In this document: positions 1 through 64,000 of the stretch, piece by piece
How the letters are laid out: each line of letters starts with the position of its first letter
Numbering within the stretch: position 1 is the first letter of the stretch
DNA from: a bacterium
Lineage (GTDB): Bacteria > Zixibacteria > MSB-5A5 > GN15 > FEB-12
NCBI GenBank assembly: GCA_020444475.1
Contig: JAHLKV010000001.1
Span: forward strand, 682,001-746,000
Length of the DNA: 64,000 nt
Direction of reading: 5' to 3'
The notes under the pieces: generated by a model
Told to the model about the DNA's origin: nothing
Database searches by the model: none
Seen by the model: only the letters and a program-made list of their open reading frames with translations
Translations under genes and position numbers: made by a program

Positions 1-1146
1 TGCTGGTTGACCAACCACGAAGAGAAGAAATTTTTTGACTGTCTCGCGGCCTACTCCGCCGCCAACCAGGGCCACCATCACCCCCATATCGTCAACGCCC
101 TGATCGAGGCCCTCAAAGGCCACTACGGCTCCGTGATCTCGAATGTCGTCTACACCGACTCACTCGCCATGTTCCTCAAGCGCCTCGCCACCACCGTCCC
201 GCAGCTCGGACCCCGTTTCGGCGCCCACGGCAACAAAGTCCTGCCGAAAAACGGCGGTGTCGAATCGGTCGAAACCGCGGTCAAGCTCGCCCGCTATTAC
301 GGCTGGAAACAAAAAGGCATCGAGGACGGCAAGCAGGAAATCATCGTTTTCGAACGCAACTTCCACGGTCGCATGATCACCACCGTGTCGTTCTCGCCGA
401 CCAAGAAATACAAAGAAGGTTTCGGCCCCCTGACTCCCGGCTTCAAGTTCGCCAAATACGGCGACCTCGATTCGGTCGAGAAACTCATCACCCCCAACAC
501 CTGTGGTATCCTCGTCGAACCGGGTCAGGGCGAAGGCGGCATGTACATGCCCCCGGCCGGCTTCCTCAAAGGCCTCCGCGAGCTGTCCGACAAAAACGAC
601 CTCGTCCTGATTTTCGATGAAATCCAGGTCGGCCTCGGACGCACCGGCAAGATGTTCTGTTTCGAACACGAAAACGTCATCCCCGATGCGGTCACGCTCG
701 GCAAAGCCATCTCCGGCGGACTCGTCCCGCTGTCGTGCATGGTCGCCAACAGCAAGCTGATGGATCTCGTCTTCCGTCCGGGCTCCGATGGTTCCACCTA
801 CGGTGGTTATCCGCTCGCCTGTGTCGCCGGCAATGCTGCCATTGATGTCTTGATCGATGAGAAACTGCCGCAGCGCGCCGAAGAGATGGGCAGGAAGATG
901 AAGGCGAAGATCGACGATATCGCCTCGCGCTCGGACAAGGTGAAAGAGGTCCGCGGCCGCGGGCTGTTTATCGGGATCGAGGTTAACGACGGCGATGCTA
1001 TGAAGTACTGCCGCCAGTTGCTGGAGCTTGGCGTGCTGGCCAACGACAGCTACGGCCACACGATTCGCATGTCCCCGCCGCTGATCCTGACCGATAACGA
1101 GATCGACTATGTCTGCGAGCGCCTCGAGAAGGTGCTGGTGGGCTGA
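1..1146 (+). CDS. rocD: Ornithine--oxo-acid aminotransferase, 3' part (class III PLP)
   Basis: Class III PLP-dependent aminotransferase, best matched by ornithine delta-aminotransferase, which makes glutamate-5-semialdehyde from ornithine and 2-oxoglutarate in the cytoplasm. The frame is open at the left edge: the first codons (CW, then LTNHEEKKFFDCLAAYSA) align with the family's '(V)WDxEGxxYxDxLSAYSAVNQGH' region, so the true start lies outside the window and the TTG at 7 is not the start. Visible family features are LAAYSAANQGHHHP, FHGRMITTVSFS, the cofactor-site Asp in LVLIFDEIQVGLGRTG, and the PLP lysine in TLGKAISGG (codon 703-705). The C-terminal small domain is complete (RGRGLFIGIEVN to the stop). 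A strong terminator follows. Other class III transaminases are possible, but the AYSAxNQGH stretch favours ornithine. Confidence 0.85.
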   Translation, partial: CWLTNHEEKKFFDCLAAYSAANQGHHHPHIVNALIEALKGHYGSVISNVVYTDSLAMFLKRLATTVPQLGPRFGAHGNKVLPKNGGVESVETAVKLARYYGWKQKGIEDGKQEIIVFERNFHGRMITTVSFSPTKKYKEGFGPLTPGFKFAKYGDLDSVEKLITPNTCGILVEPGQGEGGMYMPPAGFLKGLRELSDKNDLVLIFDEIQVGLGRTGKMFCFEHENVIPDAVTLGKAISGGLVPLSCMVANSKLMDLVFRPGSDGSTYGGYPLACVAGNAAIDVLIDEKLPQRAEEMGRKMKAKIDDIASRSDKVKEVRGRGLFIGIEVNDGDAMKYCRQLLELGVLANDSYGHTIRMSPPLILTDNEIDYVCERLEKVLVG

Positions 1147-1172
1147 TTTCGACTGATATTACTGATGTAATG

Positions 1173-1207
1173 AAAAAGGCGACCCTGATGAAGGGTCGCC
1201 TTTTCTT
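1173..1207 (+). terminator. Rho-independent terminator after the aminotransferase
   Basis: GGCGACCC (1178-1185) and GGGTCGCC (1193-1200) form a perfect 8-bp stem, extended by A/T pairs, with a 7-nt loop. It is preceded by an A-run and followed by TTTTC. It lies 30 nt after the aminotransferase stop. Confidence 0.9.
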
Positions 1208-1288
1208 CTATCACTCCAGACATAAGACGTCAAGAGACCATTCTTTTGGGCGGCCACGTCCTCGCCATTTTGCATAGTATCAGTAACT

Positions 1289-4200
1289 CTAGTTCCCCTT
1301 GACCAGCAATGCAGATAGCTCTTCGTGAAGTAGGCGACACTCCAAGAAACGGATCTCGGTGGCGGTTAGCGGAAATCGGGTCCACCAATAGCCCCTCTGA
1401 GTTACAAACAGTGAGACAACTTTAACTTTCCCTCGCCCAATGTCCCAATTCAATAGCCTTGCGACCCTTTGCCCATTCGCTTTCAAGTAGTCGTGACGTT
1501 TCTCAACCTTTGCCAGATAGCCTTCTTCAAGTGACCCATCCAGCTTCTTTCTTCCGAAAATCTTTTCCGCAATCCGTCGAGTATCTTTGAAGCACAGTGC
1601 TGGATCAATGATCTTGGACTCTATGTTGATCATGAGTCTCTGCCGGGGAAAGCACGCAAGAACATCACAATCGCCGATCTCGCCTGCTCCGGGGTCCAGC
1701 TTGATGATATACACATTTCGCTCCACCATGTTTGTGAAGCGTCCAACTATCTCCGCAATCTTCAATTCTAGCTGCCTCGTCAGAGTTTCGTGCGCTCGCC
1801 GAAGATATTCCTTTGTTGACGGCGCATCGATCGGAAGAGGCAGCTTGTAGGAGTCAGCCATGCTCATCCAAAGACTGCGTGCCTTTTGAGTCGTATAGGG
1901 ACCCCAGTAGTACACCCCTCCGATAGCGACGATTGGATTAACCGTGTATCGGGCTTCTCGCTTCGCAAACTCCCAAACGGGTATGTCGGGAGCTGGCTGC
2001 GCGTTTCCAGCAATGCGCACAACTTGGTCAGCGCTTAGTGTCAGAAGACTGAGTATAGGGACAATAGTGGACGGCCGAAATCCGCGAATCTGCGACGCAC
2101 ACACTGCTCCGATCTTCTCCGCAGTAGCCTTGTAGCTGGGTGCTTCGGGCACTCCCGCTCGCTCCGCCCAACTTGTAAGGATAGTAAGTACCTCAGCAAC
2201 ATTTCGTATTCCAAACCCCAAATCAGACTCAAATGCACTGTCCAGACCGTCAAGAAACTCCACCCTGTCTTCGGGGAGTTCCGGAACGTCATCTCGCCTC
2301 CCGACCAATCCAAGTCTGATGTTCGCGTCTTCACTACCGAAAATGCGCTCGCGTCGTGAAACCTCTGGACCGTACGACACGGACACCAGGTGGTCTGTTC
2401 CAATCTCAAGAGCGGCGGGCATCAACCCGTTGTGAAGAATATCGCTTGCCGTGTACAAGTCGAGCATCTTGCTCGACAATGCGAATACGCGCTTCAGCCC
2501 GGTTTCAGTGAGATGCGAGGGACCATTTGGGGAGAGTTGGACAAACTTTTCGATCAAGTATCGATATGTTCGGTGCTCTCGAAGGAAGTCTGTCCTACCC
2601 CTACTAAGGCTAGTCGAACGATCGTACTCTACTTCATGCTTCACTGATTTCTCAATCAGGAAGGTCTTCGATTCATACTCATGCACCAACCCTTCTACGC
2701 CCGAGAGCAAGAGCCTTAGCGACTGCTCAAGCTCGTACATGGATATCTCGTGATCGAGCACTGTCCTCAACCCTTCAATGAGGTTGTTGATGTTCTGCTT
2801 CGCATCTTCACCGGAATATGTTCCAGCTCTGACGCCCAACTTACTCGCGATTTCTGCAAGCGATCGGTTGGCCAGCTTGTGGTCCTGATCGCCTGCCAGG
2901 ATCGACCGGCCATGCTGCGGGAAAGATACTTCTTTCGTCTTCTCGAAAAGTCGAAATCTACTTGGTTTTCCCCGTTCGCCTTCAATCTCTGCTAAGACAG
3001 AATCCAAACGACTCTCTTGCCACACGGTTTGCAATGTGACAAGCAGATCAGTCAGTAGGTCTACTTGGATCGATCTGTCAGATGCCTCGCGCAAGATCTC
3101 AGCCGCGCGATCCTCGTCGTAGACAAAGACGATTTGTGCCATGTCTGGTCGGGAACCAGTGACATTGAAACTCCAGGCTTTGTCGGACGCGAGCATTCCC
3201 CGTAGTTTGCTTAGCTCCTCAGCGCGTTGAGTGACCGAAGTAGAGACGCAGAACACGCGGACCAATAATAACGATTTGGTGAATTCCAGCGTAGATATGG
3301 ACTGGGAGCACATCGTCAACGCATCCACGAGACAGTGCATGATGGAATCAACTAGTGGGCCTTCATCACTTCGAAACAGAGGCACTGGGCAGTTTACGGA
3401 AAACGTGGTGTGACCTATCGTCTCATAGTAGAAATACACCCGTTCGCGTTTTGACTTCAGTGACTTGGGAGAAACTCCTCCGACGATTTCCCAACTGCGA
3501 GGATGATCGCCTGGAGATGTTTGTGGAAACGACTTCCAAAAGTTTGAAAGCGACTGGAACCTGAATGCCGTGCCCCAAGTAGGCGGAATATAGACATAGT
3601 CGGGCACGGTGGCTCCTTCGATCAACACGCCGGAGTAATCTCGGAAGGCAGCTAGCAAATCAAGAGGCGAGTTAAGTGGCGAGATACTAGTCTCATCTCT
3701 GAGCTGTTGTGAGAACTCCAAGAAGCTTGCCAACTCCTCCGTCCCGTGCACCTCGTCAAGTACCCCTAGTAGCTGATCCATTGCTATCACTGATGCCGGG
3801 AAGTCTTGCGGCAGTAGTATTGATTGCATTCTGGCACTTAGGTGAGGCATTGTCACAATGAAGACTGGTTGAAGGGCGCGCTCCCCGGACGTGGGGTGAA
3901 ACTCTACTACCTCGGAGATGGACCAGACACCTAAGCGGGTCGGTGAGTTCTGTAAGAGGTTCCGCGCCTCCACAAGCTTCGCCGTCATTTGCTCCATGAA
4001 CTGGGAGGCGCCCCGTAGAGTTTCGGAGACAGGCAGTATGCAAACCATCACGATCTGCCCACCTGCATGGATTGCACAGGCGAACGCCACGTCGTGCGGC
4101 TCCTCCTTTCCCTTCATCGCCGTGACGTAGCCGAAGATGTCAGTCATTGGGAATCTAGTGGCAACGTACTTCCAAAGACCAAAGCCTATGAGATCATCGA

Positions 4201-5044
4201 TATTCGGCTCCTCTTCCTTCATCCGATCCAGACGAGTAGAGAACAACTCACCCCATTTCGTGTGAAGCACTGATAGATAGTTTCTCGGCATCACAGGGTA
4301 GTATCGATCGCCTACCTTCCAGAAGTAGTGCACACAGTTCCCTTCCTCCATCGCCTTTCGAGAGAATGCGGAGAGCTTGGGCCAGCGGATTCGTCCTTCA
4401 TCATCTGCGGAGTAGCTGTAGAGAGTTGCCACATCGGCGTCAATACCCTCACCCCTCGTGAATTCTTCCAAGAAGCGCATACAGCTATTCCAGAACCACT
4501 CTGGAGGGACTTCGAGATACCCCTTGTCCACCTTGTTGGTGGGGACTGCTGACTGATCGATACCCCCGATGATTCTGTCCTGAAGTGCTGCGCACGCCTT
4601 AAGGTCCTCAATCGCGGACCGGCCAATCGACCTACGGTACACTTCATCCAGCGATCCATGCACGACCTCGAATGTGGCATAGAAGTCGATCGGATTCGAG
4701 AGGCTAGCCCCGTAGAAAACTTTGTAGTATTTCCCGTCAAAGAAGTATCTGATGTCACCCCAGTCTGATTCGGGTACGAAGTCCTCCAGCCGAGGAAAAG
4801 TCGGCAGCGCCTCCAACAGATCTCTACATAGCGCTTCGAAGTCACAATAGTCGCACACTCTATCCTCTCGAGACAGCTTCCGGTAAAGGTGCTGTAGCAC
4901 GGCATACAAGTATTCTATCCTGATTGGACTCCCAGTGTTGGGACGCCAGATGTTGAGGACGAAGATGGAACGGAGCAAGTCTACCGCACTGTATCGCTTC
5001 AGCAGTCGTTTCAATTTCCTCTTGTGAAGTCGCATTGTTTTCAA
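1289..5044 (-). CDS. Very large orphan protein with PD-(D/E)XK-like C-terminus
   Basis: About 1,251 residues, function not recognised. No signal peptide or membrane segment is visible. The N-terminus is very basic (MKTMRLHKRKLKRLLKRY), with a CDYC pair near residue 64. The long middle part has no family I can name. Near the C-terminus, the segment GEIGDCDVLACF...MINIESKII places an acidic residue and an ExK in the spacing of a PD-(D/E)XK nuclease core, followed by an alpha-helical region with conserved-looking aromatic residues. Codon use and base composition are visibly less GC-rich than in the neighbours, suggesting acquisition by transfer. The start could be TTG (5044) or the ATG four codons in; neither has a good ribosome site. 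It stands alone on its strand between unrelated genes, as single-gene defence systems often do, but a defence role is inference only. Confidence 0.6.
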   Translation of the reverse strand: MKTMRLHKRKLKRLLKRYSAVDLLRSIFVLNIWRPNTGSPIRIEYLYAVLQHLYRKLSREDRVCDYCDFEALCRDLLEALPTFPRLEDFVPESDWGDIRYFFDGKYYKVFYGASLSNPIDFYATFEVVHGSLDEVYRRSIGRSAIEDLKACAALQDRIIGGIDQSAVPTNKVDKGYLEVPPEWFWNSCMRFLEEFTRGEGIDADVATLYSYSADDEGRIRWPKLSAFSRKAMEEGNCVHYFWKVGDRYYPVMPRNYLSVLHTKWGELFSTRLDRMKEEEPNIDDLIGFGLWKYVATRFPMTDIFGYVTAMKGKEEPHDVAFACAIHAGGQIVMVCILPVSETLRGASQFMEQMTAKLVEARNLLQNSPTRLGVWSISEVVEFHPTSGERALQPVFIVTMPHLSARMQSILLPQDFPASVIAMDQLLGVLDEVHGTEELASFLEFSQQLRDETSISPLNSPLDLLAAFRDYSGVLIEGATVPDYVYIPPTWGTAFRFQSLSNFWKSFPQTSPGDHPRSWEIVGGVSPKSLKSKRERVYFYYETIGHTTFSVNCPVPLFRSDEGPLVDSIMHCLVDALTMCSQSISTLEFTKSLLLVRVFCVSTSVTQRAEELSKLRGMLASDKAWSFNVTGSRPDMAQIVFVYDEDRAAEILREASDRSIQVDLLTDLLVTLQTVWQESRLDSVLAEIEGERGKPSRFRLFEKTKEVSFPQHGRSILAGDQDHKLANRSLAEIASKLGVRAGTYSGEDAKQNINNLIEGLRTVLDHEISMYELEQSLRLLLSGVEGLVHEYESKTFLIEKSVKHEVEYDRSTSLSRGRTDFLREHRTYRYLIEKFVQLSPNGPSHLTETGLKRVFALSSKMLDLYTASDILHNGLMPAALEIGTDHLVSVSYGPEVSRRERIFGSEDANIRLGLVGRRDDVPELPEDRVEFLDGLDSAFESDLGFGIRNVAEVLTILTSWAERAGVPEAPSYKATAEKIGAVCASQIRGFRPSTIVPILSLLTLSADQVVRIAGNAQPAPDIPVWEFAKREARYTVNPIVAIGGVYYWGPYTTQKARSLWMSMADSYKLPLPIDAPSTKEYLRRAHETLTRQLELKIAEIVGRFTNMVERNVYIIKLDPGAGEIGDCDVLACFPRQRLMINIESKIIDPALCFKDTRRIAEKIFGRKKLDGSLEEGYLAKVEKRHDYLKANGQRVARLLNWDIGRGKVKVVSLFVTQRGYWWTRFPLTATEIRFLECRLLHEELSALLVKGN

Positions 5045-5196
5045 ACCAGTAATCGTGGTAACGGAAGCTCTCTTCGGTCCTAACCCCGAAGAAGAATAGT
5101 ATAGAAGTGTTGAGGATTCAACGAGAAAGGTCCGTCCCCCCCCTCACTTTCCCTACAACTTCGATGGTGATCGGAAAATTGCCGGCTTTTATATAA

Positions 5197-5210
5197 CACG
5201 CGCGCGCGTG
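5197..5210. repeat. Perfect alternating CACGCGCGCGCGTG palindrome
   Basis: A 14-bp self-complementary purine-pyrimidine tract lies 66 nt upstream of the ATG at 5276, right after TTTTATATAA. A second small inverted repeat, GACGT-N7-ACGTC (5211-5227), follows. It could be an operator or simply a Z-DNA-prone tract; no partner is known. Confidence 0.4.
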
Positions 5211-5275
5211 GACGTGTCCGAAACGTCACACCGTGTCGCTTTAACAAAGCCGACCCCATCCGAAGGAGTCCTGTC

Positions 5276-5875
5276 ATGCGAGTCTCGAAACAAACCAAAG
5301 CCAACCGCGCCAACGCCCAAAAATCCACCGGGCCGATCACCGATGAAGGCAAAGCGATCGTCGCCCAAAACGCCGTCACCCACGGTCTCCATTCCACCCG
5401 GGTCGTGATCAATTCCCCCCACCTCAAAGAAGACCCCGATGAATACCGGCTGCTGCTCGGCTCGCTGATCTGGGAGCTCGAACCGGTCGGCGTCCTGCAG
5501 CACCACCTCGTCCACAAAATCGCCAACGCCCTCTGGCGCTACAAACGCGTCATCCGCGCCGAAACCGGCGCCCTCGAACGCCAACTCGACTACGCCACCA
5601 CCCGCGACTACTCCCTCTTCCGCGAAAAACCCGACCTCGACACAGAACAGGGCCGCGCCCACTACCAAATCCTCCTCGACCAGCGCAAGGCGGCTTATCT
5701 CGATGAATCCCAGATCCCGAGCGAATCCGATTCCGTCAAACTCCTCCGCTACGAACTCCGTCTCGACCGCCAAATCACTCGCGCCCATAAACTTTTGCGC
5801 CGCCTCCAGCGCCTGGACCGGGCCGCCCGCGCCGCCGAAGAGGCCAAATCCCAAAAAAAACACCCTAAAAAATAA
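5276..5875 (+). CDS. Small basic protein with NAQKSTGPxTDEGK motif, unknown function
   Basis: 199 residues. The N-terminus carries the stereotyped block KANRANAQKSTGPITDEGK, followed by QNAVTHGLHS. This block is seen in many uncharacterised proteins of Planctomycetes, Acidobacteria and candidate phyla, usually in multicopy families. The middle (LEPVGVLQHHLVHKIANALWRYKR) is helical, and the C-terminus is a charged likely coiled coil (LRYELRLDRQITRAHKLLRRLQRLDRA). The start is set by GAAGGAG 9 nt upstream of ATG 5276. No signal peptide or catalytic motif is visible. The unusually C-rich third codon positions (many ccc/ctc/cgc) differ from the gene before it. No function is claimed; the family's N-terminal motif may bind nucleic acid, but that is speculation. 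Confidence 0.7.
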   Translation: MRVSKQTKANRANAQKSTGPITDEGKAIVAQNAVTHGLHSTRVVINSPHLKEDPDEYRLLLGSLIWELEPVGVLQHHLVHKIANALWRYKRVIRAETGALERQLDYATTRDYSLFREKPDLDTEQGRAHYQILLDQRKAAYLDESQIPSESDSVKLLRYELRLDRQITRAHKLLRRLQRLDRAARAAEEAKSQKKHPKK

Positions 5876-6202
5876 CAAAACAAACCCATTTCCCCGCAAT
5901 CACATGCGCCCCATACTAGTACAACGATTATTGCGATTTTGGCGAGTAGGTCAGGTCGCTTGCGACCTGACGATGCTCATCTGTGCCCCACCTGGAGTTC
6001 GCCTCCGGCGAACGGCAGGTGGGATGCGACCCGTAGGGCGGGTCCGTCTTCGAACCCGCCATGAGGGAACACGCCGCAGGCGAGCCATTCCCCCTTCGGC
6101 AAGCCTTGACATCCGTCGCCAATCAGGGCTTCTTGCACGAACAGGCGGGGAATCAAACACCGAATGCGGGGAACGCGCCACAACCGAAGGCTGGAGTTAA
6201 CC
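5876..6202. repeat. Non-coding stretch with three stacked inverted repeats
   Basis: 327 nt with no gene that I can support. It holds, in order: GTCAGGTCGC-TT-GCGACCTGAC (5950-5971, perfect); CCCACCTG...CAGGTGGG enclosing GTTCGCC...GGCGAAC (5987-6023); and GGCGGGT...ACCCGCC (6037-6060). Compact GC-rich hairpins in a row look like an interspersed REP-type element or the remains of a small mobile unit. The rest (6061-6190) is featureless until the ribosome site of the next gene. Confidence 0.6.
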
Positions 6203-6706
6203 ATGTTCAACGACGATGGATTTCTAACGTCTCCGTACATCGTACGCGATCAAAATTCACTCGATGATCTGAGTAGCCGGCTTCACGACGAACATTTCAA
6301 TCTCGAGGACGTGGTGCACGATCGTTCCAACGGCACGGTAATGATACATGTACTTCGCTGCTGCCACAATGGTCCACGCCGCCGCCGCCCCGACGCCGGC
6401 GTACTGTCCGACGTATACGAAGTCGCTTTGATGCGCACGGAGGTCGTAGTCCGACGAGTCAGAGAACTGGTGATCAAGGACGATCAAGAAATCGGGCACT
6501 ACATGATCTGCGACCTGATGCTTGTCGACGGACTCCTGATTCTGGAAACCTGCGAGGCTCTCCGATTGCAATTCACTGTCGAAGCACTCGACATTGAGGT
6601 CCGTGATATGGGGTTCCGAGGCACAATTGAGATCAAGATCGGCCCCCTGGGGCTTTGGGAATCGTGGGGAAAGATATCTGAAGACAAGAACTTGTCAGAC
6701 GAGTAG
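6203..6706 (+). CDS. Hypothetical acidic cytoplasmic protein
   Basis: 167 residues starting at ATG 6203, chosen because CTGGAG (6191-6196) sits 6 nt upstream; a longer frame reading upstream has no such site. No signal peptide, membrane segment or recognised domain. It is rich in Asp/Glu and valine (DVYEVALMRTEVVVRRV, IGHYMICDLMLVDGLL) in a pattern suggesting a small alpha/beta or all-beta domain. Two Cys (RCC) occur near residue 50. It lies in the accessory stretch with the two preceding genes, follows the hairpin repeats, and ends near another small hairpin (6762-6780). Function unknown. Confidence 0.6.
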   Translation: MFNDDGFLTSPYIVRDQNSLDDLSSRLHDEHFNLEDVVHDRSNGTVMIHVLRCCHNGPRRRRPDAGVLSDVYEVALMRTEVVVRRVRELVIKDDQEIGHYMICDLMLVDGLLILETCEALRLQFTVEALDIEVRDMGFRGTIEIKIGPLGLWESWGKISEDKNLSDE

Positions 6707-6761
6707 GCCGAGGCTGCTTGCAGCCCGGCTCCGACAAACACGCGACCTCAGCACCGCCCCC

Positions 6762-6780
6762 CCCACCCTCGACGGGTGGG
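6762..6780. repeat. Short perfect hairpin between convergent genes
   Basis: CCCACCC-TCGAC-GGGTGGG, a 7-bp stem with a 5-nt loop, 8 nt beyond the stop of the EamA transporter on the opposite strand. It has no T-run on either side. It may end transcription of both convergent genes, or be another copy of the REP-like family at 5950-6060. Confidence 0.5.
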
Positions 6781-6788
6781 CTACGGTT

Positions 6789-7700
6789 CTATCGCGCGGC
6801 GCGAAGCGAACCGACATAGATCGCGACAATCGTGATCGCCCCACCAATAAGCTGAGTCGGTCCCATCTGCTCAGCGAAAAACAACATCCCCCAGACGGTC
6901 GCCAGGGTCGGCTGCAGCAACAGCACCAGGCCGGTGCGCGATGCTTCCAGCAGCGCCATCGACCGCACGATCATGATCCACGCCGCCGCCTGCACCACCA
7001 CCCCGAGTGCGGCCACGACCGCGAGGTCGCGAAGAGTCGGCGGGAGGATCGGGTCCGGCTCGATCAGCCCGGCGATCCCGAGAAAGCCGGCCGAGATCAG
7101 CGCGACCCAGGTCATGAAAACGATCGGGTCGAGCCGGTCACTCTGGTGCGACGCCCGCTTGAGCGTGATCAGGTACGACGCGTAGCACAGCCCGGTCGCC
7201 AGCCCGAACGCGACCCCCTTCAGGTAGCTGGTGCTGAACTGGACCTCTCCCCCGACCCCGACCAGCAGCACCACCCCGACCATGGCGCTGACGGCGGCGA
7301 TTATGAACCGGACCGTCAGGCGCTCGTGAAACAGCACGACCCCAAACACGGCGGTCGCGAAAACCTGGGTGTTGCCGAGAATGGTCGCCATCCCGGCCCC
7401 GGTGTAGATGATCGACTTGTGCCAGACGAACAGGTCGAGAAAAAACACAAACCCGGCGATAAGCGCAAACTTCCAGAGCTTCGCCGGAAGGATCAGGCTC
7501 CGTCCCGAGGCGAGAGTCAGGACGACCAGGGCCAGCCCGCCGATCAGGTTGCGCCAGAATGCGATCGCCGTCGGCCCCATCGATTCGGTGTCGATCATCT
7601 TGACGAAGATCGGCGCAAACGAAATCAGCAGGGCGCCGAGGATCAGGGTCACCATCGGAGGGACAAATCGCGGCGGTCGCTGGAGGTTCGGTTCAGACAT
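6789..7700 (-). CDS. EamA/DMT-family transporter
   Basis: 303-residue integral inner-membrane protein of the drug/metabolite transporter superfamily with two EamA repeats and ten predicted membrane helices. Each repeat starts with a typical helix (LILGALLISFAPIFVKM; LKGVAFGLATGLCYASYLITLKRA) and ends in the AxxWGxLFFxExxxxxxxIGxxxI pattern (LATVWGMLFFAEQMGPTQLIGGAITIVAIYVG). The first-repeat equivalent is FGVVLFHERLTVRFIIAAVSAMVGVVLLV. The substrate is unknown; relatives export amino acids or metabolites. The ribosome site before ATG 7700 is poor (TATCCTCCGGCC), so the start is not certain. It is transcribed alone, divergent from the giant surface protein, with a 33-bp palindrome between them. 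Confidence 0.85.
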   Translation of the reverse strand: MSEPNLQRPPRFVPPMVTLILGALLISFAPIFVKMIDTESMGPTAIAFWRNLIGGLALVVLTLASGRSLILPAKLWKFALIAGFVFFLDLFVWHKSIIYTGAGMATILGNTQVFATAVFGVVLFHERLTVRFIIAAVSAMVGVVLLVGVGGEVQFSTSYLKGVAFGLATGLCYASYLITLKRASHQSDRLDPIVFMTWVALISAGFLGIAGLIEPDPILPPTLRDLAVVAALGVVVQAAAWIMIVRSMALLEASRTGLVLLLQPTLATVWGMLFFAEQMGPTQLIGGAITIVAIYVGSLRAAR

Positions 7701-7757
7701 GGCCGGAGGATAGCGGATGGTGCCGTTCGGTCAAAGCGGATAGTGCCCCGGATCGCG

Positions 7758-7790
7758 GAATATTCAGGACTGCAGTAGTCCTGAATATTC
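7758..7790. repeat. 14-bp perfect inverted repeat in a divergent promoter region
   Basis: GAATATTCAGGACT (7758-7771) and AGTCCTGAATATTC (7777-7790) with a GCAGT loop. It lies 57 nt upstream of the EamA start and 141 nt upstream of the surface-protein start. It is too long and AT-containing for a chance hairpin and has no T-run, so an operator or a small mobile relic is more likely than a terminator. Confidence 0.65.
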
Positions 7791-7931
7791 TCTCAGGCAG
7801 GGATCCGTCAAAAGGGAATCATCTGCCCACCGGTCTTTTTTCGTCGGGGATTCGTCAAGCTCTCCGCACCCCGTCCGATAACTGTAAGACAAGCTATGAC
7901 AACACATTACTAAACACCTCCGGAGGGGACA

Positions 7932-10900
7932 GTGTACTTCTCTAAATCCTCACGTTCATTGATCTGTGCGTTTTTCGCGATCTCCGCGCTCTTGCTCGCG
8001 GGTTCGGCGTACGCTGATCATGTCTACTGGATGAATGCATCCGGTGGCAACTGGAATGTCGGCGCCAACTGGAACACCGGCACCGTGCCGACCTCGGCCG
8101 ACATCGCCCACATCAACCTCGACGGCACCTATGCTGTCACGTTGAACTCCAACCCGACCGTCCTGGGACTCGAACTCGGCGGTTACAGCGGCACACAGCG
8201 TCTGATCTGCACCAGTTGGGAACTGACGGTGAACGGGTCGTTCGATATCAACGAAAACGGCTATCTCGATCTTCAGAGTTCGGCTGTCCACACCAGCGGT
8301 GATTACATCCTGACGAACGCCGGGACGATCGAGTGCGAGCTGAGTGATATCGAACTGAAGGTTGTTAATCAGGGAACGATGACTGTCTGGCGGACGTGCG
8401 ATTTCGCGCGGACGTTCCTGAACGATACGACCGGGACGCTGACTCTCGAGGGCACCAGCAGCGGGAACGCCGACATGACGGTGGATCAGGCGTTCACCAA
8501 CCGGGGGACGATCGAACTGACGTCCTCATGGCCTGTCACGACGACAGTGGCGTATCTTCGCACGCCCAACACGACGTTCGTAAACGAGGCAACCGGCAAC
8601 ATCAACTCGCTGCTTGGATCGAGTTTCAATACGACATCGAGTCGGTATATCCAGGCTGAGATGCAGAATGCCGGGACGATTACGGCGCAGACTACCGGGA
8701 TTTCGATCTACAACGCCGATGCCAGTCACACGAATACGGGAACGCTCTATGCGCAGGGTGGCGACCTGTCGTTCACCAGCGGCGGCGGAACAGCTTCGGT
8801 ATTCGAAAATACCGGGACGATTACGGTCGATTCTGGTATGACGTTCGGCTGTGGAACGGATACGGTGAAGTTCACTTCGGGATCAGTGACAGTCTCAAGC
8901 GACGGCGGCATGAGCTTCCCGTCGAACGACGTTTACGTCAACTACAAGTATGTCAACAATGGCCGGATCGCCATGACCGGCGCGGGCGGGAACATCAACC
9001 TTGCGGACACGCTGTTCAACGACGGGACGATCTACATGGTCAACGCCAATCTGGTCGGTGCGGCGCCAATCATCAACAGCGACTCGCTGCAGTTGGTGAA
9101 CTCGGATATCGATGTCGACTGCGTCAACAGCGGTGTCTGTCATGCGACGATTAACGGAGAGTTCGCGGGGCAGTTCACATCGATGCCGGGCTCGAAGGTG
9201 GTTTCTGAAGGAACCGCATCGAACTGGTGTATCATGGCATTCGGCAATTCCTGGACGAACCACGGCACTATCGAGCTGACGCAGTCGGGCTTCAACTCGT
9301 CGTACGTCAGCCTGCTGAACCTGAGCGACACGCTGACGAACGCGTCGGACGGTGTGATCAACGCGGTGGCGGGGACCGGAACGCCGGCGGCGACCCGATA
9401 TGTCTCGGCGCAGTTGATCAACAACGGGACCATCAACGTGACGGGCGCCAACACCTACATCTCGCAGGGTGCAGCGAGTCACGAGAATCATGGAACGATT
9501 AACCTTACCGGCGGCAACTTGACGGTTACTGATAAGTTCTCGAACACCGGCGACATCGCTATCGACACGACGTACCAGTTCATCTTCAGCGGCACGCGAA
9601 TGACACTCGGCGGCGGGGCTATCAGCGGCTCGGGGCGTTTCGACAACGACAACGACACGCTTCATTTCACCGGTCCGGTGACGAACAGTTCGCGGATGTA
9701 TCTCGGCCAGGGAACGCTTCTGATGGATGACACGCTGACCAGCACCGGATTGATCTACCTGGGCGGTACAGATGGCTCCGGTAGCGGCGCGATCAAGAAC
9801 CGGGGAATGCTGAATTTTGCCGGTGGATCATCCCTGGGGTTCGGCGTTGTAAACGAGGGTAGTTTCGTCGCGGAACTGACGAATACCATCGGCGGAACGT
9901 TCGTCAACAGCATCAACGATACGACTACACTGCTCGGCAATTCCACCGGGTCGTCGAGCCTGACAATATCCAACGGATTCACCAACTACGGCGCTATCAT
10001 ACTGACGTCGGAGCAGGCTGACGCAGTCACCACCGCAACGCTGGCGGTGACGTCGGGGACGCTTACGAACAGCTCGACAGGCTCGATTGTTTCCGATATA
10101 GGAAGCTCAACCGGCGGCGAGCGTTACCTCCAGGCACAGGTGAACAACCAGGGGTTGATACAAGCGAACGATCTCAAACTGACCTGGGAAAAATCGGGTG
10201 CGTCCCACTCGAATAGCGGGACTATCGAACTTGTCGGCGCGGCGCTGGCTCTGACGCTGAGTGGATCGGGATCGTTCAACAATTCGGGTACGATTCACCT
10301 GCAGAACATGATGACTATGACGGTCGATCAGGGGACGTTTACGAACGCCACGACCGGTCAGTACACCGGCAACGGGTCGTTCAATCTGTATGCGACGACA
10401 TTCGCCAATGACGGGTTTGTGGAACCCGGTGATTCGCCGGGTCGGATCAACATGCAGGCGAACGATTTCGTGATGGACACCAATGCGCAGCTCAAGATAG
10501 AGATAGGCGGACTGACGGCGGATACCGAGCATGACGTGCTGTACTGCACGCAGAATGCCGGGTTCGGCGGGGTACTGGATATCGATCTGATCGACAGCTA
10601 CATTCCGACCGTCGGTGACAGCTTCAAGGTGTGCACGTACAACGCTCGCACGAGCAATTTCCTGGCGATTCTCGGTCTGTCACAGATGGGCGTGACGTTT
10701 GATACGAACTTCACGGCCGACGGTCTCTGGCTGGTGACGGAGTCAATCTCCAACACGCCGCCGGTGATCAGTGGTATGCCGGGGACCCGTACGTTCGCCA
10801 ACGATACCTCGAGCTGGCTGACGATCTGGGACTATGTCAGCGACGACTGGACGAATGATACGAACATGACATACTCGTTTACAGTGACCAACGACTCGCT

Positions 10901-12236
10901 GCTGTATTCTCTCAATATTGCAGGTGTGCTGGTATTGACGGCTGAGCCGGGATATGTCGGTGTTGACACTCTTGAGGTGGAAGCGACCGACGAGCACGGC
11001 GCTTCGTCGGTTGATACCTGCATTGTGACCGTGACGGCTTCGAACACCGATCCGGTGATAGCCGGACTGCCCGACAGTGTTTCTTATCGGACGGATTCGA
11101 GCTACACGCTGGACATCTTCGCGGCAGTAACGGATGCCGAGACCGCCGACAACATGATGAGCTACATGTTCATAGTATCGGGCGACTCTGTGTCTGCTTC
11201 GTGGTCGGCCATTACAGGAATTCTGACCTTGACGGCTACGAACGGGTTCATCGGCAGCACCCAGCTTGTCATCAATGTCGATGACACCGACGGCGGGACC
11301 GCTTCGGACACGATCACAGTGACGGTGACGGCGATTCCGAATACGCCACCGGTGATCAGCGGACTGATCGACAGTGTTACGTTCCGCACCGACTCGACGG
11401 TGACCGTAGACATCTACAGCGCCGTTACGGATGCGGAAGAAGCGGACAGCCTGCTGGGATATATGTTCGCGGCCGGCCATGTATCGCTTGATGTGACCTG
11501 GAACGGCACCGCCGGCGAGATTACGATCGCGGCTACCGATGACTGGTCCGGTGATTCATACGTGGCAGTTACCGTAACCGACGCCGGCACAGCGCAGGCG
11601 TTTGACACTATCTGGGTAACCGTTACAGCGGTGCCGACCTCGCCGCCGGTACTCACCATGCCGGACAGCGCAGGATTCGATGCCAATGACTCGCTGCTTA
11701 TGGATATCCACTCGATGGTGGTCGATGATAGTCACGACACGCTGATGTTCTATGCATTCAGCACAAGCAACGACTCGCTCGACTATTCATGGGATTACGC
11801 GACCGGCATTCTTACGCTGAAATCGGCCGACGGCTGGTCCGGCGTGGCTTGGCTGCGTTTGACTATCACCGATCCGGATACGCTCCTTGCTCACGACAGC
11901 ACGCAGATATACGTCTTCCCGTCGCTGGATGTGCCGGATGACGAGTTGGCGATTCCGAACCAGTTCGTACTGAAGCAGAACTACCCGAATCCGTTCAACC
12001 CTAGCACGACGATCGAGTTCGGACTGCCGGCCAGCGCCAACGTCCGGATTGTGGTCTACAACGTTCTGGGCGAATCGGTGCGAGTCCTGGCCGACCGGGT
12101 CTGGCCGGCGGGCGTACATCGGGTGAGCTGGAACGGCCGCGACGAAAACGGCCGAGTGATGTCCAGTGGCGTTTACTTCTATCGTCTCGAGTCGGCGGCT
12201 TATTCCGCAACGCAGAAGATGCTACTCGTGAAGTAG
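7932..12236 (+). CDS. Giant secreted NxGTI-repeat surface protein with C-terminal sorting domain
   Basis: 1,434 residues. GTG start with GGAGGGG (7922-7928) just upstream. Residues 1-28 are a signal peptide (LICAFFAISALLLAGSAYA). Residues 30-70 have the WMNASGGNWNVGANWNTG..VP pattern that opens many autotransporter-like beta-solenoids. Residues about 100-880 repeat NxGTI-type turns at irregular intervals (NRGTIELTS, NTGTITVDS, NHGTIELTQ, NNGTINVTG, NSGTIELVG), predicting a beta-helix. From about residue 936 there are four cadherin/Ig-like domains (NTPPVISGMP, NTDPVIAGLP, NTPPVISGLI, TSPPVLTMP). The last 100 residues are the FlgD-like sorting module (NYPNPFNPSTTIEFGLP, YNVLGESVRVL, SGVYFYRLES, KMLLVK). 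A role as an adhesin or cell-surface layer component is likely; the ligand is unknown. Confidence 0.85.
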   Translation: MYFSKSSRSLICAFFAISALLLAGSAYADHVYWMNASGGNWNVGANWNTGTVPTSADIAHINLDGTYAVTLNSNPTVLGLELGGYSGTQRLICTSWELTVNGSFDINENGYLDLQSSAVHTSGDYILTNAGTIECELSDIELKVVNQGTMTVWRTCDFARTFLNDTTGTLTLEGTSSGNADMTVDQAFTNRGTIELTSSWPVTTTVAYLRTPNTTFVNEATGNINSLLGSSFNTTSSRYIQAEMQNAGTITAQTTGISIYNADASHTNTGTLYAQGGDLSFTSGGGTASVFENTGTITVDSGMTFGCGTDTVKFTSGSVTVSSDGGMSFPSNDVYVNYKYVNNGRIAMTGAGGNINLADTLFNDGTIYMVNANLVGAAPIINSDSLQLVNSDIDVDCVNSGVCHATINGEFAGQFTSMPGSKVVSEGTASNWCIMAFGNSWTNHGTIELTQSGFNSSYVSLLNLSDTLTNASDGVINAVAGTGTPAATRYVSAQLINNGTINVTGANTYISQGAASHENHGTINLTGGNLTVTDKFSNTGDIAIDTTYQFIFSGTRMTLGGGAISGSGRFDNDNDTLHFTGPVTNSSRMYLGQGTLLMDDTLTSTGLIYLGGTDGSGSGAIKNRGMLNFAGGSSLGFGVVNEGSFVAELTNTIGGTFVNSINDTTTLLGNSTGSSSLTISNGFTNYGAIILTSEQADAVTTATLAVTSGTLTNSSTGSIVSDIGSSTGGERYLQAQVNNQGLIQANDLKLTWEKSGASHSNSGTIELVGAALALTLSGSGSFNNSGTIHLQNMMTMTVDQGTFTNATTGQYTGNGSFNLYATTFANDGFVEPGDSPGRINMQANDFVMDTNAQLKIEIGGLTADTEHDVLYCTQNAGFGGVLDIDLIDSYIPTVGDSFKVCTYNARTSNFLAILGLSQMGVTFDTNFTADGLWLVTESISNTPPVISGMPGTRTFANDTSSWLTIWDYVSDDWTNDTNMTYSFTVTNDSLLYSLNIAGVLVLTAEPGYVGVDTLEVEATDEHGASSVDTCIVTVTASNTDPVIAGLPDSVSYRTDSSYTLDIFAAVTDAETADNMMSYMFIVSGDSVSASWSAITGILTLTATNGFIGSTQLVINVDDTDGGTASDTITVTVTAIPNTPPVISGLIDSVTFRTDSTVTVDIYSAVTDAEEADSLLGYMFAAGHVSLDVTWNGTAGEITIAATDDWSGDSYVAVTVTDAGTAQAFDTIWVTVTAVPTSPPVLTMPDSAGFDANDSLLMDIHSMVVDDSHDTLMFYAFSTSNDSLDYSWDYATGILTLKSADGWSGVAWLRLTITDPDTLLAHDSTQIYVFPSLDVPDDELAIPNQFVLKQNYPNPFNPSTTIEFGLPASANVRIVVYNVLGESVRVLADRVWPAGVHRVSWNGRDENGRVMSSGVYFYRLESAAYSATQKMLLVK

Positions 12237-12261
12237 CAGCATCGCACAGCTACAGACAAAA

Positions 12262-12298
12262 AACCAGGGCCGGTCATATCGACCGGCCCTGGTTCTAT
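12262..12298. terminator. Bidirectional terminator hairpin
   Basis: AACCAGGGCCGGTC (12262-12275) and GACCGGCCCTGGTT (12281-12294) form a 14-bp perfect stem with an ATATC loop. An A-run precedes it and TTCTATC follows. It lies between the convergent surface-protein gene and pckA and can serve both. Confidence 0.9.
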
Positions 12299-12322
12299 CG
12301 TATCCGGCGAACAATCAAAGGA

Positions 12323-13921
12323 CTATAACTTCGGCCCGGCGTTTTTGATCTCGGCCGAAGATTCCTTCTCAAACTGCTTGAAGTTCTCCACGAACATACC
12401 GGCCAGCTTGCGGGCTTTCTCGTCGTAGGCGTTTTTGTCTTTCCACGTATTGCGCGGCCAGAGCTCTTCGTCCGGAACGCCTTCGCAGCTCTTCGGCACC
12501 TGCAGACCAAACAGCGTATCGGTTTGGTACTCAGCGTTGTTGAGCGAGCCGCTGAGGGCGGCGTTCAACAGGGCACGGGTGTGCTTGATCGGCATGCGGT
12601 GACCTTCACCGTACGGGCCGCCGGTCCAGCCGGTGTTGACGAGCCAGCAATTGACCTTGTGCTCGCGGATCTTCTCGGCGAGCAGCTCGGCGTAACGTGA
12701 AGGATGCAGCACCATAAACGGCGCGCCGAAACAGGCCGAGAAGGTGGCGGTCGGTTCGGTGACACCCCGCTCCGTACCGGCGACTTTCGCGGTGTAGCCG
12801 GAAATGAAGTGGTACATCGCCTGCTCGGGCGTCAGTTTCGAGATTGGGGGAAGCACACCGAAAGCATCGGCTGTAAGCATGATGATGTTTTTCGGATGAT
12901 CGCCCATGCTCTCTTTGAGCGCGTTCGGGATGTGAGAGAGCGGGTAGGCGGCGCGAGTGTTCTCGGTCAGGCTGTCGTCGTTGAGATCGAGGCGACGCGT
13001 GATTGAGTCGTAGCCCACATTCTCCAGCACCGTGCCGAACTTACGGGTCGTTTCGTAGATTTCCGGCTCGGATTCTTTTGAGAGCTTGATCACTTTGGCG
13101 TAACAGCCACCTTCGAAGTTAAACACGCCGTCCTTGCTCCAACCGTGTTCGTCATCACCGATGAGTTTGCGCTTGGGGTCGGCCGAGAGGGTCGTCTTGC
13201 CGGTTCCGGAGAGGCCGAAGAAGACGGCAACATCGCCTTTCTCACCGACGTTGGCGCTGCAGTGCATCGAGAGCACGTTGTCCAGCGGCAGGAGGTAGTT
13301 GAGTACGGTGAAGATCGACTTCTTGATCTCACCGGCGTAGCTGGTACCACCGATCAGGACCAGTTTCTTGGCCAGGTTGAGCAGAATAAACGCTTCGGAG
13401 TTAGTACCGTCGACCTCCGGGATGGCCTGGAAGTTCGGTGCGTGAAGGATGGTGAACTCCGGTTTGTGATCGACCAGTTCTTCGGGTTTGGCCTGAATGA
13501 ACAGGTTGCGGGCGAACAGGGAGTGCCAGGCGCGAATGGTAATGACGCGGATCGGCAGGCGATAGCGTTTGTCGTAGCCGGCGTAGCAGTCCTGAATCCA
13601 GACATCGCGGTCCTGCAGATAGGCCTGCAGGCGGCGGAACATGTTGTCAAAGACCTGCTGCGAAACCGGTTTGTTCACCTTCCCCCACCAGACATTGTCT
13701 TTGCTCGAGGGTTCTTCGACGATGAACTTGTCCTTGGCGGCGCGTCCGGTGTGGAGGCCGGTGCGGACCGCGATCGGCCCGAGGTGCATCAGGTGCCCTT
13801 CGCCGTTCTTGATGATGTCTTCGTAGAGAAGCGGGGTGTTGTGATTCCAGTGTTCTTTGCGAACATTCAATATGTTGTGCGTATCAAGTCCGTACTTACT
13901 GCGCAAACGCTCAACAGCCAT
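12323..13921 (-). CDS. pckA: Phosphoenolpyruvate carboxykinase (ATP)
   Basis: ATP-type PEP carboxykinase, cytoplasmic, interconverting oxaloacetate plus ATP with PEP, CO2 and ADP; it is the entry to gluconeogenesis. 532 residues, the normal family length. Signatures seen are [20 protein letters not shown] near the N-terminus, the P-loop [14 protein letters not shown] (about residues 236-249), LIGDDEHGW with the metal-binding aspartates, [11 protein letters not shown], and [20 protein letters not shown] chose the ATG at 13921 rather than the one at 13927 because AAGGAG then lies 7 nt upstream; from the outer ATG the spacing would be one base. It is monocistronic. A TATAGT-like -10 (about 13975-13980, minus) is visible upstream, but no convincing -35. 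Confidence 0.95.
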
Positions 13922-14182
13922 CTTCATGCTCCTTGTTGGGGCGTATGTGGGTTACGTTGTGTGCTCGGTTGCTATACTATATAGAGAATGGCGCCGGGAC
14001 AGGATGGTTCCTGGCGACGGCGGGAAGCATACTAGTTGCGGGGCAAAAATACAATAGTGAACCGCTGAAAGCGATGATATCCACATTCGACGTTTTGGCG
14101 GCGGTCGGTCCGGTGGACGGGTGTCGACGGGGGAACTGGACTCTCGGGCCGCTTTTTTGGCGCTTGTGACAGAACAGTGAAG

Positions 14183-14245
14183 ATGCATTTTGTCTGCTAT
14201 CACAAAGATTGCGACGGCGGCCCGGCCGCCACGCACGTATCGTAA
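14183..14245 (+). pseudogene. Possible remnant or micro-ORF resembling a DHH phosphoesterase N-terminus
   Basis: Reads MHFVCYHKDCDGGPAATHVS and then stops. The Y-H-K-D-x-D-G-x-x-A-A pattern is that of the first metal-binding motif of DHH-family phosphoesterases. GTGAAG precedes the ATG. Neither the same frame nor the following sequence continues the family, so it is a broken 5' end or chance. Confidence 0.25.
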
Positions 14246-14333
14246 GTCTTGATATCGTAACATAGTACGACGACAAACACGTGGAAGCGTGGCAAAGAGG
14301 ATAAACAATGATGGATTTCCTTCCCTGATTTCA

Positions 14334-14362
14334 TTGAATTTTGGACTACTTAGTCGTATATT
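14334..14362 (+). promoter_or_regulatory. Candidate sigma70-type promoter for the KamA-family gene
   Basis: TTGAAT (14334-14339), 17-nt spacer, TATATT (14357-14362). An alternative overlapping pair is TTGGAC (14341) with TATAGT (14362) at 15 nt. It lies about 130 nt upstream of the start codon. Confidence 0.45.
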
Positions 14363-14488
14363 ATAGTACCTGCGTTAGACGACATGCTCGTTGTCCCCTC
14401 CGTTCCGGATTCGATTCGGCCACCGGAACCCATTACATCAAGGCGCGGCACTTGGATTCATACACGTACGGCCGAAAAGGAGGTTGTC

Positions 14489-15643
14489 ATGCACGATATC
14501 ATCTACCTGACGGATATCGAACAAGTCGGCCACCTTCCAGAACAGACGCAATTGCGACTTCGGCGGGTGACGGAAGCGTACCGCTTCCGGGCGAACGACT
14601 ACTACCTCTCCCTTATCGATTGGGATGACCCTGACGATCCGATCCGGCGACTAGTCATTCCGGATGTCGGCGAACTGGATGCATCGGGTGAACTGGATGC
14701 CTGCAATGAGCGGGCGAACTACGTGGCGCCGGGGTGCCAGCACAAATACCCGCACACGGCGTTGCTGGTCTGTGCCGAGAACTGCGCGGGCTACTGCCGG
14801 TATTGCTTCCGCAAGCGCCTGTTTATGGACAATCAGGCGGAGCGGGTGCGAGATCTCTCGGAGAGTATCGACTATATCCGCAGCAACAAGCGTATCTCCA
14901 ACGTCCTGCTGACCGGTGGTGATCCACTGACGTTGTCGACGGAGCGTCTCGAGAGAATCATCCGGGAACTTCGCACTATCGACCATATCGGAGTGATTCG
15001 GATCGGGAGCAAGATGCCGGCGTTTAATCCGTATCGGATAATCGACGATCCGGAGTTACCCGCCCTTCTTGCGCGGTATTCAACGCGAGAGAAGCGAATC
15101 TATGTGATCACGCACTTCGACACCGTAAAGGAGCTGACGCCGGCGGCGTGTCTGGGACTCGAAATTCTCCAGAAGGCGGGCGTGATACTCGCCAACCAGA
15201 CGCCGATCGTACGCGGCATCAACGATACGCCAGAGGCGCTGGTGAAACTGATGGGGAAGTTGTCGTACATCGGCGCCCCGCCATACTACTTCTTCCAGTG
15301 TCGGCCGACAGTCGGGAATCGGCCGTACGCGGTACCGATCACTGAGGCGTACCAGACGCTGGAAGCGGCCAAGCGACAGGTGTCCGGGCTTGCCAAGCGG
15401 GCGCGCTATGTCATGTCTCATGCGCTCGGCAAGATCGAAATCGTCGGCATGAACGAGGATTACTTCTTCCTGAAATTCCATCGAGCGCGTTACCAGGAAG
15501 ATGAGGGGCGGTTCATGATCTTCTACCGGCACGACAAAGCGTACTGGCTGGATGATCTTGTTCCGGCCGACGGCCAGCCGCATCCGGTGCACGAACGCCA
15601 TGGAGACACGCTGACCCCGCGAGTTGATGCGGTAGCGCAGTAG
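14489..15643 (+). CDS. KamA-family radical SAM aminomutase-like protein
   Basis: 384 residues beginning at ATG 14489, set by AAAAGGAGG 5-8 nt upstream. The radical-SAM cluster motif is CAGYCRYCFRKR (CX3CX2C); then come LLTGGDPLTL (the GGD/GGDP motif), RIGSKMPAFNPYRI, and HFDTVKELTPAA, as in lysine 2,3-aminomutase and EpmB. The C-terminal block SHALGKIEIVGMNEDYFFLKFHRA carries the probable PLP lysine (GKIEIVG) in place of the GGGGK of classical lysine 2,3-aminomutase. The C-terminus (MIFYRHDKAYWLDDL) marks a distinct subgroup. It is cytoplasmic, needs [4Fe-4S], SAM and PLP, and would migrate an amino group between C2 and C3 of an amino acid whose identity I cannot assign. It is a single gene with no elongation factor P gene beside it, which argues weakly against EpmB. 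Confidence 0.75.
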   Translation: MHDIIYLTDIEQVGHLPEQTQLRLRRVTEAYRFRANDYYLSLIDWDDPDDPIRRLVIPDVGELDASGELDACNERANYVAPGCQHKYPHTALLVCAENCAGYCRYCFRKRLFMDNQAERVRDLSESIDYIRSNKRISNVLLTGGDPLTLSTERLERIIRELRTIDHIGVIRIGSKMPAFNPYRIIDDPELPALLARYSTREKRIYVITHFDTVKELTPAACLGLEILQKAGVILANQTPIVRGINDTPEALVKLMGKLSYIGAPPYYFFQCRPTVGNRPYAVPITEAYQTLEAAKRQVSGLAKRARYVMSHALGKIEIVGMNEDYFFLKFHRARYQEDEGRFMIFYRHDKAYWLDDLVPADGQPHPVHERHGDTLTPRVDAVAQ

Positions 15644-15665
15644 CAATTACCCAACGCATAAGGAT

Positions 15666-15696
15666 ACCCGGCTCCGTGGAGGACGCGGAGCCGGGT
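15666..15696. terminator. Hairpin between convergent genes
   Basis: ACCCGGCTCCG (15666-15676) and CGGAGCCGGGT (15686-15696), an 11-bp perfect stem with a 9-nt loop, placed between two convergent stops. No T-run on either strand, so it is a probable bidirectional terminator or RNA-protecting hairpin. Confidence 0.65.
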
Positions 15697-15726
15697 CGTG
15701 CGGTTTCCCTCCCCCCGAGGAGTGTC

Positions 15727-16821
15727 CTACTTCAGTGCCGAAAAGACGTTCACCGTACTCGTGTCGGCGTTGCGGATGAGCGGGCGAACGACCGGCCCGG
15801 CCTTCACCAACAGTTCCCCATCGGCAGTGCCGACCAGGATTTTCTTACCATAGCGAGCGACCGAAGCGGCGTTAACGGCATCGAGCTTGCCCAACGGCAT
15901 GATATTCCGGTTAAAAAGCGAGGTGACGCCGTACTCGGTTCCGACGATCACCACCCAGTCGGAGGCATCGATTGAGGTGATAGTCGGTGACGGCATTCCG
16001 TCGGCGGTGTTGTACTCTTCCCATCGTCCACCGTCAAAAACGAACAGACCATCGAGCGTACCGACATACAGGTGACTGTATTGGTAGTCGAGTGCCGTCA
16101 CGTGGTCCAGGATCGATGGGTCCCGGGACAGGTACCGCTGCTTGAAGTCGACTCCGTCGAACTGGTACAGCCCGGAGCCTTCGGTCCCCACCCAGACATC
16201 ATCGCCCGTGCTGACGATAGCCGAGATGGGGAGACCTTCGAGCAGGACTTCATCGCCGAAAATCGATCGCGAATAGAGGCCGTTCTCGGTGCCGACCAGG
16301 AGGCGGAAGGAGAAGCCTTCAAGGGAGGTGATGTCGGTGGCGATATCGATGTCGACGGCCTCCAGGGTGGAGTCCTCAACCACATAGAGGCCGTCTCCAC
16401 CGACATAGAGCTTACCGGCATGGGAAGCGATGGCGCTGAGGCGGTGTTCGGACGCGATCAGACGCTGACTGCGCGAGACGAAATCAAACACCACGACGCC
16501 TTCATCGGTGAGTGCGAAAACGCTGGTGCCGATGACGATCATATCTTCGACCGGGTTACCGGTGGCTTTATTGACCATGGCGAACTCCGCGTTCGGCTTC
16601 ACTTCCATCGGGGCGAGCGTGTCAGTCTCGGCGGCGGTTGTGTCGGCGTTGGCCTTGACGGCCTGGATGACGCTCTCAGCGACGGTCGCGGAGATGGTGT
16701 GGGTCAGTTTCTGCATCGGGGTCGGCTGCTGTGAGTCGGCTTGGTCGGAACAGCCGATCAGGCCGGCGGCCGCGATCATCAGGACGGCGGCTGCGAACGA
16801 GAGGTGTCTTTTGATATTCAT
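15727..16821 (-). CDS. Lipoprotein with regulator-type beta-propeller repeats
   Basis: 364 residues. AAAGGAG precedes ATG 16821. Residues 1-24 form a lipoprotein signal ending in the lipobox LIGC (Cys24). A linker of about 70 residues rich in T/A/E leads to repeats of the pattern LLVGTENGLYS, VWVGTEGSGLYQF, LYVGTLDGLFVF, VIVGTEYGVTSLF and ILVGTADGELLV. These are two-component-regulator propeller (Reg_prop) blades and should close into one propeller. Anchored in the outer or inner membrane facing the periplasm, it probably binds a ligand or partner; no kinase is fused to it. A -24/-12 promoter lies upstream (16866-16880) and enhancer-like repeats lie beyond it, next to a divergent NtrYX operon, so I infer it is a target or accessory sensor of that system. 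Confidence 0.75.
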   Translation of the reverse strand: MNIKRHLSFAAAVLMIAAAGLIGCSDQADSQQPTPMQKLTHTISATVAESVIQAVKANADTTAAETDTLAPMEVKPNAEFAMVNKATGNPVEDMIVIGTSVFALTDEGVVVFDFVSRSQRLIASEHRLSAIASHAGKLYVGGDGLYVVEDSTLEAVDIDIATDITSLEGFSFRLLVGTENGLYSRSIFGDEVLLEGLPISAIVSTGDDVWVGTEGSGLYQFDGVDFKQRYLSRDPSILDHVTALDYQYSHLYVGTLDGLFVFDGGRWEEYNTADGMPSPTITSIDASDWVVIVGTEYGVTSLFNRNIMPLGKLDAVNAASVARYGKKILVGTADGELLVKAGPVVRPLIRNADTSTVNVFSALK

Positions 16822-16865
16822 GATTCACTCCTTTGGGTATCGGGTTCGTTGCGATCGGGGGTATC

Positions 16866-16880
16866 GCATGGGCGATGCCA
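16866..16880 (-). promoter_or_regulatory. Candidate sigma54 (-24/-12) promoter
   Basis: On the minus strand TGGCAT-N5-ATGC: the invariant GG and GC are separated by exactly 10 nt. The predicted transcript would begin near 16855, just ahead of the AAAGGAG of the propeller lipoprotein gene. Confidence 0.5.
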
Positions 16881-16946
16881 GACTTTACATGTTGTTGTGG
16901 TGCTATAACTTAACAAGACAGGTCGGCCGCCGAACGGACCTCGTTT

Positions 16947-16962
16947 GTGTCAATGGAGACAC
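16947..16962. promoter_or_regulatory. Enhancer-like inverted repeat GTGTC-N6-GACAC (site 1)
   Basis: Perfect 5-bp arms (6 bp with the flanking T/A). Its centre is about 100 bp upstream of the predicted start at 16855, typical of NtrC-type activator sites. Confidence 0.5.
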
Positions 16963-17010
16963 AGATATAGTCTGGTCATTCTTTCAACGTTGTGAGACAG
17001 ATGGTTGCGT

Positions 17011-17026
17011 GTGTCAGAAAAGACAC
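17011..17026. promoter_or_regulatory. Enhancer-like inverted repeat GTGTC-N6-GACAC (site 2)
   Basis: Second copy of the same arms and spacing, 64 bp from the first (about six helical turns) and 77 bp before the start of the divergent operon. Further TTGACAC and TTGTCAC half-sites follow at about 17033 and 17053. Confidence 0.5.
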
Positions 17027-17102
17027 GGTCGGTTGACACACGAAAAAATTAGTTGTCACGAGAGTTGCCAGTGGCGTGTATAACTCATTGGGAGAAATAC
17101 TA

Positions 17103-18347
17103 ATGCGACATATCTACGGGGTTTTTCTCGTTCTCTGCGGTGTGCTAGTGGGTGACGGTGTGATCCGTGCCGAGTCGGTGACCACCGAAGTCGCCCGATG
17201 CGGACTGGAGCGGCTCTATTTTCCGGTCGGTAGCGAAGCCCTGGTGTATCCCGGCTGCCGTTTCGTGCTGTTGCGCAGCGACTCGGCGCTGCTGGAAGGC
17301 GAGATAGAGTACAGTGCGCCGGGTGTCGCGGTGAGCGCGGAGATCGCCGGCGTGTGTGACAGCATCGAGCTATCGGGGGCGGTAGCGACGATCGACACGT
17401 ATACGATCGACAGCACGGTTGCGCTCCGATTCGGGCAGTCGATAGGTCCGTGGTTCGAGTTACTGCTCTCTGAAGCGGGGGATTCGCCGGCGAGGTGGAC
17501 GGTCGAACCTTATGGCTGGGGAGAACGGGCTTCCGAGCGTATGGTGTTTGATGTCGAGCGGGGAGTATTGGACGGTTGCTTCTCATACCGGGGAATGGCG
17601 TCCGGCAGTGACCGCGGGCACGAAGCTATGCCGGCGACGTGGATGGTGGTGTTGACACCCAATCTCGATAGAAAGGTCAATGAGCAGGGGATGCTCACAA
17701 CAGCGCTGTACTACGCGTTTGATCCTTCGAAACTGCCGCTGATGTTCGACGGAGATGACATGGTTGCCGTAAACGCCCTCTCCCCCATGCTTGACGGGGG
17801 AAGGCGTCCGTTTGCGGTCGATGTAGTTCGGGCACAGGGATTACTGGCGGAGGCACTGGGGAATCGGAAAGAGATTACCCTGGCGATCACCGATCCTTCG
17901 CTTCGCACGACGGCGATGTATTTCGCGGATATCCTTGCTCGGGAGCGGATTGTTACCACGATTACGACCGATCGCACGACGAGCGATTGCTATCTCTCTT
18001 TTGCCCCGGTGGACATATTCAACGATGGCTATACGCTTTCGTACCTGCTGGCGCGTCTGACCGAGGCGGATACGGTGTCGGCCTCGGTGCACGAATCGTT
18101 AAGTGTCGCGAGAAGTCATCTTGACCGGGCGCGACTGATGGGAGCCGACGATCGTCTCGCGAGCCTGGCGCTGGTCAACAATCGATTGGTTCAGGAGCTG
18201 GGCGTTTTCCCGCTCTTCCGTCCGGCCGTGCACATGCTCTGCAAACCATCCCTGAGCGGGATTGATAGAGACCAGAGCGGGCGACTGGACCTGTCGCGCG
18301 GGGTGGAGCTGCGGCCGCCTGCGTATCTCTCCGGCGGTGGGCAATGA
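17103..18347 (+). CDS. Secreted oligopeptide-binding-protein-like protein
   Basis: 414 residues from ATG 17103 (TTGGGAG 8-12 nt upstream). Signal peptide MRHIYGVFLVLCGVLVGDGVIRA. The first 150 residues are unfamiliar and beta-rich. The second half follows the pattern of a family-5 (Dpp/Opp) solute-binding protein C-terminal lobe: TTALYYAFDPSKLP, then PFAVDVVRAQGLLAEAL, KEITLAITDPSLRTTAMYFADIL, and NNRLVQELGVFPLFRP. It is shorter than the 500-540 residues of that family and has no ABC transporter neighbours. Its stop overlaps the kinase start by 4 nt (ATGA), so I infer it is a periplasmic ligand-binding partner of the NtrY-like kinase. The family assignment is tentative. Confidence 0.6.
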   Translation: MRHIYGVFLVLCGVLVGDGVIRAESVTTEVARCGLERLYFPVGSEALVYPGCRFVLLRSDSALLEGEIEYSAPGVAVSAEIAGVCDSIELSGAVATIDTYTIDSTVALRFGQSIGPWFELLLSEAGDSPARWTVEPYGWGERASERMVFDVERGVLDGCFSYRGMASGSDRGHEAMPATWMVVLTPNLDRKVNEQGMLTTALYYAFDPSKLPLMFDGDDMVAVNALSPMLDGGRRPFAVDVVRAQGLLAEALGNRKEITLAITDPSLRTTAMYFADILARERIVTTITTDRTTSDCYLSFAPVDIFNDGYTLSYLLARLTEADTVSASVHESLSVARSHLDRARLMGADDRLASLALVNNRLVQELGVFPLFRPAVHMLCKPSLSGIDRDQSGRLDLSRGVELRPPAYLSGGGQ

Positions 18348-19987
18348 GTTTCACGGGCCGGATGCGCCTGTCGCTGCTGTTGGTGGCACTGGTGCCGCCG
18401 CTGGTGGCGATCGGAGTGATGTACCTGTACACATCGCATCAGGTGAGACAGGACGAACTTGCACGGGCGGACCGGGCGATCGTGAAGTTCCGTCGGTTTC
18501 AATCCGGAGAAGACCAGCAGCTTCGGGCGGTCCTGGAGCAGTTGGCAGAAAATCCGGTCATTCGGCGGGCGGCCCTTCAGCTTACGGCGGATCCGAATCG
18601 GATGACCTCGCTCGATCCGCTCCCGTCGTCGATCGACTTTCTCGAGTTGATCGACAAGGTGGGGCGCGTTCGAGCATCGGCGAATCGGCCGGGCCTGGTC
18701 GGCCGACAGATGACCGTGCCGTTCGGGCGGTTCGGTGTTTTCTCGACTGTCGAGTATGACTTGTCCGGGCCGCATGCGGCCAGAGCGGTAATCGTCGAGC
18801 TGACCGACAATCTGTTCCTGTATGGCGGGCGGTTTGTCGGCGACGACGATCGACGCGCGATCGAAGAGATCACCGACGGCGACGTGCGGATAGTATTCGC
18901 GAAGTCACGTGACGATACGTTCGGCAGCATGACGCCGCTGGCGCTCTATGATCGGGGGGAATCGGTCGAGTCTCTGCTGGCCGGGAGCAACGATGCCGGG
19001 TACTACATTATCGCTTCGTTTCCTCTGTCGTCGGGTGAGTCGGGGTCGAGTTCATTGCTGACGGTTATCGGACTGGTGTCGTTGTTTTCCGTTGTCGGAG
19101 CGTTGGCAATCGGCTGGTATCTAACCGGTCGGGCCAAGCGTGAGATTGACAATCTGATCGAGGCGTCAGAGCGAGTCGCACGCGGCGACTTTATCACGCC
19201 GGTGATGGCCTACGAAGAGGGTGAGTTTGCGCAACTGGCGGATTCGTTTTCGGAGATGATGCGGAACCTTCGGCAGGCCCAGCGCGACCTGGCGACGGCC
19301 GAAAAGATCGCCGCCTGGGAAGCGGTGGGGCGAAAAATTGCGCACGAAGTCAAAAATCCACTGACGCCAATCTCGATTTCAGTCGATGACCTGCGTCGAT
19401 CGTACGAAGACAAGCTGCCGAATTTCGACAAGACGCTGGCTGAGACGACGAGCACGATCAAGAGCGAGTTGAACAGGCTGACGAGGTTGCTCGATGAGTT
19501 TGTCGCCTTTGCTCGCATGACACCACCGAAGATGAGTTTGGTGACGGTCGGTGAGCTGGTGGAACCACTGCATACATTGTATCGACGCGATATAGACTCG
19601 GGGCGGCTTGTTGTCCGGGTGGCGTCCGCGTCCGAGGCGGTTATGGTCGATTCTGACAACGTGCGGCAGCTGTTGGTGAATCTGATCAAGAACGGACTGG
19701 AAGCAGATTCCGCGAGTGTTGTCTCGATCGATATAGGGTGCGACGAGAAATCGCTCGGCATCACGGTGAACGACAGCGGTCCGGGATTTCCGGACTCGAT
19801 GCTTTCGGGCGATCTCGAACCGCGAGTATCGAGCAAGTCGGGAGGGTTCGGATTGGGACTGGTGATCTGCCAGCGCATCGTGTTCGATCACGGCGGTGAA
19901 ATGAGGTTGTCCAACAACAAGGACGCCGGAGCCCGCATAGAGGTCATACTACCGAGGAGTCATGGCGAAAATACTGGTTATCGATGA
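18344..19987 (+). CDS. NtrY-like membrane sensor histidine kinase
   Basis: 547 residues. Membrane helix 1 (LSLLLVALVPPLVAIGVMYLY, about residues 8-30), an extracytoplasmic sensor region of roughly 200 residues, and helix 2 (LLTVIGLVSLFSVVGALAIGWYL, about 236-260). A HAMP segment follows (ASERVARGDFITPV). The phospho-acceptor box is KIAHEVKNPLTPI (His at about residue 334), and the ATP-binding boxes are NLIKNGLEA, DSGPGFP and GGFGLGLVI. This arrangement, with AHExKNPLTPI, is typical of NtrY. It autophosphorylates and should pass phosphate to the regulator whose gene overlaps it by 26 nt. It starts within the stop of the binding-protein-like gene, so the three are translationally coupled. Confidence 0.9.
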   Translation: MSFTGRMRLSLLLVALVPPLVAIGVMYLYTSHQVRQDELARADRAIVKFRRFQSGEDQQLRAVLEQLAENPVIRRAALQLTADPNRMTSLDPLPSSIDFLELIDKVGRVRASANRPGLVGRQMTVPFGRFGVFSTVEYDLSGPHAARAVIVELTDNLFLYGGRFVGDDDRRAIEEITDGDVRIVFAKSRDDTFGSMTPLALYDRGESVESLLAGSNDAGYYIIASFPLSSGESGSSSLLTVIGLVSLFSVVGALAIGWYLTGRAKREIDNLIEASERVARGDFITPVMAYEEGEFAQLADSFSEMMRNLRQAQRDLATAEKIAAWEAVGRKIAHEVKNPLTPISISVDDLRRSYEDKLPNFDKTLAETTSTIKSELNRLTRLLDEFVAFARMTPPKMSLVTVGELVEPLHTLYRRDIDSGRLVVRVASASEAVMVDSDNVRQLLVNLIKNGLEADSASVVSIDIGCDEKSLGITVNDSGPGFPDSMLSGDLEPRVSSKSGGFGLGLVICQRIVFDHGGEMRLSNNKDAGARIEVILPRSHGENTGYR

Positions 19988-21299
19988 CGAAGAGAACATC
20001 CGTCGGTCGCTTAAATCGGCGCTGGAACGTCGCGAACACGCGGTGGTAACGGCGGCAAACTGCGCCGAGGCGAGGCGATTTATCGGAGCGGAGTTCGACC
20101 TGGTGTTGCTCGACGTGATGCTTCCAGACGGAAACGGCGTGGAGCTGCTGGACGAGATTCTCAGCGCGGTCACACCGCCTCCGGTGGTGATGATCTCCGG
20201 TCAGGCCGATGTCGACAGTGCGGTGTCGGCAATCAAAAAGGGCGCTCACGACTTCCTCGAGAAGCCGCTGTCGCTCGACAAGGTGCTGGTGTTGATCGAC
20301 AACATCACGAAGTCGAGTCGGTTGAAGTCCGAAAAAGAGCGACTCAGTTCTCGGGTGTATGGCGATATAGTCGGTGTTTCCAGGTCAATCCAGAAACTTC
20401 GTGAGGATGCGGTCAGGGTAGCCGGGCTGGCGACGAGATTTCTCATCGTCGGTGAAAACGGAACCGGTAAGGAGCTGGTTGCACATCTGGTGCATCGCAG
20501 CAGCAGATTCGCCGAAGGACCGTTCGTGGCGCTCAATTGCGCGGCGATGCCTTCGGAACTGGTCGAATCGGAGTTGTTCGGGCATGTCGCCGGAGCGTTT
20601 ACCGGGGCGTCGAAGCGTCGAGCAGGCCGCTTTGCCGAAGCGATCGGGGGTTCGATCTTCCTCGATGAGATATCCGAGATGCCGACAGAGACGCAAGCGA
20701 AACTTCTAAGGGTGATCGAGACCAACGAGTTCACACCGGTGGGCGCCGACAAACCGCTGCGATTCGAGGGGAACGTCATAGCCGCTTCCAACCGTGACCT
20801 GGCGACGGCGGCGGCGGACAGCAGGTTTCGGTTGGATTTGTATCATCGAATCAATGTGGTAACCCTTACCGCGCCGGCGCTTCGCGACCGACCGGAGGAT
20901 ATCGGGATTCTCGGGGAATATTTCCTGGCGCGGTTCGCCGAAGAGACGGGAGCCCGAATCAGACGTTTGGCGACCGAGACGGTAGACTTCCTTCGAAGGT
21001 ACTCATTCCCCGGCAATGTCCGTGAGTTGAAGAACCTCATGGAGCGCGTGAATATCTTCTGTGAGCACGATCCGGTTCGGGTCGAGGATATCGGGCCGCT
21101 GCTGAGTGCAGCATCGGGGAGTGCCGAGAGGCTGACACTTCGCGAGGCGACACAGCGGTTCGAGCTGGACTACATCCGCCGAACGATTGCCCGTTGCGAC
21201 GGCAACATGCAACAGGCAGCGCGGGAACTGGGTCTGGAGCGATCTCACTTGTACAAGAAACTCAAGCAGCTCGATCCCCGGGACGGTGATTCGGACTAA
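19962..21299 (+). CDS. NtrC/NtrX-family sigma54-dependent response regulator
   Basis: 445 residues. Receiver domain (residues 1-120) with acidic pair D8/D9, phospho-acceptor D51 (LLDVMLPDG) and the conserved Lys in FLEKPLS. The AAA+ domain (about 135-370) has Walker A GENGTGKE, an intact sigma54-contact loop GAFTGA (211-216), Walker B GGSIFLDEI and the R-finger region FRLDLYHRIN. The C-terminal Fis-type helix-turn-helix (CDGNMQQAARELGLERSHLYKKLK) ends the protein. It should act as a hexameric activator of sigma54 polymerase. Encoded after and overlapping its kinase, it is the natural candidate to bind the GTGTC-N6-GACAC pair upstream of its own operon and of the propeller lipoprotein. Confidence 0.92.
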   Translation: MAKILVIDDEENIRRSLKSALERREHAVVTAANCAEARRFIGAEFDLVLLDVMLPDGNGVELLDEILSAVTPPPVVMISGQADVDSAVSAIKKGAHDFLEKPLSLDKVLVLIDNITKSSRLKSEKERLSSRVYGDIVGVSRSIQKLREDAVRVAGLATRFLIVGENGTGKELVAHLVHRSSRFAEGPFVALNCAAMPSELVESELFGHVAGAFTGASKRRAGRFAEAIGGSIFLDEISEMPTETQAKLLRVIETNEFTPVGADKPLRFEGNVIAASNRDLATAAADSRFRLDLYHRINVVTLTAPALRDRPEDIGILGEYFLARFAEETGARIRRLATETVDFLRRYSFPGNVRELKNLMERVNIFCEHDPVRVEDIGPLLSAASGSAERLTLREATQRFELDYIRRTIARCDGNMQQAARELGLERSHLYKKLKQLDPRDGDSD

Positions 21300-22114
21300 T
21301 GCCGCCTGTTGACGTTTCTGAAGCAAGGGTCCGGGCGTTTCGCCGGAAGATCCTGACGTTTTATTCCAGGCACGGCCGAAAGTTGCCGTTCCGTGAGACA
21401 ACCGATCCGTATGCAATCACGGTCGCTGAGATCATGCTCCAGCAAACACAGGTTGAGCGGGTTGTCGAGAAGTATGTATCGTGGCTCGCGAAGTGGCCGA
21501 ACTGGAAATCGCTGGCGAAAGCGACGAAGCAGGAGTTGCTGACAGCGTGGTCCGGACTGGGATACAACCGTCGGGCACTATACCTGGGTGAGATGGCCAA
21601 AAGCGTGGTGGCGCAATTCGAGGGCGAACTGCCGTCGGACACCGAGCAGCTTCGCACACTCCCCGGGATTGGTGAATACACCGCGAACGCCATCGCCATT
21701 TTCGCATTCAATAGACCGCTGGTGACGATCGACACGAACATCCGCAAAGTGCTGCTGCACGAATTCGGACTGCCCGTGGAGACATCGAAGGCGGATCTGC
21801 TGGCGCTTGCCGAACGGCTTCTCCCGCGGCGGCGTTCGCGGGACTGGCACAACGCGCTGATGGACTATGCGCGGGTGGCGCTGAAAAGCGATCTGGACTA
21901 CATCCCCCCGCTTACCAGGCAGGGACGGTTTGAGGGTTCACGGCGTCAGATACGCGGGGCCATCGTACGCGCACTCACCGAGAAGAAGCGGGTGGGTCTG
22001 GACCGGATCGCTGCGGAACTCAAGAGATCGTTAGTTGATGTGCGTGAGGCGGCGCTGTCGCTGGAACGAGACGGCGTGGTCGTGGTCGGTCCTAAGACCG
22101 TTCGGCTGGCCTGA
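21299..22114 (+). CDS. mutY: MutY-like adenine DNA glycosylase lacking the Fe-S cluster
   Basis: 271 residues. HhH-GPD superfamily base-excision glycosylase that would remove adenine opposite 8-oxoguanine. Visible features are the catalytic Glu in VAEIMLQQTQVERV (E44), the helix-hairpin-helix LRTLPGIGEYTANAIAIF (118-135), the catalytic Asp in TIDTNIRKV (D145), and the MutY-like DWHNALMDYA. There is no cysteine anywhere in the protein, so the four-Cys [4Fe-4S] loop is missing. Its place is taken by GRFEGSRRQIRGAIVRAL and a small winged-helix-like tail, and the NUDIX-like 8-oxoG-recognition domain is absent. The ATG overlaps the regulator's stop by one base (TAATG), putting it in the ntrYX operon. 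It overlaps the convergent trmB 3' end by 23 nt. Confidence 0.85.
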   Translation: MPPVDVSEARVRAFRRKILTFYSRHGRKLPFRETTDPYAITVAEIMLQQTQVERVVEKYVSWLAKWPNWKSLAKATKQELLTAWSGLGYNRRALYLGEMAKSVVAQFEGELPSDTEQLRTLPGIGEYTANAIAIFAFNRPLVTIDTNIRKVLLHEFGLPVETSKADLLALAERLLPRRRSRDWHNALMDYARVALKSDLDYIPPLTRQGRFEGSRRQIRGAIVRALTEKKRVGLDRIAAELKRSLVDVREAALSLERDGVVVVGPKTVRLA

Positions 22115-22709
22115 CGCGCCGGCAGCGAACGTAGTAAATGCTTCTCCCCTCATCTCTCCATTTCTGTTCAAAGAACGACGGGAAGTAGTCCTGGATATCG
22201 GACTGATCCGCAAACGGGCGGCCGATATTCTCCAGCGTGGGAACGTCGGTGAGGTTCGCCACCACCCAGTCAGCGTAGGCCTTGAAATCGGTCGCAAAGA
22301 AAAACGACCCGCTGTCGGTCAGCAGCCCGGCCAGCATCGTCAGGAACTCGGCGTTCAGGAGGCGATGCGGGGCGTGGCGGTCTTTCGGCCACGGATCGGG
22401 GAACAGCACGTAGATGCGCTCGAATGACCGCGGAACGAAGTGCCTGGGAATGGCGATCTGAGCGGCGGCACAGAGAAGGGTAATGTTTTCTATACCGCGC
22501 TTTTCTATACGCGGTATCAGCTTGTAGTAGCGCTTCTTGGCGAGTTCGACGGCGACTACTTTCTGGTCGGGATACTGCTCGGCGAGAGCCATGAGAAAAT
22601 CGCCTCGCCCCGGACCAATCTCGAGAAAGTCACCGTCGATGCGGTCCAGCGGTTCGGGATAAAACAGTATCGGCTTGCGGCCTTCGAACTCGTACGGGAA
22701 CTGCCTCAT
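22092..22709 (-). CDS. trmB: tRNA (guanine-46-N7)-methyltransferase
   Basis: 205 residues. Rossmann-fold SAM-dependent methyltransferase making m7G46 in the tRNA variable loop. The SAM motif is FLEIGPGRGDFLMALA, and the family signature is YVLFPDPWPKDRHAPHRLLNAEFL with the catalytic Asp. The tail SIYYVRCRR is usual. The length is a little short at the N-terminus but within the family range. CAGGA lies 5 nt before ATG 22709. It follows the double-receiver gene on the same strand after 109 nt and may share its transcript. Confidence 0.92.
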   Translation of the reverse strand: MRQFPYEFEGRKPILFYPEPLDRIDGDFLEIGPGRGDFLMALAEQYPDQKVVAVELAKKRYYKLIPRIEKRGIENITLLCAAAQIAIPRHFVPRSFERIYVLFPDPWPKDRHAPHRLLNAEFLTMLAGLLTDSGSFFFATDFKAYADWVVANLTDVPTLENIGRPFADQSDIQDYFPSFFEQKWRDEGRSIYYVRCRRVRPAERS

Positions 22710-22818
22710 GTCATTCCTGATTTGGTATTGCTCACCTGCCTCGTGAAAATACAGGAAAGTGGAAAAAATGCAATCGAAGTATGCGCGGAAAAATCAGGAG
22801 GGGTCGAACGCCGGCCGG

Positions 22819-23538
22819 CTAGAGGTAGGAGATGAGTTTCTCGACGATTTCGGTGTTTTTGAACGGTTTGGTGATGAAGCCGGAGGCGCCGGCGCTCATG
22901 ATCTTGTGCTGTCCGTACTTCTCCGCTTTTCCGGTGATCATCAGCACCGGCAGACGCGGTGAGTGCTGCTTAATATGCTTGAGCAGGTCGAGGCCCGTCC
23001 GATCAGGCATCTCGATATCAGATATGACGACTCCGAACCGGGTTGTTGATATGGACTGAATGGCGTCGTCAACGCAGGGAACGGCAACCACCGAGAAACC
23101 TTCCCGACTGAGGATACGCACCAACAGATCGCGAATAGTCGGGTCGTCATCGACAACGAGCACGTCGGCGCACTTATTACCCACCAGCCGCTCCACTTTG
23201 GACCGAAGGGCATCGCAGTCGACGGGCTTGACGATATAGTCGCCGGCGCCGGACTCGATGGCTTTCATAACGGTCTGGGCGTCGCCGACGGCACTGCAAA
23301 CAAGGACGGGGGTTTCGCGAAGTTTCGGGTTGCCACGGACACGCCTCAGGAACTGCAGTCCGGTCATGCCGGGCAGTTCGAGATCGGTGATGACGATTTT
23401 GTACGGAACGCGAGAGGCGAGTCGGGTCAGTCCCTCTTTGGCATCGGCAGCCTTGTGGACCTGATAGGCGTTGGAATCAAGGGCGGAAGAGATCGCCCTG
23501 ATGGTATCATCGTCTTGTCCTACGACCAGCACCGACAT
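22819..23538 (-). CDS. Double-receiver response regulator without output domain
   Basis: 239 residues from ATG 23538, chosen because GGGAGG lies about 8 nt upstream; a 31-residue upstream extension of the frame looks non-coding. Two complete CheY-like receivers are present. In the first, the acidic cluster is DDD at 9-11, the acceptor is D52 (VITDLELPGMTG) and the lysine is K104 (YIVKPVD). In the second, DDD lies at 130-132, the acceptor is D174 (VISDIEMPDRTG) and the lysine is K224 (FITKPFK). There is no DNA-binding, GGDEF or kinase part, so it likely acts by protein contact or as a phosphate relay. No cognate kinase lies beside it. Confidence 0.85.
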   Translation of the reverse strand: MSVLVVGQDDDTIRAISSALDSNAYQVHKAADAKEGLTRLASRVPYKIVITDLELPGMTGLQFLRRVRGNPKLRETPVLVCSAVGDAQTVMKAIESGAGDYIVKPVDCDALRSKVERLVGNKCADVLVVDDDPTIRDLLVRILSREGFSVVAVPCVDDAIQSISTTRFGVVISDIEMPDRTGLDLLKHIKQHSPRLPVLMITGKAEKYGQHKIMSAGASGFITKPFKNTEIVEKLISYL

Positions 23539-23854
23539 TGGTGAATCCTCCCGCGAAGCCCGTTTTCGATACGCCCCGTGTACAGCGAATCGGAGGTAAG
23601 AATATGTATCTTGATACGCGAAGTTGTCCAAGTCTGTCTATGAATATAGTCGGCGAAAATCAGGGAGTATTGAGGCGGAATCGCGGCCACCCTGACGGAT
23701 ACCCGATCTTGGCCTAATAAGGTCCGGTTATACCTTGTTTAGCGCTTGACGGCAGGGGTTTGGTTCTCTTTCTTGAATCGTTAGAATCGGTCGCAGGGAC
23801 GGGCGTTTTGCGCTGTTTGGCGACCTCATTTCGACAAGGAGGTACTCCTACGCT
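23539..23854. other. Intergenic region upstream of pntAA
   Basis: 316 nt. It holds the leader of the double-receiver gene (minus strand) and a possible promoter for pntAA: TTGGTT (23760-23765), 16-nt spacer, TAGAAT (23782-23787). AAGGAGG (23837-23843) is the pntAA ribosome site, 11 nt before the ATG. No small gene is supported. Confidence 0.4.
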
Positions 23855-25057
23855 ATGGCAGATTCTGCCGCTTCTCTGACGCTGGGGGTTCCCCGGGAGA
23901 CCTATCCGGGGGAACGACGGGTCGCGCTCATCCCCGAGTTGATACCACAGTTCGCCAAGCTCGGATTCAAGGTACAGATTGAGAGTGGGGCCGGACGCCA
24001 GGCGGGATATAGTGACGACGCATATACCGCAAAAGGCGCTTCGATAACGAACTCGAGGGACGAGTTGTTCAAAGTCTGCGATGTCGTTCTCCAGGTACGC
24101 GGCTACGGCTCCAACGCTGAGGCTGGCCGGGAGGATCTCAGTCGGATCAAACCGGGCGGGATTCTGATCGGCCACTATGATCCGCTGTCTTCGGCCGTCG
24201 AGATCAAAGAGCTCGCCGGCACCAAGGCGATTTCGTTTGCGATAGAGCTGCTGCCCCGAATCACCCGCGCCCAGAGCATGGACGCACTTTCTTCGATGGC
24301 CACGATCGCCGGCTACAAGGCGGTGCTGCTGGCAGCCGATCAGTTGTCGATGATGTTTCCGATGCTGATGACGGCGGCCGGGACGATCGCCCCTGCTCGA
24401 ACGTTCGTGATCGGAGCCGGTGTCGCCGGTCTGCAGGCGATAGCGACGGCCAAGCGGCTTGGATCGGTAGTGCATGCGTATGACGTTCGACCGGCCGTGC
24501 GCGAGCAGGTTGAGTCATTGGGGGCGAAATTCGTCGAGATGGAACTCGATGCCGCGGATGCCGAAGACAAGGGCGGGTACGCGAGAGAACTCGGCGAAGA
24601 TTTCTACCGCAGACAGCGGGAGTTGATGACGCGGGTGGTGAAAGAGACCAATGTCGTGATCACCACCGCAGCTATTCCCGGTAAGAAGGCGCCGGTGCTG
24701 ATTACCGAGGAGATGGTGAAGGTGATGCCGGCCGGGTCGGTGATAGTCGATCTCGCTGCGGAACGCGGCGGCAACTGTGAGTTGACCGAAGCGGGTAAGA
24801 CGATTGAGAAGCACGACACGATCATTGTCGGTCCGCTGAACATCCCGTCGACCATCCCGCTCCATGCCAGCCAGATGTACGCCAAGAACCTGTTGGCATT
24901 CGTCCGCAACCTGGTCAAGGACGGCGCGATCGATCTCAATATGGAAGATGAAATCATTCGGGATACACTGCTGACGCGCGACGGCGAGGTTGTGAATGCG
25001 CGCGTAAAGGAACTGCTGGGTGTGTCGGATGCCACGCCGGAAAGGAGTGACGGCTGA
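23855..25057 (+). CDS. pntAA: NAD(P) transhydrogenase subunit alpha part 1
   Basis: 400 residues. The soluble, NAD(H)-binding domain I of the proton-translocating transhydrogenase, related to alanine dehydrogenase. Signatures are LGVPRETYPGERRVALIPE at the N-terminus, LIPRITRAQSMDALSSMATIAGYKAV, the Rossmann loop IGAGVAGLQAIATAKRLGS (about 186-204) and VYAYDVR-like HAYDVRP, then VDLAAERGGNCELT. The alpha subunit is split, as in Rhodospirillum rubrum. The stop overlaps the pntAB start by one base (TGATG), so the three genes form one translationally coupled operon. Driven by proton motive force, the complex supplies NADPH from NADH. Confidence 0.95.
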   Translation: MADSAASLTLGVPRETYPGERRVALIPELIPQFAKLGFKVQIESGAGRQAGYSDDAYTAKGASITNSRDELFKVCDVVLQVRGYGSNAEAGREDLSRIKPGGILIGHYDPLSSAVEIKELAGTKAISFAIELLPRITRAQSMDALSSMATIAGYKAVLLAADQLSMMFPMLMTAAGTIAPARTFVIGAGVAGLQAIATAKRLGSVVHAYDVRPAVREQVESLGAKFVEMELDAADAEDKGGYARELGEDFYRRQRELMTRVVKETNVVITTAAIPGKKAPVLITEEMVKVMPAGSVIVDLAAERGGNCELTEAGKTIEKHDTIIVGPLNIPSTIPLHASQMYAKNLLAFVRNLVKDGAIDLNMEDEIIRDTLLTRDGEVVNARVKELLGVSDATPERSDG

Positions 25058-25338
25058 TGGAATCGTTTGTCGTCCTGCTCACGATATTCGTACTCTCGGT
25101 CTTTGTCGGATTCGAGATCATAACGAAAGTGCCGCCGACACTGCATACGCCGTTGATGTCCGGATCGAACGCGATTTCGGGAATCACACTGATCGGCGCG
25201 ATTATCTCGTCGGGGACGCAGTATTCGACGCTGACAACGTATCTGGGACTGGCGGCTGTGATTTTCGCGACCATCAATGTGGTCGGCGGCTTCCTGGTCA
25301 CCCACAGGATGCTCAAAATGTTCAAGAAGAAAGACTGA
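25057..25338 (+). CDS. pntAB: NAD(P) transhydrogenase subunit alpha part 2
   Basis: 93 residues, three hydrophobic segments (FVVLLTIFVLSVFVGFEII; NAISGITLIGAIISSG; YLGLAAVIFATINVVGGFLV), ending in the basic THRMLKMFKKKD. It is the first part of membrane domain II. The conserved KVPPTLHTPLMSGSNAISGI stretch is clear. Normal length for a split subunit. It is followed after 3 nt by pntB. Confidence 0.95.
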   Translation: MESFVVLLTIFVLSVFVGFEIITKVPPTLHTPLMSGSNAISGITLIGAIISSGTQYSTLTTYLGLAAVIFATINVVGGFLVTHRMLKMFKKKD

Positions 25339-25341
25339 TCC

Positions 25342-26733
25342 ATGTTGTCACTGGTCAATCTTGCGTACCTCGTTGCCGCCGTCCTGTTCATACTTGGGCT
25401 GAAGGGTCTGACTCATCCGCGAACGGCCGTGCGCGGGAACGTACTGGGCGCGTTCGGGATGTTTATCGCGGTCGTTGTCACGCTGCTCGACCGTCATATC
25501 GTCAGTTATGACATGATCATAGTGGGTGTGGTTGTCGGTTCGTTTATCGGCGCCGTGCTGGCGGTGAAAATCGAAATGACGGCCATGCCGCAGCTGGTGG
25601 CGCTCTACAACGGTTTCGGCGGCGTGGCTTCGGTGCTGGTGGCGTCGGCGGCGCTGCTCGAAACGTTGGGCGGACATGTTGGCACGGCTATCACGCTACA
25701 GTTTCTGATCGCAACGGTTGCGACGGGAATCATTGGAGCGGTGACGTTCTGGGGATCGTTGGTAGCATTCGGAAAGCTGCAGGGTATTATCGGTGATGCC
25801 GCAGTGCTGTTTCCGGGTCAGAAGTACCTGAACGCGGTGCTGGCGGTAGTTTGTGTCGGACTCGGCGTGTGGGTAGTGATCGATCCGTCGGTGACCCTCG
25901 CTTTCTGGGTATTGGTTGGGGTGGCGTCGATACTCGGCATCACACTGGTAATCCCGATCGGCGGCGCCGACATGCCGGTCGTGATCGCACTGCTGAACTC
26001 CTATTCGGGTCTGGCGGCGGCGGCGACCGGATTCGTGCTCGACAACAACGTCCTGATCATCGCCGGTTCGCTGGTGGGCGCATCGGGCATCATCCTGACC
26101 CAGATCATGTGCAAGGCAATGAACCGCTCGCTGACCAATGTGCTGTTCGGCGTGCTCGGTCCAACCAGCGAAACAGCGTCGGCGGACGACGTCTACGCGG
26201 GCAAGGTGAAGGCGACGTCGGCTGAAGAGGTCGCGATGCTGTTCGACGGCGCTTCGAGAGTTGTGATCGTGCCGGGTTACGGTATGGCGGTGGCGCAGGC
26301 CCAACACGCGGTGCGGGATCTGATGAACCTGCTGGAAGCGCGCGGTATCGAAGTCGAGTTTGCGATCCATCCGGTGGCCGGTCGCATGCCCGGGCACATG
26401 AACGTGCTGCTGGCCGAGGCCAACGTGCCGTACGACAAGCTCAAGGAAATGGATGAAATCAACTCGACGTTCGCGCAGACCGACGTTGCGATCGTCATCG
26501 GCGCGAACGACGTCGTCAATCCGGTGGCCCGCACGGACCCGAAGTCACCGATCGCCGGGATGCCGATTCTTGATGTCGACAAGGCAAGGACGGTGGTGAT
26601 CGTCAAACGCAGCCTCTCCCCCGGTTTTGCGGGGATACCCAATCCGTTGTTCGCCGCCGACAACGCCCTCATGTATTTTGCTGACGGCAAGAAGGCTGTT
26701 CTGGAAATGGTGGCGGCGGTTAAGGAATCGTAG
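25342..26733 (+). CDS. pntB: NAD(P) transhydrogenase subunit beta
   Basis: 463 residues. The N-terminal half has about nine membrane helices forming the proton channel (NLAYLVAAVLFILGLKGLTHP, MPQLVALYNGFGGVASVLVA). The C-terminal half is the NADP(H)-binding domain III (VIVPGYGMAVAQAQHAVRDL, FAIHPVAGRMPGHMNVLLAEA, VIGANDVVNPVA, KRSLSPGFAGIPNPLF). The length and all motifs are normal. A strong terminator follows 26 nt after the stop. Confidence 0.96.
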   Translation: MLSLVNLAYLVAAVLFILGLKGLTHPRTAVRGNVLGAFGMFIAVVVTLLDRHIVSYDMIIVGVVVGSFIGAVLAVKIEMTAMPQLVALYNGFGGVASVLVASAALLETLGGHVGTAITLQFLIATVATGIIGAVTFWGSLVAFGKLQGIIGDAAVLFPGQKYLNAVLAVVCVGLGVWVVIDPSVTLAFWVLVGVASILGITLVIPIGGADMPVVIALLNSYSGLAAAATGFVLDNNVLIIAGSLVGASGIILTQIMCKAMNRSLTNVLFGVLGPTSETASADDVYAGKVKATSAEEVAMLFDGASRVVIVPGYGMAVAQAQHAVRDLMNLLEARGIEVEFAIHPVAGRMPGHMNVLLAEANVPYDKLKEMDEINSTFAQTDVAIVIGANDVVNPVARTDPKSPIAGMPILDVDKARTVVIVKRSLSPGFAGIPNPLFAADNALMYFADGKKAVLEMVAAVKES

Positions 26734-26758
26734 TCACCGGCAAATCGGATTCGAAAAG

Positions 26759-26787
26759 GCCCCCGCGCGGTGCGGGGGCTTTTTTTT
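26759..26787 (+). terminator. Rho-independent terminator of the pnt operon
   Basis: GCCCCCGC (26759-26766), loop GCGGT, GCGGGGGC (26772-26779), then eight T. Confidence 0.97.
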
Positions 26788-27252
26788 GACGACCGGGAGG
26801 CGCGGCGGAGGTGATCGCATTACTCCGCCGGTGGGGTCGGCGTATCCGGTTTGGCGACAAGCCGTTCAGACATCTTGGCCGACACCGGCCTCCCCGGCCG
26901 TATCTTCAATGCTGCTGCGGACCGAATCGGTGAGAGTTACTCGCGACGGTCCCGGCAGTGGGCATCGGTCAGCCATCCACGCTCCGATTTCCCTGGCCCG
27001 AAGGCCAGAACGCGGCGCCGACAGACGCAGCACAGGGTGTACCCGGGCGCCAAGGAGGAAACGGCGCTCGGCGGGGCGACGGCACTGAGGGAACCGTCGA
27101 CCCGTATGGTACAAGCCCACGCGTAGATATAGACGTACGTCGGGGAGCAATGTTCGGACATTTTGCGTGAAAAGGAGGCAGCCTGCCGCAACTGGAAACG
27201 ACAGGCTGCCGGTGGGAGAGATGCTAAGAATGCACTGGAGGACAGAGCACTT
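26788..27252. other. Convergent intergenic region, no gene seen
   Basis: 465 nt between the pnt terminator and the S41 peptidase stop. Short open frames on both strands have no ribosome site and no recognisable product. The only structure I see is a hairpin at 27177-27210. Confidence 0.5.
27177..27210 (-). terminator. Probable terminator of the marR-S41 transcript
   Basis: GGCAGCCTG (27177-27185) and CAGGCTGCC (27202-27210) form a 9-bp stem. Read on the minus strand it is followed by TCCTTTT. It lies 43 nt beyond the peptidase stop. Confidence 0.6.
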
Positions 27253-28650
27253 CTAGCCGTCGGTTGTTCTCATTGACTCATCAGTATGCCCGTTGTCGTA
27301 GTGACCGACGAGTTTGGTCGGGTTGCCGGCCATGTCCGTGACGACTTCAAGTCGGAAGTAGTCAGTGTCTTCGAACCAGAAGAGCGTGGCGGTGATCGGC
27401 AGCGCCTTCATTTTGGGTCGGTCACCGCGCTGATACCAGAGGGCACCATCTTCGACCCAGAGCCGGCGGTCTTCGTAGTTGCCGGCGTACGATGCGAGCG
27501 TCTCCGAATCGACTTCGGCCGGATCGAGTTTCGCCTTCAGGCCGTCAATCGCCCACGTATAGCGGGCGGCAATCTCAGGGTTATCGCTTTTCGTACGAAG
27601 TGAATCCAAAGCGATCAGATAGGCGCGGTCCAACGCCTGATCGGCCGGAACCTCGACATCGGGTGTCACACCCGTGCCTTCCCAGTTTGTGCCGCTGATC
27701 GGGTTGATAGCGCGTCCGAATGGCACACGGATACCGATATTCAGGTTGGCAAAATAGTGTTCGGCCACCGGATGGGCGCCGCCGCCGGTGGTCTCTCCGA
27801 CTATCAGGCCGCGTTTCAGATTCTTCAGGTTGTAGCTGAACTCCTCGGCGCCTGAAAAGGTGTAGTCGCTGGTGAGAACGTAAATGTCAGTCTTATCCAG
27901 GCGCGGTCCCTGTACCGAGGCTGATGTCCAGAATTGTTTGATGGAGTCGGTCTCGCGGATATAGAAGCTGTTCAGGTGCACCGGTTCTTCGAAGAAGTAG
28001 CTGGTGATGAGCTGAATCAGCGATGGTGAGCCTCCGCCGTTCTGGCGTAGATCAATAATCAGGGCGTCACACCCGGCGAAGAAGTTCATAGCCGCGATCG
28101 CGGTCGGGGCCGCCATCGATGCGTCCACGAATTGATCGAATTTGAGGTAGCCGACATTGCCCGGCAGTATCTCCAGCTTCTTGAATTGGAAGTTCTGTTT
28201 TGCCAGTCGCTTTCGCATCTCTTCGCGGCGCTGGGCGATTTGCTCCGGAGTGGGTTCATCGCCAGGCATCCGATCGAGTTCTTCAGAAGGGAAGTACCGC
28301 AGACCGAGATGACGATCGTGGCAAACCTCCCGAAGGTCATCGGTCAGTGCCTGTGCCATCTGCGACACAGTCATCATCTCTTTGTACTTGCCATCCTTCA
28401 GGTTCTTTCGGACGGTCTGCTCCATCTTCTTCGCGACGTCAGGAAAAACGTAGTAGTGGTTGAGAGCCGTCGTGATTGAGTCGATAATTTCAGCCCGCAT
28501 GGCGTCGTTGCAGGTGACCTCTTCGCTCTCGCCTCGCATCGCCTGCGCATGGCCATACGGGGTGACCAACAGCAGAATGGCCGCCAGCACCAGCAACGGC
28601 TTCAACTCGCGTCGCCGGGAGATTCTTTCTGCAAGAACAGTCTTTTTCAT
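27253..28650 (-). CDS. Exported S41-family serine peptidase
   Basis: 465 residues from ATG 28650 (CAGGAGGG about 9 nt upstream; an outer GTG would overlap that site). A basic N-terminus and hydrophobic segment (LKPLLVLAAILLLVTPYGHAQA) form a signal peptide. Residues about 45-130 resemble the N-terminal helical domain of IRBP/tricorn-like S41 peptidases. The catalytic region has GNVGYLKFDQF, DALIIDLRQNGGGSPS, and the nucleophile serine in TSDYTFSGAEEFSYNLKNLKRG, with VGETTGGGAHP and TGVTPDVEVPA following. No PDZ domain is evident. A C-terminal tail of about 90 residues (YAGNYEDRRLWVEDGALWYQR) resembles the small beta-domain found after periplasmic beta-lactamase-like and S41 enzymes. It follows the MarR gene by 44 nt. 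Confidence 0.85.
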   Translation of the reverse strand: MKKTVLAERISRRRELKPLLVLAAILLLVTPYGHAQAMRGESEEVTCNDAMRAEIIDSITTALNHYYVFPDVAKKMEQTVRKNLKDGKYKEMMTVSQMAQALTDDLREVCHDRHLGLRYFPSEELDRMPGDEPTPEQIAQRREEMRKRLAKQNFQFKKLEILPGNVGYLKFDQFVDASMAAPTAIAAMNFFAGCDALIIDLRQNGGGSPSLIQLITSYFFEEPVHLNSFYIRETDSIKQFWTSASVQGPRLDKTDIYVLTSDYTFSGAEEFSYNLKNLKRGLIVGETTGGGAHPVAEHYFANLNIGIRVPFGRAINPISGTNWEGTGVTPDVEVPADQALDRAYLIALDSLRTKSDNPEIAARYTWAIDGLKAKLDPAEVDSETLASYAGNYEDRRLWVEDGALWYQRGDRPKMKALPITATLFWFEDTDYFRLEVVTDMAGNPTKLVGHYDNGHTDESMRTTDG

Positions 28651-28694
28651 TTCAGTTAAACCCTCCTGTACACTTCCCACGCATCCGTTAACTG

Positions 28695-29207
28695 CTACCG
28701 GGCACTCCCCACGGAGGGAGTGGCTTTCTCGCTCAATGCGGTTGTCACTCGCTCGTACATATCCTGGGCGTCGAGTAGTCGTTCTATTTTGTCAAGTGCG
28801 GCCAGGCAGTCGATTCCAGACTGGGTGAGGACCGACTCGGTCTGTTCAGAGACGACCTGCCAAACGGGAGACAGACGCTCACTCAGTCGCACACCGCGTG
28901 CGGTAAGCGCCAGAAGCCGCCGTCGCTCGTCCTGCTTGTCTTTTTTCGATCGGATCAGCCCGTGGCGGGACATGGCCGCGACAATCTGGTTTACCGCGGG
29001 ATGCGTCAGTCCAAGGCGCTCGGCAACCTCAGTCACGCCCAGTGGTGACTCCTCGGCCAACAAGTACAGGACGAGGAACCAGCGGGCTTCGAAATCAACA
29101 TCAAGCTCCGCATAGACGCGGGAGATATCCCGGTAGAGCCGGTCGCTGAGCCGTTTGAGGCGGCTGGCAAAAGCCAGCGGTCCGAGCCGGTGAACGAGAT
29201 CGGGCAT
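28695..29207 (-). CDS. MarR-family transcriptional regulator
   Basis: 170 residues. Winged helix-turn-helix: VTEVAERLGLTHPAVNQIVAAMSRHGLIRSKKDKQDERRRLLALTARG, with the characteristic DxRxxxLxLTxxG wing. Helical dimerisation segments flank it. It is probably a ligand-released repressor. It is first gene of a pair with the S41 peptidase (44-nt gap). A 20-bp palindrome (29250-29269) lies 43 bp upstream of its start and is the obvious autoregulatory operator; it also lies in front of the divergent amino-acid symporter. The ribosome site is weak. Confidence 0.9.
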   Translation of the reverse strand: MPDLVHRLGPLAFASRLKRLSDRLYRDISRVYAELDVDFEARWFLVLYLLAEESPLGVTEVAERLGLTHPAVNQIVAAMSRHGLIRSKKDKQDERRRLLALTARGVRLSERLSPVWQVVSEQTESVLTQSGIDCLAALDKIERLLDAQDMYERVTTALSEKATPSVGSAR

Positions 29208-29249
29208 GAAGAACGGTGTCCTTTCCGGTACGGTGAGTGACGCCCATAA

Positions 29250-29269
29250 TTACGTAAGGGCTTACATAA
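29250..29269. promoter_or_regulatory. Operator-like palindrome TTAcGTAAGggCTTACaTAA
   Basis: Perfect TTA-N-GTAAG-N2-CTTAC-N-TAA symmetry in the divergent marR/symporter region. Length and form suit a MarR dimer. Confidence 0.65.
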
Positions 29270-29405
29270 ATGTTTCACGGACGGAATCGGTTTGCCGAAA
29301 AAAGTCGTTTGTTCGGTGTGCGGCGGTGCTTTATATAGCGTGTGCTGCCTGCACTCCGACCGTCAATCGGACGGTCGAATCGCTCGAAACAGAAGAGGAA
29401 TCGGC

Positions 29406-30755
29406 TTGGAAGCATTCGACAACTTCTGGTCTACCGCTGTTGATCTGGCCTGGGGGATGCCGCTTGTCATACTCCTCATCGGCGCCGGGCTGTTTTTCAC
29501 GTTAGTCAGCCGGTTCCTGCCGCTTCGGAGCTGGCGTCATTCGATCGACATCATGCGCGGCAAGTACGACAACCCGGACGAGCCTGGTGAAATCAGTCAT
29601 TTCCAGGCGCTGACCTCGGCGCTGTCGGCGACACTCGGCATGGGCAATATCGCCGGCGTGGCGGTGGCAATCGCCATGGGTGGACCGGGCTCGCTGTTCT
29701 GGATGTGGGTCGCCGGGCTGGTGGGGATGGCAACCAAGTACTTCACCTGTACGCTGGCGGTGCTGCACCGGAAGAAGGACGACCTGGGGGTCGATCAGGG
29801 TGGACCGATGTACTACCTTGAGGTTGGTCTCGGCAAGTGGGCCAAGCCGTTGGCGATCCTGTTCGCGATATGTGGTATGATCGGTTGCCTGGCGCTGTTT
29901 CAGGTCAATCAGTTGTCGGGGTTGATGGAGAGTGACTACGGCATTAACCCGATTGTGACCGGATCGATTTGCATGGTGCTGGTTGGAGTCGTCATTCTCG
30001 GCGGGATCGTGCGGGTCGGCAAGGTTACGGAGAAGACCGTGCCCGCGATGTTCATCCTCTACGTCCTGTCCTCGTTGATTATCATCGCGATCAACTATCA
30101 GCAGGTGCCCGAAGTTATCTACTCGATTTTCAGCGCGGCGTTTGGCGGTGAATCGCTGGTCGGCGCCGGCGCCGGGTTGGCGGTCCGCGAGGTAATCGTG
30201 ACCGGCGTGAAGCGGGCGGCATTTTCCAACGAAGCGGGGATCGGGACGGCGCCCATGGCCCACGGTGCGGCTAAAACAAGCGAGCCGGTGCGCGAGGGAT
30301 TGATTGCGATGCTGGGACCGTTTCTCGATACCAATATCGTGTGCACGCTCACCGGACTGGTGTTGCTGACCAGCGGTGTGGCGACGCAGGAGGACGGTGT
30401 CGTGATGACGGCCAATGCCTTTCAGGCAGGCATGGGGATAGCGGGGCGGTATGTGCTGACGGTGATTATTCTGCTGTTTTCGATCACCACCATGATCTCG
30501 TATTCATACTACAGTCTGAAGTGCGCCAAGTACCTGTTCGGCCGTAAGATCGGTCAGCAGTATGTCTACGTTTATCTTGTCAGTCTGCCGCTGGCGGCGA
30601 TTCTCGATCCGGGTACGGTGGTGAATATTATCGATACCTGTTTCGCGCTCATGGCGATACCGACGCTGACCGGCGCCCTGCTGATGTCACCGGTGGTACT
30701 TCGAGCGACCCGCGACTATTTTCAGCGCATGAGAGAGCGGGCAATCAGTCGGTAG
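29406..30755 (+). CDS. AGCS-family sodium:alanine/glycine symporter
   Basis: 449 residues from TTG 29406, chosen because the product then begins MEAFDNFWSTAVDLAWGMP, as the family does, and AGAGGAA lies 8 nt upstream; a 38-residue upstream extension is not family-like. About eleven membrane helices. Family signatures are QALTSALSATLGMGNIAGVAVAI (the N-x-x-G substrate/ion region), GGPGSLFWMWVAGLVGMATKY, DQGGPMYY, KRAAFSNEAGIGTAPMAHGAA and the C-terminal SYYSLKCAKYLFG. It imports small amino acids with Na+. It is divergent from marR and shares the palindromic operator region. Its 3' end overlaps the convergent flavoprotein gene by 11 nt. Confidence 0.92.
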   Translation: MEAFDNFWSTAVDLAWGMPLVILLIGAGLFFTLVSRFLPLRSWRHSIDIMRGKYDNPDEPGEISHFQALTSALSATLGMGNIAGVAVAIAMGGPGSLFWMWVAGLVGMATKYFTCTLAVLHRKKDDLGVDQGGPMYYLEVGLGKWAKPLAILFAICGMIGCLALFQVNQLSGLMESDYGINPIVTGSICMVLVGVVILGGIVRVGKVTEKTVPAMFILYVLSSLIIIAINYQQVPEVIYSIFSAAFGGESLVGAGAGLAVREVIVTGVKRAAFSNEAGIGTAPMAHGAAKTSEPVREGLIAMLGPFLDTNIVCTLTGLVLLTSGVATQEDGVVMTANAFQAGMGIAGRYVLTVIILLFSITTMISYSYYSLKCAKYLFGRKIGQQYVYVYLVSLPLAAILDPGTVVNIIDTCFALMAIPTLTGALLMSPVVLRATRDYFQRMRERAISR

Positions 30756-31302
30756 CGGGCGGGTCTCCGAAGAAGAAGGCGCCGTCGTGGTCCGGCTCCG
30801 CTGTTTTCTGTTTGCCGGTCCAGTGGTCGATGTCGATCCGGTAAACGGTTATCTGTGACAACTCTCTGTCCGTAGCGGGTTGGTAATCTCTCCCCGGTTC
30901 GAGATGGGGGAAGTATTTGCGGTTAAGGGCGTCCATGCCCGCCCGACGCTCTTCCATATCCTCTACTATCGATATCTCTCCAAACAGCACGACCGACGCG
31001 AACTCGACGCTGAACTCTTTGGCGGTCGGCGCCGGGAGAAGCCGTCCCATAACGGCGGTCGTGGCGCTCACGGGGCAGTTGGGTGTCTGCTCTACCACCG
31101 TGCGGAGGGTACCGTTGGGCGCGGTGTGAAAGTAGATGGCGTGTGATTCGGGTCGGTAGACGAACGTGTTCGTGTTGATATGGGGGCGACCATCGCGGAT
31201 AAAGGCCAGGGACAGGTATGGCGCCGCTGAGATATGCTCTTTAATCCACTGCTCGTCTTGGGCCCGGTCCTTGCGTCGAATGGTCGGATAGTCTGGCGCC
31301 AT
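30745..31302 (-). CDS. Pyridoxamine-phosphate-oxidase-like FMN-binding protein
   Basis: 185 residues. Split-barrel FMN-binding fold of the PPOX/NimA class: ISAAPYLSLAFIRDGRPHINTNTFVYRPESHAIYFHTA, then the TTAVMGRLLPAPTAKEFSVEFASVVLFGEISIVED block and KYFPHLEPGRDY. The reaction is unknown; relatives reduce nitro or haem-type substrates or bind F420/FMN. The start codon follows the lrp stop by 11 nt and the AGGATGAG ribosome site overlaps that stop, so it is co-translated with the Lrp regulator. Confidence 0.85.
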   Translation of the reverse strand: MAPDYPTIRRKDRAQDEQWIKEHISAAPYLSLAFIRDGRPHINTNTFVYRPESHAIYFHTAPNGTLRTVVEQTPNCPVSATTAVMGRLLPAPTAKEFSVEFASVVLFGEISIVEDMEERRAGMDALNRKYFPHLEPGRDYQPATDRELSQITVYRIDIDHWTGKQKTAEPDHDGAFFFGDPPATD

Positions 31303-31313
31303 ATCAGCTCATC

Positions 31314-31796
31314 CTATTTGCGTTTTCGTTTCGAGAAGTCGACGTCGCCGAGGGGCAGTCGCGATGTCTCCTTATACGTCTCCAGAACGATGGTGGTTCG
31401 GGTGGAAGTGACGGTTCTAATGGTCCCGATCGGATCACGGAGGAGGTGCGAAAGGGCCGGCGTGTCTTTGACCCGGACCTTTATCAGGTAGCAGTCCTCG
31501 CCCGCAATGTTGTGCACTTCCTGGACCTGCGGGATCTTGATCAGTTCGTCGGCGGTTTCATCGCTCCCCGCCGGTTCGTTGGTCTTGACGTAGATGTAGG
31601 CGGTCAGTCCGAGGTCGACATGGTCGGCGCTGATGCGGGCTTCGTAGCCGGCCAATACGCCCTTTTCCTCGAGTTTTCGCATACGATCACCGATCGCCGA
31701 GGTAGCCATGCCTATTTTGCGAGCAATGGTCGAACTTGGCGTACGGGCGTTCTGCTGCAGAAGTGTCAGGATCTTGCGATCGATATCGTCTATCAT
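31314..31796 (-). CDS. Lrp/AsnC-family regulator
   Basis: 160 residues. N-terminal HTH (IDDIDRKILTLLQQNARTPSSTIARKIGMATSAIGDRMRKLEEKGVLAGYEARI) and C-terminal RAM/ACT-like effector domain (AYIYVKTNEP, VQEVHNIAGEDCYLIKVRVKD, TRTTIVLETYKE). It probably senses an amino acid. AGGAGGAG precedes ATG 31796. A 12-bp palindrome, TTTCGTACGAAA, lies 22 nt upstream. It is first of two genes with the PPOX flavoprotein. Confidence 0.92.
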   Translation of the reverse strand: MIDDIDRKILTLLQQNARTPSSTIARKIGMATSAIGDRMRKLEEKGVLAGYEARISADHVDLGLTAYIYVKTNEPAGSDETADELIKIPQVQEVHNIAGEDCYLIKVRVKDTPALSHLLRDPIGTIRTVTSTRTTIVLETYKETSRLPLGDVDFSKRKRK

Positions 31797-31817
31797 AACG
31801 GGGTTCTCCTCCTGGTC

Positions 31818-31829
31818 TTTCGTACGAAA
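31818..31829. promoter_or_regulatory. Palindrome TTTCGTACGAAA before the lrp-like gene
   Basis: 12-bp perfect palindrome in the leader immediately upstream of the AGGAGGAG ribosome site; a plausible autoregulatory site. Confidence 0.4.
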
Positions 31830-31910
31830 ACGCTCCGCCGGTCATATATCAACGGCTTTTTTTGGTGTATTAAATGTAGGTGATTTTGTCTCTTTTGAGC
31901 AGAGGTTTGC

Positions 31911-31939
31911 TTGACTACATGGATGGCAAACCCTATGAT
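31911..31939 (+). promoter_or_regulatory. Sigma70-type promoter of the cytochrome operon
   Basis: TTGACT (31911-31916), 17-nt spacer, TATGAT (31934-31939). The expected start is near 31946, about 78 nt before the pentahaem cytochrome ATG. Confidence 0.65.
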
Positions 31940-32023
31940 TTATTAGTGAGGAGTGTAATGGTCGATCAGATCGGCCCTATCCGGGCACGGCAGCCGATAG
32001 ATCGCATGCAAGGAGCCTACCGT

Positions 32024-33412
32024 ATGAGTCTTTTCCCCCGTTCAACATCAACGCCACAGGACCGATTCGGCTTGTTGGCGATTCTGAGCCTGGCAGCACT
32101 GGTCCCCTTCATGGTGCCCGCGGGCGCGTCCGCCGAGGCGCCTGAAGCAGGCACGTATGCGTATGACCTGTTCGAAACACCGAAATTCTGCGGTACGTCG
32201 TGTCATACCGATATCTATGTGCAGTGGACGCAGGCCATGATGTCGCACGCGTACACGCACCACTGGGATGAGATTGAGTATTTCGAGTTGGCGGTTCCCC
32301 ACGCCGACAAGGACCCGAAAGTTGCCGAGGTCAAAGCCGGGTGCAACGGCTGTCACGCACCGCTGGCCTATCTAAACGGCGGCTTCCCCCCGCCGCGTCC
32401 GGCCGAAAACAGCCGGGCCAATGAAAGCGTCTCGTGCGAGGTCTGTCACAATATCACCGGCATAACCCAGGATACCGCATACAACTTCAATTTCGTCTGG
32501 GACCCGGGTGATAACAAGTACGGCCCGCGTAGCACCGGCGAGTCGCCCGCCCACCAGATGGTGAAGTCGGATTTCCTGGCCGAGACCCAGTTCTGCGGCG
32601 GTTGCCATAATGAGATGAGCCCCTATGGAGTATGGGTGAAATCGACCCAGCTGGAGTGGATGGCCGGACCGTATGCGGAGGAGGACATCCGGTGCCACGA
32701 CTGTCATATGACATACGCCCCGATGGTAACGGCTTCGATGGGGCCGCTGCATGAGGATGCCCGTCTGCACCTCTTCCACGGCGCCCACGACAAGGGGAAA
32801 CTTCGCGGTGTGGTGGAAATCCGCATCTATCCCGACCTGCAGGAAGCCGAACCGGGTGACAAGGTGAAGTTCACGGTGGCCCTGTTCAATCAGAAGACCG
32901 GACACAAGTTCCCGACCGGATCGGTCGAGGATCGGATAGTGTGGCTGCATGTCGAAGCGACCGATGCCGACGGCAACGTGTACCATCTCCCGGTCGATCC
33001 AAAGGGGTTCGAGGGTGAGGAGTATACGATCGCGGCCGACGTGCTGGCCTATCAGGATATGGGGATACCGCTGGACAAGCCTGATTTCAAGGGTGTGCAG
33101 CGCGACGGCATCCCGGTTGGTGATCGCATCTTCCGGATGCCCTACTTCGACCCGCAGGGCCGCATGACCATGCAGCAGTGGAACACCGCTTCGCTCGGTG
33201 TGGACTATCGTTTTGGTCCGCGCGAGACGAAGCTCGAAACATATACATTCACGCTTCCGTATGAAGTTGCTCCCGGAGAGCTGACAGTAACGGCGAAGTT
33301 GAACTACCAGTTGCTGGTGAAGCCGGTGGGAGAATTCCTGGGCGTACCGGAAGAAGAGACGGCGGCGTTTGTCGTCAATGAACAGTCAACGACGTTGACG
33401 GTGCTGCCATAG
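32024..33412 (+). CDS. Secreted pentahaem c-type cytochrome
   Basis: 462 residues from ATG 32024 (AAGGAG at 32010-32014; upstream in-frame codons have no site). Signal peptide through about residue 37 (FGLLAILSLAALVPFMVPAGASA). Five haem-attachment sites: CGTSCH (CX3CH, about residue 56), CNGCH (107), CEVCH (139), CGGCH (191) and CHDCH (223). This resembles the cytochrome c554-like multihaem fold. From about residue 245 to the end a haem-free beta-rich domain follows (GVVEIRIYPDLQEAEPGDKVKFTVALFNQKTGHKFPTG), similar to the C-terminal domain of some cytochrome c554 relatives. Periplasmic or cell-surface electron carrier. Its stop overlaps the ribosome site of the next gene, a haem-porin, so the two are an expression unit. 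Confidence 0.88.
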   Translation: MSLFPRSTSTPQDRFGLLAILSLAALVPFMVPAGASAEAPEAGTYAYDLFETPKFCGTSCHTDIYVQWTQAMMSHAYTHHWDEIEYFELAVPHADKDPKVAEVKAGCNGCHAPLAYLNGGFPPPRPAENSRANESVSCEVCHNITGITQDTAYNFNFVWDPGDNKYGPRSTGESPAHQMVKSDFLAETQFCGGCHNEMSPYGVWVKSTQLEWMAGPYAEEDIRCHDCHMTYAPMVTASMGPLHEDARLHLFHGAHDKGKLRGVVEIRIYPDLQEAEPGDKVKFTVALFNQKTGHKFPTGSVEDRIVWLHVEATDADGNVYHLPVDPKGFEGEEYTIAADVLAYQDMGIPLDKPDFKGVQRDGIPVGDRIFRMPYFDPQGRMTMQQWNTASLGVDYRFGPRETKLETYTFTLPYEVAPGELTVTAKLNYQLLVKPVGEFLGVPEEETAAFVVNEQSTTLTVLP

Positions 33413-33426
33413 GAGGCTTGAGTATC

Positions 33427-34614
33427 ATGAAGAGAACCACAACCATTGCTTCCGTGCTCGGTGTCGTGCTGACGGGGTCTATACTTGCCGTCCTGGCGCC
33501 ACCGCAGTCGGCCGAGGCAATCCCGGCGTTCGCCCGCAAGTATCGTATGTCGTGTACGACCTGTCATGCTCCGTTCCCGAAGTTGAAGGCGTATGGCGAT
33601 GAGTTCGCCGGGAACGGGTTCGTGCTGCAGGATCAGGACGCGCCCCGGTACTACGTTGAGACCGGCGATGAAGACCTCGACCTGATTCGCGAGATCCAGG
33701 CGGCTTTTCGCATGGAAGGTTTCATCAAACACGAAACGCGGACCGACAAGGAGGTCGATTTCACGGCGCCGTATAACCTGAAGTTTCTCTCGGGCGGGGC
33801 GCTGACCAAAAACGTCGCGTATTACTTCTACTTCTTCTTCAGTGAGAGAGGTGAAGTAGCGGGAATCGAGGATGCGTTTGTGATGTTTAACGACCTTGGC
33901 AATATTGACTGGGACGTATACGTCGGTCAGTTCCAGGTCTCCGACCCCCTCTTCAAACGGGAGCTTCGCCTTACCTATCAGGACTACCAGGTGTACCGCA
34001 TGAAACCCGGTGATTCGCGGATCAATCTGACCTACGACCGGGGGATTATGACCACCCTGGGGTTCGATACCGGTCCCGGATTTGTGTTTCAGATTCTCAA
34101 CGGGAGCGGGATAGGCGCGGCCGACGAAGACCGTGTGTATGACAACGATAAGTACAAAAACTTCGCCGGCCATATCTCGCAGGACATCCTGGATATAGCT
34201 AATGTCGGTTTCTTCGGCTATTATGGCAAGGAGCTGGCCGACGGTTATACCAACGAGTTGTGGGTACTGGGTCCGAATGGTACGATCGGGAACGATAAGA
34301 TCGAACTAAATGCGCAGTACATGTTCCGCCGCGATGATAATCCGTGGTTCACGGCCACCAAGCCATCGGACCTGATCGACACCGAGGGCGGTCTCGCCGA
34401 GCTGATCTACATGCCGGACGGCGATCGCAGCCGCTGGTATGCGACGGCACTGTACAACTGGGTTGACTCTGATGACGATAATCAGGACTATGAGCGCATT
34501 ACCGGGCATGTCGGCTGGGTGCTGCGTACCAACTTCCGCCTGATCGCCGAGAACACGTACGATATTGAAGAAGAAGAGAACGAGTTTCTCGTAGGCTTCA
34601 TTTCGGCCTTCTAG
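33427..34614 (+). CDS. Fused monohaem cytochrome-porin (Cyc2-like)
   Basis: 395 residues from ATG 33427 (AGGAGG 10 nt upstream). Signal peptide MKRTTTIASVLGVVLTGSILAVLAPPQSAEA. It is followed at once by IPAFARKYRMSCTTCHAPFPKLKAYGDEFAGNGF, with one haem site (C43, C46, H47), the arrangement of Cyc2-type and related outer-membrane cytochrome-porins. The remainder (about 330 residues) has alternating hydrophobic and polar strands (KNVAYYFYFFFSERGEVAGIEDAFVMF, WYATALYNWVD) and ends in Phe after FLVGFISA, the usual BAM recognition end. A barrel of roughly 14-16 strands with a haem plug is expected. It probably carries electrons through the outer membrane to or from the pentahaem cytochrome encoded just before it. 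The direction and substrate cannot be told. A plain porin-like protein with a structural haem is the alternative. Confidence 0.75.
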   Translation: MKRTTTIASVLGVVLTGSILAVLAPPQSAEAIPAFARKYRMSCTTCHAPFPKLKAYGDEFAGNGFVLQDQDAPRYYVETGDEDLDLIREIQAAFRMEGFIKHETRTDKEVDFTAPYNLKFLSGGALTKNVAYYFYFFFSERGEVAGIEDAFVMFNDLGNIDWDVYVGQFQVSDPLFKRELRLTYQDYQVYRMKPGDSRINLTYDRGIMTTLGFDTGPGFVFQILNGSGIGAADEDRVYDNDKYKNFAGHISQDILDIANVGFFGYYGKELADGYTNELWVLGPNGTIGNDKIELNAQYMFRRDDNPWFTATKPSDLIDTEGGLAELIYMPDGDRSRWYATALYNWVDSDDDNQDYERITGHVGWVLRTNFRLIAENTYDIEEEENEFLVGFISAF

Positions 34615-34637
34615 TCGACTCGGGATAAGATATGGAC

Positions 34638-34672
34638 GGGCGGTCCCGCGAAGTGGGATCGCCCGATTTTTT
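34638..34672 (+). terminator. Rho-independent terminator of the cytochrome operon
   Basis: GGGCGGTCCC (34638-34647) pairs with GGGATCGCCC (34655-34664) through one G-T, followed by GA and six T. Confidence 0.9.
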
Positions 34673-34751
34673 GTTGTCCGGCGCCCCGTTTGGCCTTTTC
34701 CTATGTTCGGTCGGTGAAACCAATTGCGACTTGACTCGGATTGCGAAGCGT

Positions 34752-36767
34752 ATGACTCAAATACCTCTGTTGCAGGACATACTGGTCATTTTCGGCGTGG
34801 CGATCGCTGTGCTGGTGGTATGCCATCGTGTCAAGATCCCCCCCATTGTCGGCTATCTCCTCACCGGCGTGTTGATCGGCCCGTACGGGCTGAAATTCGT
34901 CAGCTCGGTCCACGAAGTGGAGGCGCTGGCCGAAATCGGCATTATCCTGCTGCTTTTCACTATCGGGATCGAGTTCTCTTTCCGCGAGCTGTTGCGCGCG
35001 CGGAAGGCGGTCCTCCTGGGAGGCACGCTCCAGGTGGTGTGCACTATCGCTGCAACCTATCTGGTAATGTGGTACCTTGGCGAAGGGCGGACCGAGGCGG
35101 TTTTTATGGGCTTCCTGATCGCACTCAGCTCGACGGCAATCGTGCTTCGAGGACTTCAGGAACGAGCCGAGATAACCACTCCGCACGGACGGGTGATTCT
35201 GTCCGTCCTGATCTTCCAGGACATCGTGATTATCCCCATGATGATATTCACACCGCTGATGGCCGAGGGTTCCGGGGACATCACGGGCACCCTCCTGACA
35301 CTCCTGGCGAAAGTAGTCCTGATAATCGGACTGGTGATTCTCGGCGCCCGCTATGTGGTGCCGAACCTGCTCTTCCAGATCACCCGCACGCGTTCCCGTG
35401 AGTTATTCCTGCTGGCCATCGTGGTGATCTGCATGGCTGTTGCCTGGGGGACAAATACGCTCGGGCTGTCTCTTGGCCTGGGGGCGTTTCTCGCCGGACT
35501 GATCATCTCCGATTCGGAGTACAGCCATCAGGCGCTGGAAGGTGTCCTGCCGTTCAAGGATGTTTTCAACAGCTTCTTTTTCGTGTCGGTGGGGATGCTG
35601 TTGGACACGTCGTTCCTGATCTCACAACCGCTGCTCATTATCGGCGTTACAGTTGCCGTCTACGCGGCCAAGTCGCTGATTGCCGGGGGGGTATCGCTGT
35701 TGCTCGGCCTGTCGGCAAGATCCGCGGTGATAGCAGGACTCTCGCTCGGTCAGGTCGGAGAGTTTTCGTTTATCCTCTCTCGGGTGGGAGTCGAGTACGG
35801 CCTCCTTCAGGGAGACACGTATCAGACGTTTATCGCGGTGTCGATCTTCTCGATGGCGGCCACGCCGTTTGTAACCATTCTCTCTCCTCGGGTCGCCGAT
35901 GCGGTCAGGGACTGGCCGTTCTTCCAGCGGTTCAAGGACGGCGCCTATCGCGGGCTGGCCGACGAAACATCGAACGGCACCGCTTCGCTGCGAGACCATC
36001 TCGTCATTATCGGATTCGGCGTCAACGGCCAGAATATCGCCCGGGTAGCGCGAAGCGCCAGCATACCGTACGTCATCGTGGAAATGAACCCGGATACGGT
36101 GAAGCGGTGTCGTGAGCAGGGGGAACCGATCTCCTACGGCGATGCCACCAGTGCGGCAGTGCTTGATCAGGCTCATGTAAGCGATGCGCGAGTGGTGGTG
36201 GTGGCGATCTCCGATCCCAGCGCGACCCGAAATATAGCAGCCGCTGTCCGCAAGCGATCGGAGCGTCTGCGGTTGATTGTGCGGACGAGATTCGTAGCCG
36301 AGGTGGGACCGCTCGAGGTGCTGGGCGCCGATGAAGTGATTCCTGAGGAATTCGAGACATCGGTAGAGATATTCACGCGCGTGCTCAGCCACTATTTGGT
36401 GCCACGGGATGAAATCGAGCGTTTCACGCGCGAAGTACGGTCGCACAGCTACGAGATGCTCCGATCGCAATCAACTTCTCGACAGACGCTTCGTGACCTG
36501 GAGCTGAGCATCCCGGAACTGCGGATCGAGTCCGTTCGCGTGCCGGAAGCGTCGTCGGTGGTTGACCGCAGCCTGGCACAGATTGATTTGCGGGCGCAGT
36601 GCGGCGTGACGCTGGTAGCGATTGCCAGAAACGGCAAGGTGATCGCGAACCCCTCGGGCTCGGATCACCTTCATGCCAACGATCTGTTGTATCTGCTCGG
36701 CCCTTCCGAGGCTATCACGCGGGCCGAGTCACTCGTGACCGGCCGAGCAGAAAAGAGAGAAGACTAG
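34752..36767 (+). CDS. CPA2-family cation/proton antiporter with TrkA domains (KefB-like)
   Basis: 671 residues from ATG 34752; in-frame codons further upstream run through the preceding terminator, so they are not used. Residues about 10-385 are the Na+/H+ exchanger domain with a dozen helices (PIVGYLLTGVLIGPYGL, LLFTIGIEFSFREL, ALSSTAIVL, ILIFQDIVIIPMM-like block, LGLSLGLGAFLAGLIIS). A TrkA-N Rossmann domain follows (HLVIIGFGVNGQNIARVARSASIPYVIVEMN, with GDATSAAVL). The last 80 residues form a TrkA-C domain (LRIESVRVPEASSVVDRSLAQIDLR). It is expected to exchange K+ or Na+ for protons under nucleotide control. It appears monocistronic; the ribosome site is weak. Confidence 0.92.
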   Translation: MTQIPLLQDILVIFGVAIAVLVVCHRVKIPPIVGYLLTGVLIGPYGLKFVSSVHEVEALAEIGIILLLFTIGIEFSFRELLRARKAVLLGGTLQVVCTIAATYLVMWYLGEGRTEAVFMGFLIALSSTAIVLRGLQERAEITTPHGRVILSVLIFQDIVIIPMMIFTPLMAEGSGDITGTLLTLLAKVVLIIGLVILGARYVVPNLLFQITRTRSRELFLLAIVVICMAVAWGTNTLGLSLGLGAFLAGLIISDSEYSHQALEGVLPFKDVFNSFFFVSVGMLLDTSFLISQPLLIIGVTVAVYAAKSLIAGGVSLLLGLSARSAVIAGLSLGQVGEFSFILSRVGVEYGLLQGDTYQTFIAVSIFSMAATPFVTILSPRVADAVRDWPFFQRFKDGAYRGLADETSNGTASLRDHLVIIGFGVNGQNIARVARSASIPYVIVEMNPDTVKRCREQGEPISYGDATSAAVLDQAHVSDARVVVVAISDPSATRNIAAAVRKRSERLRLIVRTRFVAEVGPLEVLGADEVIPEEFETSVEIFTRVLSHYLVPRDEIERFTREVRSHSYEMLRSQSTSRQTLRDLELSIPELRIESVRVPEASSVVDRSLAQIDLRAQCGVTLVAIARNGKVIANPSGSDHLHANDLLYLLGPSEAITRAESLVTGRAEKRED

Positions 36768-36777
36768 CTTCTCTCCC

Positions 36778-39700
36778 CTATCTCAGGAGCAGCATCTTGC
36801 GGCTTTCCCGCGTCTCTCCGGCCGTCAGACGGTAGAAATAGACCCCCGACGACACCCTGTCGCCGCCATCCGAACGGCCATCCCACACCACCGAATATGA
36901 TCCTGCAGAGCGGTAATCTTCGAGCAATGTCCGCACTTTCTGGCCGAGGATGTTGAAGACCTCAATGCGGACATCACCGGCAGTCGGCAGACTGAATCGA
37001 ATGGTGGTGGTCGGGTTGAACGGGTTGGGATAGTTGGGCTCCAACTGGACGGTTGTCGGAAGCTCTGGTCCGTCACCACCGCCGGGAACATCGGTGGGCG
37101 TGTCGGCCGCATCCAGAAGCAGCCAGTCGACCAGCTCGCGGCTCTGGTTCGAGTTCATGACGTAGAAGTGGAAGCCAAAAACGTAGCGCAAGCTGGAGTC
37201 GGGATCGACACAGCGGATCCCTACCGTGCTGCCATCGACCAAGGAGCTTGCATAGGCGGCATCGAACTGGTAAATCGAGCTCACTGTCGAATTCTCAAGG
37301 TCGTCCGCCAGCTGATAGGCCTCGACAAAAGGAGGTGTCGAGAGATCCCACATTGACGAGATTGACCACGGCACCGAGGTTGTGCTTACCTCCAATGTAG
37401 GCAAGCCATCTACTTCCGGTAGTGCTCGCACGAAACCGGTTAGCGTGTCGCTGCACGGCAGATTGGGGCTGCAGTACCGGGGCCCCTGGTAGAACATAGA
37501 GTCTATACCAAATGTGCGAACCCACTGACGGTCGACGGGCCGCCATTCTCCCGGCATATTCAGCGATTCGGAAAAGCTGTAGTCAAAGCCGTGCGTTGAG
37601 CCGAACACCGCCACCTTTCGACCGGCGCGAGAGAAGAACTCCAGGACTTTGTCGTACTGACCAAGCTCATCGCCGTATGTCGGAAGCTCTTTGTCATCGA
37701 GAATGATAAGGCGGTACTGCAGCGCCTCATACAAGTCAGGGCAGGCGTTGTCCCAAAGGGGATCGCAATCGCTCATGTATATAGAGTCGTACATATTAAC
37801 GATGCCATAGTCAAGTCCCGCCAGAGTGCGGTCGTAAAAGGCGACTACGGAATCATAGTAATTGAACATGCCGACATAGGTATTGGTCGTCAACACGAGT
37901 ACGTCTTTGCTCGGTATGGGTGCCAGAACAACTGAGACCTGGTTTGAGTAGACTGACTCGAAACCGTTGGAGTCCACCGATGCTACGACGTAGGTGCCAA
38001 TATTGAGCGGCGAGGAGTCGTCGAAGTACGTTGCGGTCTTGTCGGCGGTGCCGATCGGGGTCATGGCATGGTAATAGTAAGTCGTGCCATCGACCTGGAA
38101 GTTGTCCAACGGCGGAATTACGCTGTTCGTCTGACCTTCGTCATAGTAAGCGTGGTATGGCCAGCCGGTCTGGCTGCTGTCGGCAATGCGATAAATCGCA
38201 AAGTGATCGATGCCGGCAGTCTCATCAACAGTCCACGAGATTCGCGCGGGGGAACCTTCGACAACAAACGGATCGATCGATGCAACCGGCGCTGCCGGGC
38301 GGAGGACATCGCGCAAGAAAACCGGCTCCGATAACGCACCGTAACCGGAGACCATGACGTGCGACATGCGAACCGCGTAGCCTGTCCCCGTCGCAAGCCC
38401 ATGGAGCACGAAGGAATCCTGGTCCGCAAACAGGTCATCGCTGCCGGCTTCGGCACGGGTCCACCACGGCGGGATGGCGCCCGGATACGGGAAAGAATCG
38501 CTGGGTTGAATAGACTCGAGTTTCAGATTGTAGCCGAGGATATTGGACAGTACCCACGGATCCCATCGGACGACCGCACTGTCTCCACCCAGCGCCTGAA
38601 TACTCACGCCCGCCACCGGCAGATTTGGATCCAGAAGCGAGGCGCCGAACAACTCGGCAGCATCGGCACTGGCGACAAATCGATCAAGCTGGAGATTCGC
38701 GAGATACTGCACCGGATCGTAGCTTCCGTACATAAGATTGTCCCCGGCGTTGTTCGGATCGACATGGATAGAGTCCGCCGTAAACAGTGCAAACTGGAGG
38801 CGAAGGTGTGCGTTAGGTGGCAGTTCGATCGGGCCGTGCGACAGCAGGAACCTGGTATCTGCACCATCAGCAAAACTTTGTGCCAGTGCCTGGTTCGGAG
38901 CTATCCAGACGGGGTCTGTTGGCAAAATCGCGGCGGTGAAAACCTGGTCGAAGTCACTCGACGCGCGGCTCATCAGGTAGTACTTGTTGGCGTCACCCTC
39001 GGGTGTGCCGGATCCACCAGTCAAATAGTCGCGGTACTCATCCTTCCTCATCGGGCCGTAATCTGCGTCCGGATATTCACTTGATACCCACCAATTGAAT
39101 TTCGTGGTCGCCGATGGCTCCGATGAGGAGAGGAGTTTTGCACCCACGCCCCTAACCGGGCTCATACCGCTGAAGCTGCCGGCCACCGGTTCACCATCGT
39201 TGTCAATAATGTACGCGATCCCACTGGCGGGAAGATACCCGGCAAGATCGTCTCCTGCCGTTTCCCAATTGAGAGGATGATATGCATCGCCATCAACATA
39301 AAGCGCCACATAGCCGTCATGAATCGAATCGCTGCCCATATTCGTGATGACGGCGTCGTAGAGGACGAAATTTTCATCACCGGGCAGGTCCGATGCATAT
39401 CCACGCATGGCGATCTTGAGATTCATGGGCAAATGCGGACGACCGAAATAGTCGCCCGGTACGCCGGCGGTCAGCGTATCGGTGAATTCGCCGCGGAACG
39501 CAGACCCCGTGGGGGTCTCGCAGGGTCGTATTGAGGCGAAACCGGCCGCCGGATCTAGCGGCGGGTACATCTCTCGCACACTCTGCCAGCCGTCAATACC
39601 AACCGACACCAGCGTATCGCGGCCGACGACCCCTCCAATCCAAATGGCGCCGACAAAGAGGTACTCAATATCAATGCCCGGCGGAGACTCAAATCCGGCA

Positions 39701-39999
39701 CACGGCCACGGGAGAGCGCTGCATTCCCATTCGCACGGCATACCATCCGATATGCCAAAGGTGCCAAATGACGTTAAGCCGGTGATGATGGAACTGGTCT
39801 GAAGCACGCCAGCGCAGACCGGCCACGTTAGCGGCAAATTATCCGGCGATAGTGAGATAGTGTTGGCGGCGTTGCTCCTTAGCGGCGCGGTCGGAGACTC
39901 CGGTCCCTTGAGGTCCGCCGAGCGAGCCGATACGAGCGAAGCGGAAAGAAGCATGGTGATCAGGAAGATCACGACGGAAGTGATTATACGTTTTTTCAT
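36778..39999 (-). CDS. Large secreted protein with FN3-like domains and C-terminal sorting domain
   Basis: 1,073 residues. GGGGAGGG precedes ATG 39999. Signal peptide MKKRIITSVVIFLITMLLSASLVSA. Residues about 30-450 form an unfamiliar region rich in Asp/Gly/Tyr (VALYVDGDAYHPLNWETAGDD) that suggests Ca-binding beta structure. Fibronectin-III-like segments lie near 461 and 560 (VSIQALGGDSAVVRWDPW; PARISWTVDETAGIDHFAIYRI). From about 697 comes an alpha/beta domain starting KDVLVLTTNTYVGMFNYYDSVVAFYDRTL. The last 90 residues are the FlgD-like module (NYPNPFNPTTTIRFSLP, FNILGQKVRTLLED, WDGRSDGGDRVSSGVYFYRL, KMLLLR). The same architecture is common in candidate-phylum exoproteins; some are peptidases, but I see no catalytic motif. 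Confidence 0.8.
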   Translation of the reverse strand: MKKRIITSVVIFLITMLLSASLVSARSADLKGPESPTAPLRSNAANTISLSPDNLPLTWPVCAGVLQTSSIITGLTSFGTFGISDGMPCEWECSALPWPCAGFESPPGIDIEYLFVGAIWIGGVVGRDTLVSVGIDGWQSVREMYPPLDPAAGFASIRPCETPTGSAFRGEFTDTLTAGVPGDYFGRPHLPMNLKIAMRGYASDLPGDENFVLYDAVITNMGSDSIHDGYVALYVDGDAYHPLNWETAGDDLAGYLPASGIAYIIDNDGEPVAGSFSGMSPVRGVGAKLLSSSEPSATTKFNWWVSSEYPDADYGPMRKDEYRDYLTGGSGTPEGDANKYYLMSRASSDFDQVFTAAILPTDPVWIAPNQALAQSFADGADTRFLLSHGPIELPPNAHLRLQFALFTADSIHVDPNNAGDNLMYGSYDPVQYLANLQLDRFVASADAAELFGASLLDPNLPVAGVSIQALGGDSAVVRWDPWVLSNILGYNLKLESIQPSDSFPYPGAIPPWWTRAEAGSDDLFADQDSFVLHGLATGTGYAVRMSHVMVSGYGALSEPVFLRDVLRPAAPVASIDPFVVEGSPARISWTVDETAGIDHFAIYRIADSSQTGWPYHAYYDEGQTNSVIPPLDNFQVDGTTYYYHAMTPIGTADKTATYFDDSSPLNIGTYVVASVDSNGFESVYSNQVSVVLAPIPSKDVLVLTTNTYVGMFNYYDSVVAFYDRTLAGLDYGIVNMYDSIYMSDCDPLWDNACPDLYEALQYRLIILDDKELPTYGDELGQYDKVLEFFSRAGRKVAVFGSTHGFDYSFSESLNMPGEWRPVDRQWVRTFGIDSMFYQGPRYCSPNLPCSDTLTGFVRALPEVDGLPTLEVSTTSVPWSISSMWDLSTPPFVEAYQLADDLENSTVSSIYQFDAAYASSLVDGSTVGIRCVDPDSSLRYVFGFHFYVMNSNQSRELVDWLLLDAADTPTDVPGGGDGPELPTTVQLEPNYPNPFNPTTTIRFSLPTAGDVRIEVFNILGQKVRTLLEDYRSAGSYSVVWDGRSDGGDRVSSGVYFYRLTAGETRESRKMLLLR

Positions 40000-40236
40000 C
40001 GACCCTCCCCTTGCCGGGAGGTATCCCGACGGGTCATCTACATGTGTTTGGCTTTATTGCTGACAATATACCTGATCTGAAGGGATGCGCAAGTCGTGGA
40101 CATCACAGTCTATTACGGCTGGAGGCTCCTCGCGGAACCTCCAACCTCCCCTCCGGACGGCGCCCCTCGCGTTGTGCTACCTATCGACGCCGCCCGCTGG
40201 GACACGGTCCGATATCCAGGACACCGTCCGCGCCGC

Positions 40237-41157
40237 TCATTTGACAAGCATCATCTTCTTCGTCCGCTGCTGATCGTTTGTCGCCAGGCGATAGAAGTAG
40301 ACACCCGAGGCTACCTTCCCGCCGCCATCAGAGCGGCCGTCCCATTCTATCGCGTGCAGTCCTGGCGGAAGGTTGTCGTTGACCAGCGTGGTGACCACCT
40401 GCCCCAGCACGTTGAGTACTTCGAGGCTGACCTCGGTTTGCTCCGGCAGGCTGAACTCAATCGTTGTAGTTGGATTAAACGGATTGGGATAGTTCTGCGC
40501 GAGCTCGACTGTCGTCGGCAGCGCGAGGGTATCGAGTTTGGCGGCGCTGGAATCGGCCGATTCCTCAACCGGGTTCGTGTCGGGTCCCGTTTGGTCAGTG
40601 CATTCATCGATCGGGACGCCATCGACGATATAGCTGACCTCGCAGGCACGCGTACCACGGATGAAGACTTCGCCCTGGGTGTTGGTCTGAACTCCGGCGA
40701 CCTGATCAAGGAGTTCGTCGACACTTGTAAACTCACAAGAGCATTGTAGCCAGCAGGGTGGCAACTCATCGGGAAAGTAGATTCGATCTACTCTCCGTCC
40801 ACGGTCGAGTACCTCGACGTCCGGACTTAGTTCAGTTGGCATCAAGGATATGAACTCTATCGTGACCTCTGGACTATGCCACGTATACCATTCGGTCTCC
40901 ACGTCGTTGTATCCCTCCGCCCGGATACTGACTTCGTGCCTACCTGACGTCAGCTCGTCGAAACAAAAACTCCCTGCGGCATCGGTCGTCGTGGTCAGTC
41001 CGGTGCCAACGAGCGTGAGCGAGGCGCCGACGACAGGCCCCTGAGAAAAGATGTCACTGACGGTTCCTGCGATCGTGTATCTCTGCTGGTCGGCCTTTGC
41101 GCCAGCAATCAGGGCAAAAAACGCTACAAACAGATAGGTTCGAGTGTTGCGGGGCAT
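40237..41157 (-). CDS. Carboxypeptidase-regulatory plus TonB-plug-like protein with sorting domain
   Basis: 306 residues. GGGAGGTGG precedes ATG 41157. Signal peptide (YLFVAFFALIAGAKA). Residues about 25-105 are a carboxypeptidase-regulatory-like domain (YTIAGTVSDIFSQGPVVGASLTLVGTGLTTTTDAAGSFCFDEL). Residues about 135-185 match the plug of SusC/TonB-dependent receptors (FTSVDELLDQVAGVQTNTQGEVFIRGTRACEVSYIVDGVPID). Then, instead of a 600-residue beta-barrel, there is a short linker and the FlgD-like sorting module (NYPNPFNPTTTIEFSLP to KKMMLVK). Two cysteines (CWLQCSC) sit before the plug. The frame is continuous and ends properly, so it is a designed chimera, not a simple truncation. It may be a secreted decoy or partner of receptors. 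Function unknown. Confidence 0.75.
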   Translation of the reverse strand: MPRNTRTYLFVAFFALIAGAKADQQRYTIAGTVSDIFSQGPVVGASLTLVGTGLTTTTDAAGSFCFDELTSGRHEVSIRAEGYNDVETEWYTWHSPEVTIEFISLMPTELSPDVEVLDRGRRVDRIYFPDELPPCWLQCSCEFTSVDELLDQVAGVQTNTQGEVFIRGTRACEVSYIVDGVPIDECTDQTGPDTNPVEESADSSAAKLDTLALPTTVELAQNYPNPFNPTTTIEFSLPEQTEVSLEVLNVLGQVVTTLVNDNLPPGLHAIEWDGRSDGGGKVASGVYFYRLATNDQQRTKKMMLVK

Positions 41158-41406
41158 AATCCACCTCCCGGGTAAGATATTGATAGAGCATGTCTTGAGG
41201 GGATTCTACCTATGGGACGGGCGGGCGTGCCAAAGTGTTAAACTAAATCGTCCGAAAGCGAAGTTTTTTCTTGCCCAGACCCCTTGACGAATGAGCGGAA
41301 AAGAGGCTTCTTCGGAAACTATCGCCCCGAGTTCTGCGTTGCAGGGCGGTATGCAGGGACCCGATCCGCCGCAGCGGAGGTCCCCCGAAAGGAGCCGTGA
41401 AAGACT

Positions 41407-41496
41407 ATGACTTTGACCATTATATTGCTCGCCGCCGTACTGGCGGTGTTTGCCAGACTGGTATGGTGGGTGTCCAACCGTCCCACCGAGGACTGA
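41407..41496 (+). CDS. 29-residue single-helix membrane protein
   Basis: Translates as MTLTIILLAAVLAVFARLVWWV followed by SNRPTED. One hydrophobic helix with a short charged cytoplasmic or periplasmic tail. AAGGAG (41389-41394) lies 12 nt before ATG 41407, and a strong terminator follows 25 nt after the stop, so it has the look of a complete transcription unit. Size and form recall KdpF-like or other small membrane subunits, but no partner operon is adjacent. About 250 nt of leader precede it, containing GC-rich potential hairpins. Function unknown. Confidence 0.5.
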   Translation: MTLTIILLAAVLAVFARLVWWVSNRPTED

Positions 41497-41521
41497 CGCG
41501 GATATCAAGTCGAAAACGACA

Positions 41522-41554
41522 ACGGCCGGAGGCACTGAGAGCTCCGGCCGTTTT
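41522..41554. terminator. Bidirectional terminator
   Basis: ACGGCCGGAG (41522-41531) and CTCCGGCCGT (41542-41551), a perfect 10-bp stem, with TTTGCTTTG after it on the plus strand. It lies between the 29-residue ORF and the stop of the convergent SUF scaffold gene. Confidence 0.85.
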
Positions 41555-41578
41555 GCTTTGTCGGACAACCACCGAGGG

Positions 41579-42516
41579 TCAGCGGCTGAGCAGTCCGTTG
41601 ATGATAGTCTCCACGGCGTCGTCTTCAGTGAGCCCGCGCGACATGAGCGTCTCGAGCTGCTTGTTGTCGACACTGCCAATCGCCGCTTCGTGCGTCACAT
41701 GCGCTTTCGGGTTCTGAACATCGACAATCGGGACGGCCGTTGCGGTCCCCTGGTCCTGGACGATCTCCTTGCAGTCGACATGGCCGCGCGCGTACGGGGC
41801 GGTTGCGATCAGTTTGTTATAGACTTCGGCCCTGGCCTTCTCCCGAACGGCAATCTTCGAAGTCAGCACCCCCTTCGCCCTCTCCCCCACCAGGCGGGCG
41901 GTTTCGCTGATCTTGATGTAATCATCGGCTCTGCCGCTGATGCGTGCTGACATATCGAGCAGGCTGCGCGCCTCGCAGGTGGCGTCGTAGTCGATATCAA
42001 TCAACCCCACTCGCCCCTGGATCAGTTCGAACTCGGTCTGGAACAGGGCGTCAGGGCCGACTTCAACCATCGCCTTCGGATAGACCTTGACTCCCCCCGC
42101 CGGGCTGTGAACGTGCTTCTCGAAGTAGCGGTATTCGGCGCCTTCGCCGATACGTATGCGCGCATCCATGATGTGCTGGACATCGACCGCAAACGGGAAA
42201 ACACAGTGCGCCAACAGGGAGATTTTGGCGTGGGCCTCGATGGTGACATCCATGATGATCCGCTGGACGCCGCGCTCCGGGGTCATGCCGAAACAGAGGT
42301 GCACCGGCTTGGCGATCACGGTCCCCGCAGTGAGGGTCAGAGCCGCCTTGATACCGTCGTCAAGCTCCTTGACATCGACCTCAAGCCCGGGCAGGGCGTG
42401 CATACCGAGAACGTGGTTCTCGTTGATGATCAGGTGGGCGACCTCAGGATCGTCCAGCTCGTGCGGATTGCTCTGTGTGTAGCTGTAGAGATCGTTGATG
42501 ACGTTCAATTTCGTGC

Positions 42517-42520
<4 letters not shown>
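41579..42520 (-). CDS. sufB: SUF-type Fe-S cluster scaffold (minimal SufB/SmsB-like)
   Basis: 313 residues from ATG 42520, which overlaps the sufC stop by 4 nt (ATGA). SufB/SufD-family right-handed beta-helix scaffold for Fe-S assembly. The C-terminal core is clear: ARGHVDCKEIVQDQGTA with the conserved Cys, THEAAIGSVDNKQLETLMSRGLTEDDAVETIINGLL. It is shorter than proteobacterial SufB (about 480-495) and lacks its long N-terminal region. It keeps HEAAIG, as in the two-gene minimal systems of archaea and anaerobes. Together with SufC it would form a B2C2 scaffold; no sufD, sufS or sufE is adjacent. Cytoplasmic. It would serve the many Fe-S proteins here (hydrogenase, radical SAM). Confidence 0.88.
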
Positions 42521-43257
<737 letters not shown>

Positions 43258-43385
43258 AAACTGTCCTTTCCTCCCGTCGGTCGGCGGTCATCGGCTTCTC
43301 ATGGTGCAGACGCGACCGGCAGAACGGGGGTAATATAACCGAAAATCGAAGATCGCAGACACCTTTTTTGCAGGAGTTCGCCAAG

Positions 43386-44810
43386 CTACCGTCGGGCAAG
43401 GTATTTCAGCGCCGACCGCGCGGCGTGGTAGCCGCACATACCGTGAACACCGCCGCCCGGAGGAGTCGACGACGAGCAGAGAAAGACGCCCTGGAGAGGC
43501 GTTTTGTACGGATCGAAGATCGAGGTGGGTCGGCGGAAAAGCTGGCGCCAGTCCTGCACGCCGCCGTTGATATCGCCGCCGACGTAGTTGGCGTTATAGG
43601 ACTCCATTCGGGAGGCGTTGAACGTATGGCGCGCCAGGACCGTCTCGCGGAAGCCGGGGGCGAACCGCTCAATCTGATTCTCGATCCGCTCTGTCATGTC
43701 GAATTCGGAGCCTCCCGGCACGTGGCAGTAGGCCCAGGCAGTGTGCTGTCCTTCGGGAGCGCGGGTGGAGTCAAATACACTCGGTTGCGTGAAAATGACA
43801 AATGGCTTATCAGGGTGCCGTTGAGCCCAGACAGCCCTTTCGGACTCGGCTATCTCCTCGAAGCTGCCGCCCAGGTGCACGGTGCCGGCTCTTCGGCAGG
43901 TGTCCGATGCAAAGGGCGTCGGCTCTGACAGCGCCCAGTCGATTTTGAATACCCCGGGGCCATAGCGGTATGATTCAAGTTTCGACCGGTAGCTGAAATC
44001 CAATGCGGAACCGGCCATCTTAACAAGCTGGCGAGGGGTGAGATCCAGCATTATGAGTCGCGACGCCGGCAGATCATGGAGAGACTGAATGAGACGGTTG
44101 GTCTCGAAGGTTACCGACAGTGATTTGGCGCAGGCAACCAGCGCGTCAGTAATTCTCCCGGCGCCGCCTTTCGGAAACGGCCAGCCGACGGAGTGAGCCG
44201 CGGCTGCCAGGACGAGCGCAACGGCGGCGCTGACCGGAGCGTCGAGTCGAAGCATCGAATGCGCGGCGAGTCCGGCGACAAGCGCACGGGTGGTCTTCTC
44301 TGTGAAACGACCTGCCAGAGACTGCGCTGACCGGAAAGCGTGTCGTCCAAACTCGGCATAAAGCAGCGGATGCCCGGGAAGGTGCACCGGTGCGAGCAGA
44401 TCAGCCCACAGGTCTTCATGACGGGCAACGAATCTTCTCAGCAGTCGGGCATAGGATGCAGCATCAGCGCCGAGAGATTGCGCGGTTTCCTCAAGAGATC
44501 GCTTCAGCGAAGGGCAGTGGGTGTCGTCAATCGGATGGGCAAGGGCTACTTCCCGATGGACCCATTCCAGTCTGTGCTGTTCCAGTTCCAGGGATCGGAA
44601 AAACGGCGAAGCCAGAGCCAGCGGATGCACTGCGGAGCAGACATCGTGTCGGAACCCGGGTAGGGTCAGCTCCGATGTTCGGGCGCCGCCGCCGAGGGTC
44701 GAAGCCGCTTCGATCACGAGAACCGACAATCCCTGTCGGGCCAATTGAATGGCGGCCGCCAGTCCGTTGGGACCGGAGCCAACCACCACGGCATCACTAT
44801 CGGAGCGCAC
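43386..44810 (-). CDS. FAD-dependent phytoene-desaturase-like oxidoreductase
   Basis: 474 residues from GTG 44810 (GGGAAGAGG just upstream). Upstream residues in the same frame overlap the aldo/keto reductase coding region and are not used. The N-terminal Rossmann fold is DAVVVGSGPNGLAAAIQLARQGLSVLVIEAASTLGGGARTSELTLPGF, the CrtI/amine-oxidase-like pattern with GGGA in place of GGR. The C-terminal FAD loop is FLCSSSTPPGGGVHGMCGYHAARSAL. The length fits carotenoid-desaturase-like NAD(P)/FAD proteins. No carotenoid genes are nearby, so the substrate is unknown. It follows the aldo/keto reductase gene by 32 nt in a probable operon. Confidence 0.85.
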   Translation of the reverse strand: MRSDSDAVVVGSGPNGLAAAIQLARQGLSVLVIEAASTLGGGARTSELTLPGFRHDVCSAVHPLALASPFFRSLELEQHRLEWVHREVALAHPIDDTHCPSLKRSLEETAQSLGADAASYARLLRRFVARHEDLWADLLAPVHLPGHPLLYAEFGRHAFRSAQSLAGRFTEKTTRALVAGLAAHSMLRLDAPVSAAVALVLAAAAHSVGWPFPKGGAGRITDALVACAKSLSVTFETNRLIQSLHDLPASRLIMLDLTPRQLVKMAGSALDFSYRSKLESYRYGPGVFKIDWALSEPTPFASDTCRRAGTVHLGGSFEEIAESERAVWAQRHPDKPFVIFTQPSVFDSTRAPEGQHTAWAYCHVPGGSEFDMTERIENQIERFAPGFRETVLARHTFNASRMESYNANYVGGDINGGVQDWRQLFRRPTSIFDPYKTPLQGVFLCSSSTPPGGGVHGMCGYHAARSALKYLARR

Positions 44811-44842
44811 GAACCTCTTCCCTTTTTCTCGCTGGTATGTGG

Positions 44843-45841
44843 TTACGAGATGTCGCGCTTGCGGGTTGGCGGTGCCATGAACTCCGGACCGACCGGGCGT
44901 TCGATTGTCTCGTCGACGATCCGTTCGATCTGTCGACGAGCGGCATCGTCGAGCGACCACCCCATAACGTCGTCAATTGCATCAAGTTGATCCGGCCGCC
45001 GTGCTCCCCACAGGGCGACGTGGGCGCCCTGATCGAGAAGCCAGCGAACGGCAAGGTGAATAACGCGCCTGCCGAAGTCCTCCTGCGCGAAGCGGTCGAG
45101 TTTCTCGACAGCAGCGAGGTAGTGCGGGTAGCGATTTTTTTTGAACTTGGGATCGAACTTGCGCAGGTCGTCACCTTCGAAGGTCGTTTCCGGCTTCATG
45201 CGACCTGAGAGCAGGCCGCGACAGAGGGCGCCGTAGGTCAGGAGCGTGACATTGTTGTCCAGACACCACGGAAGGATGTCTTCTTCGATTTTTCTCTCAA
45301 ACAGGTTGTACGGCGGCTGACAGAAGTGCAGGGGGGCGAACTCGGCAAATTCCGCCATCTGATCGGGAGAATAGTTCGATACCCCGATCGACCTGATACG
45401 GCCCGAATCGAGGAGTTCTTTCATGACGGTGGCGGTCTCTTCGATCGGAGTGAGGCTGTCCGGCCAGTGCACCTGATAGATGTCGATATAGTCGGTCTGC
45501 AGGCGTCTCAGAGAGTCATCGATCTCCTTGAGAATGCGCTCGCGGGAAGCGTTGCGGAAAACCTTTCCGTCAAGCCAATCAAGAGATGTTTTCGTGGCGA
45601 GGATGACTCGGTCGCGGTCATTGGACTTCTTAAGGGCCCTTCCGACAATTTCTTCGGAACGTCCGAACCCATACACCGGGGCGGTGTCCAGCAGAGTTAT
45701 CCCTTTATCCAGCGCCGCGAGTATGGTGTTGATCGATTCCTTTTCATCGGTGCCTCCCCACATCCAGCCCCCGATCGCCCACGTTCCCAGGCCGATCCGG
45801 GGAAGCTCCCGGTCAAGCACCACGTTATGTACAGTCTCCAA
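44843..45841 (-). CDS. Aldo/keto reductase
   Basis: 332 residues. TIM-barrel NADPH-dependent carbonyl reductase. The catalytic tetrad is visible: D52 and Y57 in LLDTAPVYGFGRSEEI, K84 in LATKTSLDW, H125 in YQVHWPDSLTPIEETA. GVSNYSPDQM and the late VALWGARRPDQLDAI (cofactor phosphate region) are usual for the YhdN/Tas-like group. The start is TTG 45841 with GGAGGAGG 8 nt upstream; no ATG fits. First gene of a pair with the FAD oxidoreductase. Confidence 0.92.
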   Translation of the reverse strand: METVHNVVLDRELPRIGLGTWAIGGWMWGGTDEKESINTILAALDKGITLLDTAPVYGFGRSEEIVGRALKKSNDRDRVILATKTSLDWLDGKVFRNASRERILKEIDDSLRRLQTDYIDIYQVHWPDSLTPIEETATVMKELLDSGRIRSIGVSNYSPDQMAEFAEFAPLHFCQPPYNLFERKIEEDILPWCLDNNVTLLTYGALCRGLLSGRMKPETTFEGDDLRKFDPKFKKNRYPHYLAAVEKLDRFAQEDFGRRVIHLAVRWLLDQGAHVALWGARRPDQLDAIDDVMGWSLDDAARRQIERIVDETIERPVGPEFMAPPTRKRDIS

Positions 45842-46105
45842 AGGGTACCTCCTCCAGTTTGCATGTATTACCGCCGCACGCAGGCAGGGTGTGCGATTGT
45901 CTTCCCATTCACTGAAATCAACAATGAATGGATACGATTGTGTCGAAGAAAATCAAGAATTCAAAGACCAGGGCGGGTTCGCCGATCTCAAGTGGCCGTC
46001 AGGCTGGTATAAGATACCGACGGACAGGTTGCCCGGTTTCGCTGTCGTCACAGGCAACCGCGTGTTATTATTAGAGATTGTCCGGTAGATCGGAAATTCT
46101 GGCAC

Positions 46106-49100
46106 ATGTGGAAACAGATAGGTAAATACTCGGGGCTTGTCATCGCCCTCTTGGTCGTCCTCCTCGCCGCAACGGCCGTTTTCCTTACGTTGCCCCCGGG
46201 AGAGCGATGGTTGAAGTCATTGGTCGAGAATGAAGGCAGCGGGGCGCTCGGACGAACCGTCACGATAGGCGCGCTGCAAACCAACCTGTTTTCCTATCTC
46301 GCGATGGACGACATTCGGATTGCGGGGCGCTCAGGCGATCCCGAAATGGGCGCGGTGACGGTCGGCCGGATCGAGGTACGGTACAGCCTTCTCAGCGCGC
46401 TGAAAGAGAGATTCGCGATCTCGTCGCTGTTTATCGACTCGGTGATTGTCGCTATCGCCCGCGACAGCAGCGGCCAGTTTATCCTCCCACTGGAAACTTC
46501 GCCCGACACGGTGGCGGCTACTTCCCCGTCAGATCACGAAGCCGGCAATCCACTGGTGTTACCGGTGTCGATAGACACTGCCCACGTCGGAAGGATCAGG
46601 ATCACGTACGGCGACGTGCCACTCGACGCACACGCACAGATCAGCGACGGCAGTATCTCGCTCGGTCGTACCGATCACGACTCGTACCAGTGTGAGGTGA
46701 ACCTCGACCAGATATCGGCCTCTCTTGACAGTCTGATGCTTCCGGCTATCTCTTTTCGCACCCGGCTTTCGCTGTCGCCTGATGCCGTACGGCTGGACAC
46801 GCTCAGCGTGCAAATTGCCCAGTTGCAACTCGCCGCGCGCGGCGCTCTGAAGTTGGGCGTCGATACAACGTTTGATGCGTCACTGGCAATAAGCGGAAAA
46901 CCGGACGCTGTCATTCAGCCTGTAATCAGACACCTCGGACTTCCCGCTATCGAGACGACCGGAGAACTCAACATCATCGCAGGTGCCCAAGGCAACACCG
47001 AATCGATGGAGGCGGAATCAGTTTCGGAGCTGCCCGAAGTACGCTCCGGAGGGATCAGCACTCAGCGGTCGCAAGTGGGGCTCTCGTACCGTTCAGATAC
47101 GCTGTTCGTGGACACACTGATGGTACCAACGTTCGGCGGATCCATAGCCGGTCGCGGGGTCATCGCCTTGGACAGCATGATCGGCACTCAGATGAATCTC
47201 GCAATCAATTCACTCGATATGCAACAGCTCTGGAGCGCGCTGTACGAGGAAGTGTCGCCGTACGAAGGAAGCTTTGACGGTGTGCTGCAGGTGAGCAATG
47301 ACGGTACGGACATCAGTGACTGGCGGGTGGAAGGATCGCTGCGTGGCACCCGACTTACGTATGCAGGAAAGTCGCTGCCTGATTTGAAGGGGAATGTCAC
47401 CCTCAGCGGCGGCAGGCTTATACTGGATATCGAACAGCAGGAGCTGGGGCTGGCAGTCGATCTGTCCATCGAGGATGAAGCGCTCGACGGTAGTTTCACG
47501 GCCACGCTGCCCCGGCTTGACATTGTTGCGGGACTGGCCAATTTCGGCGGCGTTACCGGTAGCCTGGAGGCGGGTGGAACGCTCGGCGGCACCCTGAGCA
47601 ACCCGGCCATCAGAGCGCAGATTGCCGGTGATTCGATCGTCTATGAGAACTTCCCGGTCGATCGACTCAACGCGACACTCTCCTATCTCGATAGTGTGCT
47701 AACTTTCGCTTCGCTGACGCTGTCGGGTTCGGTCGACTCGATTGACGCGGCCAGGCCTCTGTTTGGACTCGACTCACTTGGAGGCGGGTTTTCCTATACC
47801 GTTACCGGCAGCGGCACGCTAGACGACCCGTCAGCTCAAATCGGTGTGTCGTTTGGTCCGCTCGGCTACGGGAGTTATGCCGTTGATTCGGGTGCGGTTG
47901 AGATGTCGGTAAAAGGTCGCACGGCGACGCTCGAACCGTCGCGAATCTTCGCGCAACGACTTGCTCTCGGATTGACCGGCTCTGCAAATATCGACAGTCT
48001 GGCAGGCAATCTCTCACTGAGAATCACCGATCTCGGTCACGGGGCAGATTCCTCTGTCGCGGCCGAAAGCAGTTCGGCCGAGGACCCGACTGTGGTGGGA
48101 CAATGCGCTATCGAGTTCAACGTATCCGATACGACCGATCTCGAACTATACGCCCGGGGAGATTCACTGGCAGTGGGCGCCTTCTCGGCGCTGCTCACGG
48201 ATTCTTTGGCACTCGGCGGACTGGTATCGTTTGAAGGCGCGTTTCGCGGGGCGGTCGACAATCCCACGGGCAGTCTCGCACTGTCGGTCATCAAACCCAC
48301 TTATGACGACATCGTGCTCGACTCCATCGATATGCGCCTCCGTTTCAGTCGGCACCGTCTCGATATCGACACCCTCACTATCGCCGGGTTGGGGCAGGAT
48401 CTCAACGCCCGGATGTTTCTTCAGTTCAGCCGGGACAGTGTCGGCGGATACACGATCACGACTGAAGACAGTCTCGGCGGTGTCATGCAAAGCAACGCGC
48501 TCGATCTCCGGGCGCTGGAGCCGTTTCTATCGGAGGGTGGAACAATCGAGGGTAAGGGATCGGTCAATGTGAGATTCCGCGGGACGATCGGAGAACCGCA
48601 TGTTGAGGGTGATATCCGCGTGACCGACGCCCGTCTCTCCCCGGCCTCGGGGATGGACACCGTGCAGAATATCCAGCTGCTGATTGCGCTTGAGGACAGC
48701 GCCCTGACTTTCCGGCAGGCGACGGCACAGCTTCGCGGATCGGAGGTTGCCATCAGCGGCAATGCGGTATTCACGCAAGAACGCCGGATCATCACCACCC
48801 TCACGTTCGAAACCGAACGGTTCGGCACACTTGAGGTGACCGGGAGCGCATCGCAGGACAGTCTGGACCTGCATGCGAAAGTGGATACGCTTCGACTTAG
48901 TGCCTTCAGCAGGTTGGTGCCGGAGGTCGACACGCTCGGAGGATTGCTATCGTGTGTTGTGTCCGCGACCGGGTCGCCCGATGATCCGGTGCTGGACGGT
49001 TCATTCACGGTGCGCGGTTTGGTAATCAAACCGACGATTTTGGACAGCGCCATCACCGATGGAACCGCCGTTGTCTCTTTCGACCGCAACACGGCGAGGA

Positions 49101-50176
49101 TCGACTCGCTCTCGGCTCGGATCGGCGAAGGCCGGGTGTGGGCAACGGGGTCGCTGACGTTAACCGAAGGTTCGGTGAGTGGTGTCGATATTGTCATGTT
49201 CGCACGGCAGATTTCGCTTTCCAGCAAGGACGTGTTTGTGCTGGGAGTCGACACGGCCGATATCTATTTTCATGGCGCCAACGGAGCATTTACGCTTAGC
49301 GGACCGGTCGTGCTCGGTGAAACCCGCTTCGTTCGCGATTTCGACCTGACCGACGTGCTCGCCATGATGCGCGAGACGGAGCGTGTAGAGCAGGGAGTAT
49401 CGCCGTTGCAACAGCAAACGACTCTCGATCTGAGACTTCGCGACAACGGCTCGCTGTGGGTTGACAATAACCTCGCCCGCATTCGACTGAGCGCCGGAAC
49501 CGGAGTGATCGGGACGCTGGCGAAGCCGAATCTGACCGGACGGGTGCGAGTCGAAGAAGGTTATCTTCTCTACCTCGATCGGGAGTTCAAGATCACCAGG
49601 GGAGTCGCATTCTTCTCGGACCCGGCTCAGATTAATCCGGACATCGACTTCGCGGCGACGGCCGAGGTAACCGTCTACTCCGGAACGTCGTCGACGAAGT
49701 ACATTATCGTGCTGGAGGTTACGGGTCCGCTGGACAATTATCAGACCCGCCTTTACTCCACCTCGCACCCGGATCTCAATCGCTCGGACGTGATCTCGCT
49801 GTTGACCGTTGGCGCCACGCGGCAGCAGTTGACCGGCAGCAGCCAGGGTGAAGTGCTGGCCGACCGGGCCGGGGAGCTGGTCAGTCGCCGTATCGCCGGA
49901 TATGCGTCGAGACAGGTCGAAGAGGCGCTCGGACTCAGCGAAGTGTCGGTGCAGGGGAATCTCTTCAATCCGAATCAAAACGGCGGACCGCAGCTGCTGG
50001 TGTCCAAGAGCCTGTCGCAACAGGTGAAGGTTACCTACTCGACTCGGGTGGGCGGAAAAAACGAGCAGTCGATTCGACTCGATTACCGACTCTCCGATCA
50101 CTGGTCGTTTGAAGGAGAGACCAATCAGGTCGGCGAGGCGATTCTCAATATCAAGTACGGACTGAGGTTCAAATGA
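46106..50176 (+). CDS. tamB: TamB-like inner-membrane-anchored translocation protein
   Basis: 1,356 residues. One N-terminal membrane helix (SGLVIALLVVLLAATAVFLTL, residues 8-28) with no cleavage site, then a very long repetitive periplasmic beta-taco/AsmA-like region (TIGALQTNLFSYLAMDDIRI, and repeated GSLEAGGTLGGTLSNPAIRAQ-type blocks). The C-terminal TamB/DUF490 domain (about residues 1010-1356) contains VEEGYLLYLDREFKITRGVAFFSDPAQINPDIDFAATAEV, LNRSDVISLLTVGATRQQL, and ends in DYRLSDHWSFEGETNQVGEAILNIKYGLRF, the strand that docks to a BamA-type barrel. It would bridge the periplasm for outer-membrane protein or lipid transfer. Its stop overlaps the next start by 4 nt. Confidence 0.88.
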   Translation: MWKQIGKYSGLVIALLVVLLAATAVFLTLPPGERWLKSLVENEGSGALGRTVTIGALQTNLFSYLAMDDIRIAGRSGDPEMGAVTVGRIEVRYSLLSALKERFAISSLFIDSVIVAIARDSSGQFILPLETSPDTVAATSPSDHEAGNPLVLPVSIDTAHVGRIRITYGDVPLDAHAQISDGSISLGRTDHDSYQCEVNLDQISASLDSLMLPAISFRTRLSLSPDAVRLDTLSVQIAQLQLAARGALKLGVDTTFDASLAISGKPDAVIQPVIRHLGLPAIETTGELNIIAGAQGNTESMEAESVSELPEVRSGGISTQRSQVGLSYRSDTLFVDTLMVPTFGGSIAGRGVIALDSMIGTQMNLAINSLDMQQLWSALYEEVSPYEGSFDGVLQVSNDGTDISDWRVEGSLRGTRLTYAGKSLPDLKGNVTLSGGRLILDIEQQELGLAVDLSIEDEALDGSFTATLPRLDIVAGLANFGGVTGSLEAGGTLGGTLSNPAIRAQIAGDSIVYENFPVDRLNATLSYLDSVLTFASLTLSGSVDSIDAARPLFGLDSLGGGFSYTVTGSGTLDDPSAQIGVSFGPLGYGSYAVDSGAVEMSVKGRTATLEPSRIFAQRLALGLTGSANIDSLAGNLSLRITDLGHGADSSVAAESSSAEDPTVVGQCAIEFNVSDTTDLELYARGDSLAVGAFSALLTDSLALGGLVSFEGAFRGAVDNPTGSLALSVIKPTYDDIVLDSIDMRLRFSRHRLDIDTLTIAGLGQDLNARMFLQFSRDSVGGYTITTEDSLGGVMQSNALDLRALEPFLSEGGTIEGKGSVNVRFRGTIGEPHVEGDIRVTDARLSPASGMDTVQNIQLLIALEDSALTFRQATAQLRGSEVAISGNAVFTQERRIITTLTFETERFGTLEVTGSASQDSLDLHAKVDTLRLSAFSRLVPEVDTLGGLLSCVVSATGSPDDPVLDGSFTVRGLVIKPTILDSAITDGTAVVSFDRNTARIDSLSARIGEGRVWATGSLTLTEGSVSGVDIVMFARQISLSSKDVFVLGVDTADIYFHGANGAFTLSGPVVLGETRFVRDFDLTDVLAMMRETERVEQGVSPLQQQTTLDLRLRDNGSLWVDNNLARIRLSAGTGVIGTLAKPNLTGRVRVEEGYLLYLDREFKITRGVAFFSDPAQINPDIDFAATAEVTVYSGTSSTKYIIVLEVTGPLDNYQTRLYSTSHPDLNRSDVISLLTVGATRQQLTGSSQGEVLADRAGELVSRRIAGYASRQVEEALGLSEVSVQGNLFNPNQNGGPQLLVSKSLSQQVKVTYSTRVGGKNEQSIRLDYRLSDHWSFEGETNQVGEAILNIKYGLRFK

Positions 50177-51963
50177 CCGTACGCCTGTTTCTCATGGGAC
50201 TGGTCATTCTTGGTTTCGGGATGACATCGGAGGCTGCTCCCACGAAGAAATCCCACCCGAAAGTGCGAAGTGTGGCTATCGACGGAAACACGCTGTTCAG
50301 CGAAGACCGGCTCCGCAAACTCATGGCCACGCGATCTCCGGGGTTTCTGACTTCGACCGAATACCACGCGGCGCTGTTCCACGACGACCTGTCCAACATC
50401 ATAGCGTTCTACCGGCAGCATGGCTACCTGGAGACGTTCGTTTCGGACACGACGGTCATTCGCGATACGCTCGAGAACAAGGTTGACATCCGCTTCACGA
50501 TCGATGAAGGCGCCATGACTCGGGTGGAAGGCATGAGCGTTTTCGGCAACAGCGTCTTTGCCGACTCGATCCTGCTCGAGAGGATAGCTCTGCACAAAGG
50601 CGACCCCTTCAATCCGCTGGCGGTGGAGCGTGGCTCCCTGGCAATCCTGCAGATGTATGCCGACACGGGGTACCTCGATGCGAAAGTCAGTCCCGATGTG
50701 AAGATCAACACGGAGTCGCACCGGGTGCTGGTTGATATCGTTGTCGAGGAGCACACGCAGGTGCGGATCGACTCGGTCGTCGTCTCCGGGCTGGAGATGA
50801 CCAACGAATCGGTCGTCCGGCGGGAACTGAGTTTCCATCCGGGGGATGTCGTGTCGTACACGGAGTTGCTGCAGTCACAGCGGAGGTTGTATCAGACGGG
50901 CTTGTTCGAAAGCGTGTTTGTGAGGCCAAAACCACAGGAAGCTTCGCGGCCCGGATTCCGCACGATCAGTGTCGAAGTGACCGAACCGATGTACGGCGAG
51001 TTCAACGTCGCAGTAGGCTACGGCTCGATCGAAAAGGCGCGAACGCGGGTCGAGCTCTCGCATACCAACCTCGCGGGTACGGCACGACAGCTGGGAGGAC
51101 GAATCGAAGCCAGCTTCATCAAACAGGGCATCACCGGATCTTTTACTGAACCGAGGACGTTCGGCTCACGATGGCGAACGGATATCAACCTCCTCTTTGA
51201 ACTGCAGCAGGAGCCCAGCTACGATCTCACGCGCTATGGGGGCCGACTAACGGTCGGCCGTTCCCTCTCCCGCAGCGGTGAATTGAGCTTCACCTACCGC
51301 TACGAAAACACGACCCTGACCAAGGTGGAACCGGTCGAGTTGCCGGATGATATCAAGCCGCACATCCGCAGCCTGAGCGTCACGCTCACCAACGATACAC
51401 GCGACGATCCGTTCGATCCGCACCGGGGGACGCTCGTAGACCTGAGCAACGAACTGGCTGGTGGATTCCTCCAGGGGACCAACAGCTTCGCCCGGTCTGA
51501 ACTAAACGTCAAGAAATACTGGCCAAAGGGACGCTACACCACGTTCGCGAGCGCAATACGAGTCGGCTGGCAGGACGCCTTTGGTTCTTCGAAGGACATT
51601 CCGCTCAACGAACGATTTTTCGCCGGAGGTCCGAGCGCTCTTCGGGGATTTGCGTATCAGACGGCGGGGCCGCTCGATATCGACGGCAATCCGCTGGGCG
51701 GCAAGTTCGTGTTCGTGTGGAATGTAATCGAGGTCCGCCGAACCGTCTACAAGCTGCTCGGCGCGGTGGCCTTTTTGGATATCGGCAACGTCTACCCCGC
51801 CATCACCGACTTCTCGGTGGGAGACATCAGGTCATCGGCCGGCCCCGGTCTGAGAGCGGGTACACCGATAGGCATTCTCCGCCTGGACTGGGGATTCAAG
51901 CTCGATCCCCGCGAGGGGGAGTCGAGAAGCCAGCTTTACTTCAGCATGGGGCACGCCTTCTAG
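50173..51963 (+). CDS. BamA/TamA-family outer-membrane insertase
   Basis: 596 residues. Signal peptide MTVRLFLMGLVILGFGMTSEA. About three POTRA domains (residues about 28-105, 107-185, 187-260; e.g. VRSVAIDGNTLFSEDRLRKLM and RVEGMSVFGNSVFADSILLERIALHKGDPF). Then the 16-strand barrel with the signature FFAGGPSALRGFAYQTAGP (loop 6 with the RGF motif) and the terminal Phe of YFSMGHAF. Three POTRAs rather than five, and the coupled tamB gene upstream, favour TamA-like over the essential BamA. It starts inside the tamB stop (ATGA). Confidence 0.9.
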   Translation: MTVRLFLMGLVILGFGMTSEAAPTKKSHPKVRSVAIDGNTLFSEDRLRKLMATRSPGFLTSTEYHAALFHDDLSNIIAFYRQHGYLETFVSDTTVIRDTLENKVDIRFTIDEGAMTRVEGMSVFGNSVFADSILLERIALHKGDPFNPLAVERGSLAILQMYADTGYLDAKVSPDVKINTESHRVLVDIVVEEHTQVRIDSVVVSGLEMTNESVVRRELSFHPGDVVSYTELLQSQRRLYQTGLFESVFVRPKPQEASRPGFRTISVEVTEPMYGEFNVAVGYGSIEKARTRVELSHTNLAGTARQLGGRIEASFIKQGITGSFTEPRTFGSRWRTDINLLFELQQEPSYDLTRYGGRLTVGRSLSRSGELSFTYRYENTTLTKVEPVELPDDIKPHIRSLSVTLTNDTRDDPFDPHRGTLVDLSNELAGGFLQGTNSFARSELNVKKYWPKGRYTTFASAIRVGWQDAFGSSKDIPLNERFFAGGPSALRGFAYQTAGPLDIDGNPLGGKFVFVWNVIEVRRTVYKLLGAVAFLDIGNVYPAITDFSVGDIRSSAGPGLRAGTPIGILRLDWGFKLDPREGESRSQLYFSMGHAF

Positions 51964-51986
51964 TCGGCGAGCCCTGCCAGGTACGT

Positions 51987-52607
51987 CTACTCTATAGAGA
52001 CTTCCGTGATATCATCGAGCGCAGTGGGAGTCTGATTGCCGTTCAGATTGCGATCGATCAGACTCCACACGGCGCCGAAGATTATCGAGGGTTGTTCGAG
52101 TATGGCCGGATCGACACCATCGGGATCGGTGTTCTTGCGAAGCTGGATCGGGCGGTTGGCCTGCATCGCGGCCAGCACCAGCGCCGTCGTTGCGAGGCGG
52201 TTCACGTTGTCGATACTCAGGTCCTCGTCCTTCATGGTCTTGCCGAGCGCATACCACACTTCCTCCATCGGCAGGCTCATGCGGGTGAAGAGTTTGCGGG
52301 AGAGCCGGTCGACATTGGTCTTGTAGGACGAACCGAGTGAGCCGGACAGGATGCGAAGGGCCAGCACGAGCAGGACCTGTTCGTTCATGTTCAGGTTGTC
52401 CACTTCGACGGAATCGTCGGTATTCAGGCGATAAGCGCGCGAGTCCTTGTCGAAGTAGATCGGGATATTGGCCTCGGAGAGGGTATTGAGATACCGGTAC
52501 GCGGTGCGTTCCGGTATATCGCAAACTCTGAGGATGGTATCCATGGTCACACGCTTGCGCGTGTAGAACAGGTTGAGCAGCATTAGTATTTTGTCCAGCT
52601 TCTTCAT
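51987..52607 (-). CDS. HTH regulator with degenerate WYL-like domain
   Basis: 206 residues from ATG 52607 (GGAGG 5 nt upstream; 16 upstream in-frame residues rejected). The N-terminal winged HTH (MKKLDKILMLLNLFYTRKRVTMDTILRVCDIPERTAYRYLNTL) is like the DeoR/YafY group. The middle is helical (NMNEQVLLVLALRILSGSLGSSYK...LTRMSLPMEEVWYALGKTM). The C-terminus has the outline of a shortened WYL domain (ANRPIQLRKNTDPDGVDPAILEQPSIIFGAVWSLIDRN...ITEVSI). The WYL triad is not conserved. It lies 49 nt after the secreted-peptide gene on the same strand and is probably co-transcribed, so it may sense or feed back on that pathway. Confidence 0.75.
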   Translation of the reverse strand: MKKLDKILMLLNLFYTRKRVTMDTILRVCDIPERTAYRYLNTLSEANIPIYFDKDSRAYRLNTDDSVEVDNLNMNEQVLLVLALRILSGSLGSSYKTNVDRLSRKLFTRMSLPMEEVWYALGKTMKDEDLSIDNVNRLATTALVLAAMQANRPIQLRKNTDPDGVDPAILEQPSIIFGAVWSLIDRNLNGNQTPTALDDITEVSIE

Positions 52608-52656
52608 GGATCCTCCGCTGACAGCCGGGGGCAGTGCTTCCGTGCGGGTTGCCATT

Positions 52657-52899
52657 CTAGAGTACCACGTTCTCGATCATAATCAAGAATAAATCCCAGG
52701 TCGAGGGCTGCTCGACGACCGAGTTTGTGGAACCGGTGGTGTCGTCTCCCGGCAGAGTGTCGGAGCCGATCGGGTCTCCTGTCTGGATGTTATCAGCATA
52801 TGCCGTGGTCGGAGCCGAAAAGACTCCAAATCCGGTGACTGCAAACAACAGGATCGCATAGGTGAGAACGACGACTGTGAGTGAACGATTGGCTTTCAT
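52657..52899 (-). CDS. 80-residue secreted peptide precursor
   Basis: Start ATG 52899 with GTGGAGG 6 nt upstream. Residues 1-35 are a signal peptide (MKANRSLTVVVLTYAILLFA... with the cleavage region APTTAYA), leaving a mature peptide of about 45 residues: DNIQTGDPIGSDTLPGDDTTG, then STNSVVEQPSTWDLFLIMIENVVL. The mature part is acidic, Gly/Thr/Asp-rich, without cysteine, and ends in an amphipathic hydrophobic stretch. No family is recognised. A -24/-12 promoter lies 56-70 nt upstream. The gene sits between the large kinase-AAA+ regulator and the WYL-like regulator, all on the minus strand. A signalling peptide or small surface protein is a reasonable inference, not shown. Confidence 0.65.
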   Translation of the reverse strand: MKANRSLTVVVLTYAILLFAVTGFGVFSAPTTAYADNIQTGDPIGSDTLPGDDTTGSTNSVVEQPSTWDLFLIMIENVVL

Positions 52900-52954
52900 G
52901 ATGACCTCCACTTTCGTGTACTTAAGGGTTGTGTGATGTTCACAAGAGGTCACT

Positions 52955-52969
52955 TCAAGAAGCGTGCCA
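52955..52969 (-). promoter_or_regulatory. Candidate sigma54 (-24/-12) promoter of the peptide gene
   Basis: Minus strand TGGCAC-N5-TTGA against the consensus TGGCAC-N5-TTGC. The -24 box is perfect and the spacing correct; the last position of the -12 box differs. The predicted start near 52945 leaves a 45-nt leader. CGGAT-N6-ATCCG (53161-53176), about 200 bp upstream, is a possible activator site. Confidence 0.5.
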
Positions 52970-53182
52970 ACCGGCACACGCGGGCGCGCTACGCGGGTAA
53001 CTCGCTGCACCACAATGCGTTGGGACGATGCGCGGCGAGCCGCGGATACCCCGACACTAGCCGGGTCGTTGGCCGCCGATGGTCAGTTGAAAACGCCGAT
53101 GTCTATCACACAGGGAGTTGCGTTGGCCACGATCGTCCACCCGAGACGGCGAGTGGCTAGCGGATTGGTCGATCCGGAGAGA

Positions 53183-56100
53183 CTAAAGGAGGAAGTAGCG
53201 CCTCATGCGCCGTCGGAAAGTGGTCAGCTTGATGTCGGTGGCACGGGCGGCCCGCGAGATGTTGCCCTTGTGCGCGGCCAGCTCGGCCCGGATTCTCTCG
53301 CGCTCCTGCCATTCGTCAAGGCTCCGGAAGTCCTGCTGAGAAATGCCGGTCCTCAGACTGGCCGCCGCAACATCCCATCTCGAAGCATCAAGTGCCTCGA
53401 GCATGACCTTCCGATTCGGGACGGATTCCGATTGAATTCCCGGGCGTTGGTAGGTCTGGAAGTTGGGCGGGAGGTCTTCGATTCGGACCCTCGCTCCCGG
53501 ACGTATGATGCAGCAGCGCTCCACAACGTTTCGCAGTTCGCGGATGTTGCCCGGCCAGGAGTAACTCATGAAGAGGTCAATCACCGCCTCACTGAACTTC
53601 GGCGTCTGACTTGGTGTCGGGGAGTACTTCTCCATGAAGTGGTGGATCAACTCCGGAATATCCTCGGGGCGCTCCCGCAATGGCGGGAGGATCATGGTCA
53701 GCTTGTTGATACGGTGCAGGAGATCGAGTCGGAACTCGCCTGCGGCTACCATCTTGTCCAGATCGCGATTGGTCGAACAGATCAGGCGGACGTCGCAATA
53801 GCGTGTTCTGCCTCCGCCAACCCGTTCGAACTCGCCGTGCTCGATCACTCGAAGTACCTTGGCCTGCATCTTCTTCGACATTTCACCGATTTCGTCGAGC
53901 AGCAACGTGCCGCCATCAGCCAGTTCGAAGCGGCCCTCGCGCGCATCGACTCCTGTGACAGCCCTGTTCTCCACTCCGAACAGTTCCCCCTCAAGCATGG
54001 ACTCCGTGACAGCGGCGCAATTCAGCTTGATGAATGGATTGTCCGCCCGACGACTCAGCCGGTGCGCCAGATCGCAGAACAGCTCTTTGCCGGTGCCGCT
54101 CTCTCCCAGAAACAGCAGCGGGCTGCCGGTGCGAGCGAATGTTTCCATGCCATCGATGAGCTGCATGATGCGCGGACTGCGTGTGATGATGTTCGACGCG
54201 ACGCCACTTCGGACCAGATCCTCACTGAGCTGCTTCGCCTTCAGGTTGACGGTCCGCACCTTCTCGACCGCTTCGAGAATCACCGTAAGGAAGTTGCTCA
54301 ACGCGCTTACGAATTCGAAGTCCGACTCGTCGAACATCGCGGGAATGGTGTGGTGATCCAGATAGAGCGCCCCCACCAGGTCCTCTTCGGACCAGACCGG
54401 AACGCACAAAACGGATCGAATGTTGTGGGTGATAATGCTCTTGTAGTCGCGTGTCATTTCGTCTCGAGTGGCATCCTCGATCAGCAGCGGGCTCTTCTGA
54501 GCCGCCACGAACGCAGGGATGGACCGACTGAAGTCGCTGATATCCTTGAGACTTTCGAGATCGCAGTTGTATGAGGTCTTGACGCGAAAATCGTCACTGC
54601 GCCCATAGCGAAGAAGCAACACTCCACGCTCGGCGCCCGTCTCGGTCGCCGCGAACCGTACGATCTCCCGAAGTGCGTGATCGTAGTCGTCGATCTTTCG
54701 CAGGATGTTCGAAACACTGATAAAAGCCTGGAGCCGACCAGCGGAGACTGTCTCTCGCTCACTCGTTTTCTCCATGTCCTTACTGACCGACGCGATGAAT
54801 CGCTTGTTGTCCATGCCCTCGGCGATCTGTCTCGCTTGAAGGAAGAACTTGTACGCAACCTTCGTCTCGGCCGCCTCGGCGTACAGATCGCCGATGAACC
54901 TGCAGACCTGCATGGCGAAGTATCGCCGACCGGCGGAAAGCAGAATGTTGTAGGCGGCTTTGAAATCCGGGATAAGGTCGCGACCCGAATCGGGCGGCTT
55001 GTCGTACAGCTTACGGATCAGCGACACGGCACGCATAGTTGGCTCCTGAGATGATCGGAGTAACGAATCAACCGGCTCCACGATGGATAGCGCCTGGCGG
55101 GCCAGTTCCCGCCCTCCGTACAACATGATCATCAGCAGCAATTGTGTGGCGATCGCATGGGAGTCGAGCCGTACGAGTTCTCCCAGGCAGGCAAGCAGTT
55201 CCCCGGGATCGCCAACCCGACGATCTTCCAGCTCGGAGAGGAACTGAACACTGGCGGCTTCCTCTTCGGAGGCATGGTCTCCGATCTCCCTGGCCAACTC
55301 GATCGCTCGGGAGGTGTGGGTGCGACATCGCGTCAGGTCACCGCGGAACAAAGCCAGTGTGCACGAATTGGTGAGTGCCTTCACTCTCGCCCGCGGCGTC
55401 GCGTGCTCGAGGCTGAAATCAAAATGCAGGCGCAGGGCCTCCTCCGCCTCGCGGAGTTTTCCCTGTTGCAGCAGCAGAAATCCCCGGGTCCCGAAATATG
55501 AGGCGAGGGTTCGTGGGGAGAAGTTCAGAACAGTAGCGGCTAAGTACCTGCTTAAGTAGTGATCTCCCGCTTCGTATTCGGTCATCCGAGCGCATGGCCC
55601 GACAAGTGTCAGATATACTTCGCCCACAAACAGCCTCGTCAGCGGTGACGGCGTCAACCGCAAGGCTCGTTCGCTGTACTGCACCGCCTTGCGATATGCC
55701 GCCACATCTGTCCAGTGGCCCGCCATGATCGTGAATGCCACGAACAGCCCATCCGTGTAGCCGGCACGCCGGGCTATCGCTATCGCAGTCAGCTTGGCCC
55801 GTCGGGCACCTACATAGTCGCCCCGACGATGATAGGTCGATCCCAGATTCGAATACAACCTCGCCAGAAGAGGAAGGTCTCTCAGTTCTTCTGCCTCTTC
55901 GATGAGTTTCTGAAGCGATTCCACTGACACACCGGTTCTTCCCAGCGCTCCATCCAGAAACGCCTTCATGCGGCGAAATTCGATACCCCATGCGAGATGC
56001 TTACCGATGTGTGGACTGGCCAGGCACTTCTGTGCAAGCTCGAGTGCCTCCCGGGGAGAGCCGATGGTTGCGAGAATCTGTACCATGGCTCGGTACGCCA

Positions 56101-57436
56101 AATAGGACTCCTCGGAACCCTCGTCCAACAGGGGTGCTGTGCGCCGATAGTATTCAAGCGCGTCCTGGAAACGAGAGACGAGCATGCTCAATTCGGCAGC
56201 CTCGGTAAACGCCGCGATCTGCGTATCGGCCGGCGAACTCTCGCTTGTCTCGGCCCGTGCGAGGACCGTCTGCAGGTGCAGGAGACCCCGGTGCGGCTTA
56301 CCGGCCGCACGAAGGCGCCTGGCGCTCGACAGCGCCTGCTCCACGGCAACCGGCCTGTCGGACCGCGACGGCATGACGTCCTCGGCGTCACTCACGGAGT
56401 CGAGCGCAGTGTAGACGGCGCGAAAAGCATTGTCGTCCGCCTTGATGTACCATGTGTTGGCCAGGCGCTGGATTTCTGAGGCGGCGACAAACCGTTGGAA
56501 TGCATGCATGACCGCCAGCGGCGAACCAACCTGTGCCGCGTTGAAGGCTGAAAGCAACTCGTCCGGCAGACCGAGGATTCTCTCCCGTTCAAAGAAGGTG
56601 GACGCGGTGAGCGTACCGCGGGACAGCCGCTCGCGCTCGCGGATGAACCGAGAGGCGATAAGCGCCCGGAACAGTTCCTTCTCTGCGGCCCGTACGGTGT
56701 CCGAGCCCAGAACACCCGTCCGCTCAATCGCGGAAAGGATGTTGAGCGGGCGATCGAGCGGATCGGATTTAGAGAGCCGCTCAGCCAGCGCGATCATTTC
56801 CTCGGACTTGTCGAGGCTTGAGGGGGCGCTCTCCAGACATCGCCTGAGCAGCATACCCATGGAGTAGTTGTCCGACTCCGTCCGGACGGGCTCTCCGGCT
56901 TCGATCTCCGGCGCCATGTACTCGTAGGTGCCGAGGATTATCTTCTCAAGGTCGGTGCGATGAGGAACGAGGAAGTCGAGATCGACCAGTCGCACTTCGA
57001 AAGCGCCCGGTTCGACCGAGACCAGGAAATTGGATAGTTTGAGATCGCAATGGACGAGATCGCAGGCATGGAGGTAGTCGACCGCCGAGCAGGCGCCGAG
57101 CAGACTCTGTGGGAAGTGACGCCAGAAGATTTCACCGGTCAGGGGCAACCATCGATTGGTGTCGAGATAAGGGTACTCGGCAAACTGGCGCCCGCCATCG
57201 AACCCGCGGCGTGTGGCCGTGACGATCATGGGAGTACGGATATCGCGTTGCAGATCAATCGACCGATACAGGAATTGGGCGGCCTCCTCCCCCCCGATCT
57301 GGGCATCGAGACGCGAGACCTTGAGGAAGCAGCGCTCCCCGGAGCGCTCATTCTCGGCCAGCCAGGATTCGCTGATGGACGTCTCCGAAAGACGCCGCAC
57401 CAGCCGATATCCCTTGATAGAGAAGGCGTTTTCCAT
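53183..57436 (-). CDS. Protein kinase-TPR-GAF-sigma54-activator fusion regulator
   Basis: 1,417 residues from ATG 57436 (weak ribosome site; start uncertain by up to 28 residues). Domains: Ser/Thr-kinase-like (about 8-265) with FLKVSR lysine, catalytic loop LVHCDLKLSN, LVDLDF in the DFG position and GTYEYMAPE; helical TPR-like repeats (about 370-860; e.g. LARLYSNLGSTYHRRGDYVGARRAKLTAI); GAF (about 900-1060, AERGVLLLRYG to LVGALYLDHH); AAA+ (about 1075-1310) with GESGTGKE, LLLDEIGEMS and LRERPEDIPELIHHF; C-terminal Fis-type HTH (HKGNISRAARATDIKLTTFRRR). The sigma54-contact loop reads RAVTGV instead of GAFTGA. Probably a cytoplasmic, signal-gated DNA-binding regulator. The peptide and WYL-like genes directly downstream are its likely targets. 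Confidence 0.88.
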   Translation of the reverse strand: MENAFSIKGYRLVRRLSETSISESWLAENERSGERCFLKVSRLDAQIGGEEAAQFLYRSIDLQRDIRTPMIVTATRRGFDGGRQFAEYPYLDTNRWLPLTGEIFWRHFPQSLLGACSAVDYLHACDLVHCDLKLSNFLVSVEPGAFEVRLVDLDFLVPHRTDLEKIILGTYEYMAPEIEAGEPVRTESDNYSMGMLLRRCLESAPSSLDKSEEMIALAERLSKSDPLDRPLNILSAIERTGVLGSDTVRAAEKELFRALIASRFIRERERLSRGTLTASTFFERERILGLPDELLSAFNAAQVGSPLAVMHAFQRFVAASEIQRLANTWYIKADDNAFRAVYTALDSVSDAEDVMPSRSDRPVAVEQALSSARRLRAAGKPHRGLLHLQTVLARAETSESSPADTQIAAFTEAAELSMLVSRFQDALEYYRRTAPLLDEGSEESYLAYRAMVQILATIGSPREALELAQKCLASPHIGKHLAWGIEFRRMKAFLDGALGRTGVSVESLQKLIEEAEELRDLPLLARLYSNLGSTYHRRGDYVGARRAKLTAIAIARRAGYTDGLFVAFTIMAGHWTDVAAYRKAVQYSERALRLTPSPLTRLFVGEVYLTLVGPCARMTEYEAGDHYLSRYLAATVLNFSPRTLASYFGTRGFLLLQQGKLREAEEALRLHFDFSLEHATPRARVKALTNSCTLALFRGDLTRCRTHTSRAIELAREIGDHASEEEAASVQFLSELEDRRVGDPGELLACLGELVRLDSHAIATQLLLMIMLYGGRELARQALSIVEPVDSLLRSSQEPTMRAVSLIRKLYDKPPDSGRDLIPDFKAAYNILLSAGRRYFAMQVCRFIGDLYAEAAETKVAYKFFLQARQIAEGMDNKRFIASVSKDMEKTSERETVSAGRLQAFISVSNILRKIDDYDHALREIVRFAATETGAERGVLLLRYGRSDDFRVKTSYNCDLESLKDISDFSRSIPAFVAAQKSPLLIEDATRDEMTRDYKSIITHNIRSVLCVPVWSEEDLVGALYLDHHTIPAMFDESDFEFVSALSNFLTVILEAVEKVRTVNLKAKQLSEDLVRSGVASNIITRSPRIMQLIDGMETFARTGSPLLFLGESGTGKELFCDLAHRLSRRADNPFIKLNCAAVTESMLEGELFGVENRAVTGVDAREGRFELADGGTLLLDEIGEMSKKMQAKVLRVIEHGEFERVGGGRTRYCDVRLICSTNRDLDKMVAAGEFRLDLLHRINKLTMILPPLRERPEDIPELIHHFMEKYSPTPSQTPKFSEAVIDLFMSYSWPGNIRELRNVVERCCIIRPGARVRIEDLPPNFQTYQRPGIQSESVPNRKVMLEALDASRWDVAAASLRTGISQQDFRSLDEWQERERIRAELAAHKGNISRAARATDIKLTTFRRRMRRYFLL

Positions 57437-57800
57437 AGACTGAACTGAGGCCACCGCGTGTTTTTTGTCTTTTCGTAGTGCCGCCCGACGACACGTCCAA
57501 AAGACCTTGGTTTCCTGCAACCCCTACGGCACTGATAAGTGGCCTTCCCCCACGCCAGTGTTCGCGTGAATGTCCCCGGCTCGCAGCAACCGGAACTCAC
57601 ACCCGCGTCCGGCGCTGGCGACACATCTGCCTAAGTTATGAGGTCTTAAGGTAACAGGAAATTATAGTCTGGTCAACAGCGCTTGACAAGAACTCACGCT
57701 CGCAGACGCCGTCCAACGACGGCGATATTCGTGTTCGGAGAGTATCAGGGCCGTCTGAAACGCAGCTCCGTGACCGTCAAACGCACACTCCGTTTAATGA
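57437..57800. other. Intergenic region: long leader of the kinase-AAA+ gene
   Basis: 364 nt. It contains a strong minus-strand promoter (57661-57689) and, between it and ATG 57436, about 218 nt of untranslated leader. The leader includes partly self-complementary stretches (GGCCACT-TATCAGTGCC region, 57534-57550). No gene is supported on either strand. Confidence 0.45.
57661..57689 (-). promoter_or_regulatory. Sigma70-type promoter of the kinase-AAA+ regulator gene
   Basis: Minus strand TTGTCA (57684-57689), 17-nt spacer, TATAAT (57661-57666). Near-consensus. The start is expected near 57654. Confidence 0.75.
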
Positions 57801-58274
57801 TCACCCCGGTTCCAGACCCCATTCCCCCAGAAGCCTGTCGACAAGGCAACGCGCCGCTTCCCGAACGCAGTCCGATATAGCGGGTCCGAACGAGAAGTCT
57901 TCCCCCTCGATCCCGTAAACGATCAACCGGTCCGGAAGTCGGCCGAGGGCTCGTCCGAGCTCGATCGACGTCGAGACACCAAAGCAGTGTGTTGAACAGA
58001 CCCGAAAGAAGGACTCGGGTATCGGCTCGGCCAGTCCGTCGAAGCGGTGAATGGTACCCGGGACAGCACCGGAGCTGGCGCTGTCAACCAGGTAGGCAGT
58101 GCGCGCATTGGCCCAGGCTTCGACCGCCCGGGCACCATCGCCGATATTCGAGACGACCTGCACATGAGGCAGACCGGCGGCGGCAATCATCTCCCCGACC
58201 AGCGGTCCCACACCGTCATCACCACGAAGCGAGTTGCCGAATGCAATGACGACTGTCGAAGGAGTCTCGCCCAC
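57801..58274 (-). CDS. [NiFe]-hydrogenase maturation endopeptidase
   Basis: 157 residues of the HyaD/HybD/HycI peptidase family (M52), which removes the C-terminal tail of the large subunit after Ni insertion. The N-terminal motif IAFGNSLRGDDGVGPLV holds the Ni-sensing acid, followed by YLVDSASSGAVPGTIHRF and the conserved His region VCSTHCFGVS. GTG start with AGGAG 8 nt upstream. It begins 10 nt after the large-subunit stop, as last gene of the operon. Confidence 0.92.
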   Translation of the reverse strand: MGETPSTVVIAFGNSLRGDDGVGPLVGEMIAAAGLPHVQVVSNIGDGARAVEAWANARTAYLVDSASSGAVPGTIHRFDGLAEPIPESFFRVCSTHCFGVSTSIELGRALGRLPDRLIVYGIEGEDFSFGPAISDCVREAARCLVDRLLGEWGLEPG

Positions 58275-58284
58275 ACCGCGTCTC

Positions 58285-59574
58285 CTATTCCCGTACGATC
58301 TTCAGATCGAGGAAGTGACAGGAGCAGGAAATGCAGGGGTCATAATTTCGCACCGCCTGTTCGCACTGCCAGGTGAGCTTTTCGGTTGACAGATGGAGGT
58401 TCTTCTCGACGAACAGCCGGAGATCTTCCTCGATCGCTCGCTGGTTCTGCGACGTTGGCGGTATGATGCGCGCATCCTGGATAATCCCGTCATCGTTGAT
58501 GCGATAGCGATGGTACAGCAGACCGCGAGGCGCCTCGCTGCAGCCATGTCCGACACCCGCCCGGGGCTCGATCGGGACGAATGGCGTATCGGGCGGTTCG
58601 TACTGCTCTATGATGCGAAGGGCTTCATGGCAGGCGAAGACCAACTCGACCGCACGCACGATGATACTCTGGAACGGATTACGACAGACTCTCGACAGCC
58701 CGGCTTCCCTGGCGGCGTCCTGTGCCACCTTCGGCAGCAAGTCGAAATTGTTCGCATACCGGGCCATCGGACCGGCCAGATAGTCATCGCGCTCTATGAC
58801 CCGCGCCTGCAGCGACGTGGAATGCTCGACATGGATCTCTTCGAACGTGTCAAGGAAGCGGTTGATCGGGATGTCGATGCCTTTGTTCGAAACGACATTA
58901 CCCTCCGTGAAGGGGTATTCGTCGGGGTGGCGAAGCGAGACAAATTCGTAGTCTCGCTCGAAGTCGGGGAACGAGAAACCCGCCACCCACTTGACGGTCG
59001 CCAGCGAGGCTTCCAGCGCCCACGTGAGCGGATCAATGAACGCCTGCAGGTCCTTTTTTGATGGCGCCTTGTAGAACCCGCCGACCCGGGTATTTATCGG
59101 ATGGATCTCCCGTCCGCCAAGTGCAATCATGAGATCGTTGCCGATTTTCTTGAGCTTGAGTCCCTGCTTGACCGTATCGCCGTGATCGCGCGCCATTTGG
59201 ATGGCGTCCTCATAGCCGAGGAAATCCGGAGCATGTAACATGTACACGTGCAGGGCGTGTGATTCGATATATTCCCCGCAGTAGATGAGGCGCCGCAGAG
59301 CGCGGAGCTGCCCACCGACTGTCGCCCCACACGCGTCCTCCATGGCATAGGACGAACTCATCTGGTAGGCGACCGGACAGATGCCGCAGATGCGGGCGGT
59401 GATGTCCGGCGCTTCCATGAAATGCCGTCCGCGCATGAAGGCCTCGAAGAAACGGGGTGGTTCAAAGATAGCCAGTTGAGCCTCAGTAACCCGGCTGTCC
59501 TTGATCTTCACCAGCAGTTTGCCCTCACCTTCGACACGGGCCAGGTAGTCAACCTTGATCGTCTTACTTTTCAT
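58285..59574 (-). CDS. hydA: [NiFe]-hydrogenase large (alpha) subunit, group 3b-like
   Basis: 429 residues from ATG 59574, overlapping the small-subunit stop by 11 nt; the longer upstream frame is the antisense-free overlap with that gene and is rejected. The catalytic NiFe site is built by ARICGICPV (CxxC, about 62-66) and DPCISCSCH (CxxC plus His near the end). Nine residues (FLDLKIVRE) follow that His and should be removed by the adjacent endopeptidase. Length, [14 protein letters not shown], and the RVxGFYKAPS block fit cytoplasmic NAD(P)-linked group 3 enzymes such as the Pyrococcus sulfhydrogenase. It oxidises H2 or evolves it with NAD(P)H. Confidence 0.94.
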
Positions 59575-60343
59575 ACGCTTCGCTCTGTTTGCGGAACGGC
59601 TCGGCATAGGCGTTGAAGCCCCGGAAGGCGCGAACGATTTCGTCCGGCCGCTGATCCAGGGCGTGCAGCCAGCCGGCCAGGGCTTCGGTATTGGGGGTCT
59701 CTTTCGGTCCAAAACAGCTGTAGCAGCCTCGGTTGAAACTCGGACAAATGGCGCCGCATCCGGCCTGCGTAACCGGTCCCAGACACGGAACACCGGTCGC
59801 GACCATCACACATACGTTGCCTTTTCGTTTGCACTCCATGCAGACGGAGTAGCTCGGGATATTCGGCTTGCGGCCGTTCAGGTAGGCGTTGATCACCTCG
59901 ATCAAGTGGTACTTGTTGATCGGACAGCCGCGGAGCTCAAAATCGACAAAGACGTGGTCTGCGATCGGGGTCGACTTGTTGAGAGTCTCGATATACTCCG
60001 GGTGGGCATAGACGGCCGACACGTACCTGCGGACATCGGTGAAATTCCGCAGCGCCTGTATGCCGCCGGCGGTGGCACACGCTCCGATCACAACAAGTGT
60101 TTTCGACATCCGCCGAATCTTGTGAATGCGCTCAGCGTCGTGTGGCGTAGTGATCGATCCCTCGACCAGCGAGATATCGTATGGTCCGCGCTTGACGGCG
60201 CGCGAGGCCTCGGGAAAGTTGGCTATCTGGACGACATCGGCGACCGCCAGCAGTTCGTCCTCGCAGTCCAACAGGGAGAGCTGGCACCCGTCGCACGAGG
60301 CGAATTTCCACACCGCAAGGGTCGGCTTTTTCTTCGATGCCAT
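59564..60343 (-). CDS. hydD: [NiFe]-hydrogenase small (delta) subunit
   Basis: 259 residues, no Tat signal, hence cytoplasmic. The proximal cluster ligands are [20 protein letters not shown] and [11 protein letters not shown]. The C-terminal Cys-rich part ([47 protein letters not shown]) binds two more clusters. It passes electrons between the NiFe subunit and the ferredoxin-like/flavin subunits. It starts one base after the stop of the flavin subunit gene. Confidence 0.93.
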
Positions 60344-60344
60344 A

Positions 60345-61187
60345 TCACATCTCCCTCTTGATGAAGATGTCGCTCAGCTGGTCGTAGCGATAGACCGGTC
60401 CATCTTTGCACACGAAACTCGGGCCGAGCTGGCAATGGCCGCACAACCCAATCCCGCACTTCATATTGCGCTCCATCGAAAGGTACATGCGATCGTACGG
60501 CACGCCGCGCTTTTCCAGTTCGGAGACCGTGAATCGCATCATGATCTCCGGGCCACAGACCATCGCGACGCAGTTCAACGGGTCGAACGGCGAGCGACGA
60601 ATCAACTGGGTGACTACTCCCACATTACCGCGCCAGCTGCCCGAAGCACGGTCGACCGTCAGGTGTGTCTCAACATCGAACCGGGCCCGCCATCGCTCAA
60701 GATCCTTGCGGAAGAGGATGTCCTCCGGGGTTCGAGAGCCGTAGAGAAGGACGATCCGCCCGTATCGTTCGCGGTGCGCGAGGATGTAGTAAATCACCGG
60801 TCGGAGCGGCGCCAGTCCGATTCCGCCCGTGATCAGGACAACATCACGCCCTCTGGCTTCCTCGACCGGCCAGCTCGTCCCGTACGGGCCGCGCACGCCG
60901 ATCGTATCCCCCACCTTCAGTATCCGCATAGCCCTCGTAACCGTACCTACTTCGCGCGTCGTGTGCACGAGTGACAACGGCTTGGTGGGGTCGCCCGAAA
61001 TCGAAATCGGTACTTCACCGACACCGTAAACGTAGAGCATGTTGAACTGCCCGGGAGCGAACCGGAAATCGCGATCGCCGACCATCGGTTCGAGACCAAA
61101 AGAAAACGTGTCGTGAGACTCCTTCACGAATCGTCGGATTATAAACGGTCGAACCACCATCGGATCAACCGACGAACCGTCGAGCAT
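60345..61187 (-). CDS. hydG: Hydrogenase FAD/NAD(P)-binding (gamma) subunit
   Basis: 280 residues from ATG 61187, chosen because AGGTGAG lies 7 nt upstream and the codon follows the cNMP gene's stop directly; an ATG at 61217 would overlap that gene. Ferredoxin-reductase fold: [18 protein letters not shown] and GPYGTSWP for [20 protein letters not shown] for NAD(P), [11 protein letters not shown]. The C-terminal [25 protein letters not shown] binds a [2Fe-2S] cluster, as in dihydroorotate dehydrogenase electron-transfer subunits. It is the NAD(P)H site of the complex. Confidence 0.92.
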
Positions 61188-61194
61188 CTGCAGC

Positions 61195-61662
61195 TCACCT
61201 GTTGATTTCGTTGCCATATACGTCCAGCAGTTGCAGTCTGGTTGCTTCGAGTCGTTCCGCGATGACAAGCGCGAATCGTTTCATGATCTCGTATCCGAGA
61301 TCGTGATCCTCTTCGCACTTGGTGCGAAGACACTTGCCGTCGAGGGCAATCGCCCGCGTCACTTCCACCGCCCGGGCGTCGAAATGCCACTTGTACGGGG
61401 GTACCAGCCAGGACCACCCGAACACTTCGCCGGCCTCACGGGAACGGATAACCACCGGACCCGTATGGGGGGCGTGGGTCTGCACGTGCACCCGGCCGTG
61501 GCGAATGAAATAGAAGCTGTTGGCGGGCTCCCCTTCGCGAAATATCCACTCCCCTTCTTTGAAGGCGACATTCGAGGCACACCCGACAAGCAGCTCTATG
61601 TGTGCTTTTTTCAGCCCCTCGAGAAAGGGATGTTCCTGCAGGATTCTCTCCAGATTCTCCAT
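61195..61662 (-). CDS. Cyclic-nucleotide-binding-domain protein in the hydrogenase operon
   Basis: 155 residues from ATG 61662 (TGAGGA 8 nt upstream). A single CRP-type cNMP-binding beta-roll: [15 protein letters not shown]-like entry, [61 protein letters not shown], then a C-helix ([29 protein letters not shown]). There is no DNA-binding HTH, so it is not a transcription factor. The phosphate-binding Arg of true cAMP sites (RSA) is not evident. Lying between the beta and gamma subunit genes, it is probably a regulatory subunit of the enzyme. A CRP-type operator in front of the operon is notable. Confidence 0.88.
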
Positions 61663-61703
61663 ACGCGGTATCCTCATCTCCGTTTGTTCGCCGGATAGTG
61701 CCG

Positions 61704-62816
61704 TCAGCCTTTTACGGCGCGGGCTTCTTCGGTTATGTCAATCCCCACCGGGCACCAGGTGATGCAACGACCACAGCCCACGCAGCCGACCACCCCGAAC
61801 TGGTCCTGCCAATAGGCCAGCTTGTGCAACAGCCACTGCCGATATCGCGAGTAGTCCGTAGCGCGAATGCTCCCTCCATGAATGTACGAAAAGTCGACCG
61901 TGAAGCAGGAGTCCCAGCGTCGGATGCGGAAAGCCTGTTCACCGGTAAGGGCGGTGGTATCTTCGACATTCACGCAGAAGCAGGTCGGACAGACCATCGT
62001 GCAGTTACCGCAGGTCAGGCAGCGTCCGGCCACCTTCTCCCAGTGGATACTGTCGAAGCCACGATAGAGGGAGTCTTTCAAGTCGGTCAGATCAAGCGTG
62101 CGGCCCATCTGTCTCGCAGCTTTGTCTACCGCTTGGCGAGCCGCCGCGAGCTGTTCTTCCGAAGCGGGACTCGTTGCGAGTTGAGCGGCGATGGCGCGGC
62201 CTTTTTCCGAGGCCGTCTCGACCGTAAAGTAGTGGCCGTGAGAATCAACTACTTCGGTCAGAAGTATGTCATACCCCTCCTGCACACGAGGGCCGGTGTT
62301 CATCGAGGCACAGAAACAGGTCCCCCCCGCCCGCGTACAGTTGACGGCCACTATGACGGCATTCTGACGCCGGGCTTTGTACTCCGGGTCTATGTACTCG
62401 CCGTCCATCAGGACACGATCCTGCACCATGATAGCCGCCAGCTCGCACGCCCGCACACCTATGAGGGCGGGTTTGATACCCGATGGCTCGGGGGCGACCA
62501 CATCGAAGCGGTGCTTCATGCGATCCGCAGCGTAGAGCTGCCGCGCCGGCGGATAGAGGAACTTCTTCCAGCTGTTTGGTCCGTGCACGTAGCCGAAGAA
62601 CTTCTTGCCCTTCCCGTGCGTCAAACGATAGCGCCCATTCGTCTGTTCATCGGTCCAGCCCCGAGGAAGATCCTCGACGGATTGAATGTGTTCGTAGACG
62701 ACGGCGTTATCCCGCACGGTGGGGCCGACAGTCTGGTAGTTTTGCTTCTGGAGGATGTCGAGTAGCTGCTGAAGGTTACCGGCATCCAGAACGGCGGCGG
62801 TCGGTGTAGCACCCAT
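61704..62816 (-). CDS. hydB: Hydrogenase 4Fe-4S (beta) subunit
   Basis: 370 residues, first gene of the operon. N-terminal 250 residues are of the HydB/anaerobic sulfite reductase A type ([50 protein letters not shown]). The C-terminal part has two 4Fe-4S motifs, [16 protein letters not shown] and [15 protein letters not shown]. It relays electrons between the NiFe module and the flavin subunit. The gene order beta, (cNMP), gamma, delta, alpha equals hydBGDA of Pyrococcus apart from the insert. The ribosome site is weak; promoter and operator lie within 90 nt upstream. Confidence 0.92.
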
Positions 62817-62824
62817 AGCAGATT

Positions 62825-62842
62825 TTGTGATTTATTTCACAA
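62825..62842. promoter_or_regulatory. CRP-type operator TTGTGATTTATTTCACAA
   Basis: 18-bp perfect palindrome with the TGTGA-N6-TCACA core of CRP-family sites, centred 17 bp before the hydB ATG and about 32 bp after the predicted transcription start. That position suggests repression by a CRP/FNR-family protein. Confidence 0.75.
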
Positions 62843-62872
62843 GCCTTCTTAAAAAAAGAGTTCAGTGCTCAG

Positions 62873-62901
62873 TATATACACATATCCCTTTGGACTGTCA
62901 A
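62873..62901 (-). promoter_or_regulatory. Sigma70-type promoter of the hydrogenase operon
   Basis: Minus strand TTGACA (62896-62901), 17-nt spacer, TATATA (62873-62878). Perfect -35. Start expected near 62866, about 50 nt before the hydB ATG. Confidence 0.8.
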
Positions 62902-62935
62902 TAAAAATCGTGTGAGCGGTCTATCTTTCCGACCG

Positions 62936-63490
62936 TTACTCTTCGCCGAGCTGCACGCTCAACCAGGCTCGGGCGAGTCGCCAATCCCGTCGCACCGTCG
63001 CGACCGAGACCTTGAGGACTTCGGCGATCTCTTCGTGTGTCAGCCCCGCGAAGAAGTGGTACTCGACGATCTTGCTTTGACGCTCGTCGTGCTCCTTGAG
63101 TTTGTCCAGAGCCCGGTCGAGCATTATTAGTTCTTCGGCGCGCGCTTCGCGTTCCACAAGCTCTTCGTTGAGGGTCACTACGGCCTGTCCTCCCCCCCGC
63201 TTTTCGGCCTGTCTGCTTCGGGCGTAGTCGATCAGAATTCGTCGCATCGCCTGGGCGGCGATCGCCATGAAGTGCGCCCGGTTCTGCCAGGTGACGTTTT
63301 TCTGATCCACCAGTTTCAGGTACGCTTCGTGGACGATCGCGGTCGCACTGAGGGTGTGACCGGGACGCTCCCCTTTCAGCTGCCACTGCGCCAGTTTGCG
63401 GAGTTCATCGTAGACCAATGGAAGAAGAGTATTTACGGCGGATTCGCTGCCGTCGGATATCTTATTGAGAAGTACGGTGATATTTTCCAC
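62936..63490 (-). CDS. ECF-type RNA polymerase sigma factor (TIGR02999-like)
   Basis: 184 residues from GTG 63490 (GAGGG 5 nt upstream), which makes the product begin VENITVLLNKISDGSESAVNTLLPLVYDELRKLAQ, the usual family start; a TTG 23 codons earlier is less likely. Sigma2 is HTLSATAIVHEAYLKLVDQ...WQNRAHFMAIAAQAMRRILIDYARSR; sigma4 is the HTH GLTHEEIAEVLKVSVATVRRDWRLARAWL. This acidobacterial/planctomycete-type ECF group is often beside TPR-CHAT or kinase genes and often lacks an anti-sigma factor, as here. It lies downstream of a CHAT protein gene on the same strand. Confidence 0.9.
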   Translation of the reverse strand: MENITVLLNKISDGSESAVNTLLPLVYDELRKLAQWQLKGERPGHTLSATAIVHEAYLKLVDQKNVTWQNRAHFMAIAAQAMRRILIDYARSRQAEKRGGGQAVVTLNEELVEREARAEELIMLDRALDKLKEHDERQSKIVEYHFFAGLTHEEIAEVLKVSVATVRRDWRLARAWLSVQLGEE

Positions 63491-63607
63491 GTATGCCCTC
63501 GGATCTTCGCTGCCTGTGTCCTCCCCGACAAGATACGGACCTGTGTCGGGTGGGCACAAGAAAGAACTCCGGGGGCCGTGGCGTCCGCAAGCGTCGGGCG
63601 CATGCAG

Positions 63608-64000
63608 CTACCGCACGCCACCTACCAAAATGAAACCGCCCCAGAACAGGGGGTGACTCGTTTCTCGCTCTTCCCGGCAACGCCGGAGCACGACCCGGCG
63701 CGCCTCTCTCAGCGCCTGACTCATCGGTTCTCCCGATGTCCACCGCGAATAGAATTCCTTCATAAGGATTGAGGTCTCTCGATCCGGAACGCGCCAGAGG
63801 CTCATCAGGACCGCTTTTGAGCCGGCGTGCTGGAAAGCGCGACGAAGGCCGAGCACTCCCTCGCCGTCACGGACGTCGCCCACGCCCGTTTCACAGGCGG
63901 AAAGAGTGGCCAGTTCGGTGCCGACCAGATTCAGGTGGGACACCTCGAGCGCTGTCAACAGGCCGTCATCGCCGTCAGCATGCTTTCTCCGGGCCGTCGC
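63608..64000 (-). CDS. CHAT-domain (caspase-like) protein, C-terminal fragment
   Basis: The frame is open to the right edge, so only the last 130 residues are seen and the start lies outside the window. The sequence matches the end of a CHAT peptidase domain: LNLVGTELATLSACETGVGDVRDGEGVLGLRRAFQHAGSKAVLMSLWRVPD with the catalytic Cys in SACETG, then FYSRWTSGEPMSQALREARR and HPLFWGGFILVG. The catalytic His would be further upstream. Such proteins usually have N-terminal TPR repeats and may act in proteolytic signalling. The ECF sigma gene follows after 117 nt. Confidence 0.88.
   Translation of the reverse strand, partial: ATARRKHADGDDGLLTALEVSHLNLVGTELATLSACETGVGDVRDGEGVLGLRRAFQHAGSKAVLMSLWRVPDRETSILMKEFYSRWTSGEPMSQALREARRVVLRRCREERETSHPLFWGGFILVGGVR

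Follow-up and report, generated by a model that had tools for sequence, protein, structure and literature searches.

Gao et al. reportedly gave the first demonstration, in 2020, that Upx protects E. coli as a single gene; it has been read as an uncharacterised PD-(D/E)XK defence protein. Upx is the closest known system to the gene described here (PADLOC PDLC02221) and has an entry in the PDB (9wuf, 'Cryo-EM structure of Upx', deposited as 'Restriction endonuclease'), whose match to the family profile, at 1,210 bits, confirms it as a canonical Upx; no paper describing the structure of Upx was found in the open literature. Upx is placed among the defence systems that act by degrading nucleic acid (PMC10855318), and Pseudomonas genomes that have PAGI-1 encode it almost exclusively in one hotspot (PMC12629846).

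The gene described here lies in a stretch of 64,000 nucleotides of a Zixibacteria genome, referred to as the window. It is a distant cousin of Upx, and the small clade to which it belongs escapes the defence-gene models now in use. The features of the gene and its surroundings are as follows, in window coordinates:

1..1146, plus strand: left flank, argD-like aminotransferase gene, its order with the EamA gene being conserved in relatives
1178..1200, no strand: inverted repeat GGCGACCC/GGGTCGCC, rich in GC and flanked by runs of A and T, read from the sequence
1289..5044, minus strand: Upx-like putative nuclease gene, 1,251 aa, TTG start at 5044 with an alternative ATG at 5035 (ORF, homology, fold)
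1289..1822, minus strand: C-terminal PD-(D/E)XK-type nuclease domain, about residues 1075-1251 (AlphaFold2 model, conservation)
1613..1675, minus strand: active-site motif G-D-x-D1127 ... E1142-x-K1144, residues 1124-1144 (conservation)
1823..2884, minus strand: helical region before the nuclease domain, about residues 721-1074 (profile match, model)
2885..5044, minus strand: N-terminal region, residues 1-720 (alignment, low-confidence model)
5141..5242, no strand: right edge of the variable segment, a block of about 100 bp that is 86% identical to genome G001 (L056 2121-2222)
6789..7700, minus strand: right flank, EamA-family transporter gene

The reading frame is intact, with 1,251 codons and no internal stops, and the open frame around it extends to 1,284 codons; the alternative in-frame ATG is three codons past the TTG. 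The gene has a GC content of 51.9% against 58.0% for the whole window, and the four 1-kb bins over it are the lowest of 64 (51.5-53.0%, with all remaining bins at 54.7% or above). An earlier note on this DNA had described the gene as lower in GC than its neighbours and as standing alone. It is indeed the GC-poorest part of the window by 1-kb bins, and its company consists of the aminotransferase gene on one side and a 199-aa ORF and the EamA transporter gene on the other.

The aminotransferase gene (stop at 1146) and the nuclease gene are convergent, and the inverted repeat between them is a probable bidirectional terminator. The argD-EamA arrangement is kept in other genomes of the host family. 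In two more distant genomes the interval between these genes is only 1.3 and 0.8 kb, and in G001, a genome of the same genus, it holds a small transposase-like gene (L056 1462-1968; call read from its sequence). G001 is without the nuclease gene and matches the conserved block at 5141-5242, which lies just upstream of the nuclease gene and immediately before the 199-aa ORF. This would fit a single gene acquired or replaced at a variable site. The 199-aa ORF itself (MRVSKQTKANRANAQKSTGPITDEGKA..., 5276-5875) lies upstream of the nuclease gene, is divergent from it and has no Pfam match. No mobility gene was found next to the window copy, no defence neighbours of it were seen, and no homologues of the Hsd proteins encoded beside the G820 relative (see below) were found in the whole window. 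As there are no partner genes nearby, the protein probably acts alone. The locus is best read as that of a horizontally acquired, solitary and mobile Upx-like defence nuclease.

When searched singly, the window protein gave no match in Pfam, PADLOC, NCBIfam, PHROGs or PDB sequences, a Pfam match to CP_ATPgrasp_1 (E=0.18) being noise, and nothing came up in plasmids, phages, viral contigs or GTDB contigs either. Among 132 genomes of the phylum, the lone true single-sequence relative was in G031 (E=3e-9; 3e-14 by pairwise BLASTP). A two-sequence profile then led to a third protein in G068 (Candidatus Zixiibacteriota PMV_8.32), with which tblastn identified relatives: full-length ones on plasmids of Deinococcus, and others in records from Sinorhizobium, Bosea and Salmonella. 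The description of the protein as an orphan is thus true only at single-sequence sensitivity, full-length relatives being found by profile searches. Seventeen of the matches made by the first profile, built from two rows, concerned only a small two-helix zinc-ribbon protein that is fused to the G031 relative, and not the nuclease; the profile was rebuilt without this part. A match in G049 (E=3e-4) was rejected as a relative, as its locus is one of sugar-nucleotide genes.

The G031 relative (L004:7564-11658) directly follows a tRNA-SeC gene, inside which its open frame starts, and possesses an in-frame N-terminal module with two transmembrane helices and a CxxC...CxxC zinc ribbon. About 16 further genomes of the phylum have this module in small ORFs, and the joining of the module to the nuclease is apparently a fusion by insertion.

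The Upx model of PADLOC matches the protein from Salmonella with 1,684 bits and those from Sinorhizobium (E=2e-128), Bosea (9e-77) and G068 (2e-39). A Upx-like profile of seven proteins, with the window protein and the G031 relative left out, finds the window protein with an E-value of 1.3e-15 (51.6 bits, residues 737-1217); decoys, namely 319 non-family ORFs of the loci, 400 shuffles and reversed copies, reached no more than 2.1 bits, with a best E-value of about 1. Profile-profile comparison with the Upx family gave 99.5% probability (E=4e-22) over 1,092 columns, and it is by this comparison only that the N-terminal part is aligned to Upx. The first 1,000 or so residues, previously said to match nothing, do align along the Upx family. 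In the reverse test, most canonical Upx-like proteins are recovered with a profile built from the window clade (best E=7e-28, best shuffle 0.8), with the most distant few canonical members (L085, L067) not separated from shuffles, and the top match of this profile in the whole PDB is 9wuf_A (E=0.0019). Remote-homology analysis, proposed in the earlier note, has hence yielded a relationship to the Upx family by both profile and profile-profile searches.

The PADLOC Upx model gives no match to the window protein at E<=1 and sees its clade relatives marginally (G820 4e-4, P0004 1.7e-3, with G244 marginal too). Because the model misses it, the window protein is filed as belonging to a Upx-like sister clade and not as Upx proper. 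A further divergent relative was found on the Lactococcus plasmid pFI430 (WP_014735040.1, L093:4042-6720), an 892-aa 'hypothetical' protein with E-values of 8e-14 to the clade profile and 1e-9 to the canonical profile, which PADLOC also misses. Degenerate scans of viral contigs with deep alignments found none, and Salmonella Upx DNA had no match in E. coli genomes.

Full-length, colinear relatives of the window protein were identified in two phylum samples, one in a sample centred on an Acidobacteriota genome (G244, 33% over 1,243 residues) and one in a sample centred on a Bacteroidota genome (G820, 30% over 1,250 residues). In trees these group with the window protein at 100%. The G031 protein is a doubtful long-branch sister, and its placement is unsure because it and the window clade, although joined against all other members in the trees, join on long branches. 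The clade is rare and widely scattered, given that it has one member in 376 genomes of the Acidobacteriota-centred sample, one in 395 of the Bacteroidota-centred sample and none in 390 of a Chloroflexota-centred sample. Upx-family proteins as a whole occur in four of the 132 phylum genomes and are absent from both other genomes of the same genus, and Upx relatives are scattered over bacteria and archaea. A Pyrinomonadaceae genome has two tandem Upx-like genes of 1,218 and 1,238 aa (L065:8040-15418).

Downstream of the active site, the clade has an invariant segment of its own (K1153-D1154..R1157..E1160..F1163-G-R...G1175-Y), which replaces the canonical KDLxxARTPxE...KHxxR. The window protein is without the canonical ECKDLxxARTPxE and KHxxR in this part, and the canonical DxDK and DNxxER upstream are also missing. 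The G820 relative retains ECKDL and by this motif is an intermediate state between canonical Upx and the window clade.

The PD-(D/E)XK-like end reported in the earlier note is well founded. The motif reads as was written there, G1124-D-C-D1127-V-L-A-C ... I-N-I-E1142-S-K1144, and G1124, D1127, E1142 and K1144 are identical in all 30 aligned relatives from bacteria and archaea, so the motif is not a chance occurrence. An AlphaFold2 model was made of residues 52-1251 from an alignment of 23 sequences, canonical Upx rows included. Its mean pLDDT is 61; residues from about 721 onwards are mostly at 70-90, and residues 1-720 are poorly modelled. In the nuclease domain (pLDDT mostly 70-85; order helix-strand-strand-strand-helix-helix-strand) the modelled core consists of a helix at 1075-1101, strands at 1110-1115, 1125-1132 (with D1127) and 1137-1144 (with E1142 and K1144), helices at 1152-1163 and 1176-1197, and a strand at 1208-1215. 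The predicted alpha-beta-beta-beta-alpha-beta order is that expected for a PD-(D/E)XK core, so that structure prediction, which had been suggested as a check, points to a nuclease core. The sole significant PDB fold match of the model is 9wuf (E=2.3e-21, probability 1.00, TM 0.49), which is supportive and not fully independent of the homology, since the alignment given to AlphaFold included canonical Upx proteins. Folding of the C-terminal 263 residues from the single sequence was uninformative (pLDDT 35). The region at 721-1074 (pLDDT mostly 70-90) is the best conserved outside the nuclease domain. The N-terminal region of residues 1-720, in which E87-D88 and P253 are conserved and the canonical DxDK and DNxxER are not kept, is presumed to be the recognition or regulatory part.

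The gene product is quite probably a defence nuclease that works as one stand-alone protein and belongs to a divergent clade within the Upx superfamily. Its PD-(D/E)XK domain at the C-terminus, with a metal-dependent site formed by D1127, E1142 and K1144, would cut nucleic acid, with DNA of phages or plasmids as the most likely substrate and the metal bound at D1127 and E1142. The N-terminal 1,000 or so residues would detect the invader or the state of its DNA and hold or aim the nuclease. The homology, the conserved active-site residues, the patchy distribution and the gene contexts are observed directly, and from them we infer the nuclease activity, the DNA substrate, the anti-phage effect and the trigger. 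The earlier comparison with large single-gene phage-defence proteins receives support from the homology to the catalogued defence gene Upx and from the type I restriction operon around a clade member. Of the homologues, this member, from G820, lies among defence genes, and the window copy, at its variable site, and the G244 relative have ordinary neighbours; conserved housekeeping contexts of homologues were also looked for and were not found.

Of the genes close to the Upx-like ones at some 20 loci, 103 match PADLOC models at E<=1e-10, 295 models in total (a raw count, with similar models counted separately), and these neighbours include restriction, Argonaute and MADS genes. In G820 (L094:4446-15835) the order on one strand is hsdM, a Tin-like gene, hsdS, the Upx-like relative, hsdR and a SprT-like gene, and the canonical Upx of Flavivirga (L074) also has hsdS and hsdR as its direct neighbours on either side, with a SprT-like gene after them. 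In L071 and L078, hsdM-hsdS is separated from Upx by an Argonaute and one more gene, and Upx directly precedes hsdR, and in the zixibacterial genome G071 a canonical Upx lies after hsdM-hsdS-hsdR-SprT-Fic on the same strand. These arrangements favour an accessory nuclease of type I restriction, which would work with HsdM, HsdS and HsdR, for example by cutting DNA handled by HsdR or by acting when a phage blocks HsdR, the window copy then being stray or paired with a distant system. This is considered unlikely, the example roles included, as the window copy, the G244 relative and most other loci have no G820-like Hsd genes nearby. Upx was also reportedly first described, by Gao and colleagues, as a one-gene function. 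The association of a type I restriction operon, a Upx-type nuclease and a SprT-like metalloprotease gene recurs in G820, L074, L071, L078 and L059. The Argonaute between hsdS and Upx is of class II of the prokaryotic type (by PADLOC, in L071) and lies at L071:4614-6905 and L078:4614-6905; these are flavobacteria of different genera with nearly identical Upx proteins. On a plasmid of Deinococcus sp. QL22, the gene directly upstream of Upx (L026:4711-8556, 1,281 aa, annotated as hypothetical) encodes an Avs2-like STAND NTPase and was for this reason rejected as a second relative. A Bosea plasmid has a caspase-domain and DEAD-helicase fusion and TIR-domain proteins (L029:12054-18124) within a few kb of Upx.

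Relatives on plasmids of Deinococcus, Sinorhizobium, Bosea and Lactococcus and on viral contigs, together with one whose neighbour in Ca. Zixiibacteriota PMV_8.32 is a tyrosine recombinase, would also suit a nuclease serving a mobile element in maintenance, target preparation or competition between elements, and not in anti-phage defence. Such contexts separate the two roles poorly, because defence genes also ride mobile elements. Given that no mobility gene adjoins the window copy and that many loci have restriction, Argonaute or Avs genes, the usual company of defence genes, this role is judged more unlikely still. The ordinary flanking genes in the window and in G244, and a recG-like gene adjoining the G031 relative, might speak for a housekeeping DNA-repair nuclease that happens to carry a PD-(D/E)XK domain. 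This is very improbable for proteins that are missing from 128 of the 132 phylum genomes and from both other genomes of the genus, whose site has other content in relatives, and whose family is so scattered over bacteria and archaea.

The reading as a stand-alone Upx-like defence nuclease is accordingly kept. It may also be suggested, more tentatively, that the clade is a separate, undescribed family, sister to Upx, which would have kept the fold and the nuclease and have its own N-terminal and post-active-site signatures, possibly with a different trigger and the same hsd slot. If this is true, the window clade and Upx would be additional nuclease modules of type I restriction that can stand in for each other. 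An hsdS-hsdR slot common to two clades that are about 15% identical hints at cooperation between nucleases of the Upx type and type I restriction enzymes in at least some hosts. The locus also illustrates how a defence catalogue that relies on single models overlooks deep branches of known systems, which in this case turned up in samples from two further phyla.

In comparison with known systems, the window protein resembles HsdR as a large protein with its own PD-(D/E)XK nuclease, and some Upx-like relatives share an operon with HsdR. However, no helicase domain was found in it with Pfam or PADLOC, and the REase_I model of PADLOC is absent from it and from the G820 relative, whereas the neighbouring HsdR matches strongly. 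Some relatives have weak, sub-threshold Pfam matches to Mrr-type and UPF0102 domains (PF04471, PF02021) over the D..ExK segment, but these are below the curated cut-offs, the domains are small and have other partners, and the window protein is without such a match. From Upx it differs in being about 15% identical to canonical members and in lacking the canonical KDLxxARTPxE, KHxxR, DxDK and DNxxER, the clade having K-D..R..E..FGR...GY. It is alike to Upx in being a single protein of about 1,250 residues with a C-terminal D..ExK nuclease, alignable along most of its length, and in its overall predicted fold, its sporadic occurrence and, in the G820 clade member, its slot in a type I restriction operon, and the solved Upx structure provides a template for the clade on which active-site and motif swaps are directly testable.
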